Of a stretch of 64,000 nt of DNA, positions 1 to 64,000 are shown piece after piece (position 1 is the stretch's first letter; the number at the start of each line of letters is the position of its first letter). The notes under the pieces were generated by a model, which did not search any database, was not told the origin of the DNA, and saw nothing but the letters and a program-made list of their open reading frames with translations. The position numbers and the translations under genes are program-made. Source of the DNA: an uncultured Shimia sp. (lineage in GTDB: Bacteria; Pseudomonadota; Alphaproteobacteria; Rhodobacterales; Rhodobacteraceae); assembly GCF_947493595.1 (NCBI RefSeq), contig NZ_CANLRL010000002.1, forward strand, positions 620,001 through 684,000, read 5' to 3'.

Positions 1-1215
1 GCGAGTTGGAAGGTTGAGGCCGACGATCTGACCATCAACGGCTTTTCGCCAGCGCGGGCAGCGAAGGGCTCTACGCTGACCATGACCTTCAAGAAACCCA
101 ACGAGGTGGTGGGCAACCATATCGCCAAATACCAGGCGATGAAACTGGCCAAAATGCTGATGGCCTATGATTTTGACCGGCGTCTAAACCCGTTTGCGGA
201 GCTGGGCGGATTCATTTTCACCTTTATGGGCGACGGCGCGCCAGGGACCGGGAAAACCACGCTCATTCAGATGATGGCGGGGCTGATCAACGACTATTGT
301 CAGGTCGCGGGTTATGCCTTCCGCTATCAGAACTTTGGCATCGACAATATCGACAGCTATCAGGGTAAATCGGGGCAGAACGCCAAGGCCTTTGTGCAGA
401 ACGTTCTGGACCCGCAGGTGATTGGCTTTGGCACCATTGACGACATCGATCAGATCGCCGGCAAGCGTGGGGATCGGCAGAGCTCGGCGGGGCAGCAGGA
501 GGTCACGGCGGTGTTCATGGAGGCCTTTGCGGGCGCCAACACCGTGGTGCGCGGCAACTGTACCTTTGGCATGTTCTCCAACTATCCCGAAAACGTGGAC
601 GATGCGCTGCGCCAGCGGGCCGGGGCGCGGTTTTTGGTGGATGGACCACAGACGCGGGAGGATTACATCGACATTCTCGCGCTGTTGATGGGCAAAAACC
701 ACGACATCGCGTTGGGCGAACACGAGTTGTTTGAAGCACAGGCGATTCAGAAAGCCGTGGCGGCGAGCTTTGAAAGCCACAACCGGCCGCATGAAGAGGG
801 CCTGCTCAACGTCTTTGACAAGGTGCACTCGCAAGTTGGCGAACTGGATACGATTGCGAAGATGGGCACCTATCTGAAAGCCATTCAGGAGGCCGACCCG
901 CGCTTTACGGGCCGCGCGATCAAGAACATCACTGACGCTGTGAAAGTGCGCGCAATGGACTTTGAATTGCCGGACGCATGGATGGAAAATCCGGAGCTAT
1001 TCTTGGCAAAAGATTACGACACCAAGAAGGCCATGATTAACGAGCTGCGGGTGCCGATCACCACCGACATGGTGGTGCAGGAGATCAACCGCTATGCGGA
1101 CAGCGAGTTCCGCTATGCCGACAAATCCGATGAGGTCGCGATCTCCAGTATGGTGCGCGATATGCAGCGGTCCGAGGCGGCGAAGCGGCGGTATCTGGAG
1201 GGCAAAGCTAAGTGA
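1..1215 (+). CDS. AAA-family ATPase (5'-truncated by window edge)
   Basis: Frame is open from base 1 through the listed ATG at 82. Walker A GAPGTGKTT and Walker B-like VIGFGTIDDID are present. Confidence 0.85.
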   Translation, partial: ASWKVEADDLTINGFSPARAAKGSTLTMTFKKPNEVVGNHIAKYQAMKLAKMLMAYDFDRRLNPFAELGGFIFTFMGDGAPGTGKTTLIQMMAGLINDYCQVAGYAFRYQNFGIDNIDSYQGKSGQNAKAFVQNVLDPQVIGFGTIDDIDQIAGKRGDRQSSAGQQEVTAVFMEAFAGANTVVRGNCTFGMFSNYPENVDDALRQRAGARFLVDGPQTREDYIDILALLMGKNHDIALGEHELFEAQAIQKAVAASFESHNRPHEEGLLNVFDKVHSQVGELDTIAKMGTYLKAIQEADPRFTGRAIKNITDAVKVRAMDFELPDAWMENPELFLAKDYDTKKAMINELRVPITTDMVVQEINRYADSEFRYADKSDEVAISSMVRDMQRSEAAKRRYLEGKAK

Positions 1216-1592
1216 TTGTTCTCGACAGCATCGGTTTTGTGAACACAGGGCTGCCATTGATTGTGCTTGGCATTCTTGCCGTGCTGATCCCGCGGCTTGT
1301 GATTGATCGGGAGACAAGGTCGCATGGCGACGTGTTTCGTGGGATCTGCAGGACGGCGATATCTTTGCTGAGCCTCGGATTTTTGATGTCGTATGTGTTG
1401 ACCTACACTCGCGGCGTGCATGCGTTGGCGCTTGGGTCCTCGCCGGAACTTGGCACAGCCTTTTGGATGCACCTCCGGCTGTCGCTGATGGCAGCGATTG
1501 TCTGGGCGCCGATTTTGGGGCTGGTCTGGTTTGGCCATGCGCAGGGCGTGGAAGCGAGGCGTGGGCAGGACCTTGCGGCGGGGGAACGGTGA
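1212..1592 (+). CDS. Small polytopic membrane protein, unknown function
   Basis: 126 aa with several hydrophobic segments. Overlaps the ATPase stop by 4 bp (ATGA-type/GTGA coupling). Confidence 0.7.
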   Translation: MIVLDSIGFVNTGLPLIVLGILAVLIPRLVIDRETRSHGDVFRGICRTAISLLSLGFLMSYVLTYTRGVHALALGSSPELGTAFWMHLRLSLMAAIVWAPILGLVWFGHAQGVEARRGQDLAAGER

Positions 1593-1846
1593 GGATGGCG
1601 ATGAGGACCGTGCCCGATCTGGTGGGCGCTTTGGATTGGTTTGGAATTGGTGGTTTGGTGCAAAGAGCGCAGGTGTTGGTGTGTGTGACTGACGGTGCAA
1701 ACGCGCCCTCCGGGGGGAGGTCACCTCTCGGGATCTCGCTGCGCGAGACCCTGTCGGTGCAGCGGGGCGCGGCCCGGCTTGAGGCCGGGCGGGAGAGAAT
1801 TGACGACTGTCACCCAGCTGTCGCGGGTAATGTGTGGAAGGCGTGA

Positions 1847-2476
1847 ATGTTCAGAATTTTCAGCCTGCTGTTAGCATTGTTGTTTCTCATCTCTTGTCGT
1901 GCCCAAACGGGAGAGCAGATTTCACGCGCCGAACTTTCCAAGGAATACCGAGGCATCGAAGAAAAAATACTTGAACTACGAGGGTCCGGCACACTTGCCA
2001 CTAGGTTCCAGCTTAGCAGGCCATTTCTAACATCAACTGGGGTAATAATTGACTTGGATCGCCAACTGGAGAGCATCAAAACGACAACAGAGTTTTGCGC
2101 AGGGATTAGACGCACTGAAGCATTCATTCCAAAGTGGGATGGCAAATCCGGTGAGAGGGACTGGCAACTGTTCAAAGTTCAGGCGACGAACGAAGATGAT
2201 TGCATTCTGAGTGCGAGCCTCGATCCTGAGGTTCAGATGAACGAAATCCGCGCGTCGAACGAGACAGAAGGCTATTCTACAGACGGGGATTACTACTTCC
2301 GTTTAAGATCAAAGGAAAACGGAGAATTGGTGGAACTTACAGCATACCGACAACTTCGAAGAGGGTCTTTGACCTGTTGGTTCGCCAAATTCGGTGTTTC
2401 TGGTGGTCCTAAGTTGGATTGCCGTATCCTCAAGTTTTCCTATAGCTTTCCGCTAGATATAGCTGCGAGGTACTAA
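1847..2476 (+). CDS. Putative lipoprotein, unknown function
   Basis: 209 aa with N-terminal signal and lipobox-like LLALLFLISC. Visibly lower GC and different codon usage from neighbours. Confidence 0.65.
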   Translation: MFRIFSLLLALLFLISCRAQTGEQISRAELSKEYRGIEEKILELRGSGTLATRFQLSRPFLTSTGVIIDLDRQLESIKTTTEFCAGIRRTEAFIPKWDGKSGERDWQLFKVQATNEDDCILSASLDPEVQMNEIRASNETEGYSTDGDYYFRLRSKENGELVELTAYRQLRRGSLTCWFAKFGVSGGPKLDCRILKFSYSFPLDIAARY

Positions 2477-3826
2477 ATGCATAGATTGATCCAACGCGGC
2501 TTGATGTTTGGCAACCTGATCGAGGTGGCCTCGCCGGTATTGGTGGAGCGCTATAACCGTGCGCTCAAACACTTGACCGGTAAGACCACCACTCTCACCG
2601 ATTTTCACATCGATATCTCGGGCTATTCGCCGGAGATCGGCGATGAGCTGGACGATCATCTCTACCTCAACCACGGGGGCTGCAACCGGCAGTTTATTTT
2701 GCTGACCACGGATCAGAAATCCGCTCCGCTTCTGAACATCAAGTTCTCCACCAGCCGCGATATTTTGCGGCATTTCATTGAGGAAAACGAGCCGCAGCTC
2801 TTTGCCCTGACCGCGCGGGATGCGGTGGCGGGCGAGTTGGTGAACTCGGTGTTTTCGGTGAGCCAGCCCAGAAAACTGATGGACATTCGCAAGGTCACAA
2901 TTGAGGCGGACACCACCGAAGGCACGCTGCGCGATGCGGAGAAGCTCGGCGCGTTGGCGGATCGGTTCAAACAGGAGGAAGACGGCTGGTTTGACGATGT
3001 GCTGATTGCCGACATGATCACGCTCGCCAAACGCACCGGCGATGTGACGCGCAATCCGGTGAAACTCAAACATATGGAGTTTGATCAGCAGGACTACTGG
3101 ACCGCGCATTTTGGCGGGGTCTACCTGTTCCGCGGCTTGGCGCATCCGGCGGTGATTACGGCGGGCGACAAGGCGGAGCTGGGCAAGCTGCCGATCAAGT
3201 ACACGTTTGATTTCAAAGACCGAAATCAGATCGCGAAGTTTCTGGACTACAACGATCTGGCCGAACCAATTGTGAAAGCGCGCGGCGTGGATGGCGCGGC
3301 GATCCTGCGCCAGAAGATGGATTTTATCGTCGTGGATGCGGCGCAGGAAGCGGGCGTGGACCTGACCGGCGCGACGCGCAGTGATATCCGCCGTTTGGCC
3401 CGCAACCATGCAGAGCAGTTGCCCCCCGAATACCATGAGCTGCGCAAGATGGTGGATTGGGCGGAGAGTGATGGCAAATGGCCGAAGATTACCAGCGACC
3501 ATCCGGCCTATTTCTACACGCTACGCGCCACGGACACGGATCAGCGCGACTTGGTGAATATGTTGTTGTCTGAACTAGCGCCCAAGGACATTCGGCAGCT
3601 GTTTATCTGTCACAAGGAGGTGTTCTATCGCCTCTATCAAGGCTGGTCGGAGACCAAGAAAAGCTTTGTGGCGGATTTTCTGGAACGGGAGTATCAGGTC
3701 GATAAGGCGGGGGCGCGCGAGGCGTTGTTTGGCTTTGACGCGCCGCTGGAAATGCCCCGTGTGACGCGGCAGGCGTCAGAGGATATGATCTCACGGGTTG
3801 GCCCGTGGGGCGCGGTGAGGAGGTAG
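2477..3826 (+). CDS. Conserved hypothetical protein (possibly DUF6638-type), 449 aa
   Basis: Long ORF with regular GC-rich codon usage, in series with the AAA ATPase cluster. DUF assignment from memory only. Confidence 0.75.
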   Translation: MHRLIQRGLMFGNLIEVASPVLVERYNRALKHLTGKTTTLTDFHIDISGYSPEIGDELDDHLYLNHGGCNRQFILLTTDQKSAPLLNIKFSTSRDILRHFIEENEPQLFALTARDAVAGELVNSVFSVSQPRKLMDIRKVTIEADTTEGTLRDAEKLGALADRFKQEEDGWFDDVLIADMITLAKRTGDVTRNPVKLKHMEFDQQDYWTAHFGGVYLFRGLAHPAVITAGDKAELGKLPIKYTFDFKDRNQIAKFLDYNDLAEPIVKARGVDGAAILRQKMDFIVVDAAQEAGVDLTGATRSDIRRLARNHAEQLPPEYHELRKMVDWAESDGKWPKITSDHPAYFYTLRATDTDQRDLVNMLLSELAPKDIRQLFICHKEVFYRLYQGWSETKKSFVADFLEREYQVDKAGAREALFGFDAPLEMPRVTRQASEDMISRVGPWGAVRR

Positions 3827-3829
3827 ACT

Positions 3830-4096
3830 ATGGGCGGATTGTGGCGATTGGGGGTTGTAGGCTTTGTCGTGCTTACGATCTTTTACATTTGTCTCTCGCT
3901 TTATTCCCGTGCCAAACGGCGGGACAAGCTGGAAGCGGAATGGGACAATGAAGGCATGAGCGGCGATCGCGATGCGTTTATCGAGCAGGGGTTGCAGGAC
4001 TATGACGGCTCATTGCGTCGCAAATTGATCTGGGGTGTCTATATCATCCCTGTGACCATCGTGATCGCGTTGATCTACTTTATGAATTTCCACTAG
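3830..4096 (+). CDS. Small membrane protein
   Basis: 88 aa, N- and C-terminal TM segments. Starts 3 bp after the preceding stop. Confidence 0.75.
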   Translation: MGGLWRLGVVGFVVLTIFYICLSLYSRAKRRDKLEAEWDNEGMSGDRDAFIEQGLQDYDGSLRRKLIWGVYIIPVTIVIALIYFMNFH

Positions 4097-4110
4097 GGGG
4101 ACCTAAAGAC

Positions 4111-4761
4111 ATGGTCTATGTGAAATGGGGTTTTTGGACGCTGTTCTGGCTGTTTGTGGCGGCGTTCTTTCACTACACGCTGCCGCAGCATGATGTGGTG
4201 CGTATTACAGATACCTATGAAAAGCGGATCGATTTTGGCGAGAACTCGATCTTCTGGGCGAAAGAAGACAGCGGCAATGCAACCGGCAATGTGAACCGCG
4301 ATGTGTTCTTCATTCAGACCAAATCGCCAAGTGAAAAGGTGATGGTCTATCGCAACGAAGATACTTCGGCTGGCTGGCCTCCCTACTTCAAATATGACAC
4401 GGCGAATTTGCAGGCCGAGGCTGCGGATATGAAATCATCCGCCGATGCACCGCAATGGGTGGCGGTCATGCACTACGGCTGGCGCAATAAGTTCCTGTCG
4501 ATCTATCCAAACGCGGTGGGTGTGAAGCCTGTAGATGGTCCGGATGTGACGTTCATTCCATGGTTGAACATCCTGATCCTGACCGTGTTTTTCGCTTTTG
4601 TTTGGGCAATTTATGTGCGCTGGCGTCGGTTCCGTCAGGCGCGGATTGATCCTGTATTGGAAGACATGGGGGACAGCTTTGAAGCGGCCGGGGACAATCT
4701 GGCAGAGAAGCGCGGACGGTTCCGCGCCTGGCTGGACACCTGGCGCGGAAAAGCACGTTAA
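4111..4761 (+). CDS. Membrane protein, unknown function
   Basis: 216 aa, N-terminal TM and a second TM near residue 150. Same operon direction. Confidence 0.75.
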   Translation: MVYVKWGFWTLFWLFVAAFFHYTLPQHDVVRITDTYEKRIDFGENSIFWAKEDSGNATGNVNRDVFFIQTKSPSEKVMVYRNEDTSAGWPPYFKYDTANLQAEAADMKSSADAPQWVAVMHYGWRNKFLSIYPNAVGVKPVDGPDVTFIPWLNILILTVFFAFVWAIYVRWRRFRQARIDPVLEDMGDSFEAAGDNLAEKRGRFRAWLDTWRGKAR

Positions 4762-5630
4762 CGCATGCCGTAGTAGAGGCCGACCACGTGCTCGGCCTCA
4801 GCAAAAAACAGCCAGCGTGAAGTTGCGACACCCGCAACGTGGCTGAGGACTGCGATGATCGCCAAAACGTGGCTGAAGGGTAACAGCAGGCAGATGATGG
4901 GCAGCACGAATGTGAGGCCGAAGGCGATGCGGCGCAGTTTTTGCGCGTGTTTTCGCCCGATCACAAAGATGAACTCTTTTACCAAATAGTTCGGTGCGGT
5001 GTGGGGATGTGCCATGGAGCGAACGGTGCCGCGTTCGCCCAGACCGGTAGCTGTGCCCAGGTCGGTTCCGCTGTCGGACAGGGCTGCATCACCACGTTGC
5101 CACCAGATGAATTGGAAGATCGCGGCGATCACAAGCAGCAGGATGGCCATGTTTACACGACCCGAAAGTAAGGCTCCACCAGCCAGAGAGAGGCTGAGGT
5201 AAAGCGCTGGTGTAAAAGGGGTTTTCCAGCGTGGCACAGTGTCGAGCTGGGCGTAAATCATTGAGGTGGTGAAGACGGTGAACAGCGCCAGGGCGGCACC
5301 GATCAGGCCCAAAGCTGTGGCATGGATTTGTAAGAAAATCAGGTCGATGGCGTAGATGCCCATGGTGAGCAGAGCAAAAACTGCGCTGACACCTTCGCGT
5401 GATAGCCAACTGCTGCGCCATTGGGTGAACGCGCGCCAGGCGCGTTCTGGGTGGCCGAGGTGGAAAGTTGAGGAGATCAGGCCGCCCACAGAGAGCGCGT
5501 AAGCCACTGCAAAGAAAATGAAAGCTGGCAAGCCAGTTGGTGGATTGGTGTCAATGCCGAGCCAGAACAGCAGACCGAAGCCGAGGCCGGAGAGGGTTGA
5601 GAAGACAATGACAGATGGGGCTGGATGCAT
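4758..5630 (-). CDS. soeC: DmsC/NrfD-like membrane anchor of sulfite dehydrogenase
   Basis: 290 aa, ~8 TM DmsC-like protein encoded after the FeS subunit. Assigned as Soe by context with xsc/pta/tau genes. Confidence 0.8.
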   Translation of the reverse strand: MHPAPSVIVFSTLSGLGFGLLFWLGIDTNPPTGLPAFIFFAVAYALSVGGLISSTFHLGHPERAWRAFTQWRSSWLSREGVSAVFALLTMGIYAIDLIFLQIHATALGLIGAALALFTVFTTSMIYAQLDTVPRWKTPFTPALYLSLSLAGGALLSGRVNMAILLLVIAAIFQFIWWQRGDAALSDSGTDLGTATGLGERGTVRSMAHPHTAPNYLVKEFIFVIGRKHAQKLRRIAFGLTFVLPIICLLLPFSHVLAIIAVLSHVAGVATSRWLFFAEAEHVVGLYYGMR

Positions 5631-6391
5631 CAGGTGGTCCCTCCAGGCAGTTTGTCGAGGGCTTTGTCAAGCCAGCCAAGGAAGCCTTGAGGTTCTTCGG
5701 CGACGGGTTCCAGTAGTGGGGCCAACAGGCTTTGGTCGTCCCACGAATCTTTGAGACGTGGCGGGAGGTATTTGTTCACGGGAAGCGTGCCCATTTCTGG
5801 CATAAGGTCAAATCCGCCTCTGGTTTCAACAAGTTGACTGACATCTGAGTTGGGATCAGAGAGATCGCCAAAGTGTCTGGCGCCGGCGGGGCAGGTGCGG
5901 ACGCAGGAGGGGATTTGATCCTCTTCGGGCAGGTTTTCGTTGTAGATGCGGTCCACGCAGAGGGTGCACTTTTTCATCACCCCTTCCGCTTGGTCCAGCT
6001 CGCGCGCGCCATAGGGACAGGCCCAGGCGCAAAGGCCGCAGCCGATGCAGTGGTCTTCGTTGACAAGCACAATGCCGTCCTCGACGCGTTTGTAGCTTGC
6101 GCCGGTGGGGCAGACGGTAACGCAGGGGGCGTTTTCGCAATGTAAACAAGACTTTGGGAAATGCACGGTTTGCGCGTGGCCTTGCTCTGGTTGGACCTCA
6201 TAGCTGTGCACGCGGTTCAAAAACGTGCCCATTGGTTCGGTGCCATAGGGACGCTGATCGGACAGAGGCGCGCCGTAGTTTTCGGTGTTCCAACCTTTGC
6301 AGGAGATCACACAAGCGTGGCAGCCGACGCAGGTGTCCAGATCGATCACAAGGCCGAGGGTACGGTCGGTTTTGGTGGGTAAATTGGTCAT
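5630..6391 (-). CDS. soeB: 4Fe-4S ferredoxin subunit of sulfite dehydrogenase
   Basis: Motifs CVGCHACVISC, CLHCENAPCVTVCPTGA, CIGCGLCAWACPYG. Start moved to MTNLPTKTDRTLGL (6391). Confidence 0.85.
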   Translation of the reverse strand: MTNLPTKTDRTLGLVIDLDTCVGCHACVISCKGWNTENYGAPLSDQRPYGTEPMGTFLNRVHSYEVQPEQGHAQTVHFPKSCLHCENAPCVTVCPTGASYKRVEDGIVLVNEDHCIGCGLCAWACPYGARELDQAEGVMKKCTLCVDRIYNENLPEEDQIPSCVRTCPAGARHFGDLSDPNSDVSQLVETRGGFDLMPEMGTLPVNKYLPPRLKDSWDDQSLLAPLLEPVAEEPQGFLGWLDKALDKLPGGTT

Positions 6392-6398
6392 TTTGCCC

Positions 6399-6441
6399 CG
6401 TCGGTATTGCGTCTGTATTGCGACTGTATCGCGGAGGTGCG
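6399..6441 (+). repeat. 11-bp tandem-repeat element, copy A
   Basis: CGTCGGTATTG|CGTCTGTATTG|CGACTGTATCG|CGGAGGTGCG, contiguous 11-mers. Related copy at 38330-38371. Confidence 0.85.
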
Positions 6442-6459
6442 TATTTTGGCTCGATGAAT

Positions 6460-6505
6460 GGGGGCTCTGCCCCCAGACCACCGGGATATTTGAGGCCAAA
6501 TGAAA
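6460..6505 (-). repeat. Dispersed post-gene hairpin repeat, copy A
   Basis: Minus strand reads CTTTCATTTGGCCTCAAATATCCCGGTGGTCTGGGGGCAGAGCCCCC, just after the soeA stop. Confidence 0.8.
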
Positions 6506-6518
6506 GCGGTTGGTGTGT

Positions 6519-9329
6519 TCATCTGCCCACCTTCCATTCCAAATGATCCGGGCCTTGTGGGACCGGTGACTTGATAGGATCGAAGGCCGGTTGGCTTTCA
6601 GTTGGCGGGTCTGCCTTTTCGATTTTCACGCGTAGATCAAACCAAGCGGCTTGGCCGGTGATTGGGTCAGAGTTGGCCCATCGCAAGCCGTCGCCTTTGG
6701 GCGGCAGCAACTCGTGAATCAGGTGGTTGAGCAGGAAGCCTGTGTTGCTCTCCGGCGCGTCTTCGGACAAAGCCCAGGTGCCTTTGCGTTTGCCAATCGC
6801 GTTCCAGGTCCAGACGGTGTTTTCGTTGAGCGCGGCCTGATGGGCCACTGGCACGGTGATTTCGCCATGGACCGAGGTCACACGTGCCCAGTCGCCTTCG
6901 GAGAAGCTATGCTTCTGCCAGAGTTTGGTTGGGAGGTAGAGCGGGTTCTCTCCATGCAATTGCCGTAGCCAGGCGTTTTGGGTGCCCCAGCTGTGGTACA
7001 TCGCCATCGGGCGCTGGGTGAGGGCGTGCACGTCAAACTCGTCCGGATCGACGCTGCTGTCTTCCAGCGGGGCGTACCAGATCGGCAGCGGGTCCATGAC
7101 CTCCTTGAGGCGGTCGCGCATGTGATCTGGCGGTTGGATGTCGCCGTGACCTTCGGCGGCGCGTTGGAATTTGCGCATTGGTTCTACGTAAAGTTGGAAC
7201 AGATAGGGCTGAGGCGCATCAAACAGCCCGATCTTGACCGCCCAATCCTGATAGTCTTGGTTCCAGGGTTTCATGTAGCGGGCGGCGTCTGGCACGTGCT
7301 CAATCGCAAAGCCGCCGTTTTCGATGTATTTGTCTAGTTGCTCTGGATTGACTGTACCGCGACCAAATTGATCGCCATCTTCACCGCGGAATCCAGCGAG
7401 CGGGCCTACACCGGGGCGACGTTCGTGGTTTACGATGTAGTCGGCGTAGTCCTTCCACTTTGGCGTGCCGTCCTCATTGAGGAAATGCGGCAAGCCGATG
7501 CGAGCGCCAAGTTCGATTAGCACGGATTGGAAACCACGCACGTCGCGGTCAGGCTCAATCACCGGCCAGCGGATTGCGTCGGCGGCGCCGTCAGCCTCGC
7601 AGATTGGGCGGTCCAGCAGCGAGATGCAGTCGTGGCGTTCCAGATAGGTGGTGTCCGGTAGGATCAAGTCGGCATAGGCGACCATCTCGGAACTGTATGC
7701 ATCGGAGTAGATGATGCGTGGGATGCGATAGCCGCCGTCGTCATTGCGGTCGGTCAGCATCTTGATCACACCCGAGGTGTTCATCGAAGAGTTCCACGAC
7801 ATGTTGGCCATGTACATGAACAGCGTGTCGATCGGGTAGGGATCCTGCGCGTGGGCGTTGGAGATCACCATGTGCATCAGACCATGCACCGACATGGGGT
7901 TTTCCCAGGTGAAGGCTTTGTCGATGCGGCAGGCGGAGCCGTCTTCGTTGATTTGCAGGTCTTCGGGGCCGCGCGGGAAGCCGAGGTGTGGGCCTGCGAG
8001 CGGTTTGCCGGGACGGCCGTAGCCGTGGGGCGTCGGGTGGGCCTCTACCGGCTTTGGATAAGGCGGTTTAAAGCGGAAGCCGCCGGGAACTTCGACGGTG
8101 CCCAAGAGGATTTGCAGCACGTGTAGGGCGCGGCAGGTCTGGAAGCCGTTGGAATGGGCAGAAATGCCACGCATGGCGTGGAAGCTGACCGGGCGGCCCG
8201 TCATGGTCTTGTGAGTTTCGCCTCGGAAATCGGTCCATTCCTGATCAAGCTCAAAGGCTTCGTCAAAGGCGACGCGGGCCAATTCGGCAGCGATGGTTTT
8301 GATCTTTTGGGCGGAGATGCCGGTTTTCTCAGCGACGTTTTCCGGCGCGTATTGTGGGTCGAGATACTTCTCGGCCATCAGGTGCATCACCGTGTGGTGG
8401 GTGACGCCCGCTTGGCGGTAGGTGGCCGACAGATCGGGGCGTGCACCTTTTTGGTCAAACGGTGTAGGCTTGCCGGTGGTGCGGTCGATCACCAACTGTT
8501 TGCCGTCGACATCGCGCAAAAGTAGGCCAGTTTCAGCGTCCACCAGCACGGCGGCATTGGTGTATTGCGCGAGGTAGTGCAGGTCGATCTTGCCCGCCTT
8601 CATCAGCTCATGAATGAGCGCGAGAATGAATAGACCGTCGGTGCCGGGTGTGATGCCAACCCATTCATCGGCCACAGCGTTGTAGCCGGAGCGCACTGGG
8701 TTCACGCCGATGACTTTCGCACCATTGGCCTTGATTTTACCAATGCCCGCTTTGATTGGGTTGCTGTCATGGTCTTCTGCCACGCCAAAGATCATGAAGA
8801 GCTTGGTGTGGTCCCAATCCGGTTGGCCAAATTCCCAGAAGGCGCCGCCCATGGTGTAGATGCCCGCTGCGGCCATGTTGACCGAGCAGAAGCCACCGTG
8901 GGCCGCGTAGTTGGGCGTGCCGAAGTGTTGCGCCCAAAAGCTGGTGAAGCTTTGCGATTGGTCGCGGCCAGTGAAGAACGCGAGTTTGTGCGGCGCGGTT
9001 TCATGCAGTTCTGTGAGCCAGCCGACAGCTGTGCTCATGGCCTCTTCCCAGCTGATCTCCTCATACTCACCGGAGCCACGTGGACCCACCCGTTTGAGAG
9101 GCTTTTTTAGGCGCGAGGGTGCGTTGACTTGCATGATGCCTGCGGAGCCTTTGGCGCAGAGCACACCTTTGTTGACCGGGTGGTCACGGTTGCCTTCGAT
9201 GTAGGCCACTTTTCCGTCTTTCATGTGCACGTTGATGCCGCAGCGGCAGGCGCACATGTAGCAGGTGGTCTTGCGGACCTCGTCGGAGACTTTGGGAGAA
9301 AGATCGAGTTGCGGTTGTCCGTCAGCCAT
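6519..9329 (-). CDS. soeA: Molybdopterin oxidoreductase catalytic subunit, sulfite dehydrogenase SoeA-type
   Basis: DMSO-reductase family N-terminus CYMCACRCGINVHMKDGKV...GVLCAKGSAG. ATG at 9329 with upstream GGAAAGG preferred over the TTG at 9350. Context is a taurine/sulfoacetaldehyde locus. Confidence 0.85.
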   Translation of the reverse strand: MADGQPQLDLSPKVSDEVRKTTCYMCACRCGINVHMKDGKVAYIEGNRDHPVNKGVLCAKGSAGIMQVNAPSRLKKPLKRVGPRGSGEYEEISWEEAMSTAVGWLTELHETAPHKLAFFTGRDQSQSFTSFWAQHFGTPNYAAHGGFCSVNMAAAGIYTMGGAFWEFGQPDWDHTKLFMIFGVAEDHDSNPIKAGIGKIKANGAKVIGVNPVRSGYNAVADEWVGITPGTDGLFILALIHELMKAGKIDLHYLAQYTNAAVLVDAETGLLLRDVDGKQLVIDRTTGKPTPFDQKGARPDLSATYRQAGVTHHTVMHLMAEKYLDPQYAPENVAEKTGISAQKIKTIAAELARVAFDEAFELDQEWTDFRGETHKTMTGRPVSFHAMRGISAHSNGFQTCRALHVLQILLGTVEVPGGFRFKPPYPKPVEAHPTPHGYGRPGKPLAGPHLGFPRGPEDLQINEDGSACRIDKAFTWENPMSVHGLMHMVISNAHAQDPYPIDTLFMYMANMSWNSSMNTSGVIKMLTDRNDDGGYRIPRIIYSDAYSSEMVAYADLILPDTTYLERHDCISLLDRPICEADGAADAIRWPVIEPDRDVRGFQSVLIELGARIGLPHFLNEDGTPKWKDYADYIVNHERRPGVGPLAGFRGEDGDQFGRGTVNPEQLDKYIENGGFAIEHVPDAARYMKPWNQDYQDWAVKIGLFDAPQPYLFQLYVEPMRKFQRAAEGHGDIQPPDHMRDRLKEVMDPLPIWYAPLEDSSVDPDEFDVHALTQRPMAMYHSWGTQNAWLRQLHGENPLYLPTKLWQKHSFSEGDWARVTSVHGEITVPVAHQAALNENTVWTWNAIGKRKGTWALSEDAPESNTGFLLNHLIHELLPPKGDGLRWANSDPITGQAAWFDLRVKIEKADPPTESQPAFDPIKSPVPQGPDHLEWKVGR

Positions 9330-9473
9330 GAAGGGTGCCTTTCCAGCCAAAGTGCCGGGTGAGTGCCTCTAAGGAGGGGTGGGTGGTTTCTTTCGAATGC
9401 CTACCCACAGACGGGAGGTCATTCTCAAATGATGATTCACAGTAGAACATTGTTGTCATCCGTCAACGTCGGT

Positions 9474-10229
9474 TCACGCGCCCATGCCTTGGCGGAGGAT
9501 GCCAAGGGTGGCGAGCCCAATTAGCAGGCAGAGGCAGAACGGTTTGTAATAAGGCTCCCAATTGGGGCGGAAAAGAGCTTTCCCTGCGATCACGCCAAGG
9601 GCTGAGGCAGGAGCGAGCGCCAGGCCTTGAAGGGCGGATTGGCTCGTCATGACGCCAAACAACAAGTGGGTGATCAGCGAGACCATTGAGGAGACAAAGA
9701 GGTAGAGCACCAGTGAGGCGCGCATTTCGCGGGCCGGAGCGTTGGAGGCCAGTACATAGAGGGCCACCACCATGCCGCCGACGTGGGCAAGGCCGGTGAC
9801 GATGCCTGCCAGAACACCTGATCCCCAAAGGCCAGAGCGAGACGCGAGAAAGGGCAGGCGCAGTTTGGTGAGCTGTGTCGCTGCGAGGGTGACAATCACG
9901 CTGAGGGCGACGAGCTTTGATGTTTCAACCGGCAAAGATAGCGTGAGAGCGAGTCCAATCGGCAGGCCAATGGCCGAGCCAATCACCAGTCCGCGCACTG
10001 TGCGGTGATTGGCCTCTTGCCAGCCACCGCGTACCATCAGGAGTGAGGCGGTCATTTCCTGAAACCACAGGATCGGGATCAGAGCGATGGGCGGCAAGAA
10101 AACCACGCCCACGGCCATCACAACTGCCGACAGGGCAAAGCCTGAGAACCCGCGCACCATACCGGCGACGAAGCAAATCAGGGTGAGCCAGAGAAAGTGA
10201 TCTGTTGGCAGGGCGAGAGCGTCGATCAT
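9474..10229 (-). CDS. TauE/SafE family sulfite exporter
   Basis: 251 aa polytopic protein with TauE/SafE N-terminus (VAGMVRGFSGFALSAVVMAV). Adjacent to the sulfonate genes. Confidence 0.8.
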   Translation of the reverse strand: MIDALALPTDHFLWLTLICFVAGMVRGFSGFALSAVVMAVGVVFLPPIALIPILWFQEMTASLLMVRGGWQEANHRTVRGLVIGSAIGLPIGLALTLSLPVETSKLVALSVIVTLAATQLTKLRLPFLASRSGLWGSGVLAGIVTGLAHVGGMVVALYVLASNAPAREMRASLVLYLFVSSMVSLITHLLFGVMTSQSALQGLALAPASALGVIAGKALFRPNWEPYYKPFCLCLLIGLATLGILRQGMGA

Positions 10230-11362
10230 GAACGCTCTTTCATTGGTGTATAGGCGCGCATGTCAGGGCCATTATAGAGCGTCAGGGGCCGGATCAGGAT
10301 GTTGCTCTCCTGTTGGTCGATACATTGGATGATCCAGCCGGGCATGCGGCCGATGGCAAAGATGGGCACGTAGAGGTCCATTGGGATGCCGTGCAGTTGG
10401 TAGATCACGCCGGAGTAGAAATCGACGTTCACGTTGAGGCCATGGCGGGCGTAGGGCTTCATTGCGTCAACAACGCCTTGCAGGATTTCGTACCACTCGG
10501 GCGCCCCCATTTCCTCGCCAAGTTTTTTCACGCCGTCGCGCATGTGGCGCGCGCGGGGGTCTTCGGCGCGGTAGACGCGGTGGCCAAAGCCGGTCACGGC
10601 TTCTCGGTTCTTGCGTTTGGCTTTCACGTAGGCAGCAGCGTTGTCGGGCGTGCCGATCTCGTGCACCATTTTCATCACGTCTTCGGCTGCGCCACCGTGG
10701 GCGGGGCCAGCGAGCGTTGAAAGCGCGGTGACGATGCCGCCGTGCAGATTGGTATCGGTGCCGATGGTGACGCGGGCGGCAAAGGAGCTGGCGTTGGCGC
10801 CGTGTTCGGCGTGCAGAATGAAGTCGACGTCGGCCAGCTTGGCGGCATCTTCGGAGGGTTTTTCACCCTTCAGCATCCAGAGCCAGTTGGCGGCGTGCGA
10901 TAGGGTTTTGTCGGCGGGAACAGGGTCGCGACCGTTGCGGATGTTTTCATGCGCGGCAATGATCATCGGGACCTGAGAAGTCAGGCGCAGGCCGTTGGTC
11001 AGGAAAGCGTCGGGGCCTGTGTTTTGACTGTCGGCCTCCAGCGCAGCGAGGGCGGAGACGGCGGTGCGCAGCACGTCCATCGGGTGACCGTCTTTGGTGG
11101 CGCGGATGATGTCGTAGACCTGATCTGGCAGTTCGCGGGCTGCCTTGAAAGCGGCGTCAAACGTGGCCAATTCTGCTTCGGAAGGCAGCTCACCGTGGAT
11201 CAGCAGATAGCAGACTTCTTCAAAGGTGGACTGCGTGGCGAGATCGTGGATGGAGTAGCCTCGATAAGACAATTCGCCTTTGGCGCCATCGATGTGGGAG
11301 ACGCCAGAACGCTCGAAATAAATGCCCTTGAGGCCGCGGTTGATCTTGACGTTTTCGGTCAC
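10226..11362 (-). CDS. Citrate synthase / 2-methylcitrate synthase family protein
   Basis: Citrate synthase motifs ([30 protein letters not shown]). GTG start. Confidence 0.88.
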
Positions 11363-11378
11363 GGATGGCTCCTGTTGC

Positions 11379-11397
11379 GTATACGGAGGTATACATG
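11379..11397 (+). promoter_or_regulatory. RBS in hairpin loop: GTATAC-GGAG-GTATAC-ATG
   Basis: 6-bp perfect inverted arms flank the GGAG Shine-Dalgarno, directly abutting the ATG at 11395. Confidence 0.6.
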
Positions 11398-12246
11398 AAG
11401 TTTATGGATGCGCTGTCGGCCAAAGTGGCAGCGAAAAACGCGCGGGTTGTGTTCCCCGAACACAAAGAGCCGCGCACAGCCGAAGCCATGCGGGCGTTGG
11501 ATCGGGATGGCCTGTGCCGGCCTGTGACACTTGGTGATAACACAGAACGCTATGTGCAGGCGTTGATCGAAACGCGCGGCATGAAAGAGCGGATCGCTCG
11601 ACGTCTTGTCGAGAAGCCGCTCTATCGGGCGGCCGCGATGGTCGCGGCCGGAGAGGCGGACGCCATGACAGCGGGTGCTGAAGCGCCAACGCGGCGTGTG
11701 ATCGAGGCGGCTTCCATGGCGATTGGCTTGGCCGAAGGGGTGAGCGTGCCGTCGAGCTTCTTCCTGATGAATTTCCCGGATGGCCGGTCGTTGGTCTTTG
11801 CCGACTGTGGTTTGACAGTGGACCCCGATGCCGGAGGTTTGGCGGCGATTGCCACAGCCTCGGCGCGCAGCGGAGAAGCGTTGCTGGGCGAGGCGCGGGT
11901 GGCGTTGTTGTCGTTTTCCACCGGCACCAGCGGTGCGGGCGCCAGTGTCGACAAAGTGCGTGAGGCGGCCGAGTTGAGCGGTTTCACAGGGCCGGTGCAA
12001 GGTGACGCCGCGCTGATCCCCGATGTTGCCGCGCGTAAGGGCGCGGGGGGCGGTGATGCAAATGTTCTGGTGTTCCCGAATTTGGATGCGGGCAACATTG
12101 CCTACAAATTGGCGGTTGCTCTGGGCGGAGCGCAAGCCTTGGGGCCAATTCTCCAAGGATTCCGCAAGCCGGTTTGCGACCTCAGTCGTGGTGCAAGCGC
12201 GCAGGATATTGTTGCCGCGACCATTGTGACGCTGGCGCTGGACTGA
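11395..12246 (+). CDS. Phosphate acetyltransferase-like protein (second Pta paralog)
   Basis: Pta motifs [26 protein letters not shown] and [25 protein letters not shown]. Start at 11395 downstream of GGAGG. Confidence 0.8.
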
Positions 12247-12260
12247 TGCAGGGGCGGGGG

Positions 12261-13304
12261 TCATGCGGCCCCCTCCGATGCCTTTTTGGCCTGATCCAAT
12301 GCATCGGACTGGGCAACGGTGACCGCGACCATGTGCAGGATGTCTTCGGCTGAGCAACCGCGAGACAGGTCATTGGCAGGTTTTGCCAGACCTTGCAGCA
12401 CAGGACCGATGGCCGTTGCCCCCCCAACACGTTGCGCGATTTTGTAGCCCAAATTGCCTGCGTTCAGGCTTGGAAAGACAAAGACGTTAGCTGCGCCGCC
12501 AAGGGCGGATTTGCCGGCCTTTGAGGCGGCAACTTCGGGCACAAAGGCTGCGTCGAACTGAAGCTCTCCGTCGATGATCAGGTCGGGATCGGCCACTTTG
12601 GCCAGATGGGTTGCCGCCACCACCTTGGACACTTTGGGATGATCGGCGCTTCCTGCGGTGGAGAAAGACAGCATGGCGACGCGTGGCGTCTCGCCGGTCA
12701 GAGCCCGATAAGACGCCGCAGAGGCGCGGGCGATTTCGGCCATTTCATTTGCGTCAGGATCCACAACAAGCCCGCAATCCGCAAAAATGTGTGCGCCTTT
12801 TACGGTGTGGTGCTCCTTGCAGTAGAGCATGAAAAAGAAGGAGGAGACCATGGCAGCATCTGGCGCTTTGCCGATGATCTGAAGTGCGGTGCGCACGGTG
12901 TCGGATGTGGTTTCAGCAGCGCCGCCGACGGTGCCGTGGGCGCGGCCCGTTTGCACCAAGAGAGCGGCATAGGTCAGACGGTTGCGGACCTGCTCGGACG
13001 CAATTTGGGGTGTCATGCCTTTGTGGGCGCGCAGTGACACCAAGGCGTCACGGAAGTCATCAAAAAGCGGCGAGTTGTTGGGGTCGTGGATCTTGATTGT
13101 GGCGGCAACCTCCTCGGGGGTGGTGCCGTGGGCGGCAAGATGCTCCGCAATTGTGGCTGGATCGCCAACCAAAAGGACCCGTGCAACCTGTTCTTCACGG
13201 ATCAAAAGTGCGGCCTCAACCACACGGGGATCATCGCCCTCAGCAAGGGCGATGATTTTGTCAGAGCCGCTGGCGGCACCAAGTATTTGGCGGAGCGGCT
13301 TCAA
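12261..13304 (-). CDS. pta: Phosphate acetyltransferase
   Basis: 347 aa, Pta motifs (SSFFFMLYCKEHHTVKGAHIFADCGLVVDPDANEMAEIA). Directly downstream of xsc. Confidence 0.9.
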   Translation of the reverse strand: MKPLRQILGAASGSDKIIALAEGDDPRVVEAALLIREEQVARVLLVGDPATIAEHLAAHGTTPEEVAATIKIHDPNNSPLFDDFRDALVSLRAHKGMTPQIASEQVRNRLTYAALLVQTGRAHGTVGGAAETTSDTVRTALQIIGKAPDAAMVSSFFFMLYCKEHHTVKGAHIFADCGLVVDPDANEMAEIARASAASYRALTGETPRVAMLSFSTAGSADHPKVSKVVAATHLAKVADPDLIIDGELQFDAAFVPEVAASKAGKSALGGAANVFVFPSLNAGNLGYKIAQRVGGATAIGPVLQGLAKPANDLSRGCSAEDILHMVAVTVAQSDALDQAKKASEGAA

Positions 13305-13308
13305 GGGG

Positions 13309-15090
13309 TCAGCTTCCGGTCTGTTTGACCATGTCAGCCGAGTCGATACCGGCCACGGAAACAGGCTTTTTCATCGCGTCGCGACGGAAAGGCTCACCCA
13401 GTTCCTGGTTAATCATGGCTTCGATCAGGGTGGTTTTGCCGTGGTTCATCTGATCGTCGATGGCTTTGTTCAGCGCGGCGGTCAGCTCGTCCATGGTGCG
13501 GGCAACAACGCCTTGCAGGCCACAGGCCTGTGCGATGCCAGCGTAAGACACTTGGGTGTCGAGTTCGGTACCCACAAAGTTGTCGTCAAACCACAGGGTG
13601 GAGTTCCGCTTCTCCGCGCCCCACTGGTAGTTGCGGAAGACGATTTGCGTCACTGCAGGCCATTCGCCGCGGCCAATGGCGGTCAGCTCATTCACCGCGA
13701 TGCCAAAGGCTCCGTCACCGGCAAAGCCGCAGACTGGCACATCCGGCTGGCCAATTTTGGCACCAACAATAGCGGGCAGGCCGTAGCCGCAGGGGCCAAA
13801 CAGGCCGGGTGCGAGGTATTTGCGGCCTTCCTCAAAAGAGGGGTAGGCGTTGCCGATGGCACAGTTGTTGCCGATGTCGGAGCTGATGATGGCTTCGCGC
13901 GGCAGGGCGGATTGGATCGCACGCCAGGCCATACGTGGGGACATCCAGTCCGGTTTGTCGGCGCGGGCGCGCTCGTTCCAGGTTGTGCCCGGATCGTCGT
14001 CTTCGTGGTCCATCGAGGACAGCTGTTGTGCCCAGGCCGATTTGGTTTTGGAAATGCGGGCTTTGCGGTCCTCGCGACCTGCGTCGCCTGCGGTATCCGT
14101 GAGCTGCTCCAGAATGCCAGTGGCCACTTTGGCGGCGTCACCCACGATGCCGACTTCGACTTTCTTGGTCAAACCGATGCGGTTGGGGTTGATGTCGACT
14201 TGGATGATTTTGGCGTCGGCTGGCCAGTATTCCATGCCGTAGCCTGGCAGAGTGGAGAATGGGTTCAGGCGGGTGCCAAGGGCCAGAACAACGTCGGCCT
14301 CTTTGATGAGTTCCATGCCCGCTTTGGAGCCGTTGTATCCCAGAGGGCCAGCAAACAGCGGGTGGTTTCCCGGGAAAGCGTCGTTGTGCTGATAGCCCAC
14401 ACAGACAGGCGCATCGAGGCGTTCGGCCAGCGCGATGGATGCTGGGATGCCGCCTTCGGACAGAACGGTGCCAGCGCCGTTGAGGATCACCGGGTTCTTA
14501 GCTTCGGACAGCAGTTTGGCTGCGTCTGCCACGGAGTTTGTGCCGCCAGAGGAGGCTTCAAATGCGATGGGATCTGGGATCTCGATATCAACAACTTGAG
14601 TCCAGAAATCGCGGGGGATGTTGAGTTGGGCCGGGCCGCAGAGGCGCTTGGCTTGGCTAATTACGCGGGTGAGGACTTCGGCCACACGGGAGGGGTCACG
14701 CACTTCTTCCTGATAGGCCACCATGTCCTCAAACAGCTTCATCTGCTCGACTTCCTGGAAGCCACCCTGACCGATGGTTTTGTTCGCGGCCTGTGGGGTG
14801 ACCAGCAGGAGTGGGGTGTGGTTCCAGTAGGCGGTTTTTACGGCGGTCACGAAGTTGGTGATACCGGGGCCGTTTTGCGCGATCATCATCGACATTTTGC
14901 CGGTGGCGCGGGTGTAGCCGTCGCTCATCATGCCAGCGGAGCCTTCGTGGGCGCAGTCCCAGAACATGATGCCCGCTTTGGGGAAGAGGTCCGAGATAGG
15001 CATCATGGCGGAGCCAATGATTCCAAAGGCATGCTCGATGCCGTGGCGCTGAAGCACTTTCACAAAGGCTTCTTCGGTGGTCATTTTCAT
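13309..15090 (-). CDS. xsc: Sulfoacetaldehyde acetyltransferase
   Basis: ThDP-dependent enzyme beginning MKMTTEEAFVKVLQRHGIEHAFGIIGSAMMPISDLFPKAGI, followed by pta. Confidence 0.92.
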   Translation of the reverse strand: MKMTTEEAFVKVLQRHGIEHAFGIIGSAMMPISDLFPKAGIMFWDCAHEGSAGMMSDGYTRATGKMSMMIAQNGPGITNFVTAVKTAYWNHTPLLLVTPQAANKTIGQGGFQEVEQMKLFEDMVAYQEEVRDPSRVAEVLTRVISQAKRLCGPAQLNIPRDFWTQVVDIEIPDPIAFEASSGGTNSVADAAKLLSEAKNPVILNGAGTVLSEGGIPASIALAERLDAPVCVGYQHNDAFPGNHPLFAGPLGYNGSKAGMELIKEADVVLALGTRLNPFSTLPGYGMEYWPADAKIIQVDINPNRIGLTKKVEVGIVGDAAKVATGILEQLTDTAGDAGREDRKARISKTKSAWAQQLSSMDHEDDDPGTTWNERARADKPDWMSPRMAWRAIQSALPREAIISSDIGNNCAIGNAYPSFEEGRKYLAPGLFGPCGYGLPAIVGAKIGQPDVPVCGFAGDGAFGIAVNELTAIGRGEWPAVTQIVFRNYQWGAEKRNSTLWFDDNFVGTELDTQVSYAGIAQACGLQGVVARTMDELTAALNKAIDDQMNHGKTTLIEAMINQELGEPFRRDAMKKPVSVAGIDSADMVKQTGS

Positions 15091-15169
15091 GAGGCAAACT
15101 CCATGCTGCGCCGACTCTTTCGGTGGGCGTTTCTTTTGCAAGGAAAGTACGAACTGCGGCAATCTGGGG

Positions 15170-15202
15170 TTAGGGCCAGATGGGGTGGCCGGATGTGTCC
15201 AG
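15170..15202 (-). promoter_or_regulatory. Putative TauR operator upstream of xsc
   Basis: Minus-strand direct repeats CTGGACACAT-N13-CTGGCCCTAA, 23 bp start-to-start, ~80 bp upstream of the xsc start. Confidence 0.55.
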
Positions 15203-15203
15203 T

Positions 15204-16664
15204 TTAACCTTGGCTGAGCGCGCGGGCGATGCGGGCTACACCTTCGGGGATGCGCTCAGACGGAATGGAGGAATAGCCAAGACGGTAGAAGTTTTTGGGT
15301 GGGGATTCGTTTGTGAAGAACGAGTGGCCGGGCTCAATGAGCACGCCATCAGACTTAAGCGTCTGTGCAAGTGCTTCGGTATCCACCTCAGAATTGGCCT
15401 GCATCCAGAAAGAGGATCCGCCAAAGGCGCCTTGGCCTGCGACCGTTAAGCCATAGTGCTCAATTGCATCCTGCATGACGGCGCGGCGGGCCTTTAGGGC
15501 TTCGCGGATGCGGCGGATGAGGGCGTCGTAGTGGCCCAGCGACAGGAAATAGGCGGCGGTGCGTTGGATGTGACCGGGCGGGTGGCGAATAACGGAGGCA
15601 CGCAGGGCGCGGGCCTCGCGGATGAAGGCTTCGGAGCCTACGAGATATCCAAGGCGAAGGCCGGGGAAGAGCGATTTTGAGAAGCTGCCAACATAGATCA
15701 CGCGGCCTTCGGTATCGAGTGATTTCAGCGCGGGAGAGGGCGCGTCCAAAAAGGACATTTCAAATTCGTAGTCGTCTTCAACCACCAAGGCGTCGATGTT
15801 GCGGGCGTGTTCCAACAGGGCGTGACGGCGGTCCATCGGCATGGTGGCGGTGGTCGGGCATTGGTGGCTGGGTGTGGTGAAAATCACATCGGCTTCGTTT
15901 GGGATCAGTGCGGGGTTGAGCCCGTCGCGGTCCACGTCAATGGCGTCCACGTGGCAGCGTGATTGGTTCAGGATGTCGCGCAGCGCATGATAGCAGGGAT
16001 TTTCAATAGCGGCGGTGCGGCGTTGGGTCAGCAGGATTTGTGCCGCGATCCAGAGGGCGTTTTGGGCGCCTAGGGTGATCAGGATTTCTTCGGGGCGGGC
16101 GATGATGCCACGGCGGGGCAAGGTGTTGCGGGCGATGAATTCGACCAATTCTGGATCGTCTTGGTCGTAGTAGTCGGCGGTGAGCGCGGTGAAGTCCTTT
16201 TGCCCCAAAGCCTGCAAGGCGCAGAGCCGCCAATTGGCGTGGTCAAACAGGCTTGGATCGGTTTGTCCGTAGACAAAGGGAAAGCGGTAATTGGCCCAAT
16301 CTTTGGGTTTGTCCGGCGTATCGCCGCCGGTATAGCGACGTCCCAACGCGCGGGCCCAATCGATGCGGTCTTCGCGCGGTTTGGGCGGATCAAAAGACGG
16401 CGGGACTGGGGCGTTTTCGCTGACGTAGTAACCGGATCGACCGCGGGAGGTCAGGTAGTCATTGGCCAGTAGTTCGGTGTAGGCGAGCGTCACAGTGATG
16501 CGGGACACGCCGAGGTGCGTGGCCAGTTTGCGCGATGAGGGCAGTTTCTCGCCACGTCGAAACCGACCTGAGAGAATGCCTTCGGCGATGAGTTGCTGAA
16601 TTTGCGCCTGCAGTGTTCCCTGAAAACCGGGTGCAAGAAAGAAGGTTTCGACAGATATGGCCAT
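15204..16664 (-). CDS. tauR: MocR/GntR-type regulator with aminotransferase-like domain, TauR
   Basis: N-terminal GntR wHTH (GEKLPSSRKLATHLGVSRITVTLAYTELLANDYL) plus fold-type I aminotransferase domain, between xsc and tpa. Confidence 0.88.
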   Translation of the reverse strand: MAISVETFFLAPGFQGTLQAQIQQLIAEGILSGRFRRGEKLPSSRKLATHLGVSRITVTLAYTELLANDYLTSRGRSGYYVSENAPVPPSFDPPKPREDRIDWARALGRRYTGGDTPDKPKDWANYRFPFVYGQTDPSLFDHANWRLCALQALGQKDFTALTADYYDQDDPELVEFIARNTLPRRGIIARPEEILITLGAQNALWIAAQILLTQRRTAAIENPCYHALRDILNQSRCHVDAIDVDRDGLNPALIPNEADVIFTTPSHQCPTTATMPMDRRHALLEHARNIDALVVEDDYEFEMSFLDAPSPALKSLDTEGRVIYVGSFSKSLFPGLRLGYLVGSEAFIREARALRASVIRHPPGHIQRTAAYFLSLGHYDALIRRIREALKARRAVMQDAIEHYGLTVAGQGAFGGSSFWMQANSEVDTEALAQTLKSDGVLIEPGHSFFTNESPPKNFYRLGYSSIPSERIPEGVARIARALSQG

Positions 16665-16678
16665 TTGGGGAGGCTATA

Positions 16679-16710
16679 CTGGACTTATGTGGCGTGCAAA
16701 CTGGACTTTC
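16679..16710 (+). promoter_or_regulatory. Putative TauR autoregulatory operator
   Basis: CTGGACTTAT-N12-CTGGACTTTC immediately upstream of the tauR start codon (16664). Confidence 0.55.
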
Positions 16711-17293
16711 ACTTTTGAGTCGCAGCCGTTAGCTTGTGCTCTAGGTTTGCGCGTACTGCAGGCCATTCGTGTTGGCAGATCGAGTAGACCGCAGTGTCAC
16801 GCAAAGTGCCGTTGGCCATGATCATGTGGTTGCGCAAAACACCGTCAAATTTTGCACCAAGACGCTCAATGGCGTTGCGTGAGGCGCGGTTCATGAAATG
16901 GGTGCGAAACTCCACTGCGATGCAGGCCAGATCGTCAAAGGCGTGGCGCAGCATCAGCAGTTTGCATTCGGTGTTCATAGGCCCGCGCTGGACCGATGCG
17001 CGATACCAAGTGGATCCGATTTCCACCCGCCGATTGGTTGCGTCGGCGTTCATATAGGTGGTCATGCCCACGGCTTTGCCCTTCGGATCAAGGATGGCAA
17101 AGGGCGTCATGCCAGAAGTTGCGTTCCGCGCGTCAATGTTGGCGGGCACGTCACTGGGGGCGGGCACCATGGTGTACCAAAGAGAAGCCAGATCACCGTC
17201 AGCGGAGGCCTCTGCCAAATCTTGGGCGTGGTCCTGAGAAAGCGGGGCCAGTGACACATATGTGCCAGACAAAGAGACTGGGGCGGGCCACAT
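16709..17293 (-). CDS. GNAT family N-acetyltransferase (RimJ/RimL-like)
   Basis: Starts MWPAPVSLSGTYVSLAPLSQDHA. C-terminal FMNRASRNAIERLGAKFDGVLRNH is typical of RimJ-type GNATs. Confidence 0.75.
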   Translation of the reverse strand: MWPAPVSLSGTYVSLAPLSQDHAQDLAEASADGDLASLWYTMVPAPSDVPANIDARNATSGMTPFAILDPKGKAVGMTTYMNADATNRRVEIGSTWYRASVQRGPMNTECKLLMLRHAFDDLACIAVEFRTHFMNRASRNAIERLGAKFDGVLRNHMIMANGTLRDTAVYSICQHEWPAVRANLEHKLTAATQK

Positions 17294-17392
17294 GGATTTT
17301 CCTTTCACAGAAACAAGCGCCACCCGCCCCATGAGGCAAGCGGCGCGGGGTGACGGCGGGAGGACACCGTCACCTGACGTTGCAGTTCTGTT

Positions 17393-18793
17393 TTAGCCAA
17401 ACACTTTGGTCAGCGCGTTGTCGACCGCATCGGTGATGGCGTCGATGTCATCTGCGGTGGCGATCAGTGCCGGGGAGAAAGCAATCACGTTGTTGCGGCC
17501 CGGTACCGAGCGGTTGGCCGCACCGATAATCACGCCTTGCGCTCCGCAATCGCCAACAATGGCGGCGATGTCGGCTTCGTCCACCGGTTCCTTGGTCTCG
17601 CGGTCTTTCACAAGCTCACACCCAAGGAACAGGCCTTTGCCGCGCACGTCGCCGATGACCTCGTGCTTCTCCATCAGAGCCTGAAGGTTGGCCATCATGC
17701 GCTCGCCCATGGCGGTGCAATTTTCCAGCAGGCCTTCTTCTTCGATGATCGCCATGTTTTCCAGCGCTGCGGCAGGGCCAGCGGTGCAGCCACCAAACGT
17801 GGAGATGTCGCGGAAGTGGTCCAGCTTGTCAGACGGGTCAGACTTGAACATCTCGAAGACTTCTTCGGTGGTGACCATGCAGGAGATCGCCGCGTAGCCT
17901 GAGGCCACCCCTTTGGCCATGGTCACAAAGTCTGGCTTGATGCCGTAGTGCTGATAGCCAAACCAGTGGGTGCCGGTGCGGCCGATGCCGCAGACCACTT
18001 CGTCGATGTGCAGTAGGATGTCGTACTGTTTGCAAATTTCCTGCACACGGTCCCAATAGCCCTCGGGCGGGGTGATCACGCCACCGCCTGCGGTCACGGG
18101 TTCAAGGCAAAGGGCGCCGACGGTGTCTGCGCCTTCACGCAGAATCACCTCTTCGATCTGGTTTGCGGCGGCGATTCCGAACTCGCGTCCGGACAGATGG
18201 CCGAGCCCCAACTCGTCTTTGCGATACTCCATGCAATGTGGCACACGCACGAAGTCTGGCGCGAACGGGCCGTATTGCATGTTGCGTTCGTCCTGTCCCC
18301 CGGCGGACATCGCGGCCAAAGTGGAACCGTGGTAGTCGCGGTCGCGGTAGAGAATTTTGGTTTTCTTGCCGCCGTACTTCTTATGGGCAATCTGGCGGAT
18401 CAGTTTGAAGGCTTTCTCATTCGCTTCTGAGCCGGAGTTGCAGTAGTATACGCGGCTCATGCCGGGCATTTTTTCAATCAGCTTCTCGGCATAGAGCGCA
18501 CCTGGCACGTTGCCTGCGGCGTTGGCGAAATAGCACATTTTCATCAGGTTGGCGTGTACCGCATTGGCGATGCGCTCGCGGCCATAGCCGACGTTAACGG
18601 TCCAGACCGCGCCGGAGACGGCGTCGATGTACTCTTTGCCGTTTTGATCCCATACGCGCATGCCTTTGCCTTCGATGATGATGCGAGGATCATTGGTTTC
18701 GAACGGCTTGTGCTGCACAAGATGGTGCCATACGTGCGCTTTGTCTGCGTTCACGACATGGCTGAGGTCGTTGTCTTTCAATGTGCCATCCAT
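17393..18793 (-). CDS. tpa: Taurine-pyruvate aminotransferase
   Basis: Class III aminotransferase, 466 aa. Divergent from tauABC and next to tauR/xsc. Confidence 0.9.
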   Translation of the reverse strand: MDGTLKDNDLSHVVNADKAHVWHHLVQHKPFETNDPRIIIEGKGMRVWDQNGKEYIDAVSGAVWTVNVGYGRERIANAVHANLMKMCYFANAAGNVPGALYAEKLIEKMPGMSRVYYCNSGSEANEKAFKLIRQIAHKKYGGKKTKILYRDRDYHGSTLAAMSAGGQDERNMQYGPFAPDFVRVPHCMEYRKDELGLGHLSGREFGIAAANQIEEVILREGADTVGALCLEPVTAGGGVITPPEGYWDRVQEICKQYDILLHIDEVVCGIGRTGTHWFGYQHYGIKPDFVTMAKGVASGYAAISCMVTTEEVFEMFKSDPSDKLDHFRDISTFGGCTAGPAAALENMAIIEEEGLLENCTAMGERMMANLQALMEKHEVIGDVRGKGLFLGCELVKDRETKEPVDEADIAAIVGDCGAQGVIIGAANRSVPGRNNVIAFSPALIATADDIDAITDAVDNALTKVFG

Positions 18794-18901
18794 GGCGCGA
18801 GTCTCCCTAGTATCGAGTCTACTTTAAGTTGCTGTGTGGACGCGGATCACGCCCGTTGTGACGATTTCCAATCCATCCTCGCGACTTTTTCAAGCAAGAT
18901 T

Positions 18902-18934
18902 ATAGGGCCAGAAAATTTGCCTGTGTAAGGCCAG
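18902..18934 (-). promoter_or_regulatory. Putative TauR operator upstream of tpa
   Basis: Minus-strand CTGGCCTTAC-N13-CTGGCCCTAT, 23 bp spacing, ~110 bp upstream of the tpa start. Shares TAGGGCCAGA (plus strand) with the xsc site. Confidence 0.55.
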
Positions 18935-19197
18935 TATTCTGACGGCATGCGTCCAAAAAGAGGTGAAGATGGCTTCAAAACCCTAATTTATAACGATTTC
19001 AACCAAACGGTCAAATTTTTTTGTATGGCCAAAGACACGGGTTCGTGTTGGCGAATTGCTGAAAAAAACATTGATCGGTGTCCAAATTTCCGCTCCCCTC
19101 AAGGAGGACGCGCATTGCCGGTGATCAAAAAAGAGGCTCAAGGCCCGACGACCCCGGCTCGAATTTCGCGCCAGAATCGACAACGGGAGAAATGATT

Positions 19198-20196
19198 ATG
19201 AGCTTGAAAACGACGCTGATGGGTGCGGCGGCCTCGACCGCTATGTTGCTGGGAGCGCAGGCGGCAATGGCCGACGAGATTACGGTGGCCTACTTCCTTG
19301 AATGGCCGATGCCGTTCCAATACGCCAAGCAGACCGGCATGTATGAAGAAGCCATGGGCACCAAGATCAATTGGGTGAGCTTTGACACCGGCACCGCGAT
19401 GAGTGCGGCAATGGCCTCTGGTGACGTGCAGATTTCTGTGAGCCAAGGTGTGCCGCCGTTTGTGGTTGCAGCCTCGGCGGGTCAGGACATCCAGATTGTA
19501 GATGTGGCCGTGAGCTATTCCGACAACGACAACTGCGTAGTGGCGGCGGGTCTTGAGATCGACAAAGACAGTGCGGCGGAGCTGGCCGGTAAGAAAGTGG
19601 CCGTGCCATTGGGCACTGCGGCGCATTACGGTTTCCTGAGCCAAATGAACCACTTCGGTGTGGATGTGGCCTCCATGGAAGTGGTGGACATGGCGCCTGC
19701 GGAAGGTGCTGCGGCACTGGCACAGGGATCGCTGGACATGGCCTGTGGCTGGGGCGGCGCGCTGCGTCGTATGACCGAGCATGGCAACGTGCTTTTGACC
19801 GGGGCTGAGAAAGAAGAGCTGGGCATTCTGGTGTTTGACGCCACCACAGCGCCTGCATCTTACATTGCCGAAGAAGGCGAGATGCTGGCCAAGTTCCTCG
19901 CTGTGACAGCCGAAGCCAACGCAATGTGGGCAGACAAAGACAATCAGGCGAAGATGCTGCCTGTGATTGCCAAAGATGCCGGTATGACAGAGGAAGACAC
20001 GGCCTCCACACTTGCGACCTTCAAATTCCCAACTGTGGATGAACAGCTGAGCGGCGCTTGGCTGGGCGGCACAGCGCAGGACTTCATGAAAGGTGTTGCG
20101 GGCGTGTTTGTTGGCGCGGGGTCGATCCCAAGCGCATTGGACAGCTATGATGGCGCGGTGAACACTGGCCCGTTGGACGCTGCCAAAGGCATGTAA
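19198..20196 (+). CDS. tauA: Taurine ABC transporter substrate-binding protein
   Basis: Starts MSLKTTLMGAAASTAMLLGAQAAMADEITVAYFLEWP with signal peptide. First gene of tauABC. Confidence 0.9.
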   Translation: MSLKTTLMGAAASTAMLLGAQAAMADEITVAYFLEWPMPFQYAKQTGMYEEAMGTKINWVSFDTGTAMSAAMASGDVQISVSQGVPPFVVAASAGQDIQIVDVAVSYSDNDNCVVAAGLEIDKDSAAELAGKKVAVPLGTAAHYGFLSQMNHFGVDVASMEVVDMAPAEGAAALAQGSLDMACGWGGALRRMTEHGNVLLTGAEKEELGILVFDATTAPASYIAEEGEMLAKFLAVTAEANAMWADKDNQAKMLPVIAKDAGMTEEDTASTLATFKFPTVDEQLSGAWLGGTAQDFMKGVAGVFVGAGSIPSALDSYDGAVNTGPLDAAKGM

Positions 20197-20319
20197 GCAC
20201 AAAGAATGACAAAGCCTGCACCTTTGGATGTGGGCTTTGTTTTCAACGACTTCCCAATGAGAACAGGCGGGAAAACCGCCGTGCGTCGCGGGGGCGATGC
20301 CCAACGTCAGATAGGGACC

Positions 20320-21156
20320 ATGAGTGTAACATCAGAAAAAGACACGTCGGACCGGGGTTTATCCATCGAAAATCTGTCCATGCGCTTTGACCTGCCCAAC
20401 GGCAGCCATGTTCAGGCGTTAAAGGACGTGAGCCTTGATCTCAAGCAAGGCGAATTGTTGAGCGTGCTGGGGCCTTCGGGCTGCGGCAAAACCACATTGT
20501 TGAACATTGTGGCAGGATTTTTGGCGCCCACGGAAGGGCGAATTGTGCTGAACGGGCACCAAGTGTTTGGGCCGGATGCCGAGCGTGGCATGGTGTTCCA
20601 GCAAGGTGCGTTGTTTGAGTGGATGAGCGTGCGTGACAATGTGCGATTTGGCCCTGATATGAAGGGCATGCCCAAGTCGGAGAGCGCCGAGATTGTGGAT
20701 CATCTACTCGACGTGGTGGGCTTGCAGGACTTCAAGGAAAAGATGGTCTACGAGCTGTCTGGCGGGATGCAGCAGCGTGTGGCTTTGGCGCGGTGCTTGG
20801 CCAATGACCCAGACGTGATCTTGATGGATGAACCATTGGGGGCGCTGGACGCGTTGACGCGGGAGAAGATGCAAAGTCTTGTGCTCAAGCTTTGGAAAGA
20901 AACCGGCAAGACCATCATTCTGATCACCCACTCGGTGGAAGAGGCGCTTTTGCTGGGAGAGCGGCTGTTGGTGATGGCGCCACGACCGGGACGTATCCAC
21001 AAGGAATACCGCCTGCCGTTTGCGGATATGGGCGTGGGCGCGGATTTGCGGGAGGTGAAAAAACATCCCGACTACGCGCCAACCCGCGAAGAGATCCTCA
21101 ACATGATTTGGAACATGGAAGAAGAGATCATGGGCCGCACTGAGGAGAATGCATAA
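20320..21156 (+). CDS. tauB: Taurine ABC transporter ATP-binding protein
   Basis: GPSGCGKTTLLNIVAGF Walker A, LSGGMQQRVALARCL signature. Start MSVTSEKDTSDRG at 20320. Confidence 0.9.
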   Translation: MSVTSEKDTSDRGLSIENLSMRFDLPNGSHVQALKDVSLDLKQGELLSVLGPSGCGKTTLLNIVAGFLAPTEGRIVLNGHQVFGPDAERGMVFQQGALFEWMSVRDNVRFGPDMKGMPKSESAEIVDHLLDVVGLQDFKEKMVYELSGGMQQRVALARCLANDPDVILMDEPLGALDALTREKMQSLVLKLWKETGKTIILITHSVEEALLLGERLLVMAPRPGRIHKEYRLPFADMGVGADLREVKKHPDYAPTREEILNMIWNMEEEIMGRTEENA

Positions 21157-21157
21157 G

Positions 21158-22495
21158 ATGGGACAGATTTTTGCAGATCTTGGCGGTGAGCTGATTACGC
21201 TTTTGATTTCGGTGGTGGGCGCGCTGCCGTATGTGGCGCTCTATGTGGGGCTGATACTGTTGGCCTCTTTCCTCTATACGCAGGTCAAGCAACGCCTTGC
21301 GGCAACGCAGGATTACACGTCGCTGAAAACGGTTACCTTTGGAGACGAAAGTGCGGTTATCTCCAACAAAGCGGCCTCGGTGATATCCATTGTGTTGATC
21401 TTTGTGATTTGGGGAGCCTTTACCGGATCATCATTGTTGCCCAAATTCCTGCACGCACCTGGTCCGTTTGTCGGTGAGGCGACGTTCACCTACACGGTGG
21501 AAGCCGAAGACGGCCAAAAGGCCGACGCGACAGTCAATGTTCTGGTGCACAAAGCGGGCGAAAAACCCGAGGCGCCTGTTGCCGCGGAGAATGACGGGAT
21601 TGCCAAAGATGACGTCCTTGTGGTGCAGGCTTACCGGTCAAAACTGCTGCGCTGGGATGCCAATGATGAGGTGACCCGTAAGGGCGGTGCTAAAATCATT
21701 GCCGTGGATGGGCAACCGATTGATCGGGACACCGATGTGCAGGTCGGTTTTGGCCGCGTGGCTTTGACCGACAAAGGCACGCTGAACTTTGAACCCTCCA
21801 AGGGCTGGCAGATGGAGAACATCTGGTTGCCTGCGCCGGAAAGCGTGTGGAAGCGGCTGATCTCGGTGAGCCAGGACGGGTATCAGAACGTCACATTGGC
21901 AGAGCACCTGAGCTATTCACTGTTCCGCGTGATTGTCGGTTTTGCATTGGGTGCGGCGGTTGGCATTCCGCTTGGCTATGCCATGGGCCTGTCCAATTGG
22001 TTCCGCGGCTGGTTTGATCCAATTGTGGAATTCATGCGCCCGGTGCCGCCTTTGGCGCTGATTCCTCTGGTGATCATCTGGGCCGGGATTGGCGAGCAGG
22101 GCAAAATCATTCTGTTGTTCCTTGCCGCACTGTGGATCATGGCGATTGGCGCGCGCTCCGGCGTGTCCGGCGTTAATATCACCAAGGTGCACGCAGCCTA
22201 TTCTCTTGGGGCAAGCAAAAAGCAGATCCTGCGTCATGTGATCATTCCAAACTCATTGCCAGAGATTTTCACAGCTGCCCGGGTTGCAATGGGGGTCTGT
22301 TGGGGCACGGTTGTGGCCGCAGAGCTTGTTGCGGCGGAAAAAGGTGTGGGTAAGATGATTGTGGCTGCATCTAAGTTTCAGGACACCGACATCGTTTTGA
22401 TGGGCATTATCCTGATTGGTATCATTGGCTTTGGAATTGATATGTTGATGCGCTGGGCCGAGAAATATCTGGTGCCATGGAAAGGCAGGGCTTGA
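21158..22495 (+). CDS. tauC: Taurine ABC transporter permease with inserted beta-domain
   Basis: Binding-protein-dependent permease domain (EFMRPVPPLALIPLVIIWAGIGEQGK) preceded by a ~114-residue extracytoplasmic insertion. Confidence 0.88.
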   Translation: MGQIFADLGGELITLLISVVGALPYVALYVGLILLASFLYTQVKQRLAATQDYTSLKTVTFGDESAVISNKAASVISIVLIFVIWGAFTGSSLLPKFLHAPGPFVGEATFTYTVEAEDGQKADATVNVLVHKAGEKPEAPVAAENDGIAKDDVLVVQAYRSKLLRWDANDEVTRKGGAKIIAVDGQPIDRDTDVQVGFGRVALTDKGTLNFEPSKGWQMENIWLPAPESVWKRLISVSQDGYQNVTLAEHLSYSLFRVIVGFALGAAVGIPLGYAMGLSNWFRGWFDPIVEFMRPVPPLALIPLVIIWAGIGEQGKIILLFLAALWIMAIGARSGVSGVNITKVHAAYSLGASKKQILRHVIIPNSLPEIFTAARVAMGVCWGTVVAAELVAAEKGVGKMIVAASKFQDTDIVLMGIILIGIIGFGIDMLMRWAEKYLVPWKGRA

Positions 22496-22540
22496 TCTCG
22501 CGGAGCGGGGCCACCGCAAAATCCAGTAAGAAATGAAATC

Positions 22541-22570
22541 AGGACCGGTGCAAAAGCATCGGTCCTTTTT
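22541..22570 (+). terminator. Rho-independent terminator after tauABC
   Basis: AGGACCGGTGC-AAAA-GCATCGGTCCTTTTT. Confidence 0.75.
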
Positions 22571-22851
22571 GCTGCGAAGGTTGACTTTGGCAGCGGGCAC
22601 TATATGTGGAGCGTGTCGTTGCGCAGCCGCGTGAGCATGCCGCGCCGGGGTTTGTCTTATCCTAAGAGACCTGACAGGCGCATCAGCGACACCTCTCGTT
22701 CCCATCACGCAGGGTTCCAACGGACAGGCCGGGCGTGCGCAAAATGATTTGTGCCGTGGCGGTGCTGCCGAACCCGATTGCGGCTCCAAGTGGGGCCGAT
22801 GACGTTTTGCTGCGTGGCGCCGAGGGCCTGCGCGGCGTGAAAGGACATTTT

Positions 22852-24171
22852 GTGTCAACATTCGAACAGCTGGGCCTGTCGTCCACACTGCTAAAAGGCT
22901 TGGACAAGGCTGGTTTTGACAAGCCGACTCCGATTCAGGAGAAAGCCATTCCTTTGGCCTTGAAGGGCCATGACATTATGGGGCTGGCCCAGACCGGTAC
23001 CGGCAAATCGCTGGCCTTTGGTCTGCCGATGATGGATCGGCTTTTGGCGACACCGGGTCGCCCTTTGCCCAAATCTGTCAAGGCGTTGGTACTGGCGCCA
23101 ACGCGTGAGTTGGTCAATCAGATCGCTGACAACCTGCGCCCAATGGTGCAAGGCACGCCAATGAAAGTCATGACTGTGGTGGGTGGTCAGTCGATCAATC
23201 GCCAAATTGGGTTGCTGAAGCGCGGGTGCGATATTCTGGTGGCCACGCCAGGGCGGTTGATTGATCTGTTGGACCGCCGCGAAATTGACTTGTCCACCGT
23301 TGGTTATCTGGTGCTGGATGAAGCGGACCAGATGCTTGACATGGGCTTCATTCACAGCTTGCGCAAAATTGCGCCACACCTGGGCACACCGCGTCAAACC
23401 ATGCTGTTTTCCGCCACTATGCCCAAGCAGATGAATGAGTTGAGCCAGAGCTATCTGACCAACCCAAAGCGGGTGGAATGTGCCCCTCCCGGTAAGACAG
23501 CGGATAAGATCACCCAGTCGGTGGAATACCACGAAAAGGGCGAGAAGCGCGTTCGCCTGCGTGAAATCCTGAATGAAAACAAAGATAAGAGCACGCTAAT
23601 CTTCTCGCGCACCAAACATGGTGCGGAGCGGATGATGAAGCAGCTGGTGGCTGAGGGCTTCAATGCGGCCTCGATCCACGGCAACAAAAGCCAGGGTCAA
23701 CGCGATCGGGCGATCAAGGCCTTCCGCGATGGTGACGTGACCATTCTGGTGGCCACAGATGTGGCGGCGCGGGGCATTGATATTCCGGCGATCTCGCTGG
23801 TGATCAACTTTGATCTGCCCAATGTTGCGGAAAGCTATGTGCACCGGATCGGCCGCACCGCGCGGGCCGGGCGTGATGGGCAGGCCATCTCTTTCTGTGC
23901 CTCGGATGAGCGGGATTACCTGAAAGACATTGAGAAGCTGATTGGCCGTAAGTTTGACCGGCCGGAGTGGGAACCTGCCGAGTCCAGTAAGCAATATGCG
24001 CGGGACGCGCGGGCGGCTGCTGGGCAGGGTCAGAAATCCCGTGGCCGTGGTGGGGCAAACGCCGGTGGCAAACCTGGCGGAAAACCGGGTGGCAAACCGG
24101 GCGGGAACGCCGGGGGCAAGCCGGGGGCAGGACGTCGTCGGCGCAACCGGCCGCGCAAGTCCGCCGCTTAA
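22852..24171 (+). CDS. DEAD/DEAH-box RNA helicase
   Basis: AQTGTGKS, PTRELVNQ, VLDEADQMLDMGF, SATMP and HRIGRTARAGRDG motifs. Likely GTG start at 22852 after AAGGA. Confidence 0.9.
   Translation: MSTFEQLGLSSTLLKGLDKAGFDKPTPIQEKAIPLALKGHDIMGLAQTGTGKSLAFGLPMMDRLLATPGRPLPKSVKALVLAPTRELVNQIADNLRPMVQGTPMKVMTVVGGQSINRQIGLLKRGCDILVATPGRLIDLLDRREIDLSTVGYLVLDEADQMLDMGFIHSLRKIAPHLGTPRQTMLFSATMPKQMNELSQSYLTNPKRVECAPPGKTADKITQSVEYHEKGEKRVRLREILNENKDKSTLIFSRTKHGAERMMKQLVAEGFNAASIHGNKSQGQRDRAIKAFRDGDVTILVATDVAARGIDIPAISLVINFDLPNVAESYVHRIGRTARAGRDGQAISFCASDERDYLKDIEKLIGRKFDRPEWEPAESSKQYARDARAAAGQGQKSRGRGGANAGGKPGGKPGGKPGGNAGGKPGAGRRRRNRPRKSAA
24063..24131 (+). repeat. In-frame 12-bp repeats encoding GGKP tail of helicase
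   Basis: GGCAAACCTGGCGGAAAACCGGGTGGCAAACCGGGC... encodes GGKPGGKPGGKPGGNAGGKPG. Confidence 0.8.
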
Positions 24172-24178
24172 GGCAAAA

Positions 24179-24212
24179 GAAACAGCCGCAGACGAGGGTC
24201 TGCGGCTGTTTC
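24179..24212. terminator. Bidirectional hairpin between convergent genes
   Basis: GAAACAGCCGCAGAC-GAGG-GTCTGCGGCTGTTTC, 15-bp perfect stem. Confidence 0.8.
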
Positions 24213-24236
24213 ACTTTCAAGGTAGCGAGGGCGGCG

Positions 24237-25673
24237 TTACGCCATGGGCACGCCGCTGATGGATTTGGTTTCGCAGAACTCTTCCAGGCCCCAAGTGCCA
24301 CCTTCGCGGCCGTTGCCAGACTGACCATATCCGCCAAAAGGCGAGCCATTGATGCGCGACACGCCGTTGGTTTCTACCATGCCGGAACGGACCTGACGTG
24401 CCACACGCAGGCGCTTGTCGTCGTCCTGTGTCTGGATGTAGTTGGTCAGGCCGTACACCGTGTCATTGGCCATCTGAACCGCCTGTTCTTCGCTTTCAAA
24501 CGGTGAGATTGCCAGCACCGGACCAAAAATTTCTTCGCGGTAGATGGTCATGTCCGGAGTGACGTCGGCAAAGACGGTTGGACGAACATAGAAACCTTTG
24601 TTCATGCCTTCGGGTCGGCCCAAGCCACCAGACACCAAAGTGGCGCCTTCTTTGATGCCGGTTTCGATCAGCCCTTGGATTTTGTTGAATTGCAGTTCGG
24701 AAACCACAGGGCCGATGTGACGGCCGGACTCTGTGGTGGCACCAACTTGGGTGGCGTCCGCTGCAGCCTTGGCTTGCTCCACAGCTTCGGCATAGCGGCT
24801 GCTTTCGACCATCATGCGGGTTGGCGCGTTACAGGATTGGCCAGAGTTCTGCATGCAGTGGATCACGCCGCGCTTCACGGCTTTTTCGTCAGCATCGGCA
24901 AAGATGATGTTGGCGCCTTTGCCGCCGAGCTCCAGGCTGACGCGTTTGAGCGTGTCTGCGGCAGCTTTGGAAATGGCGATGCCAGCGCGGGTCGAGCCGG
25001 TGAAGCTGACCATGTCCACATCGGGGTGGGACGACAGCTGAGAGCCGACGCCAACGCCGTCCCCATTGACCATGTTGAAGACGCCTGCCGGGAAGCCGGC
25101 TTCGTCCATCATCTCGGTGAAGACAATGGAGGAGAGCGGCGCGATTTCGGATGGCTTTAGCACCATGGTGCAGCCGACCAGCAATGCCGGAATGGCTTTC
25201 AGGAAGACCTGATTCATCGGCCAGTTCCATGGTGTGATCATGGCGCAGACGCCAATCGGCTCTTTGCGCATGCGGTCTGCGCCCATGGCGTATTCGAATT
25301 CGAAGTTTTCGAGGGCCTCCAGGAAACCATCAAGGTGCCAGACACCGGCGCCCCATTGGTTGTTCTTGGCGAGATCGGTTGGCGCTCCCATTTCGAGGCG
25401 CATGGCTTCGGCCATGTCATGACGGCGGGCCATGTAGATTTCGCGAAGCTTTTTAACCTTCGCCACACGCTCTTCCAAAGCCGTGTCGGCCCAGGCTGGG
25501 AAGGCTGCACGGGCGGCCGCCACAGCCGCGTCGGTGTCTGCTTGATCGCCGAGCGAAATCACGGCGCAGGTGTCTTCGGTGGCGGGGTCAATGACGGGCA
25601 GGTCATTGGCGGCAACGGGGTCGACCCATTGGCCGTTGATGTAGAATTGGCGTTTCTCGATCATGGTGTTCAC
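24237..25673 (-). CDS. Aldehyde dehydrogenase family protein
   Basis: ALDH motifs LELGGKGANIIFADAD and QNSGQSCNAPTRM. Confidence 0.88.
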   Translation of the reverse strand: MNTMIEKRQFYINGQWVDPVAANDLPVIDPATEDTCAVISLGDQADTDAAVAAARAAFPAWADTALEERVAKVKKLREIYMARRHDMAEAMRLEMGAPTDLAKNNQWGAGVWHLDGFLEALENFEFEYAMGADRMRKEPIGVCAMITPWNWPMNQVFLKAIPALLVGCTMVLKPSEIAPLSSIVFTEMMDEAGFPAGVFNMVNGDGVGVGSQLSSHPDVDMVSFTGSTRAGIAISKAAADTLKRVSLELGGKGANIIFADADEKAVKRGVIHCMQNSGQSCNAPTRMMVESSRYAEAVEQAKAAADATQVGATTESGRHIGPVVSELQFNKIQGLIETGIKEGATLVSGGLGRPEGMNKGFYVRPTVFADVTPDMTIYREEIFGPVLAISPFESEEQAVQMANDTVYGLTNYIQTQDDDKRLRVARQVRSGMVETNGVSRINGSPFGGYGQSGNGREGGTWGLEEFCETKSISGVPMA

Positions 25674-25745
25674 TCCCTCTCGATCTTGGCGTCAGTCTGC
25701 GCGGCTAAACGAGGAGCCGCAAGTGGGGCGACGCGCGGTCACAAT

Positions 25746-25761
25746 TAATTTGATCAAATTA
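25746..25761. promoter_or_regulatory. 16-bp perfect palindrome TAATTTGATCAAATTA upstream of ALDH
   Basis: Core AATTTGATCAAATT recurs at 39847-39860 upstream of the class III aminotransferase. Confidence 0.6.
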
Positions 25762-25813
25762 TTTCTTCCGGTAAAGGGGTGGCGTTCAAAAAAGACAGAT
25801 GTAGTCTGCGCAA

Positions 25814-25828
25814 TGTCGATATTCGACA
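25814..25828. promoter_or_regulatory. Inverted repeat TGTCGA-TAT-TCGACA upstream of peroxiredoxin
   Basis: Perfect 6-bp arms ~93 bp upstream of the start codon. Confidence 0.4.
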
Positions 25829-25920
25829 AAGAACCGTTTTTACATCCCGCCGGAGCCGCGAGAATTGTCTCGCCTGACGTTGCAAGGCGGCGTGTGCGAC
25901 CCACAGAGAGGGAGAAACCC

Positions 25921-26574
25921 ATGGGCTTGCGAATCAATGATGTTGTGCCAAATTTCACCGCCGAGACGGATCAGGGTACGATCACTTTTCACGACTGGAT
26001 CGGCGACAGCTGGGCCATTCTGTTTTCCCATCCAAAAGACTTCACCCCAGTCTGCACCACCGAATTTGGCGCAGTCGCGCAGCTTGCAGAGGAGTGGCAG
26101 AAACGCGGCACCAAAGTAATTGGTGTGTCCGTGGATGGGGTGGAAGACCACAAGGGCTGGAAGAAAGACATTGAGTCTTATGCGGGCACTGGCGCGGGTT
26201 TCCCGATTATTGCCGATGATGGCCTGGCTGTCTCTAAAGCCTTCGACATGCTGCCAGCGGAGGCCTATTTGCCGGATGGCCGTACCCCTGCGGACAGCGC
26301 CACTGTGCGTTCTGTATTCATCATTGGGCCGGACAAGCAGTTGAAGCTGTCGATGACATACCCGATGAACGTGGGTCGGAACTTTGCCGAAGTGCTGCGT
26401 GCACTGGATGGTCTACAGACCGCAGCAAAAGAGAATGTGGCCACGCCAGCAAACTGGACCCCCGGGGGTGATGTTGTGATCCCGGTTGCGGTGAGCGACG
26501 AAGATGCGAAAGCCAAATACGGTGAGTTCACAACACACTTCCCATACCTGCGCACCACCAAATTGCCGGGCTAA
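25921..26574 (+). CDS. Peroxiredoxin (1-Cys/Prx6 type)
   Basis: HPKDFTPVCTTEFG active site. Start MGLRINDVVPNFTAETDQG. Confidence 0.9.
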   Translation: MGLRINDVVPNFTAETDQGTITFHDWIGDSWAILFSHPKDFTPVCTTEFGAVAQLAEEWQKRGTKVIGVSVDGVEDHKGWKKDIESYAGTGAGFPIIADDGLAVSKAFDMLPAEAYLPDGRTPADSATVRSVFIIGPDKQLKLSMTYPMNVGRNFAEVLRALDGLQTAAKENVATPANWTPGGDVVIPVAVSDEDAKAKYGEFTTHFPYLRTTKLPG

Positions 26575-26606
26575 AATCGGTCCATCTGACCAAATTGAGA
26601 TGTAGG

Positions 26607-26640
26607 AAAAGCGCGCTGGTTTGACCCGCGCGCTTTTTTT
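26607..26640 (+). terminator. Rho-independent terminator
   Basis: AAAAGCGCGC...GCGCGCTTTTTTT. Confidence 0.8.
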
Positions 26641-26748
26641 GTTGAGGCCTGTCTCGCCCGACTCTGACGCGAGGTAATTTTAATGCGCAAACTAAATTGA
26701 CCCTGACAATTAAGCCACTGGAAACAGTTTTGTCCGAAGAAGGGCAAG

Positions 26749-27060
26749 ATGACCCAACGTGCGCAATATCTTCCGGCGATTCTTGCTGTTGTCTTTTGCC
26801 TGACCGTAACCCCGGTTTTGGCAATTGTCAGCGCACCCGTGAAAGCGGGTGGGCCGGTCTTGGTTGTCGCGCGTCCTGGGACAGACCTGACAGAACTGGT
26901 TGAGGCTTCTGGCGGCTGGGTGGTGGGCGTAGCGCGTGCACCGCTGGCGGTTATGGGGGTGTCAGACGACGACGGATTTGAACAGAGACTGAAACAAAAC
27001 GGGGCCTGGGCCATTCTGGACGGCGAAGCGCTGGCCTGGCTGTGTGGTGAGACAACATGA
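26749..27060 (+). CDS. Small exported/membrane-associated protein, unknown function
   Basis: 103 aa with N-terminal hydrophobic segment. ATGA overlap with the downstream MCP gene. Confidence 0.65.
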   Translation: MTQRAQYLPAILAVVFCLTVTPVLAIVSAPVKAGGPVLVVARPGTDLTELVEASGGWVVGVARAPLAVMGVSDDDGFEQRLKQNGAWAILDGEALAWLCGETT

Positions 27061-28646
27061 CAGATGATCTGAAATTGACAAAGGCCCGCCAGACGGGCGT
27101 GAAGGTTTTGGCCATTGTGGCCGCTGTTCTGGGCGTTACCGCGACGACCATTGCCTTTATGCGGAGCGGCCAACTTGTGGTGGTTGGCGCTTCGGCTGGA
27201 GTGTTTGCTGCGCTAGCGTTTTACGCCTTTCGGTTGGGTGGCAATCTGGCGGCGCGTTTAAGTGTGACCGTGGCGGTGATCGGACAGATTGCTGTGATCC
27301 TGGCTGCGATGGCTGGGCATGCGTGGCAGCTGGATGTGCACATGGTGTTCTTTGCTGCGCTGGCGATGCTGACGCTGATGACCTGTCCGGCATCACTGCT
27401 GGTGGGGGCAGGCGTGACCGCGGTGCACCACTTGGCGCTGACATTCTTTTGGCCGTCCATGGTTTACCCCTCCGTGGATCTTATGGAAAACATTGGTCGG
27501 ACCGTGCTGCACGCGGTGGTAGTGATTGCTGAGACCGGCATTTTGTTGACGTCTGTGATGACCACGCTGCGCCAGATGAACGAGCGCAACAAAGAGCAGG
27601 CGGTGCTTTCTGAGACCATGGAAGCGCTCAAGGCCGAGAAGACCGGAATCGAAGCGCGTGAAAAGGCGCAGGCCGATGTGGTGAGCACGCTGCACGAGCG
27701 GCTGACCCGTATTGCCAATGGCAATTTGGATGCCTCGATCAACCACTCGTTTGACAAGAGCTATGAAGCCCTGCGCAAAAGCTTCAATGATGCGGTGTCT
27801 TCGCTGAGCGGGATCATCACATCTGTGACCTCGGTATCGAGCCAGATTGAGGTCGACAGTCGTGAGTTGGCGGAAGTCTCCAACAGCGTGGCGCACAGCA
27901 CCGAGAAACAGGCGGGTGCCCTGCAAGGTGTGACCGATGCGGTGGAGCAGATTGCCGATGCGATGAACGGGGCTGTGGAGAAAGCCAAGTCTACGCAGGA
28001 ACGGTTTGACCACACCCGCAATATGACCAGCAACGGCGCAGAAGTGGTGCGTCAGGCGGTGAGCACCATGGATGAGATCGAGGCGTCGTCGTCTCAGATT
28101 GACCACGTTGTGACGCTGATCGAAGACATCGCCTTTCAGACCAACCTGTTGGCGTTGAATGCCGGTGTGGAAGCGGCGCGGGCCGGGGAAGCTGGTGCAG
28201 GCTTTGCAATCGTGGCTTCCGAGGTTCGGGAATTGGCGCATCGCTCAGCGGAAGCAGCGCAGAACATCAACAAGCTGATCTCGGAGAGCAACGGCCATGT
28301 AACCAACGGCGTGGCCTTGGTGCGGCAGGTTGGCGAGGCGCTGGAGGCGATCTTGGGGGATGTGAACCAAGTGTCCGGCAATGTGGCAGAAATCTCCGAT
28401 GTGTCCAGCGAACAGGCGCAGTCGGTTGAGAAAATCCGCGGCAGTATGCAGACCATTGGCAGCGAGACGCAGGCCAACGCGGCGCGGGCGGAGGAGGCCT
28501 CTGCAGCGACGTCCAGCCTGGATATGGCGGTGGATCGTTTGGTCGATGCGCTGGCCGGGTTCCGTGTGGCAGCTGAGGCGCCGCAGACCGGTGATGTGGA
28601 GATGTTTGACGAAGATGGCGATGACGAGGCTTGGGCCGCCGCCTAA
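27057..28646 (+). CDS. Methyl-accepting chemotaxis protein with polytopic N-terminal sensor
   Basis: MCP signalling hairpin FQTNLLALNAGVEAARAGEAGAGFAIVASEVRELAHRSAEAA. N-terminus is multi-TM with conserved-looking His residues. Confidence 0.88.
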   Translation: MTDDLKLTKARQTGVKVLAIVAAVLGVTATTIAFMRSGQLVVVGASAGVFAALAFYAFRLGGNLAARLSVTVAVIGQIAVILAAMAGHAWQLDVHMVFFAALAMLTLMTCPASLLVGAGVTAVHHLALTFFWPSMVYPSVDLMENIGRTVLHAVVVIAETGILLTSVMTTLRQMNERNKEQAVLSETMEALKAEKTGIEAREKAQADVVSTLHERLTRIANGNLDASINHSFDKSYEALRKSFNDAVSSLSGIITSVTSVSSQIEVDSRELAEVSNSVAHSTEKQAGALQGVTDAVEQIADAMNGAVEKAKSTQERFDHTRNMTSNGAEVVRQAVSTMDEIEASSSQIDHVVTLIEDIAFQTNLLALNAGVEAARAGEAGAGFAIVASEVRELAHRSAEAAQNINKLISESNGHVTNGVALVRQVGEALEAILGDVNQVSGNVAEISDVSSEQAQSVEKIRGSMQTIGSETQANAARAEEASAATSSLDMAVDRLVDALAGFRVAAEAPQTGDVEMFDEDGDDEAWAAA

Positions 28647-28667
28647 TCCGGTCAGATGTAGAAAAAG

Positions 28668-28701
28668 AAAAGCGCCGGCGGGGAACCGCCGGCGCTTTTT
28701 T
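28668..28701. terminator. Bidirectional terminator
   Basis: AAAAGCGCCGGCGG-GGAA-CCGCCGGCGCTTTTTT, 14-bp perfect stem between convergent genes. Confidence 0.85.
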
Positions 28702-28716
28702 GTGTTTGGTTTGTGC

Positions 28717-31062
28717 TTACTCGCCGTAGGGCACCCAGATGTTTTTGACTTCGGTCGCCGCCTGCAGGAACTCGCGCCCTTCGCCTTCTGTACCCATCCA
28801 ATCACGCGCGAGGCCATTGTTGACCCAGGTGCGCTTGAGGTTGCCAGCGCTGGCGTGTTCGATCTCGGCAGAGACATCTGAGGAGGAGAACGACCAGACC
28901 GCGTCCACATCCAAGTGACCAGCCAATGGACCGGCCAGTTCGGCGTGGGAGCCGGTGAGGATGTTGACCACACCGCCCGGTACATCGGAGGTTTCGAGCA
29001 CCTGATAGAAGTCGGTGGCGGCCAGAGGGAAGGCTTCTGAAGCGACCAGTACAGTGCGGTTGCCCATCGCAATAGCCGGCGCCATTGCGGAGATCAGGCC
29101 CAGAAGTGGCGCGTCATCTGCACAGAGCGCACCAATCACGCCCACGGGTTCCTTCATCGCCAGCGCCACGCCGCGGATTGGCACGCCATGCGCCTGACCG
29201 TCATATTTGTCGGCCCATGCGGCGTAGGTGAAGAGGCGGCGGATCGAGGTTTCAACCTCTGCAGCGCCGGTCTTTCCGCCGGTCAGAAGGTTCACGCGTG
29301 TGGCAAACTCGTCTTTGCGGGCGGAGAGGTTTTCCGCGATGTAGTAGAGGATTTGCGCACGCAGGTGACCTGTGGTGCCGGACCAGCCTTTGGCCGCATG
29401 AGCAGCCTCAACCGCGTTGCGGACGTCTTTGCGATTGGCAATCGGGGCCTGGCCCAGAAGCGCGCCGGATTTGCCGTAGATGTTCTGGCTGTAGCCACCA
29501 TCTGGACGCGCCTGTTTGCCGCCAACGTAGAGCTTTGGCGTGCGGTCCAATGGATCGGTTGGGCCTTTATCGCCTGTGAAGGCTTCGACAGGCTTGAGCG
29601 CCTTGGGCGCGCCTTTGGGTTGGGTATAGGCCGCCAGACCTTCCCATCCGCCTTCGCGGCCGTAGCCACTTTCGCGCACACCGCCAAAGCCAGCAGCGGC
29701 GTCAAACAGGTTGGTGGCGTTGACCCAGACCACGCCGGCCACGAGCTTTGGTGCGATGTCCAGCGCGAGGTTCACATTCTCGGTCCAGAGTGTCGCCGCC
29801 AAGCCGTAGCGGGTGTTGTTCGCCAGCTGCACGGCCTCGGACGGCGTGCGGAAGGTGGTAGAGACCAGCACTGGGCCGAAGATCTCTTCCTGCATCAGCT
29901 TGGAAGAGGGGGCGAGGCCGGTGATAAGGGTTGGTGGGTAGAAGCAGCCCTCGACTGGCATGTCGATCGGAGCGTGGTAAGTTTCGCCATCGGTGTTGCC
30001 TGCAACCATGTCGGTGATGGTTTGCAGCTGGACCGGATCGACCACAGCACCCACGTCGATGCATTTGTCCAGCGGGTTGCCGATGCGCAGACCGTCCATG
30101 CGGGTCTTAAGCTTGCGATAGAACGTCTCTGCAATGCCTTCCTGAACCAGGAGACGAGACCCGGCGCAACAGACCTGACCCTGGTTGAACCAGATGGCGT
30201 CGACCAGACCTTCGATGGCGGAGTCAATGTCGGCATCTTCGAAAACGATGTATGGGGATTTGCCGCCCAGTTCCAAAGTCAGCGACTTGCCGGAGCCTGC
30301 GGTGGCTGCGCGGATGCGCTTGCCGACATCTGTGGAGCCGGTGAAGGCGACTTTGTTGATGTCTTCATGCGCGCTGATCATTTCGCCCACGGCGCCGTCA
30401 CCGGTGACGATGTTGACCACACCGGCGGGCAAGCCTGCTTGCTGACAGATGTCGGCAAAGGCCATGGCCGTGAGAGAAGTGTATTCGGCTGGTTTAAGAA
30501 CAACGGTGTTGCCCATCGCCAGCGCAGGCGCAACTTTCCAGGCCAGCATCAGCAGCGGGAAGTTCCATGGGATGATTTGACCGCAGACACCCAGCGCTTG
30601 CGCGTTGGGCAATTCCGCTTCCATGAGCTGCGCCATGCCAGCGTGGTAGTAGAAATGGCGCTGCACCAGCGGGATATCGATGTCGCGGCTTTCACGGATT
30701 GGTTTGCCGTTGTCCAGCGTTTCCAGAACCGCAAACAGGCGGCTGTGTTTTTGCAACAGGCGCGCAATGGCGTAGAGGTATTTGGCGCGACCATGGCCGC
30801 CGAGACCTTCCCATTTGGCTTGGGCTTTGCGCGCAGCTTTGACAGCGGCGTTGACTTCGTCCTGCGAGGCCTGCGTCAGATCAGCCAGAGTTTCGCCGTT
30901 GGCGGGGTTCTTGGACTGGAAGTCCTTGCGTGGAGTGGTCCAGTCGCCGTCGATGAAATGGCCAAAGGCCGCGCCTTGATCAACAATCCAGGCCAGCGCA
31001 TCTGCGGCGCTTTCGGGGGCGGGGCCGTAGTCCATGGTGTCAAAAATCTCTTTAACGGTCAT
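28717..31062 (-). CDS. Tandem-domain aldehyde dehydrogenase, ALDH16-like
   Basis: 781 aa. Complete ALDH domain with catalytic-type FNQGQVCCAGSR followed by a second ALDH-like domain. Confidence 0.88.
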   Translation of the reverse strand: MTVKEIFDTMDYGPAPESAADALAWIVDQGAAFGHFIDGDWTTPRKDFQSKNPANGETLADLTQASQDEVNAAVKAARKAQAKWEGLGGHGRAKYLYAIARLLQKHSRLFAVLETLDNGKPIRESRDIDIPLVQRHFYYHAGMAQLMEAELPNAQALGVCGQIIPWNFPLLMLAWKVAPALAMGNTVVLKPAEYTSLTAMAFADICQQAGLPAGVVNIVTGDGAVGEMISAHEDINKVAFTGSTDVGKRIRAATAGSGKSLTLELGGKSPYIVFEDADIDSAIEGLVDAIWFNQGQVCCAGSRLLVQEGIAETFYRKLKTRMDGLRIGNPLDKCIDVGAVVDPVQLQTITDMVAGNTDGETYHAPIDMPVEGCFYPPTLITGLAPSSKLMQEEIFGPVLVSTTFRTPSEAVQLANNTRYGLAATLWTENVNLALDIAPKLVAGVVWVNATNLFDAAAGFGGVRESGYGREGGWEGLAAYTQPKGAPKALKPVEAFTGDKGPTDPLDRTPKLYVGGKQARPDGGYSQNIYGKSGALLGQAPIANRKDVRNAVEAAHAAKGWSGTTGHLRAQILYYIAENLSARKDEFATRVNLLTGGKTGAAEVETSIRRLFTYAAWADKYDGQAHGVPIRGVALAMKEPVGVIGALCADDAPLLGLISAMAPAIAMGNRTVLVASEAFPLAATDFYQVLETSDVPGGVVNILTGSHAELAGPLAGHLDVDAVWSFSSSDVSAEIEHASAGNLKRTWVNNGLARDWMGTEGEGREFLQAATEVKNIWVPYGE

Positions 31063-31073
31063 TTGTCTTCCCC

Positions 31074-31367
31074 TTACGAGGTTATCTTGTGAAGCGCGGT
31101 CTGAAGCTCTTCGGACGGCACTGTTTCGCTGTGTAAAATGCCGGCCATGACGGCTTCGGCAATTTGGGCGGTTGTTTTGTCGAGCAGGTCCGGCTGCGTG
31201 TGCGCGTGTTCAAAAGCCTCTTGCAGGAAGTCGGCAAGGCGAGCTTCCAAACCGACACCGGACTGGTGATCGTCACATCGAGCGACCCACGTCCGTTGGG
31301 ACCAGACCTTCATTCGTAGAAGGTGTTGATCCGGGATCGGAGCGTTGGTGTTTGGGGCTGCGCTCAC
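31074..31367 (-). CDS. Small protein of unknown function between deoC and ALDH16-like gene
   Basis: 97 aa from GTG at 31367, preceded by AAGGA overlapping the deoC stop. Confidence 0.55.
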   Translation of the reverse strand: MSAAPNTNAPIPDQHLLRMKVWSQRTWVARCDDHQSGVGLEARLADFLQEAFEHAHTQPDLLDKTTAQIAEAVMAGILHSETVPSEELQTALHKITS

Positions 31368-31377
31368 AGAGGTATCC

Positions 31378-32370
31378 TTAGGCCATCGCGTGGCGGTAGC
31401 CGGCAGAGTAGTGGCCGGTGACGTGGTGCTCGAGCTGACGCTCGATGTCGTTGAGCAGGGAGGACGCGCCAAAGCGGAAGAGATCCGGCTGAAGCCAGCG
31501 GTCGCCCAGCTCGTCTTTCATCAGCGACAGATACACCAGCGCGTCTTTGGCTTTGGAAATGCCGCCCGCCGGTTTGTAGCCCACGCGGTAACCGGTGCGG
31601 TCATAGTAGTCGCGGATGGCGCGGATCATCACAAGGGAGACGGGCAGGGTGGCGTTTACGCTTTCCTTACCGGTGGAGGTTTTGATGAAGTCGGCGCCAG
31701 CCATCATGCACACCAAGGACGCACGGGCGACGTTGCGCAACGTGCCCAGCTCGCCGGTGGCCAGAATGGCTTTGACGTGGGCGTCGCCACAGGCTTCGCG
31801 CATCTCTTTCATTTCGTCATAAAGCGCCTGCCAGTTGCCTTGCAGCACGTGGCGGCGGGTGATCACGATGTCGATTTCTTCTGCACCTGCTTTCACGCTT
31901 TCGCCTATCTCGGTGATGCGCAGGTGGTACGGGGACAAACCTGCTGGGAAGCCGGTGGACACAGCCGCTACAGGAATGCCTGTGCCTTTGAGTGAGGAAA
32001 CAGCGGTTTCAATCATGTCGTGATAGACACAGACTGCACCGGTGGTCAGGCCGGTCATGCCTAGTTCATCGAGAATGTCGGAGCGCACCGGCTGTTTGGC
32101 CTTGGCGCAGAGGCGCTCCACGCGGCCTTCACTGTCGTCACCTGACAGGGTGGTCAGGTCAATCAGGGAGATCGCCTTGCACAACCATGCGGCCTGATAG
32201 TCTTTCTTGACCGAGCGGCGACCCGACAAGGTCTTAGCGCGGCGTTCAATGGCCGAGGTGTTGGCTTGCACGGTGCGAACCCAATCAAGGTCCAGCGCCA
32301 TCCCAGGGTTGCGCGGTTCCAGCGCGGTGGGCAGTTGATGCCCTTCGGCGGTCATGGTGGGCGTTTGCAT
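31378..32370 (-). CDS. deoC: Deoxyribose-phosphate aldolase
   Basis: DeoC/LacD motifs (IDIVITRRHVLQG, VKAILATGELGT, FIKTSTGKESVNAT, GYKPAGGISKAKDAL). Confidence 0.9.
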   Translation of the reverse strand: MQTPTMTAEGHQLPTALEPRNPGMALDLDWVRTVQANTSAIERRAKTLSGRRSVKKDYQAAWLCKAISLIDLTTLSGDDSEGRVERLCAKAKQPVRSDILDELGMTGLTTGAVCVYHDMIETAVSSLKGTGIPVAAVSTGFPAGLSPYHLRITEIGESVKAGAEEIDIVITRRHVLQGNWQALYDEMKEMREACGDAHVKAILATGELGTLRNVARASLVCMMAGADFIKTSTGKESVNATLPVSLVMIRAIRDYYDRTGYRVGYKPAGGISKAKDALVYLSLMKDELGDRWLQPDLFRFGASSLLNDIERQLEHHVTGHYSAGYRHAMA

Positions 32371-32483
32371 CAATCCATCCTGTTGCGGAAAACAGGGGTG
32401 AAAATGCCTCAGAAGCACTGGTCTTGGCAAGTCTCAGAACGACACTCCAGCTACTTTTTTGACCATTTAGTCAACAAAAAGAT

Positions 32484-32527
32484 GAGAATAAGTCGCAATT
32501 GCGTTGACACTTCTGCGAATGGTTCTC
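32484..32527. promoter_or_regulatory. Candidate metalloregulator (Mur/Fur/Zur-type) operator
   Basis: GAGAATAAGTCGCA ... TGCGAATGGTTCTC: inverted repeat of GAGAANNNNTCGCA upstream of the metal ABC importer. Confidence 0.5.
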
Positions 32528-32559
32528 ATATTCAGGTGGAGCAACAGCACAGGTGATCA

Positions 32560-33522
32560 ATGCGATTCTCTCGTCGAGGTTTTATTGTGGCAACGGCTGC
32601 GGCCAGTTTGACCGGCGTAAGTCCAGCCTATGCGGGTGGAAAATTGCAGGTTGTCGCCACCACAGGCATGATTGCAGACACTGCGCGGCGCATTGGCGGC
32701 GATGCGGTTGAGGTGAAGGGCCTTATGGGGCCGGGTGTGGACCCACATGCCTATCGCCAGACCCGCACGGATATTGTGGCATTGACCAAAGCGGACCTGG
32801 TTCTGTGGCATGGCTTGTATCTTGAGGCGCAGATGGAAGACTTCTTCCACAAGCTGGAAAAGCGCGGCACCGTGGTTGCGGTAACCGATACCATGCCACG
32901 TGATGTGCTGCGCGGGCATGACGATTATGTGGACAAGTTCGACCCGCATGTGTGGATGGATCCACGGCTTTGGGTGTTTGTGACTGAGCGTGTGCGTGAC
33001 GCGCTGATCGAGAAAATGCCTGCAGCCAAGGCACAGTTTGTGGCCAACGCAGAGGCCTTCCTCGCGGAACTGTCTGACTTGAGCGACTATGCGGAGAAAT
33101 CCTTGACCACGGTGCCGGAAGAGGCGCGCATTCTGCTGACCGCGCATGATGCCTTTGGCTACTTTGGGGCCGCTTATGGCTTCTCGGTTCTGGGGGTGCA
33201 GGGCATTTCCACCGAGAGCGAAGCTGGCCTCAATCGGATTAGCAGCCTGGTGGACACATTGATCGAGCGCGACATCAAAGCGGTGTTTGTGGAGAGTTCT
33301 GTGTCAGATCGCACCGTGCGGGCGCTTGTCGAGGGCGCGGCGGCCAAAGGTCATGGTGTGGCAATCGGCGGGGAGCTGTACTCGGACGCGATGGGGCCGG
33401 ATGGCACCTACGAGGGCACTTATGTTGGCATGATCGATCACAATATCACCGTGATCAGTGATGCGCTTGGCGGAGATGTGCCGGAACGCGGCATGAACGG
33501 ACGCCTGTCGGCGGGATCTTGA
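32560..33522 (+). CDS. Manganese/zinc ABC transporter substrate-binding protein
   Basis: TroA/ZnuA-type motifs (GVDPHAYRQTRTDI, DPHVWMDPRLW, TAHDAFGYF). Confidence 0.88.
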   Translation: MRFSRRGFIVATAAASLTGVSPAYAGGKLQVVATTGMIADTARRIGGDAVEVKGLMGPGVDPHAYRQTRTDIVALTKADLVLWHGLYLEAQMEDFFHKLEKRGTVVAVTDTMPRDVLRGHDDYVDKFDPHVWMDPRLWVFVTERVRDALIEKMPAAKAQFVANAEAFLAELSDLSDYAEKSLTTVPEEARILLTAHDAFGYFGAAYGFSVLGVQGISTESEAGLNRISSLVDTLIERDIKAVFVESSVSDRTVRALVEGAAAKGHGVAIGGELYSDAMGPDGTYEGTYVGMIDHNITVISDALGGDVPERGMNGRLSAGS

Positions 33523-33532
33523 GGACAAGAAC

Positions 33533-34336
33533 ATGAGCCTAGAGTTGGCAGCAAACATGGGGGCAGCGCCCAAAGCAGAGATCCCGGCGGACAGCCCGTT
33601 GGCGATCCGCGGCATGACGGTGTCTTACGGACAGAAACCGGTGGTGTTCTCGGTGGATATGACCGTGACCGAAGGCTCAATGACAGCCATCATTGGTCCC
33701 AACGGTGCGGGCAAGTCGACCTTGTTAAAAGCCGCATTGGGCATTGTGCAGCCGCTGGCTGGGCAGGCGCTGGTCTATGGCAAGCCCTTGAAAGCTTCAC
33801 GGCATCGCATTGCCTATGTGCCGCAGCGTGCCAGTGTGGACTGGGACTTCCCCACGCGGGTGATTGATGTGGTGCTGATGGGACTCTATCGCGAGTTGGG
33901 CTTGCTGCGCCGTATCCATCCGCACCACATTGAAAAGGCACGCGCCTGTTTGGAACGTGTAGGCATGACCGATTTTGCTGATCGTCAGATCGGGCAGCTC
34001 TCCGGCGGACAGCAACAACGTGTGTTCCTTGCACGGGCGTTGGCACAGGAAGCAGATTTGTATCTGCTGGATGAGCCTTTTGCCGGTGTTGATGCGGCCA
34101 CCGAAAAAGCCATCATTGATGTGCTGAAATCCCTGCGCTCTGAAGGCAAAACCGTTGTCGCGGTGCATCATGATCTGACCACGGTCCGCAGCTATTTTGA
34201 CCGGGTGTTCTTGATTAATACGCGCAAGATGGCGGAAGGCACGGTGGATGAAGCGTTTACGCCAGAACATCTGAACCAGACTTACGGCGGGCGGTTGGCA
34301 ACAGGCCAGATCGACCAGCTGGAGCTGGCGGGCTAA
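33533..34336 (+). CDS. Mn/Zn ABC transporter ATP-binding protein
   Basis: GPNGAGKSTLLKAALG, LSGGQQQRVFLARAL. Confidence 0.9.
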   Translation: MSLELAANMGAAPKAEIPADSPLAIRGMTVSYGQKPVVFSVDMTVTEGSMTAIIGPNGAGKSTLLKAALGIVQPLAGQALVYGKPLKASRHRIAYVPQRASVDWDFPTRVIDVVLMGLYRELGLLRRIHPHHIEKARACLERVGMTDFADRQIGQLSGGQQQRVFLARALAQEADLYLLDEPFAGVDAATEKAIIDVLKSLRSEGKTVVAVHHDLTTVRSYFDRVFLINTRKMAEGTVDEAFTPEHLNQTYGGRLATGQIDQLELAG

Positions 34337-34339
34337 CCT

Positions 34340-35545
34340 ATGTTTTGGAATGCGTTGACTTTGCAGCTTGGCTACAACGCCACGCTGGTGACTATTGGTG
34401 CGACCTTGCTTGGCATTGCGGCAGGTGTGACCGGGACTTTTCTCTATTTACGCAAGCGTGCATTGGTCAGTGATGCGATCAGTCACGCGACCCTGCCAGG
34501 TGTGGGGATTGCCTTTATGCTGATGGTGCTGCTTGGTGGTGACGGGCGCGCCTTGCCAGGTTTGCTTTTGGGGGCGGCGGTATCGTCCTGGATTGGCTTG
34601 TTGTGTGTGAGTTGGCTCACACGGTTTACACGGCTGTCCGAGGACGCGGCGATTGGCGCTGTTTTGTCGGTATTCTTTGGCTTTGGCATTGTGTTGCTGA
34701 CGGTGATTCAAACCATGGGCGCGGGACGTGCGGCCGGTTTGGAAGGCTTTCTGTTGGGCTCCACGGCAGGCATGTTGTTCAACGATGCTTTGGTTATTGC
34801 GGGCGGGGGTGCGTTGACGCTCTTGGCGGTTGTGATCTTACGCCGGCCAATGACGCTATTGGCGTTTGATCCGGAATATGCGGCGTCGCGAGGTGTCAAT
34901 GTCGGGCGCATGGACCTTGCGATTATGGCGCTGGCGCTGGCGGTCACGGTGATTGGGCTCAAGGTTGTGGGGCTGATCCTGATTGTCGCCATGCTGATCA
35001 TTCCGCCGGTTACAGCCCGGTTCTGGACCGAGCGTACAGACCATATGATTCTGATTTCAGGGCTTTGTGGCGGATTGGCAGCCTGGATTGGCGCAGCGAT
35101 GTCTGCCGTGGCGCCTGCCATGCCAACGGGACCTATCATTGTTTTGTCGAGCTTTGCGCTGTTTGTATTGTCGCTATTGCTGGCGCCCAATCGGGGTGTG
35201 TTGGCGGTCTACCTGAGGCACGTACGGTTTCAGCGGCGGGTGCATATGCGCCAAGGGCTGCTGGCTTTGGCGCAGGGGCAACCGATTTATGAGGGCTTTA
35301 CCTTGCGTCTTTTGCAACGGGCGGGATTGGCGCAGGCCGACGGCGTTGCCACCGACGCGGGGCGGGCACGGGCAGCAAAAGCTTTGCGGGACGAAAAACG
35401 CTGGGAGCTGGTGCGGGCGGACCAGGCCTTTGAGAGTGCCGCAGCGCTCTATGACGGGCTGCGCGACATTGAGACTGTGCTGACCGGAGACCAAATTTCG
35501 GAAATAGATCAACGCATTGGTGGGCCACAGGGGGTGACGTCATGA
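34340..35545 (+). CDS. Mn/Zn ABC transporter permease (with C-terminal wHTH-like extension)
   Basis: ABC-3 family permease fused to a ~100-aa soluble C-terminus. Confidence 0.85.
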   Translation: MFWNALTLQLGYNATLVTIGATLLGIAAGVTGTFLYLRKRALVSDAISHATLPGVGIAFMLMVLLGGDGRALPGLLLGAAVSSWIGLLCVSWLTRFTRLSEDAAIGAVLSVFFGFGIVLLTVIQTMGAGRAAGLEGFLLGSTAGMLFNDALVIAGGGALTLLAVVILRRPMTLLAFDPEYAASRGVNVGRMDLAIMALALAVTVIGLKVVGLILIVAMLIIPPVTARFWTERTDHMILISGLCGGLAAWIGAAMSAVAPAMPTGPIIVLSSFALFVLSLLLAPNRGVLAVYLRHVRFQRRVHMRQGLLALAQGQPIYEGFTLRLLQRAGLAQADGVATDAGRARAAKALRDEKRWELVRADQAFESAAALYDGLRDIETVLTGDQISEIDQRIGGPQGVTS

Positions 35546-36468
35546 GTGGTGAAGAGTTTGTGCCGCTGTCATTGACGCCGATGCTGATTGGCGTGTTGGC
35601 CGCCGTGGCTTGTGCTTTGCCGGGCAACTTTCTGGTGTTGCGCAAGCAGGCGCTGATTGGGGATGCGATTTCCCATGTGGTGCTGCCGGGCATCGTGGTG
35701 GCGTTTTTGATTACTGGCGTGGTGGCTGCTGCGCCAATGATGTTGGGCGCAGCTGGGGCCGCGTTGGTTTCCGTGGTGATGATCGAAGCCATTCGACGGC
35801 TGGGCAATATCGAGCCGGGTGCGGCGATGGGCTTGACGTTCACCACGTTGTTTGCAGCAGGTGTTTTGCTTTTGGAACAAAGTGATACGTCTTCGGTGCA
35901 TCTGGACGTGGAGCACGCGCTTTATGGCAATCTGGAAAGCCTAATCTGGTTGGATGCGATTGGCTGGTCAAGCTTGCTTGACCCAGTAGCCTTGGCGGGA
36001 TTGCCGCCGGAATTGGGGCGTGTGGTTGTGGCGTTGCTCGGTGTCTGCGTTTTCTTGTGGCTATTCTGGCGGCCTTTAGTGCTGTCGACGTTTGACGAGA
36101 GCTTTGCACAAGCCATGGGTATCGCGACCAATCGTTTGGGTGTGGCGCTGGTGATGGTGGCAGCTTTGGCGGCGGTGGCGGCGTTTGATGCGGTGGGGTC
36201 GATCATCGTGATTGCGATGTTTATCTGTCCACCAGCAGCGGCCCGTTTGATGACCAATCGTTTGGAACGTCAAGTTGCCTGGAGCGTTGTTTTTGCAGTG
36301 CTTTCTGCGGTTTTAGGCTATGTGATCGCGGGGTACGGGCCACTGTGGCTGGGCTTTGACAATGCGGTCAGCGCAGCGGGGATGATCGCGACGGTATCCG
36401 GCATTATCCTTGCATTGGCCGCGTGTTTTGCACCCCACCGACATCGCAGCGGGGCGCCTGCGGTTTAG
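35542..36468 (+). CDS. Mn/Zn ABC transporter permease
   Basis: Second ABC-3 permease. 4-bp overlap with the previous gene. Confidence 0.88.
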   Translation: MSGEEFVPLSLTPMLIGVLAAVACALPGNFLVLRKQALIGDAISHVVLPGIVVAFLITGVVAAAPMMLGAAGAALVSVVMIEAIRRLGNIEPGAAMGLTFTTLFAAGVLLLEQSDTSSVHLDVEHALYGNLESLIWLDAIGWSSLLDPVALAGLPPELGRVVVALLGVCVFLWLFWRPLVLSTFDESFAQAMGIATNRLGVALVMVAALAAVAAFDAVGSIIVIAMFICPPAAARLMTNRLERQVAWSVVFAVLSAVLGYVIAGYGPLWLGFDNAVSAAGMIATVSGIILALAACFAPHRHRSGAPAV

Positions 36469-38198
36469 GCCGCTTGTTGGGTGTTGTCCCCGGCGAGGCG
36501 GGTCCAGGCGTCGTATTGCGCGAGGAAGACCTCGCCGCTGAGGTCATCGAGGAAGTGGCTGCGCTTGAGGCGGTCCATGACGGGGCCTTTGACCTCTGAG
36601 AAATGCAGGCGGATGTTGAGCTCTTTGAGGCGGGAGTTGATCGCCTCCAGACTTTCCAACGCGCTCATGTCGATTTCGTTCACAGCCGAGGCCATGAGCA
36701 CCACATCGGTGATCGGTTGGTCACAGACCACGCGGTCATAGACGTAGTCTTCCAAGAAGCGTGCGTTGGCGAAATACAGGCTTTCATCAATGCGTAACGT
36801 GACCAGATGTGGCGCGGTTTTAACCTTATGGCGCAGGATGTTACGGAAGTGCTGTGTTCCGGGCACAAGGCCGACCTCTGCCACATGCGGACGGCTGGTT
36901 TTGTAAAGATGCAGCGCGATGGAGAGGATCACACCGGCGCTGACACCGACTTCAACACCAAGTCCCAATGTGAGCGCAATTGTGGTGGCAACGGCGGCAA
37001 AATCAACGCGAGAGTAGCCCCAGGCATGGCGCAGTATGGAGAGGTCCACGAGGCTGAGCACGGCGACGATGATGGTGGCGGCGAGGGTGGCTTTGGGTAG
37101 GAAGAATAGCAGGGGCGTGAGGAAGAGCGCAGCGCCCGCGATGCCAACGGCGGTGAAGGCCCCGGCGGCGGGAGTTTGTGCGCCTGCGTCGAAGTTCACA
37201 ACAGAGCGGGCGAAGCCGCCAGTGACCGGGTAACCACCTGAAATCGCTGAGGCAATGTTGGAGGTGCCGAGGCCGATGAGCTCTTGATCAGGGTCGATGC
37301 GCTGGCGGCGTTTGGCGGCCAAGGTTTGCGCAACGGAGACGCTTTCAACGAAGCCGATGATGGAGATCAGCAGTGCGGCCAAGAAGAGTTGGGACCACAG
37401 GTCCGGGGAGAAACTGGGGGCGGAAAGTGGCGGCAGGCCGGTTGGAACGGTGCCGACAATTGCCACGCCTTTCCCTGCAAGGTCAAAGGCATAGACGGAC
37501 AACGTGGTCGCGGCGACGGCGGCGACGGGGCCGGCTTTGGTGAGCACGTCCGCGAGGCGAGGACCGACGCCGGTTTTGAGCAGGAGCGGTTTGAGGCCTT
37601 TGCGGGTCCAGAACAGGAAGGCCAAAGCGGTTGCGCCGAGGGCCAACGTGTAGAGGTTGGTTTCTGGCAAATGGGTCACCAGTGAGGTGAGCAATTCGGG
37701 CAAGGTGTGGCCGTGGGCTGTGACGCCGAGGATGTGTTTCAACTGGCTTGTGGCGATCAGGATTCCGGAGGCGGTGATGAAGCCTGCGATCACCGGATGG
37801 GACAGGAAATTGGCAAGGAAACCAAGGCGTAAGAGGCCCATGAGGGTGAGCATGACGCCGGACATGAAGGCCAATGTAATCGCCGCAATCAGGTACTCTG
37901 TTGTGCCTTGTAAAGCGAGGTTTCCGAGGGCGGCGGCGGTCATCAGGGAGACCACGGCGACCGGGCCGACGGCGAGCACACGGGAGGTGCCGAAGATGGC
38001 GTAGGCGACCAAGGGTAAGATGGAGGCGTAGAGACCCACTTCGGGCGGGAGACCGGCAAGCAGGGCGTAGGCCAGGGACTGTGGAATCAGCATGATGGTC
38101 ACGATCACGGCGGCCATGAGATCGGCGCCAAGTATCTGACGGTCATAGGTTTTTGCCCATTGAAGGATGGGGAAGTAACGCTTGAGCTGCTGTGGCAT
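36465..38198 (-). CDS. SulP family anion permease with STAS domain
   Basis: SulP N-terminus (ADLMAAVIVTIMLIPQSLAYALLAGLPPEVGLYASILPLVAYAIFGTSRVLAVGPVAVVSL) and C-terminal STAS. Start MPQQLKRYFP at 38198. Confidence 0.9.
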   Translation of the reverse strand: MPQQLKRYFPILQWAKTYDRQILGADLMAAVIVTIMLIPQSLAYALLAGLPPEVGLYASILPLVAYAIFGTSRVLAVGPVAVVSLMTAAALGNLALQGTTEYLIAAITLAFMSGVMLTLMGLLRLGFLANFLSHPVIAGFITASGILIATSQLKHILGVTAHGHTLPELLTSLVTHLPETNLYTLALGATALAFLFWTRKGLKPLLLKTGVGPRLADVLTKAGPVAAVAATTLSVYAFDLAGKGVAIVGTVPTGLPPLSAPSFSPDLWSQLFLAALLISIIGFVESVSVAQTLAAKRRQRIDPDQELIGLGTSNIASAISGGYPVTGGFARSVVNFDAGAQTPAAGAFTAVGIAGAALFLTPLLFFLPKATLAATIIVAVLSLVDLSILRHAWGYSRVDFAAVATTIALTLGLGVEVGVSAGVILSIALHLYKTSRPHVAEVGLVPGTQHFRNILRHKVKTAPHLVTLRIDESLYFANARFLEDYVYDRVVCDQPITDVVLMASAVNEIDMSALESLEAINSRLKELNIRLHFSEVKGPVMDRLKRSHFLDDLSGEVFLAQYDAWTRLAGDNTQQAA

Positions 38199-38232
38199 TG
38201 GGGCCTCATGAGAGTCGCGGTTGCGCTCTATA

Positions 38233-38250
38233 TATTCCAAAAATGGAATA
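38233..38250. promoter_or_regulatory. Inverted repeat TATTCCA-AAAA-TGGAATA, containing ATTC-N8-GAAT
   Basis: 35 bp upstream of the SulP start. Matches the ATTC-N8-GAAT pattern reported for SqrR. Confidence 0.5.
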
Positions 38251-38329
38251 AGAAAACCCTTACAGGAAAACTTGTCGGAAAATAGCGGCTCGGCTCAAAG
38301 GTTAACGCAGTCAAATCGAACAAATGGCG

Positions 38330-38371
38330 CGTCGGTATTGCGTCGGTATCGCGACTGTTTTGCGGAGGTGC
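38330..38371 (+). repeat. 11-bp tandem-repeat element, copy B
   Basis: CGTCGGTATTG|CGTCGGTATCG|CGACTGTTTTG|CGGAGGTGC. Same order and end as copy A. Confidence 0.85.
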
Positions 38372-38448
38372 AAAAAGTGACGCTCACGTCAGGTTAACGG
38401 CCTGTCGTGCGTGCGGCCCGGAGCGATGTGCCCCGAGCCGCAGAGGTT

Positions 38449-39801
38449 TTAGGCGGCCGCGAAGCCGGTGTCCAAAGCGGAGAGAATGGTGTTCACCTCG
38501 TCCTCGGAGATGGTCAGCGGCGGGGACATCAGGATGTTGTGTGCGCCCAGACGCACCATGGAGCCGGCCTGATAGGTGGCCTCGTGGATCTTTTTCATGG
38601 TGGCCATGTCCATCGGAGTTTTGGCGGTGGCGTCAGAGACCAGCTCGATGCCCGTCATGAGGCCGTGGCCGCCACGCACGTCGCCGATGATGTCGTATTT
38701 GTTCGCCAGTTTTTTCACACCTTCGAACAGCTGTGTGCCACGGAAGGCGGCGTTGGTTTTGACATCCAAACGGGTGGTCTCCGCCAAAGTGGCGATCACG
38801 GCGGCGGAGCCAACCGGATGGGCGGAGTAGGTGTAGCCGTGGAAGATGCCGGCTTCGCCGGTTTGGTCGTTTTCAAACACGTCGGCCACTTTGTCGCCGA
38901 CCATGCAGGCACCAACTGGGAAGTAGCCGGAGGTGATGCCTTTGGCGGTGGTCATCATGTCAGGCTGCACACCCCAGTGCCGTGCACCGGACCAGTCGCC
39001 GGTGCGGCCAAAGCCGGTGATGACTTCGTCAGAAATCATCAGGATGCCGTGGCGGTCGCAGATCTCGCGCATCAGCTTCATGAAAGAGGCGTCCGGCACA
39101 ATCACACCACCCGCGCCCTGGATAGGCTCCATGATGAAGGCGGCGATGGTTTTTGGGTCCTGGAACGCGATCTCGTCTTCAAAAGCGGCGGCGATGTTTT
39201 GCGCCAGCTGGGCCGGATCGGTCTCGTTGAACGGGTTGCGGTAGGGGTAAGGCGACGGCAGGTGGAAGCAACCGGGCAGCAGCGGTTCGTAGTTGATGCG
39301 GAAACGGTTGTTGCCATTCACGGACGCGCCGCCAAAGTGGGTGCCGTGGTAGCCTTTTTTAAGGCTGATGAATTTGGTGCGGGTCGGCTCGCCGCGCAGG
39401 CGGTGGTACTGGCGGGAGAGACGCAGGGCTGTTTCTACGGAATCAGAGCCGCCCGACGTGAAGAATACGCGGGACATGCCGTCCTCAGCGAAAAACTCGC
39501 GTACGGCATAAGAGGCTTCAATGGCCGGTGGGTTCGAGGTGCCAGCAAAGGCAGAGTAGTACGGCAGATCGTAGAGCTGTTTGGCGATGGCCTCTTTCAC
39601 CACGTCGTTGGAATAGCCGAGGTTGACGCACCACAGGCCGCCCACGGCGTCCACGGTGGAGTGGCCGTCGATGTCGGTGATGTTCACACCTTCGGCACCC
39701 TTGATGATCTTGGGCGGGGTGCTGTGGCTGTCCGCGGGTGCGCCCATCGGATGCCAAAGATGGCGGGCGTTGTTTTCCGTCAGGAAGTTGTCGTCTTTCA
39801 T
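38449..39801 (-). CDS. Class III (omega) aminotransferase
   Basis: 450 aa. PLP motifs (FFTSGGSDSVETALRLSRQYH, LMISDEVITGFGRTG, TTAKGITSGYFPVGA). Confidence 0.9.
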   Translation of the reverse strand: MKDDNFLTENNARHLWHPMGAPADSHSTPPKIIKGAEGVNITDIDGHSTVDAVGGLWCVNLGYSNDVVKEAIAKQLYDLPYYSAFAGTSNPPAIEASYAVREFFAEDGMSRVFFTSGGSDSVETALRLSRQYHRLRGEPTRTKFISLKKGYHGTHFGGASVNGNNRFRINYEPLLPGCFHLPSPYPYRNPFNETDPAQLAQNIAAAFEDEIAFQDPKTIAAFIMEPIQGAGGVIVPDASFMKLMREICDRHGILMISDEVITGFGRTGDWSGARHWGVQPDMMTTAKGITSGYFPVGACMVGDKVADVFENDQTGEAGIFHGYTYSAHPVGSAAVIATLAETTRLDVKTNAAFRGTQLFEGVKKLANKYDIIGDVRGGHGLMTGIELVSDATAKTPMDMATMKKIHEATYQAGSMVRLGAHNILMSPPLTISEDEVNTILSALDTGFAAA

Positions 39802-39846
39802 GGCTGTGCTCCCTTGGGTGCAGGGGTGATTCCTGCGTGTTTTTGA

Positions 39847-39860
39847 AATTTGATCAAATT
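39847..39860. promoter_or_regulatory. 14-bp perfect palindrome AATTTGATCAAATT
   Basis: 46 bp upstream of the aminotransferase start. Identical core at 25747-25760. Confidence 0.6.
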
Positions 39861-39978
39861 ATGGGGTTGTGGTGAGACTCTGTCCAGAGAAAGAGCGACA
39901 GCGGGTTGGGAAAAAGCGACGCAGAGGAACCGCGATCTTGGTGGTAGAATCAAAGGGGAACATGCTAGATTTCGTCTT

Positions 39979-41895
39979 ATGCCTGTGGATAACCCCAATA
40001 TAAGCCAAGATTTGCCGGTCATTCGGCAGCTTGATGATGCCGCGATCAACCGGATTGCCGCTGGTGAAGTGGTCGAACGGCCTGCCTCTGCGGTCAAAGA
40101 ACTGGTGGAAAACGCCATTGATGCGGGCAGTCGGCGGATTGAGATTGCTTATGCCGATGGTGGCAAAACGCTGATCCGGATCACGGATGACGGCTGTGGC
40201 ATCACCGAGGAACAATTGCCGTTGGCGCTGTCGCGCCACGCGACCTCCAAGATTGACGGCACGGACCTGCTCGACATTCACACCTTTGGCTTTCGTGGCG
40301 AGGCGTTACCAAGCTTGGGCGCTGTCGGACGGTTGAGCATCACCAGCCGGGTGGGCAAAGCGCCTGCGGCGCAGATTTCCGTGGAAGGCGGCGCGATGAG
40401 CGTGGTGAAGCCTGCGGCGCTGTCTGGCGGCACCATCGTGGAACTGCGTGATCTGTTTTACGCCACCCCCGCGCGGTTGAAATTCATGCGCTCCGATCGG
40501 GCAGAGGCGCAGGCGATCACCGATGTGGTCAAGCGGCTGGCGATGGCGGAGCCGTTTGTGGGCTTCACGTTGCGCGATGTGACCGGTGGCGGCGAAGGTC
40601 GCGTGACCTTCCGCGTGGAGGCCGAGAATGGCGACCTGTTTGATGCGCTGCACGGCCGGTTGGCGCGGATTTTGGGCAAGGAATTTGCCGAAAACGCGCT
40701 GAAGATTGATGCGGAACGCGAAGGGCTGCGGTTGATTGGCTATGCGGCTTTGCCGACCTATTCGCGGGGGTCTTCGGTGGCGCAGTATCTGTTTGTGAAC
40801 GGGCGTCCGGTGAAAGACAAATTGCTCGTTGGTGCGCTGCGCGGGGCGTATTTTGATTACCTGAGCCGGGATCGGCACCCGGCGGCGGCGCTGTTTATCG
40901 ATTGTGATCCACATCTGGTGGATGTGAACGTGCACCCCGCCAAATCCGAGGTGCGGTTCCGCGATCCGGGGCTGGCGCGTGGGCTGATTGTCTCCAGTCT
41001 GCGCCATGCTTTGGCGGAAGCGGGCCACCGCGCGTCGACCACAGTTGCGGGGGCGACCTTGCAGTCTTTCCGGCCCGAACCAATGGGGGCATCACTGGGC
41101 GCTTTGGGGGCGACACCAAGCGCGCCAACGCCGGGACAAGCGCGGGTCTATCAGATGGATCGGCCAAGTTTGGGCGCACGCACGGCGGCCTATCAGGCGC
41201 AGGCACCACATCAGTCCCCTGCGATGGAGCCCGGCTTCTCAGATCTTTCCGAGGCCTATTCCGCGCGGGTGGAGCCGGTGGAAACCGAGATGCCTCAGGA
41301 GGTGCCAGCTGAAGGGTTGCCGCTGGGCGCGGCGCGGGCGCAGGTGCATGAGAATTACATCGTGGCGCAGACACAAACCGGCATGGTGATTGTCGATCAA
41401 CACGCGGCGCATGAGCGGTTGGTCTATGAAAAGCTGAAACATCAGATGGCGGAGAACGGCGTGGCGGCGCAGGCCTTGTTGATCCCCGAGATTGTCGAGC
41501 TGTCGGAGGGAGACTGTGCGCGGATCATGACCGTGGCAGAGCCGTTGTCCAAGCTGGGGCTGACGATTGAGGCTTTTGGCGGCGGCGCTGTGGCGGTGCG
41601 CGAAACGCCTGCGCTGCTGGGTGAGGTCAATGCGCGGGCGATGGTGCTTGATATTCTGGATGAGCTGGATGATGCGGGGGAAAGCATGTTGGTGCAGGCC
41701 AAGCTGGAAGCGATTTTGAGTCGCGTGGCCTGTCACGGCTCGATCCGCTCGGGGCGGCGCATGCGTGGCGAAGAGATGAACGCGCTGCTGCGCGAGATGG
41801 AGGCAACGCCACATTCGGGGCAATGCAACCACGGGCGGCCAACCTATGTGGAACTCAAGTTGGCCGATATTGAACGGCTGTTTGGACGGACGTGA
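39979..41895 (+). CDS. mutL: DNA mismatch repair protein MutL
   Basis: [35 protein letters not shown]. Start MPVDNPN at 39979. Confidence 0.95.
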
Positions 41896-43214
41896 TGGAA
41901 GGTATGGACGAAGCAATCGCCAATATGGAGGCGATGGCGCTGTATGCGGCGGCTGGGATTGGCTTTGCGGTGTTGGTGCTGTTTTTGCTGCTGCGCGGGG
42001 CGGGGCAAAAGCGGGCGGACCGGACTGAGGCAGTGATAGCCCAACATATGGGACAGATGGCGCAGCGGGTGGATCAGCTGGCCACCGGGCAGGCGCATCT
42101 GGACGGCAACCTGCAGGCGCAGGCGCAATCGCAGGGGCAGATCGCCACGCTGATGGAACAGCGGCTGGGCGAAGTGCAGGTCAATATGCACGAAAACCTC
42201 GCCAAGGTGCAGCGCAGCACGGGGGAAAACCTCGCCAGCATGCAGCAAAAGATGGCGGATACATTGGCGGCACAGCAACTGCAGATGCAAGAGAGTATGG
42301 CCAATATGCAGCTGCGCACCGGCGGCGCGCTCAACGACATGCAGGAAAAGCTGAACCTGTCGATGACGGGCAATGCCAAACAGACGGCGACCTCGCTCAC
42401 CCAGTTGCAGGAGCGGTTGGCCACGATTGACAAGGCGCAGGAAAACATCACCCGGCTGAGCGGCGACGTGCTGAGCCTTCAGGATATTCTGAGCAACAAA
42501 CAAACGCGCGGGGCGTTTGGCGAGATCCAGCTCAATGACATTGTAGGCAAGGCGCTGCCAAGTGACAGCTACGCGCTGCAACACACGCTGTCTAACGGCA
42601 GACGCGCGGACTGTTTGATCCATCTGCCCAACCCGCCGGGCCCAATTGTGATCGACAGCAAATTCCCGCTGGAGGCTTATGAGCTGTTGCGCAATGCAGA
42701 AACCCAGGCGCAATTGAATGAAGCGGCGCGGATGCTGCGCACCTCGGTGAAGAAACACATCAAAGACATTTCGGAAAAATACATCATCGATGGCGAGACC
42801 GCTGACGGCGCCCTGATGTTCCTGCCAAGTGAGGCGGTTTACGCGGAGCTGCACGCCAATTTCCCGGAGCTGGTGCGCGAAGGCTTTGCCGCGCGGGTGT
42901 GGATTGTCTCGCCCACCACTTGCATGGCGACACTCAACACCATGCGGGCGATCTTGAAAGACGCGCGCATGCAAGAGCAAGCCGGCGCAATCCGCAAAGA
43001 ACTGGGTATGCTTTATTCTGATGTCGAGCGCTTGGGCACACGGGTGGAAAACCTCGATCGCCACTTTGGACAAGCCGCGAAAGACATCAGCGAGATCAAA
43101 ATCAGTGCCGACAAAGCGGGGCGTCGGGCGCGGCGTCTGGACAACTTTGATTTTGAAGAGCTTGCACAAACGGGTGATGACAAAGTGGTGCCGCTGACCA
43201 AACCAGACAGCTGA
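41892..43214 (+). CDS. rmuC: DNA recombination protein RmuC
   Basis: Coiled-coil N-terminus plus RmuC core ([30 protein letters not shown]). Confidence 0.9.
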
Positions 43215-43230
43215 TTTCATTCACAGTCTG

Positions 43231-43262
43231 CAAATATCCCGGGGTCCGGGGCAGCGCCCCGG
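43231..43262 (+). repeat. Dispersed post-gene hairpin repeat, copy C
   Basis: CAAATATCCCGGGGTCCGGGGCAGCGCCCCGG just downstream of rmuC. Confidence 0.75.
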
Positions 43263-43344
43263 CCAGCAGAAACAGTTTGCGCCATGTCAAAGACGTGGGG
43301 CATGCTGGTGGGGACACTGGGCCAAACCAAATTGGAGGCACAAA

Positions 43345-43671
43345 ATGCTTGAGATTTCTGCATGGCAAGTGGCGCAAGTTGTGCTGATGTCGCGGGAGCT
43401 GGACCGGGCCGAAGGCGAGCTTCGCGCGTTTATTGACCGGCTTAATGAAGATGAACAAGCCAGTCTTGTGGCTGTGATGTGGGTGGGGCGTGACAGTTTC
43501 ATGCCCGACGATCTGGCCGAAGCGATTATGACAGCCAAAACCGAAAACACCGTGCCGACGTCGGATTACCTGTTGGGGTCGCCACATCTGTCCGATCATC
43601 TGGAAAACGGAATGGAGGCTTTGGGCATATCGTTATCTGATGAGGAGGACGACTTGGTCCGGAAGGGCTAA
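43345..43671 (+). CDS. Small conserved protein, probably DUF3775
   Basis: 108 aa (SRELDRAEGELRAFIDRLNEDEQASLVAVMWVGRD). Family assigned by recall. Confidence 0.7.
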   Translation: MLEISAWQVAQVVLMSRELDRAEGELRAFIDRLNEDEQASLVAVMWVGRDSFMPDDLAEAIMTAKTENTVPTSDYLLGSPHLSDHLENGMEALGISLSDEEDDLVRKG

Positions 43672-43965
43672 GCAGTTGGCGAATAACGGCTGATTGGGCC
43701 GTTTTATTTGCGAATTTATGCCAACAGTTTTGAGATCCGCGCCAAGCTTTGGCGCGGGTCTTTATGTTTTCAGCACCCCTTCTTATGTGCGCTTGTGAGG
43801 GAGGGATGACGCGTCCGCGCGCTTCCCAAGCCACTGACTTCGCGCTGTTTTCTAAAGAAACATCCGCACCCTGCGTTTTGCGGGCGGTGCCCTCTTGTCT
43901 TGTGTCTGAGCCTTGCAACCCATGGGGCGGCGTTGAGAGGTCTGTCGTTCAGAAGGAGGTCGCCC

Positions 43966-45009
43966 ATGTCCAGTTTCTGGGGTCGTTTTGACGACAATCA
44001 CGGCAATCAAAAACAGTTTGAACCCACTGATGATCCCGCCGAGGAAATCGCCTTTGCGCCTAAAGGGGATGATGGCGATCTGGTGCTTGAGGACAATAAC
44101 AACAAACCAGACCCGGATACGCAGGTGCTGATCGATGGGGAGGCCCATGATTTTGTGTTTGAGCTGACAGGAACCGTGCCGCAGGACGATGACATTCCAG
44201 AGCAGTTCTGGGGGCAGGAAATCGCAGTGATCTCGATCCAGGACTACCCTGAACCGGGTGAGGAAACCCGCATGTTTTTCTTTCCGGAGATGGATCCGAG
44301 CGAAGAGGATATGAATGAGTTCGAGGATGAGGAATTTGTGGTCAAACATCCGGATCGTCATCCCGATGATTTGCCGGTGTGTTTCCTGCCGGGCACCATG
44401 ATCGCGACACCAGACGGTCTGCGCGCGGTGGAAAGCCTGCAGCCTGGCGATTTTGTCTGTGTCGCCAAAGGCAAGCCAGCCAAGGTGTTCTGGGTGGCAA
44501 AGAGCCATTTTTCTTATGCAGAGATGTTGCGGAACGCAGGGCTGCGGCCGGTGTGTATTGATGCCGATAGCCTGGCACCGGGGTTGCCGGCGCAGGATTT
44601 GTGGGTGTCGCAACAACACCGGATTGCGCTGCGCGGCTGGCAGGTGGAGATGTTGGCGGCAACTGAGGCGGCCTTTGCCCATGCCAAACATCTGGCGCCA
44701 CAGCCGGGTATTCCGGGGCGGGAATGGCGCGACGGGGTGGACTATGTGCATCTGATGTTTGATCGGCATCACATTGTGGAGGCCAATGGGGCCGAGGCGG
44801 AGAGCCTGTTTCTGGGCGATCAGGCGTTGGAGAGCTTGGGCGCGGAAGCGCGGGCCGAGTTGGATCAGCTTTTGGAGGCCAAGCCCTGGTTGAAGCCGCG
44901 TTTCACGCAGACGGCCTTGCCCACCATGAAAGCGCATGAGGCGCAGACTTGGCGCAAGATGGTGGATGGGCGGCCGGTGTTTCGCGATTTGGTGCGTGTG
45001 GCGGCCTGA
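43966..45009 (+). CDS. Hint (Hedgehog/intein) domain protein
   Basis: CFLPGTMIATPDGLRAVESLQPGDFVCV and DRHHIVEANGAEAESLFLGD motifs after an acidic N-terminal region. Confidence 0.85.
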   Translation: MSSFWGRFDDNHGNQKQFEPTDDPAEEIAFAPKGDDGDLVLEDNNNKPDPDTQVLIDGEAHDFVFELTGTVPQDDDIPEQFWGQEIAVISIQDYPEPGEETRMFFFPEMDPSEEDMNEFEDEEFVVKHPDRHPDDLPVCFLPGTMIATPDGLRAVESLQPGDFVCVAKGKPAKVFWVAKSHFSYAEMLRNAGLRPVCIDADSLAPGLPAQDLWVSQQHRIALRGWQVEMLAATEAAFAHAKHLAPQPGIPGREWRDGVDYVHLMFDRHHIVEANGAEAESLFLGDQALESLGAEARAELDQLLEAKPWLKPRFTQTALPTMKAHEAQTWRKMVDGRPVFRDLVRVAA

Positions 45010-45011
45010 TT

Positions 45012-45590
45012 TCAGGCCGTGGGCATCAGCCACGCGGTGAGATAGGTTTCCAGACGTTCGCGTGGGGCGACCGAGTTGTGCAAGCTGCAAAATATCAGAG
45101 AGATTGCTTGCACCATAAAGGCTTGTACGCCCTCCGCCTGTAATTCGGCGGAGATGTCTTTGCGAAATGGCTGGTCCCAGAGCCATTTGGTTACGACCTC
45201 GGCGTGGCGGCCAAAGGTCATGGCGATGGGGCCGATGTCCGCGTTGGCCGCCGCGCCTGAGTGGCGCAGAATCACGTCAAAGACATAGCGTTCGCAGGTC
45301 ATAAAAGTGATCAGCGGCATCATGGCGTCGGTCATCTCGGCGATGGAGGTGGGTGCATCCAGCGCGTCTATGCCATCCAGATGACGGTCGATTTCCGCGC
45401 CAATGAGTTGGTCCATCAGCGCGTCTTTGTCTTTGAAATGAGAGAAAAAAGTGCCCTTGGCCACCCCAGCGCGCAGCACCACCTCTTCCACTCGCATGGC
45501 TTCATATCCGCTTTCAGAAATCACGGCTTGAGCCGCGTCCAGAAGCTTGGCGCGGGTTTTGAGGGTGCGTTGTTGAACTGCTTTGGCCAT
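45012..45590 (-). CDS. TetR family transcriptional regulator
   Basis: TetR wHTH (VLRAGVAKGTFFSHFKDKDALMDQ). Confidence 0.9.
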   Translation of the reverse strand: MAKAVQQRTLKTRAKLLDAAQAVISESGYEAMRVEEVVLRAGVAKGTFFSHFKDKDALMDQLIGAEIDRHLDGIDALDAPTSIAEMTDAMMPLITFMTCERYVFDVILRHSGAAANADIGPIAMTFGRHAEVVTKWLWDQPFRKDISAELQAEGVQAFMVQAISLIFCSLHNSVAPRERLETYLTAWLMPTA

Positions 45591-45611
45591 GGCCCGTTTT
45601 GGCACGAATTG

Positions 45612-45676
45612 TGACCGTGGTCAAATTTGTAATTGACCGTGGTCATTTTTGTGTGCGATGAAATTGACCGTGGTCA
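45612..45676. promoter_or_regulatory. Three copies of palindrome TGACCGTGGTCA
   Basis: Copies at 45612-45623, 45634-45645 and 45665-45676 in the tetR/oxidoreductase intergenic region. Confidence 0.85.
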
Positions 45677-45693
45677 ATATTTGGAGATTCGCA

Positions 45694-46287
45694 ATGACAC
45701 AGAAACGGATTTTTATCTTGAACGGGCACCCTGCGGCGGAGTCGCTCACAGGTTCGGTGGCGGAGAGTTACGCGCAAGCGGCGCGTAAGGCGGGGCATCA
45801 GGTGCGGATGACCAACCTGCATGATCTGCAGTTTGATCCGGACTATGGCTTTGGCGGTTATGTGAACCAAAAACCGCTGGAGCCGGAGCTGGAGCAGGTC
45901 TTGCAAGACATCGAGTGGTCTGAGCATGTGGTGGTGGCCACACCGATGTGGTGGGGTGGGTTGCCAGCTAAGCTCAAAGGGTTGTTTGACCGGGCGTTGT
46001 TGCCGGGGCGCACGTTTGACACGCGCAATACCACCAAGCTGGGCTTGCCGGCGCCATTGTTGACCGGGCGCACGGGCCGGGTGCTGTTGTTCTCGGACAC
46101 GCCGGGGTGGTTCTTCCGGCTGATGTATCGCAACGCCATGATTGTGCAGATTCAACGGCAGATCTTGGAGTTTGTCGGCATCAAGCCGGTGAAAGTCACA
46201 CAGTTCAATGGCACCAGTGACCCCAAGCAAGGGGCCGTGGACAAGTGGATCAAGCAAGCGGCGGAGATTGGCGCGCAGGCGGCCTAA
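45694..46287 (+). CDS. Flavodoxin-fold NAD(P)H dehydrogenase (quinone)-like protein
   Basis: RIFILNGHPAAESL...VVVATPMWWGGLPAKLKGLFDR. Confidence 0.88.
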   Translation: MTQKRIFILNGHPAAESLTGSVAESYAQAARKAGHQVRMTNLHDLQFDPDYGFGGYVNQKPLEPELEQVLQDIEWSEHVVVATPMWWGGLPAKLKGLFDRALLPGRTFDTRNTTKLGLPAPLLTGRTGRVLLFSDTPGWFFRLMYRNAMIVQIQRQILEFVGIKPVKVTQFNGTSDPKQGAVDKWIKQAAEIGAQAA

Positions 46288-46293
46288 ATTGAG

Positions 46294-46917
46294 CTAGGTG
46301 TGGCGTGAGATCCGTGTGGTCACCACGCCCGCCGCCATCAAACAGCCGCTGCCCACACGGTTGAGGCCCCGCATGGCGCGCGGGTGCTGGAACAGCCCGC
46401 GCAGCCCATTGGCGCAGAGCAGCCAGAACACGGTGTTGAGCGTGGCGACACCCACAAAGGTGGCGATCAGGATTGCGAATTGCGGCAGCACCGGCTGCGA
46501 CAGGGTCACAAACTGCGGCACAAAGGCGATGTAAAACGCCGGGCCTTTGGGGTTGAGGGCGCTGATCAGGAACGACTGCCAGAACAGCGGCTTGAGGGGC
46601 TTTTGATCCACTGTGTTTGAGCCAATGCCCTCAGCGGGTGCGCGCCAGAGGCTGATGCCGAGCCAGATCAGATACACCGCGCCAATGAGCTTCATCAGCG
46701 TAAAAAGCGTGGTGGAGGCAGAGAGGATCGCACCTGCGCCCATTAGGGACACGGACATGCCGACCAAGGCCCCGGCGGAGATGCCTGGAATGGTCGCGAG
46801 GCCTGAGCGTTTGCCAGAGCGCACCGCGTGGTTGATGGTCAGGACAATGTTGGGGCCGGGGATCAATACAACCAAGGCGCTGGCCAGAACAAACGCGATC
46901 CAGGTTTCCAATGACAT
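46294..46917 (-). CDS. LysE/RhtB family amino-acid exporter
   Basis: VLIPGPNIVLTINHAVRSGKRSGLATIPGISAGALVG N-terminus. Confidence 0.88.
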   Translation of the reverse strand: MSLETWIAFVLASALVVLIPGPNIVLTINHAVRSGKRSGLATIPGISAGALVGMSVSLMGAGAILSASTTLFTLMKLIGAVYLIWLGISLWRAPAEGIGSNTVDQKPLKPLFWQSFLISALNPKGPAFYIAFVPQFVTLSQPVLPQFAILIATFVGVATLNTVFWLLCANGLRGLFQHPRAMRGLNRVGSGCLMAAGVVTTRISRHT

Positions 46918-47020
46918 GTCGCGCTCCTCTCCCAACAGTTGTGGTGCAGGATTTCGCAGTCAGGCGGAATTGGCAAGGGGATTGGTGTGGGCGCGCGGTT
47001 GGTGGCAGCGCGACAAAACT

Positions 47021-47428
47021 CTATGTTGTTGCGGGCTCGAGGTATGCCATGAGCGTGTCAAAGGAGGGTGCAATCTCCACCACGCTGGTTTCGAGGTCTA
47101 CATTGTACATGTCGAAGTAGACCACCTTCAGGGCCCCGCTGTTGTCTTTGGCAAAGGCAAACAGCTCGCTTGCGCCGTTTCCGCCAATGACAAATAGAGT
47201 CGGGAAATCAACGTGAAAAGTCTGGTTTATCTCGGTCTCATAAACATCTTCCGCGGAGTCGAGGATCAGCCAACATGGCTGTTCCGACAGGGGGCCTTCG
47301 CCGCCATTGCTTGCCGCAAGGAACTCAAGATAGGCCTGTGGCAGTTCAAAAGGTGCGGCTGCGACCAACTGTTCCAAAACGCCCGGGCTTGCGCCAACAC
47401 GTGCTGACCAGTGCTTGGTTTCCAACAT
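47021..47428 (-). CDS. SMI1/KNR4 (SUKH)-like protein
   Basis: 135 aa with FELPQAYLEFLAASNGGEGPL and FVIGGNGASELFAF, typical of the SMI1/KNR4 fold. Confidence 0.75.
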   Translation of the reverse strand: MLETKHWSARVGASPGVLEQLVAAAPFELPQAYLEFLAASNGGEGPLSEQPCWLILDSAEDVYETEINQTFHVDFPTLFVIGGNGASELFAFAKDNSGALKVVYFDMYNVDLETSVVEIAPSFDTLMAYLEPATT

Positions 47429-47508
47429 ATTCCGCTCCTAAGTCTTGCAGCTCAAAATTGATTGAGCTGCAAGGAAAAGCAACTAGGCTGATCGATTTTC
47501 AGGCAATA

Positions 47509-48651
47509 TCAAGCCGTGTGATCGACGATCTGCATGTGCTGTGCCAGCGTGCCGATGTGTGTGAGCCATTCGGAGAACAGCGCTTCTTCAGACGGCGCCG
47601 CGTGCACGCCGGGGGCAATTTTGCCGTCCAGCACGGCCTCAATCGCGAGGGACACAGGGATCGACACGAGGCGGGCCATGGCGGTGCCACGTGCGTCGCC
47701 CCAGGCGTCCATCACGTAAGTCTTGTGGAAAACCTCTGCGCCGTCTTTTTCCGCTTTGAAGCCCACGCAGAGCACCACGCGGTCCGGCTCGCCTTCGTCA
47801 TAGGAGTTTTCATCCCAGAACTGATCGGACATCTCTTTCAGCCGTGCGTCGCCTTCGGGACCGGAGAGCGTTTCGATTTCGCGAAAGACGTCAGACCACG
47901 CCTCGGTCCAGCCGTTCAGGCGCAGGGTGCCGCGCACAAAGGTGTCGACTTTCCAGTCCGGATCAAACTTGTAGTCTTCCATGAAAGGAATGCTGTCGCG
48001 GTTTGGGTAAACCTCGAAAGTTTCCGCCGTTGCCAGTGGGGCCTCATAGCTGCTGATCGCATCCCAAGGGCGGTTCACATCAAACGGTTTGCCGTCACGG
48101 ATGGAGCGGGATGGGCTGCGCAGAGCTTTTAGCACACCGAGGGGCGACCAGCTAAATTTGTAGCGGAACGGGTTGGCCACTTTGGGGATGCCGCCGCAGT
48201 AGCTGATGAAGCTGATGGCGTTGTCCGCATCGTAAGCGTCAGAGGCGCGGTAGTCAGCCACCAAGGCGTGCGCCATCAAGTGGTCGATGCCCGGGTCCAG
48301 GCCCACTTCGTTCACGCATGCCACGCCAGCTTCTTTGGCTTTGGCATTGAGCGCTTTCATCTCTGGCGCAATGTAAGACGAGCTGACAAAGTTCGCTCCT
48401 TTCTCGATGCACAATTCGGCCAACGGCACGTGCCAGTCGCCGGGCAGCATCGAAACGACCACGTCGCCAGACTCAAGCACAGCTCCTAGAGCTGCGATGT
48501 CAAAGGCGCGGATGTCTTTTGTCAGATCGCCAACAGCTTCCTGCGCTTTCTCAACGGTTCGGTTCCAGACGGTGACCGCGCGTCCATCTTCGATCAGGCG
48601 ACGCAGGCCGGGAATGGCGGAAAGGCCGGTGCCACACCAATGGATTGTCAT
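47509..48651 (-). CDS. Saccharopine dehydrogenase-like oxidoreductase (reductase/C-terminal type)
   Basis: MTIHWCGTGLSAIPGLRRLIEDGRAVTVWNRT Rossmann start plus CVNEVGLDPGIDHLMAH. Confidence 0.82.
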   Translation of the reverse strand: MTIHWCGTGLSAIPGLRRLIEDGRAVTVWNRTVEKAQEAVGDLTKDIRAFDIAALGAVLESGDVVVSMLPGDWHVPLAELCIEKGANFVSSSYIAPEMKALNAKAKEAGVACVNEVGLDPGIDHLMAHALVADYRASDAYDADNAISFISYCGGIPKVANPFRYKFSWSPLGVLKALRSPSRSIRDGKPFDVNRPWDAISSYEAPLATAETFEVYPNRDSIPFMEDYKFDPDWKVDTFVRGTLRLNGWTEAWSDVFREIETLSGPEGDARLKEMSDQFWDENSYDEGEPDRVVLCVGFKAEKDGAEVFHKTYVMDAWGDARGTAMARLVSIPVSLAIEAVLDGKIAPGVHAAPSEEALFSEWLTHIGTLAQHMQIVDHTA

Positions 48652-48664
48652 GTCTCTTCTCCCC

Positions 48665-49720
48665 TCAGAGGTCTTTGGAATGGGTGATGAAATCAGCCTC
48701 GGCGCGGGTCCAGACACCGTCGCTGAGGTCATCGAGTTTCATCAGTGTTTCGAGCAATTGCGCGGCGTAGTCCTCAGAACTTTCCACCGGCAGCATGGAT
48801 GGCAGGTTGTCGATGGCCATGACGTCCAGCACAGGAGCATCGGCCACGCGCAGAGCAGGCGCCTCCCAAGTGGTGGCGCGGTCATAAACCGGAACTGGGT
48901 TGTAATCGCTGTCTGGGTCGCAGGCCACGTCACCAATGGCGGTGAGTTTGCGGTCGGCCTTTAGCGCCTCTTGCGGCACAAACACCGGCGTGCCGGGGCG
49001 GGCAAAGATGCAGTTCAGGAACAGGTCATGGTCCAAGATTTCCGGGAAGGGTCCACCGGAGGCGGTTTCCGCCATGTCCCACTTGGTGACGGTGCAGCCC
49101 ATGGCTTCGAGCAAGTCGGCGGCACCGGTGCCTACACGACCCAGCGCGCCAATCACGATGGCGGAGGGGCGGTCTTTGGAGAGCGCGTCGAGTTCCGCGC
49201 CGAGGTCGGCCAGCAGGGCGTCTTTGCCCGCGTAGACCCCAACGGGGCCACAGAGCTCGCCACGTTGTTGCGCGGCCCAGGATTTCAGCGTGACCGCAGA
49301 GCCTGCATAGCCCGCCCAATAGCCAAAGGCGGCGACACGGCGGCCGGTGTCGTCCACCAGATATTCGAGATCATACAGCGTGCCGCCGCCCGCCTTGAAG
49401 CGTTTCAACAACGCCACGCCGGAGTGCTGGCCCTTGAAGGCATGGCCAAACATGATGTGGCGGTGTGGCAGGGGTGTACCGTCTTCGGGCAGCTCTTTGA
49501 GGCCAAAGATGATCGCGTCACGTGGGGCTTCGGGCCAGCTGTTTTCTGCTGCGATGTCACAGCCAGCTGCCTTGTAACCGTCAATCGAGATCGCCCGCAC
49601 AGAGCTTTCTTCCACGGTCACGCGGATGCCTTTGTCCAATAGCGCCTTTGCGCCTTCGGGTGTCAGACCGACCCGCTCCTCATTTTGCCTCTGTTCGGCA
49701 CGTACCCAAAGATGCGTCAT
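48665..49720 (-). CDS. Saccharopine dehydrogenase (lysine-forming type)-like
   Basis: MTHLWVRAEQRQNEERVGLTPEGAKALLDKGIRVTVEES, HIMFGHAFKGQ, AFGYWAGYAGSA. Confidence 0.82.
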   Translation of the reverse strand: MTHLWVRAEQRQNEERVGLTPEGAKALLDKGIRVTVEESSVRAISIDGYKAAGCDIAAENSWPEAPRDAIIFGLKELPEDGTPLPHRHIMFGHAFKGQHSGVALLKRFKAGGGTLYDLEYLVDDTGRRVAAFGYWAGYAGSAVTLKSWAAQQRGELCGPVGVYAGKDALLADLGAELDALSKDRPSAIVIGALGRVGTGAADLLEAMGCTVTKWDMAETASGGPFPEILDHDLFLNCIFARPGTPVFVPQEALKADRKLTAIGDVACDPDSDYNPVPVYDRATTWEAPALRVADAPVLDVMAIDNLPSMLPVESSEDYAAQLLETLMKLDDLSDGVWTRAEADFITHSKDL

Positions 49721-49841
49721 CTCTGTTCCCCTCATATTCGATTTTCCATAGATCAGCCCCTTGCGACGATGGCAAGAGCCGCGCCGCCGCGTCTTTTGCG
49801 TGGCAGGTCCCGCCACTCTCTGCCTTCATCCTCTCCTTCTC

Positions 49842-49890
49842 TAAATATCCCGGGGGAGTCGCCGCCTGCGGCGATGGGGGCAGCGCCCCC
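49842..49890 (+). repeat. Dispersed hairpin repeat, copy D
   Basis: TAAATATCCCGGGGGAGTCGCCGCCTGCGGCGATGGGGGCAGCGCCCCC. Confidence 0.8.
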
Positions 49891-49968
49891 TTTGCGCAGG
49901 TTTTCGACTGGCACCGCGCGGGGCGGCGTGGCACAACGGGCCAAAGCAGAACAAAACGGGAGCGCGCC

Positions 49969-52767
49969 ATGAGTTTTGGCAAAGGATGTCACCTGCATCT
50001 GATCGACGGGTCGGCCTTTATTTTTCGGGCCTATCACGCGCTGCCGCCGCTGACGCGCAAGTCAGACGGCTTACCAATTGGTGCCGTGGCCGGGTTCAGC
50101 AACATGTTGCAGCGCTATATCGAGGACAATTCCGGACCAGATGCGCCCACCCATGTGGCGGTGATTTTTGACTATTCCGGCAAGTCGTTCCGCAACGAGA
50201 TGTATGACCAATACAAAGCCAACCGGCCACCGGCGCCGGAGGATTTGGTGCCGCAATTCCCGCTGACTCGCACGGCGACCAAGGCGTTTAACATTGCCTG
50301 CAAAGAGGTCGAGGGATTTGAGGCGGATGACATCATCGCCACGCTGGCCTGTCAGGCGCGCGATGCCGGGGGGCGTTGCACCATCATCAGCTCGGACAAA
50401 GACCTGATGCAGCTGGTGGGCGGCGGCGTAGAGATGCTCGACGCGATGAAGAACAAGCGCATTGATCGCGACGGGGTTATTGAGAAATTTGGCGTTGGGC
50501 CAGAACGCGTGGTGGATGTGCAGGCACTGGCTGGCGACAGCGTGGACAACGTGCCGGGCGCGCCGGGCATTGGCATCAAGACGGCGGCGTTGCTGATCAA
50601 CGAATATGGTGATCTGGAAAGCCTGTTGGACCGTGCGGAAGAGATCAAACAGCCCAAACGCCGCCAGACGCTGATTGAGAAACGTGACCAGATTGAGCTG
50701 TCCAAACGGTTGGTGCAGCTGGATTGCGACATGGAGCTGGATTTCACGCTGGACGATCTGGAGGTGCAAGACCCGGAGCCGGAAGTGCTGTTGGGCTTCC
50801 TCACGGAAATGGAATTCCGCACACAGATTAAGCGCGCGGCTGACAAGCTGGGGGTAGAGGCCCCAAGTATTCCGGAGCCTGTTGGAGGGGTTGCCGATGA
50901 GGCACCTGCGGCGGATGATGTGCCGTTTGATGCGTCCAAATATGAATGGGTCAAAGATCGCGCAGCACTGGACCGGTGGATCGCCGCCATTATGAAACGT
51001 GGCTATGTGGCGGTGGACACGGAAACCAACTCGCTCAACGAAATGGTCGCGGAACTGGCGGGGATTTGCCTGTCGGTGGAGCCGGGGGAGGCCTGCTACA
51101 TTCCGGTGGGGCATAAGAAAGGCGCGAGCGACGATCTGTTTGGCGGCGACGAGCTGCAAGAGGGGCAGATGCCGCTGAACGAGGTGTTGGATGCGCTAAA
51201 GCCGATGCTGGAAGATCCGTCGGTGCTGAAGATTTTCCAGAACGCCAAATATGACTGCAAGGTGTTTGCCAATTACAACGTCACCGTGGCGCCGATTGAT
51301 GACACCATGCTGCTGTCGTACGCGCTGCATGCGGGGGAGCACAATCATGGCATGGACGCGCTCAGCGAGCGCTATCTGAGCCACCAACCCGTGCCGATCA
51401 AAACGCTGATTGGCAGCGGCAAAAGCATGATCACCTTTGACAAGGTGCCGATCGAAGATGCGCTGCCCTATGCGGCAGAAGATGCGGATGTCACGCTGCG
51501 CCTGTGGCAGCTGTTCAAGCCAAAGCTGCACCGGCGGCAGGTGACCTCGGTCTATGAAACTTTGGAGCGCCCCTTGGTGCCGGTGCTGGCGCAGATGGAG
51601 CGACACGGCGTCAAGGTGGACCGCGACGCGCTTTCTCGGATGTCCAATGCCTTTGCGCAGAAGATGGCGGCGCTGGAGGCGGAAATTCACGAACTGGCGG
51701 GCGGTACGTTTAACGTTGGCTCACCCAAACAGCTGGGTGAAATCCTGTTTGATAAGCTGGAACTGCCAGGCGGCAAGAAAGGCAAAACCGGGGCCTATGC
51801 CACCGGTGTGGATATTCTCGAAGACCTCGCAACTGAGCACGCCCTGCCGGGGTTGGTGCTGGACTGGCGGCAGTTGAGTAAGCTGAAGTCGACCTACACC
51901 GACGCGTTACAGACTCACATCAACAGTGACACCGGGCGAGTGCATACTTCTTATGTGCAAACCGGCGCCAACACCGGGCGACTGGCCTCCACTGATCCCA
52001 ACCTGCAGAATATTCCGGTGCGTTCTGAGGAAGGTCGGCGCATTCGCGAGGCCTTTGTGGCTGAGGAAGGCAAGACGCTGATCTCGCTGGACTACTCGCA
52101 GGTGGAATTGCGCATTCTGGCACATGTGGCGGGGATTGATGCGCTCAAAGCTGCGTTCCGGGATGGGCAGGACATTCACGCTATGACTGCGTCAGAAGTG
52201 TTTGATGTGCCGATGGAGGAGATGACCAGCGAGGTGCGTAGCCGCGCCAAGGCGATCAACTTTGGTGTGATCTACGGGATCTCCGGCTTTGGTCTGGCGC
52301 GCAATCTGCGCATTCCGCGCGGCGAGGCGCAGGACTTCATCAACCGCTATTTTGAGCGCTTTCCGGGCATTCGCACCTATATGGATGACACCAAAGCCTT
52401 TGCCAAAGAACACGGCTATGTGCAGACGTTGTTTGGCCGCAAAATCCACACGCCGGAGATCAACGCCAAAGGCCCGCGGGCAAGCTTTGCCTATCGCGCA
52501 GCCATAAATGCGCCGATCCAAGGTACAGCCGCTGACATCATCCGGCGAGCGATGATCCGCATGCCGGAGGCCATCAAAGACCTGCCGGCCAAGATGCTGT
52601 TGCAGGTGCACGATGAATTGATCTTTGAGGTCGATGACGCTGCGGTGGACGCAACTATCGAAGTGGCGCGGGATGTGATGCAGCGGGCCACTGAGCCTGC
52701 CATCAAGCTGGATGTGCCGTTGATTGTGGATGCGGGACGTGGGGCCAATTGGGCGGAGGCGCATTAA
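49969..52767 (+). CDS. polA: DNA polymerase I
   Basis: 5' nuclease domain, 3'-5' exonuclease-like domain and Pol A motifs (DYSQVELRILAHVAG, RAKAINFGVIYGISGFGLA, QVHDELIFEV). Start MSFGKGCHLHLIDGSAFIFRAYH. Confidence 0.95.
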   Translation: MSFGKGCHLHLIDGSAFIFRAYHALPPLTRKSDGLPIGAVAGFSNMLQRYIEDNSGPDAPTHVAVIFDYSGKSFRNEMYDQYKANRPPAPEDLVPQFPLTRTATKAFNIACKEVEGFEADDIIATLACQARDAGGRCTIISSDKDLMQLVGGGVEMLDAMKNKRIDRDGVIEKFGVGPERVVDVQALAGDSVDNVPGAPGIGIKTAALLINEYGDLESLLDRAEEIKQPKRRQTLIEKRDQIELSKRLVQLDCDMELDFTLDDLEVQDPEPEVLLGFLTEMEFRTQIKRAADKLGVEAPSIPEPVGGVADEAPAADDVPFDASKYEWVKDRAALDRWIAAIMKRGYVAVDTETNSLNEMVAELAGICLSVEPGEACYIPVGHKKGASDDLFGGDELQEGQMPLNEVLDALKPMLEDPSVLKIFQNAKYDCKVFANYNVTVAPIDDTMLLSYALHAGEHNHGMDALSERYLSHQPVPIKTLIGSGKSMITFDKVPIEDALPYAAEDADVTLRLWQLFKPKLHRRQVTSVYETLERPLVPVLAQMERHGVKVDRDALSRMSNAFAQKMAALEAEIHELAGGTFNVGSPKQLGEILFDKLELPGGKKGKTGAYATGVDILEDLATEHALPGLVLDWRQLSKLKSTYTDALQTHINSDTGRVHTSYVQTGANTGRLASTDPNLQNIPVRSEEGRRIREAFVAEEGKTLISLDYSQVELRILAHVAGIDALKAAFRDGQDIHAMTASEVFDVPMEEMTSEVRSRAKAINFGVIYGISGFGLARNLRIPRGEAQDFINRYFERFPGIRTYMDDTKAFAKEHGYVQTLFGRKIHTPEINAKGPRASFAYRAAINAPIQGTAADIIRRAMIRMPEAIKDLPAKMLLQVHDELIFEVDDAAVDATIEVARDVMQRATEPAIKLDVPLIVDAGRGANWAEAH

Positions 52768-52784
52768 GGCGCGCCATGGCCCTG

Positions 52785-52838
52785 CTTCATTTGACTATAA
52801 ATATCCACTGCGCTGCCCTTGCGGGTGGCGCAACGCCC
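52785..52838 (+). repeat. Dispersed hairpin repeat, degenerate copy F
   Basis: TTCATTTGACTATAAATATCC... immediately 3' of polA. Confidence 0.5.
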
Positions 52839-52846
52839 AACAGGGC

Positions 52847-53599
52847 TCAGCTCAACCAGCTTAGCCCCTGTTCGGTGCGTTTTGCCGGTTTGTATTCGGC
52901 GCTGACGGCGCCGGTGTAGCCACTTTCATCCAGCATCTCAAAAAAGGCCGGGTAGTCGAAGTGTTTCGACTTCACCGGCTCGTTGCGGTCTGGCAGGCCG
53001 CCGATCTGGATATGGCGCACACGGGATTTGTGCTTGTCCCAGCAGTCCAGCACGTCGCCATGGATTTTATGCGCGTGATAGGTGTCAAACTGCAGCGCCA
53101 GATTGGGGGCGTTGACCTCGTCCAAAATCTCCGCCGCCAGATCAAAGTTGTTCAGGAAGTAGCCTGGCATATCAACGTCGTTGATCGGCTCGATGGTGAG
53201 CTGTTGTTTGGGGGCAAAGGCACAGGCCCATTTCAGGTTTTCCACAAAAGTGGTACGGGCCTCATCGCCAGAAGCAGCCCCCGCCATGATGTGCACAATA
53301 CGGGCGCGCAGCATGTCGGCGTAGCGCAAGGTGCGGCGGAAATCGCGTTGAAAGCGATCCTCAAGGCCGGGCACAGCGGCAAAACCCCGATCGCCGCCGG
53401 TGTAGTTGGGCGGTGGGCAGTTGATCAGCTCCAGCGACAACCCGTTGCGCAGCAAAGCCCGCTGGGTTTCCGGCGCGGGTGTCTCATAAGGAAAGAGGAT
53501 TTCCACCGCCTCAAAGCCCGCCTCGGCGGCGGCTTCATAGCGGTCCAACTCCGGAAATTCGGCAAACAACATGGTCAGGTTGGCGGCAAATTTGGGCAT
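52847..53599 (-). CDS. hyi: Hydroxypyruvate isomerase-like TIM-barrel protein
   Basis: MPKFAANLTMLFAEFPELDRYEAAAEAGFEAVEILFPYE; IEPINDVDMPGYFLNN. Confidence 0.88.
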   Translation of the reverse strand: MPKFAANLTMLFAEFPELDRYEAAAEAGFEAVEILFPYETPAPETQRALLRNGLSLELINCPPPNYTGGDRGFAAVPGLEDRFQRDFRRTLRYADMLRARIVHIMAGAASGDEARTTFVENLKWACAFAPKQQLTIEPINDVDMPGYFLNNFDLAAEILDEVNAPNLALQFDTYHAHKIHGDVLDCWDKHKSRVRHIQIGGLPDRNEPVKSKHFDYPAFFEMLDESGYTGAVSAEYKPAKRTEQGLSWLS

Positions 53600-53690
53600 G
53601 GGGTTCTCCTCTGATGAAGGTTATTCCAGCTTTGCTTGCGTGAAAACAGTCCGAAATTCCGCAAGTTTGAACGGTTTGGCGGAAGGTTGC

Positions 53691-54293
53691 TTAGCCCAGC
53701 TCGGCGGAGGGAAGAAATGGGAAGAACACGCCGGAAGACATCACGCCAAATAGGCTTTGGCCGTTGACGTCCTGGTGAATACCCAACTCCACAAGGCGAT
53801 AAAACGCCTTGCGGGTGATGCGGGCTTCGAGGTTGGCGCGCACGGTCACATAAGGAGCGGGTTCATCCGTGTCTGGGTCGATGTCTACGCGAATTGGGTT
53901 GTCCGGACCTGCGGCGGTAAAGTCGCCTACGTGGGTTTCAAAAGTCAGAACTTGGGTGTCACCTTCGCCGGTCACCTCGAAATCTTCGGTGATGAAAGGC
54001 GCGTCTTCAACGGTGATTCCAACTTTTTCGACGGGCGTGACCAGCACGTAGTTGTCGCCATCTTTGCGCAGGATGTTGGAGAACATCTTCACCATGGCGG
54101 GGCGATTGATCGGGCTGCCTTCGTAAAACCACGTGCCGTCGCGCGCGATGCGCATGTCTAGATCGCCGCAATGCGGTGGGTTCCACAGGTGCACAGGCGC
54201 GGGGCCGCGCGCTTTTACGGCGGCAGTGGCGGAGGCGGCGATGGTGTCTGCGTCAATTTTCACAGGAAATTGTTCCCTCATTGCTTTTGCCAT
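53691..54293 (-). CDS. DUF1285 domain protein
   Basis: DMRIARDGTWFYEGSPINRPAMVKMFSNILRKDGDNYVLVTPVEKVGI. Confidence 0.85.
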   Translation of the reverse strand: MAKAMREQFPVKIDADTIAASATAAVKARGPAPVHLWNPPHCGDLDMRIARDGTWFYEGSPINRPAMVKMFSNILRKDGDNYVLVTPVEKVGITVEDAPFITEDFEVTGEGDTQVLTFETHVGDFTAAGPDNPIRVDIDPDTDEPAPYVTVRANLEARITRKAFYRLVELGIHQDVNGQSLFGVMSSGVFFPFLPSAELG

Positions 54294-54348
54294 TTCATCT
54301 GAGCGCGTTACTGTCAACGTAAGCAGGTAGCGTTACGGGAGACACAGT

Positions 54349-55356
54349 ATGGCGGATGCAGACAACCTTGTCGCAGAGATCGAAGAGCTGGGCGGCAAAT
54401 TGGCGGAGGCCAAGGCGGCGATCACCAAGCGCTTTATCGGACAGGAACAGGTTGTTGATCTGACGCTTTCGGCCTTGCTCTGTGGGGGGCACGCGCTGCT
54501 GATTGGCCTGCCCGGATTGGGCAAAACCCGGCTTGTGGATACGCTCTCGACCGTGATGGGCCTCAATGGCAACCGGGTGCAGTTTACGCCGGATTTGATG
54601 CCCGCCGATATTCTCGGCTCTGAGGTTTTGGAGACCGGCGAGAGCGGTGCGCGGGAGTTCCGATTCGTGCCGGGGCCGATTTTTTGTCAATTGTTGATGG
54701 CTGATGAGATCAACCGCGCCAGCCCGCGGACGCAATCGGCACTGTTGCAGGCGATGCAGGAGAAGCAGGTTACGGTGGCGGGTGCAGACCGTCCGCTGGA
54801 CGCGCCGTTCCATGTGCTGGCCACGCAGAACCCAATTGAGCAGGAAGGCACCTATCCATTGCCCGAAGCGCAGTTGGACCGCTTCTTGGTGCAGATTGAT
54901 GTGCCTTATCCGGATCGTGATACGGAGCGCGATATTTTGCTGGCCACAACCGGTGTGGAAGAGGAAGAGGCGCATGCGGTGTTCACCGCGGAAGAGCTGA
55001 TTGCGGCACAAACGCTGCTGCGGCGGATGCCGGTTGGGGAAAGCGTGATGGAGCTGATCCTTGATCTGGTGCGCGCCTGTCGTCCGGATGATGAAACCGC
55101 CACTGACGCCGTGCGCGAAAGCGTGGCTTGGGGGCCCGGCCCGCGGGCGGCGCAGGCCTTGATGATGACGGTGCGGGCACAGGCGTTGCTGCATGGGCGG
55201 CTCGCGCCCAATGCGCAGGATGTGATGGATATGGCGGGTCCCGTGTTGAGCCACCGCATGGCGCTGACCTTTGCGGCGCGGGCGCGGGGTGAGAGCCTTG
55301 CGGGGCTGATTGCCGAGACTGTTGCGCGCTACGACAATGTGGGAGCTGCCGCGTGA
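54349..55356 (+). CDS. MoxR family AAA+ ATPase
   Basis: GLPGLGKTRLVDTLS, DEINRASPRTQSALLQAMQEKQVT, ATQNPIEQEGTYPLPEAQLDRF. Confidence 0.93.
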   Translation: MADADNLVAEIEELGGKLAEAKAAITKRFIGQEQVVDLTLSALLCGGHALLIGLPGLGKTRLVDTLSTVMGLNGNRVQFTPDLMPADILGSEVLETGESGAREFRFVPGPIFCQLLMADEINRASPRTQSALLQAMQEKQVTVAGADRPLDAPFHVLATQNPIEQEGTYPLPEAQLDRFLVQIDVPYPDRDTERDILLATTGVEEEEAHAVFTAEELIAAQTLLRRMPVGESVMELILDLVRACRPDDETATDAVRESVAWGPGPRAAQALMMTVRAQALLHGRLAPNAQDVMDMAGPVLSHRMALTFAARARGESLAGLIAETVARYDNVGAAA

Positions 55357-56237
55357 GTGCAGCCCCCTATCTGCGCAGCCAGGCTGAGACGGAGGCGGCA
55401 AGCCTGCCGCCACTTTTGGCCCATGCGGAGCATTTGGCGGGTACGGTTTTGCTCGGCGAGCATGGGCGGCGACGCGCGGGCATGGGCGACGATTTCTGGC
55501 AATACCGGCCGGTACAGCCAGGTGACAGCCTGCGCATGATTGACTGGCGGCGCTCGGCCAAATCGGACGCGCAGTTTGTGCGCCAGCGGGAATGGCAGGT
55601 GGCGCAATCGGTGATGATGTGGGTCGATACGGCCCCGTCGATGTTGTTTGCCAGTGACAAAGACACACCGCAGAAGGCGGATCGGGCGCGGCTCTTGGCC
55701 TTGGCGCTGGCGATCCTGCTCATTCGCAGCGGTGAACGGGTGGGGTTGACCGGGACCGATCTGCCGCCACGGAGGGGTGAGTTGCAGATCATGCGGCTGG
55801 CCGAGGTGTTTTTGCGCAACGATGCGGATGGTGAGGTCCCAGACTATGGCACGCCGGAATCGCGGGCCATGCTGCCGCATGCGCGGGCGGTGTTTATTTC
55901 TGACTTTATGGGCGATTTTGACGCGGTGCAGGTGGCGCTGACCAAAGCGGCGGATCGTGGGGTCGTGGGCGCGTGTTTGCAGGTGCTGGACCCGGCGGAG
56001 GAGGAATTTCCCTTCAAGGGCCGGGCGGTGTTTGAGAGCATGGGCGGCACTGTGAGCCACGACACCAAGAAGGCGGACGACTTGAAGCTGCGCTATTTGG
56101 AGCGGTTGGCGGAGCGGCAGGCCGCATTGAAAGACCTGTGTCGTTCAACTGGGTGGCTCTATGGTCACCATAGCACTGGGCAGTCGGCACAAACCGCGCT
56201 GTTGTGGTTGCATCAGGCATTGGAGCGGCGGGCATGA
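55353..56237 (+). CDS. DUF58 domain protein
   Basis: GDDFWQYRPVQPGDSLRMIDWRRSAKSDAQFVRQRE. 4-bp overlap with moxR. Confidence 0.9.
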   Translation: MSAAPYLRSQAETEAASLPPLLAHAEHLAGTVLLGEHGRRRAGMGDDFWQYRPVQPGDSLRMIDWRRSAKSDAQFVRQREWQVAQSVMMWVDTAPSMLFASDKDTPQKADRARLLALALAILLIRSGERVGLTGTDLPPRRGELQIMRLAEVFLRNDADGEVPDYGTPESRAMLPHARAVFISDFMGDFDAVQVALTKAADRGVVGACLQVLDPAEEEFPFKGRAVFESMGGTVSHDTKKADDLKLRYLERLAERQAALKDLCRSTGWLYGHHSTGQSAQTALLWLHQALERRA

Positions 56238-58984
56238 TCTTTGGCCTTCCCATTGGATTTACCGCCCCCTGGGTGCTGGCGACGCTGATTGCCTTGCCGG
56301 TTTTGTGGGTGATTTTGCGGGCGATCCCGCCTGCGCCAATCCGGCGGCGGTTTCCGGGTGTCGTTCTGCTGTTAGGCCTCACCGACGAGGATACGGTCAC
56401 CGATCGCACGCCTTGGTGGCTGTTGCTGCTGCGCATGCTGGCGGTGGCGGCGGTGATTGTTGGGTTGGCTGGGCCGGTTTTGAACCCGCAGAACCGTGAG
56501 GCGGGCAGCGGGCCGCTGTTGATATTGATGGACGGCAGTTGGGCCTCGGCGCCGGATTGGGACGCGCGGCGGGATATGGTCACGGCGTTGCTGGACGAGG
56601 CGGCGCGGGATGGGCGCGTGGCGGCGGTGCAGCGGCTGAGCGCGCCAGAGCCGTTGCTGTTCCTACAGGCGGATGCATGGAAATCGCGTATGGCGGGCGT
56701 GCTGCCGGAGGCCTGGGGGCCGGACGCGGAGGCGGTGCGCGCGTTTGCCGAGGACTTGGCGGAGTCCGAGGGGTTTGACACCGTGTGGTTGTCAGACGGT
56801 GTGGCGCGCGCGAGCCGTGCGGAGCTGTTGGACGTGTTGCAAAACAAAGGCGACGTGCGGGTTGTGCAAACTGGGTTTGGGGCCTTGGCGCTGATGCCGC
56901 CGACCTATGATGATGGCAAGCTGGTGATGTCGGCGCAGCGCAGCGAGGCGGCGCTGGCGCGCGAAGTGACGGCCTTGGCGATTGGCACTGATCCGGGCGG
57001 CACAGAGCAGGTTTTGGCGAGCTTGCCGTTGGTGTTTGAAGAAGGCGCGCAGTCGACTGAGAACGCGCTTGTCTTGCCGAGCGAGCTGCGCGCGCGGTTG
57101 ACGCGGTTTGAAGTTGCGGGCCTGCGCTCGGCGGGTGCAGTGGCCCTCTCGGACGACAGTTTGCGGCGGCGAGAGGTGGCGTTGATTGCCGGGCGGGAAG
57201 ACCGCGAGGGGCTGCAGTTGTTGTCGCCGTTGCACTATCTGCGGCAGGCTTTGGTGCCGACAGCGGATGTGATTGAGGGCGCGCTGACGGATATCCTGCC
57301 GGCCAATCCGGACGTGATTGTTTTGGCCGATGTGGCGGTTTTGTCTGAGGGTGAAACGGCGGCGATGATTGACTGGCTGGAGCAGGGCGGCTTGCTGCTG
57401 CGGTTTGCTGGGCCACGTTTGGCGGCGAGTGAGATCAGCCGCACAGAGGAAGACCCGCTGTTGCCGGTGCGCTTGCGCGCGGGTGGGCGCAGTGTCGGTG
57501 GCGCGATGAGCTGGGGCGAACCTAAGTCGCTGGCGCCGTTTGACGTAGAGAGCCCGTTTTATGGCTTGCCGGTGCCCGATGAGGTGACGGTGACCGCGCA
57601 GGTGATGGCGCAGCCGGACCCCACCTTGGCGGAGCGGGTGATTGCCAGCTTGAGCGATGGCACGCCGCTGGTGACCCGCAAGGCTGTGGGGCAGGGGCAG
57701 GTGGTGCTGGTTCATGTGACCGCCAATGCGGAGTGGTCGGGCTTGCCGCTGTCCGGCTTGTTTGTGCAGATGTTGGATCGCTTGGCGGTGTTAAGCGCGG
57801 TGGGCGAAGAGGCGGAGGCGCGATTGGCGGGCACCACTTGGCAACCGCTGAAGGTGCTTGATGGGTATGGCCGCTTGGAAGATGCGCAGACCTTGCCCGG
57901 TGTGGCAGGGGAATCTTTGGCCGAAGGACGCGTGGGGCCGGACCTACGGCCCGGTTTATACCGTGACGGAGAAAAGGTTTTGGCGTTGCATGCGGTGGAC
58001 CCAGAGACAGAGTTGGCGCCTGCGACCTGGCCGGTGACAGTGCCGGTGGAAGGATTGCGCGGGGCGGTCACGACGGATTTGTCGGGCTATTTCCTCGCGG
58101 CGGCCTTGGTGATTTTGGCGCTGGATGTTTTGGCCTCGCTGTTTGTCTCTGGTCGGCTTTGGGGCACAAGGATGGCGGTTGTGGCTTTGGCGTTGATGGT
58201 GCCAGCCACAGACGGTTTTGCGCAGGAGGCCTCAGTTACGGCAAGCCATGCGCAGGAGGTGGTGCTGGGCCATGTGCGCACCGGCAATCGTGAGGTGGAT
58301 GACGTCGCCCTGGCCGGGCTGCGCGGGTTGAGCAATGTGCTCTATTTCCGCACGTCGGTGGAGCCAGCGGACCCGGTGACGGTGGATTTGGAGACTGATG
58401 AGCTGGCGTTTTATCCGTTCCTCTACTGGCCAATCACGCCGGATCAGCCCAGCCCGTCGCGGGAGGCATATGCGAAACTCAATGCCTATCTGCGCAGCGG
58501 GGGCATGATCTTATTTGACACGCGCGACAGTGATGTGGCGCGGTTTGGCGCAAGCAGCCCGACGGGGCGGAAGTTGCAGAAACTGGCCGCAGGGCTGGAT
58601 ATTCCGCCGCTGGACCCGTTGCCAGAGGACCACGTGCTGACGCGCACGTTTTACTTGTTGCAGGATTTTCCGGGGCGTTACATGAGCCGCGATGTCTGGG
58701 TGGAGGCGGCCCCGGCGGATGCGGAGAAGATCGAAGGCATGCCGTTTCGCAACCTGAATGATGGCGTCACGCCGGTGGTGATTGGCGGCAATGACTGGGG
58801 TGCGGCCTGGGCGGTGGACACACGTGGCAACACGCTGTTCCCGGTGGGACGCGGACGGGCCGGAGAGCGGCAGCGCGAGCTGGCTTACCGCTTTGGAGTG
58901 AACCTGATCATGCATGTGCTGACCGGGAATTATAAGAGCGACCAGGTGCATGTGCCTGCGTTGCTGGATCGGTTGGGCCAATGA
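56234..58984 (+). CDS. BatA N-terminal/DUF4159 domain membrane protein
   Basis: N-terminal BatA-like TM region and C-terminal DUF4159 (LRSGGMILFDTRDSD). 4-bp overlaps on both sides. Confidence 0.85.
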   Translation: MIFGLPIGFTAPWVLATLIALPVLWVILRAIPPAPIRRRFPGVVLLLGLTDEDTVTDRTPWWLLLLRMLAVAAVIVGLAGPVLNPQNREAGSGPLLILMDGSWASAPDWDARRDMVTALLDEAARDGRVAAVQRLSAPEPLLFLQADAWKSRMAGVLPEAWGPDAEAVRAFAEDLAESEGFDTVWLSDGVARASRAELLDVLQNKGDVRVVQTGFGALALMPPTYDDGKLVMSAQRSEAALAREVTALAIGTDPGGTEQVLASLPLVFEEGAQSTENALVLPSELRARLTRFEVAGLRSAGAVALSDDSLRRREVALIAGREDREGLQLLSPLHYLRQALVPTADVIEGALTDILPANPDVIVLADVAVLSEGETAAMIDWLEQGGLLLRFAGPRLAASEISRTEEDPLLPVRLRAGGRSVGGAMSWGEPKSLAPFDVESPFYGLPVPDEVTVTAQVMAQPDPTLAERVIASLSDGTPLVTRKAVGQGQVVLVHVTANAEWSGLPLSGLFVQMLDRLAVLSAVGEEAEARLAGTTWQPLKVLDGYGRLEDAQTLPGVAGESLAEGRVGPDLRPGLYRDGEKVLALHAVDPETELAPATWPVTVPVEGLRGAVTTDLSGYFLAAALVILALDVLASLFVSGRLWGTRMAVVALALMVPATDGFAQEASVTASHAQEVVLGHVRTGNREVDDVALAGLRGLSNVLYFRTSVEPADPVTVDLETDELAFYPFLYWPITPDQPSPSREAYAKLNAYLRSGGMILFDTRDSDVARFGASSPTGRKLQKLAAGLDIPPLDPLPEDHVLTRTFYLLQDFPGRYMSRDVWVEAAPADAEKIEGMPFRNLNDGVTPVVIGGNDWGAAWAVDTRGNTLFPVGRGRAGERQRELAYRFGVNLIMHVLTGNYKSDQVHVPALLDRLGQ

Positions 58985-61020
58985 CGGGCGTGGTGTTTGA
59001 TCCGATTGTGCCGCTCTGGCTTTTGGCGGTTTTGGCGGTGCTGAGTGCGTTCGCCATTTCCGTGGCGCTGTGGCGTGGATTGGCCGGGTGGGCCTGGCGC
59101 GGGGCGGCGGGGCTTGTGATCCTGGCGGCCCTGGCGGGGCCGGTGTTGCAGACCGAAAATCGCGCCCCGTTGAGTGATATTGTGCTGATGCTGGTGGATG
59201 GCTCTGCCAGTCAGCGCTTGAGTGATCGCGAGGCGCAGACCGAAGACGCGGCGGTGGCTTTGGAGGCGCGGCTGGCGGCACGGGACAACACCGAAGTGCG
59301 CCGGATTGATGTGCGGGACGCGGATGGTGATGGCGGCACGGAGATGATGGCAGCGCTGTCTGAGGCATTGGCGCAGGAGCCGCGCGGGCGGATTGCGGGC
59401 ATTGTCGCGCTGAGTGATGGGCAGGTGCATGACATGGACCGCGCTCCTGACCTGCCAGCGCCATTCCATTTGCTGCAATCCGGGCGTGAGGGCGATTGGG
59501 ATCGGCGGTTGAGCATCAAGAATGCGCCCGCCTTTGCCATTCTGGGGGAGCCGGTGGCGCTGACCCTCCGGATTGAAGACACCGGCGCAGCTCCCACCGA
59601 TGCAGACCGTGTAGAGGTGGATATTTCCATCGACGGCGACGATCCGCAGCGGTTCTCTGTGCCGCTCGATCGTGATATTGATCTGCCGGTGACGCTGTCT
59701 CATGGCGGGCGCAATGTGATCCAGTTTTCGGTGCCGATGGCCGATGGTGAGCTGACGGATCGCAACAATGCGGCGCTGGTACAGATCAACGGGGTTCGGG
59801 ATCGGTTACGGGTACTGTTGGTGTCCGGCGAACCACATCCTGGCGGGCGCACGTGGCGCAACTTGCTAAAGTCGGATGCCAGCGTGGATCTGGTGCACTT
59901 CACCATTCTGCGTCCTCCCGAGAAGCAGGACGGCGTGCCGGTGAGCGAGCTGTCGTTGATTGCTTTCCCGACTCGGGAGTTGTTTCTGGAGAAAGTTGAG
60001 GACTTCGACCTGATCATCTTTGACCGCTATCAGCGGCGCGGAATTTTGCCGTCTTTGTATTTGGAAAATGTGGCCGATTATGTGCGCAAAGGCGGGGCTG
60101 TGCTGGTGGCTGCGGGGCCGGACTATGCCTCCGCAGATAGTATTTATCGCTCGCCATTGGCCGAGGTCTTACCCGCCAGCCCAACCGCGCGGGTGGTGGA
60201 TGAGGCTTACGCGCCAGTGGTGTCTGAGCTTGGGGCCCGCCATCCGGTAACGGCTGGATTGCCGGACCAAGACACTTGGGGGCGCTGGTTGCGTCAGATT
60301 GAGGTGACACCAGAGGCCGGAGATGTGCTGATGACCGGCAGCGAAGACCGTCCGCTTTTGGTTCTCAATCGTGTGGAAGAGGGGCGTGTGGCGCTTTTGG
60401 CCTCCGATCACGCTTGGCTCTGGGCGCGAGGATACGAGGGCGGCGGCCCGCAGTTGGAGTTGCTGCGGCGGTTGGCGCATTGGATGATGGGCGAGCCCGA
60501 GTTGGAAGAAGAGGCGCTTTCGGCAGAGCCCAGCGGGCAGACGCTGCGGATTGTACGGCGCAGTCTGGAAGAGGCAGTGGGGCCGATGACCATCACCACG
60601 CCAAGCGGCGAGGCCGTCACGCTGGAGATGCGAGAGAGCACGCCGGGGCAGTTTGAGACCACCTATGAGGGGCCTGAAATGGGGCTTTATCGGCTTGCCC
60701 AGGATGACATGGAAACTGTGGTGGGGCTTGGCCCTGCGGCACCGCGAGAGTTTGAGACCACGATTGCCAGCGCGGAGGTCTTGTCGCCCTTGCTAGAGGG
60801 CACACGTGGTGGGGTGCTGAAACTAGAAGATGGTGTGCCGGGCGTGCGAAATGTGCGCGAAGGTCGACCGGCGGCAGGACGCAACTGGATTGGCCTGACG
60901 CCGAGAGAGGCATTTGAGACACTGGATGTGGCGCGCGCGCCGTTGTTGCCAGGCTGGTTGGTGCTGCTTATGGCGTCCGGGTTTATCTTGATGGGGTGGC
61001 TGCGTGAGGGCCAGCGGTAA
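58981..61020 (+). CDS. Membrane protein, glutamine-amidotransferase/VWA-like, Bat-operon type
   Basis: 679 aa with N-terminal TMs, periplasmic domain and C-terminal TM. Translationally coupled to the upstream gene. Confidence 0.8.
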   Translation: MTGVVFDPIVPLWLLAVLAVLSAFAISVALWRGLAGWAWRGAAGLVILAALAGPVLQTENRAPLSDIVLMLVDGSASQRLSDREAQTEDAAVALEARLAARDNTEVRRIDVRDADGDGGTEMMAALSEALAQEPRGRIAGIVALSDGQVHDMDRAPDLPAPFHLLQSGREGDWDRRLSIKNAPAFAILGEPVALTLRIEDTGAAPTDADRVEVDISIDGDDPQRFSVPLDRDIDLPVTLSHGGRNVIQFSVPMADGELTDRNNAALVQINGVRDRLRVLLVSGEPHPGGRTWRNLLKSDASVDLVHFTILRPPEKQDGVPVSELSLIAFPTRELFLEKVEDFDLIIFDRYQRRGILPSLYLENVADYVRKGGAVLVAAGPDYASADSIYRSPLAEVLPASPTARVVDEAYAPVVSELGARHPVTAGLPDQDTWGRWLRQIEVTPEAGDVLMTGSEDRPLLVLNRVEEGRVALLASDHAWLWARGYEGGGPQLELLRRLAHWMMGEPELEEEALSAEPSGQTLRIVRRSLEEAVGPMTITTPSGEAVTLEMRESTPGQFETTYEGPEMGLYRLAQDDMETVVGLGPAAPREFETTIASAEVLSPLLEGTRGGVLKLEDGVPGVRNVREGRPAAGRNWIGLTPREAFETLDVARAPLLPGWLVLLMASGFILMGWLREGQR

Positions 61021-61032
61021 AACCGTCACGGC

Positions 61033-61092
61033 TTCATTTGGCTCAATATATCCCGGGGGAGTCGCCCGAATGGGCGGCGGGGGCTGGCCCCC
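61033..61092 (+). repeat. Dispersed post-gene hairpin repeat, copy E
   Basis: TTCATTTGGCTCAATATATCCCGGGGGAGTCGCCCGAATGGGCGGCGGGGGCTGGCCCCCT, 12 bp after a stop codon. Confidence 0.8.
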
Positions 61093-61197
61093 TCTCCCTC
61101 TTTCCGCCTGTTCCCATCAGAAACCGGTTCCTTCGCGGCAGCCTGCGCGGTAGAACGCCTGTAATTGAGGCCGATTTACCTATTGGAGCAAGTGATC

Positions 61198-62715
61198 ATG
61201 GCGCCAAAGCCCGTTGTATTGTGCATTTTGGACGGCTGGGGGCTGTCCGATCAAACTGAGGCAAACGCGCCCTATCTGGCCAAAACTCCTAACTTTGATG
61301 CGATGCTGGCGGATGGACCCCATGCAACCTTGATTACTCATGGCCCAGATGTGGGGCTGCCAAGTGGGCAGATGGGCAATTCCGAGGTGGGCCATACCAA
61401 CATCGGCGCAGGCCGCGTGGTGGCGATGGATCTGGGGCAGATCGATCTGGCTATTGAGGACGGGTCGTTTTTTGAGAATGCGGCGCTTCAGGCGTTTATT
61501 GCGAAGCTGAAAGAGACCGGCGGGACGGCGCATTTGATGGGCGTGGTTTCTGACGGCGGGGTGCATGGGCATATCACCCATGTGCTGGCGGCGATGAAGG
61601 CGATTGCGGATGCCGGCGTGCCGATGGTGTTGCATGCGGTCACAGATGGACGTGATGTGGCGCCAAAATCTGCGCTGGAGTATTTTGAGACCTTGCAGGC
61701 GCAGATCCCGGAGGGCGCGAAGGTCGGCACCGTAACCGGACGCTACTATGCGATGGATCGCGACAATCGGTGGGAGCGGGTGAGCCAGGCGTTTGGCGCT
61801 TGGGTTTCGGGTGACGCTGCGCACAAGGCGGCAGACGGTGTTGCGGCCGTGGAAGCGGCCTATGCGCGCGATGAAAGCGATGAGTTTATCGTGGCGACCA
61901 CCATTGGCGATTATGCCGGTGCGAAGGACGGCGATGGGTTCTTCTGTTTGAACTTCCGCGCGGATCGGGCGCGGGAGATTTTGGCGGCACTGGCGCAGCC
62001 GGATTTTGATGCCTTTGATGCGTCTGCACGCCCTGAATGGGCGGCGGTACTGGGCATGGTGGATTATTCCGAGCAGCACAATGGCTACATGACCACGGCC
62101 TACCCAAAGCAAGAGATTAAAAATACGCTGGGGGAATGGGTGGCCAAACACGGCAAGTCGCAGTTCCGTTTGGCGGAGACCGAAAAGTACCCGCATGTGA
62201 CTTTCTTCTTGAATGGCGGGGCAGAGACGCCTGCTGAGGGCGAAGACAGGTTTATGCCGCTCTCCCCCAAGGTGGCGACCTATGATCTGCAGCCGGAAAT
62301 GAGTGCCGATGAGGTCACAGAGAAATTTGTTGCGGCGATTGAACATGGTTACGATCTGATTGTGACCAATTTTGCCAACCCGGACATGGTGGGCCACACG
62401 GGCAGCCTTGAGGCGGCGATGGCGGCTTGTGAAGCGGTGGATCGTGGGCTTGGCAAGGTGCGGGCAGCACTGGAAAAAGTGGGCGGTGCGATGATTGTCA
62501 CCGCAGATCACGGTAACTGCGAAGTTATGGTCGATCCCGAAACCGGCGGGCCGCACACGGCACACACCACCAATCTGGTGCCTGTGGTGCTGGTGAACGG
62601 GCCGGATGGTGCTGGGCTGCGGGCCGGGCGTCTGGCGGATCTGGCACCGAGCCTGTTGCAGCTGATGGGATTGGAACAGCCAGAAGAAATGACCGGAGAG
62701 AGCCTGATCGTTTGA
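61198..62715 (+). CDS. gpmI: 2,3-bisphosphoglycerate-independent phosphoglycerate mutase
   Basis: CILDGWGLSD, GQMGNSEVGHTNIGAGRVV, TADHGNCEVM. Confidence 0.95.
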   Translation: MAPKPVVLCILDGWGLSDQTEANAPYLAKTPNFDAMLADGPHATLITHGPDVGLPSGQMGNSEVGHTNIGAGRVVAMDLGQIDLAIEDGSFFENAALQAFIAKLKETGGTAHLMGVVSDGGVHGHITHVLAAMKAIADAGVPMVLHAVTDGRDVAPKSALEYFETLQAQIPEGAKVGTVTGRYYAMDRDNRWERVSQAFGAWVSGDAAHKAADGVAAVEAAYARDESDEFIVATTIGDYAGAKDGDGFFCLNFRADRAREILAALAQPDFDAFDASARPEWAAVLGMVDYSEQHNGYMTTAYPKQEIKNTLGEWVAKHGKSQFRLAETEKYPHVTFFLNGGAETPAEGEDRFMPLSPKVATYDLQPEMSADEVTEKFVAAIEHGYDLIVTNFANPDMVGHTGSLEAAMAACEAVDRGLGKVRAALEKVGGAMIVTADHGNCEVMVDPETGGPHTAHTTNLVPVVLVNGPDGAGLRAGRLADLAPSLLQLMGLEQPEEMTGESLIV

Positions 62716-63857
62716 GACAGCTGCGCAGGCATATCTTTGCGGCGTCTTTGGCGTTGATGGCAGGGCCGGCTTGGGCGGAGCCCGATCCGGCCACGGCGGC
62801 GCGGGAGGCTGTGGATCAGCTTGAGGCGGCCTCTGTCGCCTTGGCTCAGGCCAAAGGTGGGCGTGATCGGGTGAAATCCCTGACCGGTGTGGTGCAGGCC
62901 TATGAGACTGGCTTGACTGCTTTGCGGGCGGGATTGCGGCGCGCGGCCATTCGCGAAGCGCAGTTGTCCAAACAACTCAAGGCGCAAGAGGCTGAGATTG
63001 CCCGGCTTTTGGGCGTGCTGCAGAGCATGGGCAAAGGGCCCCCCGAAGTGATTTTGGTGCATCCGGGTGGTCCTATGGGCACGGCACGGTCCGGGATGAT
63101 TTTGGCGGATGTGACGCCGGCACTCGAAAAGAGCGCGGCGGAGCTGCGGCGTGATTTGGAAGAGGTGACCATTCTGCGCAGCCTGCAAGAAGGCGCAGCA
63201 GAGACGTTGCAAGGCGGGTTGGAAGGCGCTCAGGACGCGCGCACCGAGTTGTCCAAAGCCATTGCGGACCGCACCGACTTGCCAAAGCGCTTTATCGAAG
63301 ACCCGGTTCAAACCGCTCTGATGATTGCCTCCACGGAAACGCTGGAAGGGTTTGCCAGCGCCTTGGTGGATTTGCAGGTCGAGGGTATGCAGGAAATTGA
63401 TCTGCCGGATGTGATGGACCGCAAAGGCAGTTTGCTTCTGCCGGTGGATGCGAGCGTGCTGCGCCGGGCCGGGGAAGCGGATGCCGCAGGGATTCGCCGT
63501 CCGGGCTTGGTATTGGCGACACGGCCAAGCGCGCTGGTGGTTGCGCCCACGGCGGCGACAATCCGGTTTCGCGGCCCGCTGCTCGACTACGGAAATGTGA
63601 TGATCCTTGAGCCGCAACCCGGCGTACTCTTTGTGTTGGGCGGGTTGGCGCAGGTCTATGGCGATGCGGGCGAAGTGATCCCAGAAGGTACGCCAATTGG
63701 TTTGATGGGAGGAAATGGGCTGGAAAGTGGCGCAATTCTCTCACAGTCTGGTGAAGCCTCTGGCAATGCGCGCTCAGAAACGCTCTATATAGAGGTCAGA
63801 GAAGGCAAAGCGCCTGTGGACCCGGAATTGTGGTTCCAAACGAATGAGGATGGATAA
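62712..63857 (+). CDS. Murein hydrolase activator EnvC-like (M23 family)
   Basis: Signal peptide, coiled coil and degenerate M23-like C-terminus. TTG start overlapping the gpmI stop; gpmI-envC-ctpA order. Confidence 0.82.
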   Translation: MRQLRRHIFAASLALMAGPAWAEPDPATAAREAVDQLEAASVALAQAKGGRDRVKSLTGVVQAYETGLTALRAGLRRAAIREAQLSKQLKAQEAEIARLLGVLQSMGKGPPEVILVHPGGPMGTARSGMILADVTPALEKSAAELRRDLEEVTILRSLQEGAAETLQGGLEGAQDARTELSKAIADRTDLPKRFIEDPVQTALMIASTETLEGFASALVDLQVEGMQEIDLPDVMDRKGSLLLPVDASVLRRAGEADAAGIRRPGLVLATRPSALVVAPTAATIRFRGPLLDYGNVMILEPQPGVLFVLGGLAQVYGDAGEVIPEGTPIGLMGGNGLESGAILSQSGEASGNARSETLYIEVREGKAPVDPELWFQTNEDG

Positions 63858-63861
63858 GTCT

Positions 63862-64000
63862 ATGAAGAAATTCGTCGCCGCCGCTGCGGGAGGCATTGTG
63901 GCCGGATTGTTGGTCACCACACAGGTGGCCGGGCCACTGTTGGCAGAGGAGAGTGCTCGCAAGTCCAATGTCTATGAACAGCTTGACCTGTTTGGCGACA
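63862..64000 (+). CDS. ctpA: C-terminal processing peptidase (S41), truncated by window end
   Basis: MKKFVAAAAGGIVAGLLVTTQVAGPLLAEESARKSNVYEQLDLFGD N-terminus, plus gene order. Confidence 0.75.
   Translation, partial: MKKFVAAAAGGIVAGLLVTTQVAGPLLAEESARKSNVYEQLDLFGD

Follow-up and report, generated by a model that had tools for sequence, protein, structure and literature searches.

To our knowledge, a genome-wide set of sequence-specific chromosome-organising sites is known in few bacteria. The matS, Noc, SlmA, and Ter sites form limited, dispersed sets of sequence-specific chromosomal sites; the element described here resembles them in this respect, but it is spread chromosome-wide and is a direct-repeat tetrad instead of a palindrome. 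Its 11-bp direct repeats would fit side-by-side docking as in the iteron-like ParR/parC centromeres, from which it differs in being chromosomal, dispersed at ~86 places, and without a plasmid match in PLSDB. It shares with KOPS and AIMS an orientation that follows the leading strand, whereas those are 8-bp words in hundreds of copies or more and the element is 42 bp long with ~86 copies. Among known enzymes, DNA gyrase comes closest to its putative wrapping factor. In the E. coli gyrase motif, two 47-bp arms with a G/C period of 10.75 bp enclose a centre of 36 bp, and cleavage by the enzyme is concentrated in BIME-2 and downstream of transcription units (PMC6379681). Like BIME-2/REP sequences and strong gyrase sites, the element is intergenic, has many copies near gene 3' ends, and shows an A/T-G/C periodicity suited to wrapping (PMC6379681).

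Two copies, A and B, lie in the window, that is, the whole 64,000-nucleotide stretch of an uncultured Shimia sp. genome that was analysed. Their features are as follows.

6399-6440, + strand: copy A core, 42 bp in four units (6399-6409, 6410-6420, 6421-6431, 6432-6440), in the soeA/soeB gap
6391-6394, + strand: T run, the family A/T tract at -8 to -5
6442-6447, + strand: downstream A/T tract TATTTT, family position +43 to +48
6254-6549, + strand: approximate phased stretch around copy A, with the ~11.2-bp A/T phasing of the family average
38330-38371, + strand: copy B core in four units (38330-38340, 38341-38351, 38352-38362, 38363-38371), in the gap from the stop of the aminotransferase gene to the start of the SulP transporter gene
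38185-38480, + strand: approximate phased stretch around copy B, with the helical phasing of the family average

The phasing assigned to 6254-6549 and 38185-38480 is a property of the family average and is not proven for either single copy. A preliminary description of this DNA had reported a dispersed composite repeat with the same order and end at both sites, and this was confirmed: the units of copy A, CGTCGGTATTG, CGTCTGTATTG, CGACTGTATCG, and CGGAGGTGC, recur in copy B in the same order and with the same end, and the two copies share 87% identity across 47 nt. The start given for copy A, 6399, was correct, and its end lies at 6440, one base before the 6441 proposed. The copy A gap is bounded by the soeA stop (6519) and the soeB start codon (6391-6389), both on the minus strand, and the first base of the T run doubles as a base of that start codon (CAT at 6389-6391, minus strand). 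Both genes flanking copy B are also on the minus strand. The names soeA and soeB are adopted from the preliminary description, and the copy B neighbours, recognised by sequence, are presumably an aminotransferase and a SulP transporter. The copy A site is occupied in genomes G017 and G018 and empty in G005, G009, and G012; the copy B site is occupied in G018, with five units.

A second dispersed repeat lies next to copy A (6459-6503); in it, a G/C-rich hairpin, GGGGGCTCTGCCCCC, precedes CCGGGATATTTG. It recurs in the window near 43231-43262 (minus strand), 49839-49889, and 61042-61092, and similar sequence is present in the soeA/soeB gap of G017 and beside some other elements.

Pattern searches detected dozens of additional copies of the four-unit element in the genome of the window. 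A sequence-only covariance model built from 41 copies gave 87 matches in its 4.28 Mb, 86 of them at E <= 0.0013 (best 3.5e-19). The pair of copies A and B is not due to chance; the coincidence that the preliminary description had considered, with no further copies and no conservation, is contradicted by ~86 copies and by conservation in relatives. With the same model, most of the searched genomes of the genus carried 63-97 copies, G004 carried 34, G005 and G009 gave one weak match each and G012 none, and no copy was found in 16 genomes from other alphaproteobacterial families. With a second model, trained on several genera, the count rose to 101 for G004 and was 78 for the single-contig genome G310; seven further genomes had 13-43 copies, and G005, G009, and G012 gave 1-2 matches. 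At least 151 matches were obtained with this model in G323, and the true number may be higher, as ~150 candidates per genome at most were scored and counts near ~150 are lower bounds. When 84,980 named genomes were scanned by pattern, the matches listed came almost only from Rhodobacteraceae genera or relatives, including Shimia, Roseovarius, Pseudooceanicola, Salinihabitans, Silicimonas, Boseongicola, Sedimentitalea, Marivita, and others.

Plasmid-borne origin is disfavoured, since neither of two consensus sequences matched any of the 72,556 plasmids in PLSDB, a search with a short query and no positive control. The pattern occurred in only two viral contigs, and phage origin was likewise set aside; these IMG/VR contigs (L353 and L354) each carry a full-length element and could be either prophage or mis-binned host DNA. 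Rfam gave no match in the window at the gathering score, and searches of the openly licensed literature with the core sequences and combined terms found no earlier description.

The element is built with a rigid register. Forty-four copies from this genome align with zero gaps, and exactly four units with a fixed 11-bp register were present in 83/83 copies tested, while G310 copies have three or four units. The Shimia consensus, oriented as copy A, is (C)CA CGTCGGTATYG CGTCKGTATCG CGACTGTTTTG CGGAGGTGC g-n-w-TTTT. Other genera carry a purer form of three CGTCGGTATYR units followed by CGTCGGTGC. Because CGTCGGTGC occupies the position of CGGAGGTGC there, CGGAGGTGC is a diverged fourth unit and not a separate tag. 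The separate anti-SD-like last block of the preliminary description, and an SD-related role with it, is thus not upheld, and RNAalifold on 41 copies found no conserved fold (-3.7 kcal/mol, with 7 weak pairs and a covariation term of -0.29). The hairpin-forming palindrome that characterises REP/BIME sequences is also absent. In G310, many copies (loci L346 and L355-L383) share a longer tail beyond unit 4, GGACCCGAACGGTGGGTTTTGG, which the Shimia copies do not have.

With gene calls from a simple codon-usage script, 0/84 copies of this genome overlapped a predicted gene. Among the 80 gaps that could be classified, 41% were convergent and 5% divergent, compared with 5% and 39%, respectively, for other gaps of >= 70 bp at the same loci; G310 and G017 showed the same convergent-rich, divergent-poor tendency. 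The element shuns promoters and prefers gene ends, a multi-copy intergenic repeat near gene 3' ends as REP/BIME sequences are. The location of copy A in the soeB leader, to which the preliminary description had drawn attention, is therefore incidental. The flanking genes at inspected sites were ordinary metabolic or housekeeping genes with no common theme. Head-to-tail 11-bp repeats are typical of OmpR/PhoB-type regulators, and the copies could in principle form the regulon of one such transcription factor with tandem sites; with promoter gaps avoided and no functional theme among the sampled neighbours, we regard this as extremely unlikely. One element is conserved between genera (L363 in G310 and L130 in this genome), flanked in both by the same pair of genes, which encode sugar isomerase-like and oxidoreductase-like proteins of 83% and 70% identity.

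The copies are also distributed along the chromosome more regularly than expected. In this genome, 72 within-contig distances averaged 44.1 kb with a CV of 0.62, compared with 0.93 for random placement; 0/2000 simulations were as regular, and gaps < 10 kb numbered 1 against 14 expected. Similar values were obtained for G310 (mean 46.8 kb, CV 0.70, P = 0.0002; short gaps 2 versus 14.7 expected) and for G017 (CV 0.54, 0/3000 simulations; short gaps 0 versus 6.6 expected). The spacing is too even for chance, yet it is statistical (CV 0.54-0.70) and not strict.

Comparison with relatives suggested vertical inheritance. When the element flanks of relatives were compared with all element flanks of this genome, ~17/22 loci of other Shimia lay at an orthologous position in the same orientation, and ~20/30 loci of the distant G017 were orthologous in position, always in the same orientation; both counts required at least one matching flank and were made by eye. 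The element consensus varies among genomes, including at shared positions. Because positions are shared while the motif drifts genome-wide, the copies are more readily explained as binding sites co-evolving with a protein than as mobile sequences. A selfish short mobile repeat, a REP/MITE relative inserting between genes, would account for numerous similar intergenic copies, for the sites empty in G005, G009, and G012, and for a genome-specific consensus. It would not account for position and orientation kept between species, for over-even spacing, for the lack of a hairpin, or for drift of the consensus at shared positions, and insertions at non-orthologous positions are not what the locus counts reveal. 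We consider it highly improbable, and the mobile element suggested in the preliminary description is not supported.

Four loci (the soeA/soeB gap, the hemE side, the metG side, and mfd, the last three presumptively named by sequence recognition) contain the element in G017 and G018 and no element in G005, G009, and G012. In a four-gene tree, these three lacking genomes cluster together, and the missing set represents one event, either loss or ancestral absence. Because they form one clade, the absence cannot single out one gene.

The orientation of the copies tracks the local GC skew, measured over 3-5 kb and noisy at that scale (mean +0.10, 88% positive, t = 13). Skew-matched orientation was also observed in G017 (93%), G310 (85-90%), and 80 named loci from multiple genera (90%), and in G017 the orientation changes sign along with the large-scale skew, at the origin and terminus that the skew defines (C1:400-600 kb and C2:960-1050 kb). 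These data would suit replication-polar signposts, KOPS/AIMS- or Ter-like, read by a translocase or a fork barrier. The core is, however, rich in G and T, and base composition alone predicts 77-85% leading-strand orientation against the 87-93% observed, so that most of the polarity, although real, may be a composition by-product. Polarity was accordingly discounted as proof of a polar function, and neither the number of copies (~86) nor their length (42 bp) resembles that of KOPS or Ter; the signpost explanation appears quite improbable.

The sequence around the core is helically phased. A/T-rich peaks occur ~11 bp apart near positions -51, -39, -27, -16, and -6, then at 7, 18, and 29; the phase breaks at unit 4, and further peaks lie past the core at 45, 67, 80, and 100. 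The A/T period is ~11.2 bp; its phase is locked to the element between -145 and +150, and the signal fades past ~+150. None of 1000 random-shift controls reached this signal, either for 286 pooled sites or for this genome alone. No phasing was detected when the anchors were moved by -400, +400, or +600 bp, and a shift of -600 bp gave a marginal signal (P = 0.047); in the smaller G017 set, far-flank phasing was weaker. The proposal in the preliminary description that the ~one-turn period reflects phased protein binding is strengthened by a phasing that reaches ~145 bp on either side. A wedge model predicted a curvature peak just upstream of the core (over 60 bp, 44 degrees compared with 25; z = 14.6). 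The ~11.2-bp A/T phasing has the character of a DNA-wrapping or curvature signature, which describes a property or preference of the DNA and not its occupancy. With a period above 10.5 bp, DNA tends towards a right-handed superhelix, which is also its path in negatively supercoiled plectonemes and around gyrase.

One alternative in view of these features is that the copies act as strong sites for DNA gyrase, at which the enzyme would wrap the phased flanks and cleave near unit 4, giving ~86 hard-wired loading points like BIME-2 or the phage Mu site. A periodicity of 11.2 bp on both sides of a centre is of the gyrase type (10-11 bp in arms), and the unit-4 phase break and the 3'-end or convergent location agree with it, as does the Shimia A/T profile, which is roughly symmetric around position 37 (r = 0.61). 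That symmetry centre was not reproduced in other genera, and dyad symmetry was therefore rejected as proof of gyrase. Gyrase is essential and general, yet sites are missing altogether from three genomes of Shimia and from many others in the family; its motif is highly degenerate whereas the element core is strictly conserved, and the phased span of ~300 bp is about twice the 130 bp of the motif. The element further departs from BIME-2/REP and gyrase sites in lacking a palindrome or hairpin, in its fixed 11-bp direct repeats and regular spacing, and in that a whole set is missing from one clade. On balance, gyrase sites seem an unlikely explanation. GapR and HU/IHF were ruled out as factors tracking the element, since genomes with and without it did not differ: GapR is present as one copy in each of 16 genomes, and HU/IHF as 3-4 members in each of 17.

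Overall, the interpretation given in the preliminary description is partly supported. With moderate confidence, we favour the reading that the copies are intergenic sites, inherited vertically, at which a chromosome-organising nucleoprotein complex would assemble. Protein subunits would dock side by side on the four 11-bp direct repeats, on one face of the helix, and the flanks to ~145 bp on each side, predicted to be curved most strongly upstream, may bend or wrap, probably in a right-handed superhelix. The ~86 sites, about one per 45 kb, would lie where little transcription should pass, and they would probably serve to anchor, constrain, or service domains of supercoiling. Their presence or absence among genomes, together with the drift of the motif, points to a candidate cooperative DNA-binding protein or complex whose specificity may co-evolve with all sites; such a putative reader would be dispensable, because one Shimia clade is without the entire set.

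More tentatively, and as a possibility that we hold below an even chance, the element could belong to a new chromosome-organising system of the Rhodobacteraceae, in which a dedicated, dispensable DNA-binding protein would assemble on ~86 regularly spaced four-repeat sites, each with ~300 bp of phased DNA wrapped, marking ~45-kb supercoil domains, with specificity and sites co-evolving. What sets the limits of supercoil domains is not yet settled. The absence of the whole set in a related clade provides a natural comparison of genomes with and without sites, and the element itself is a ready bait to fish out its binding protein.
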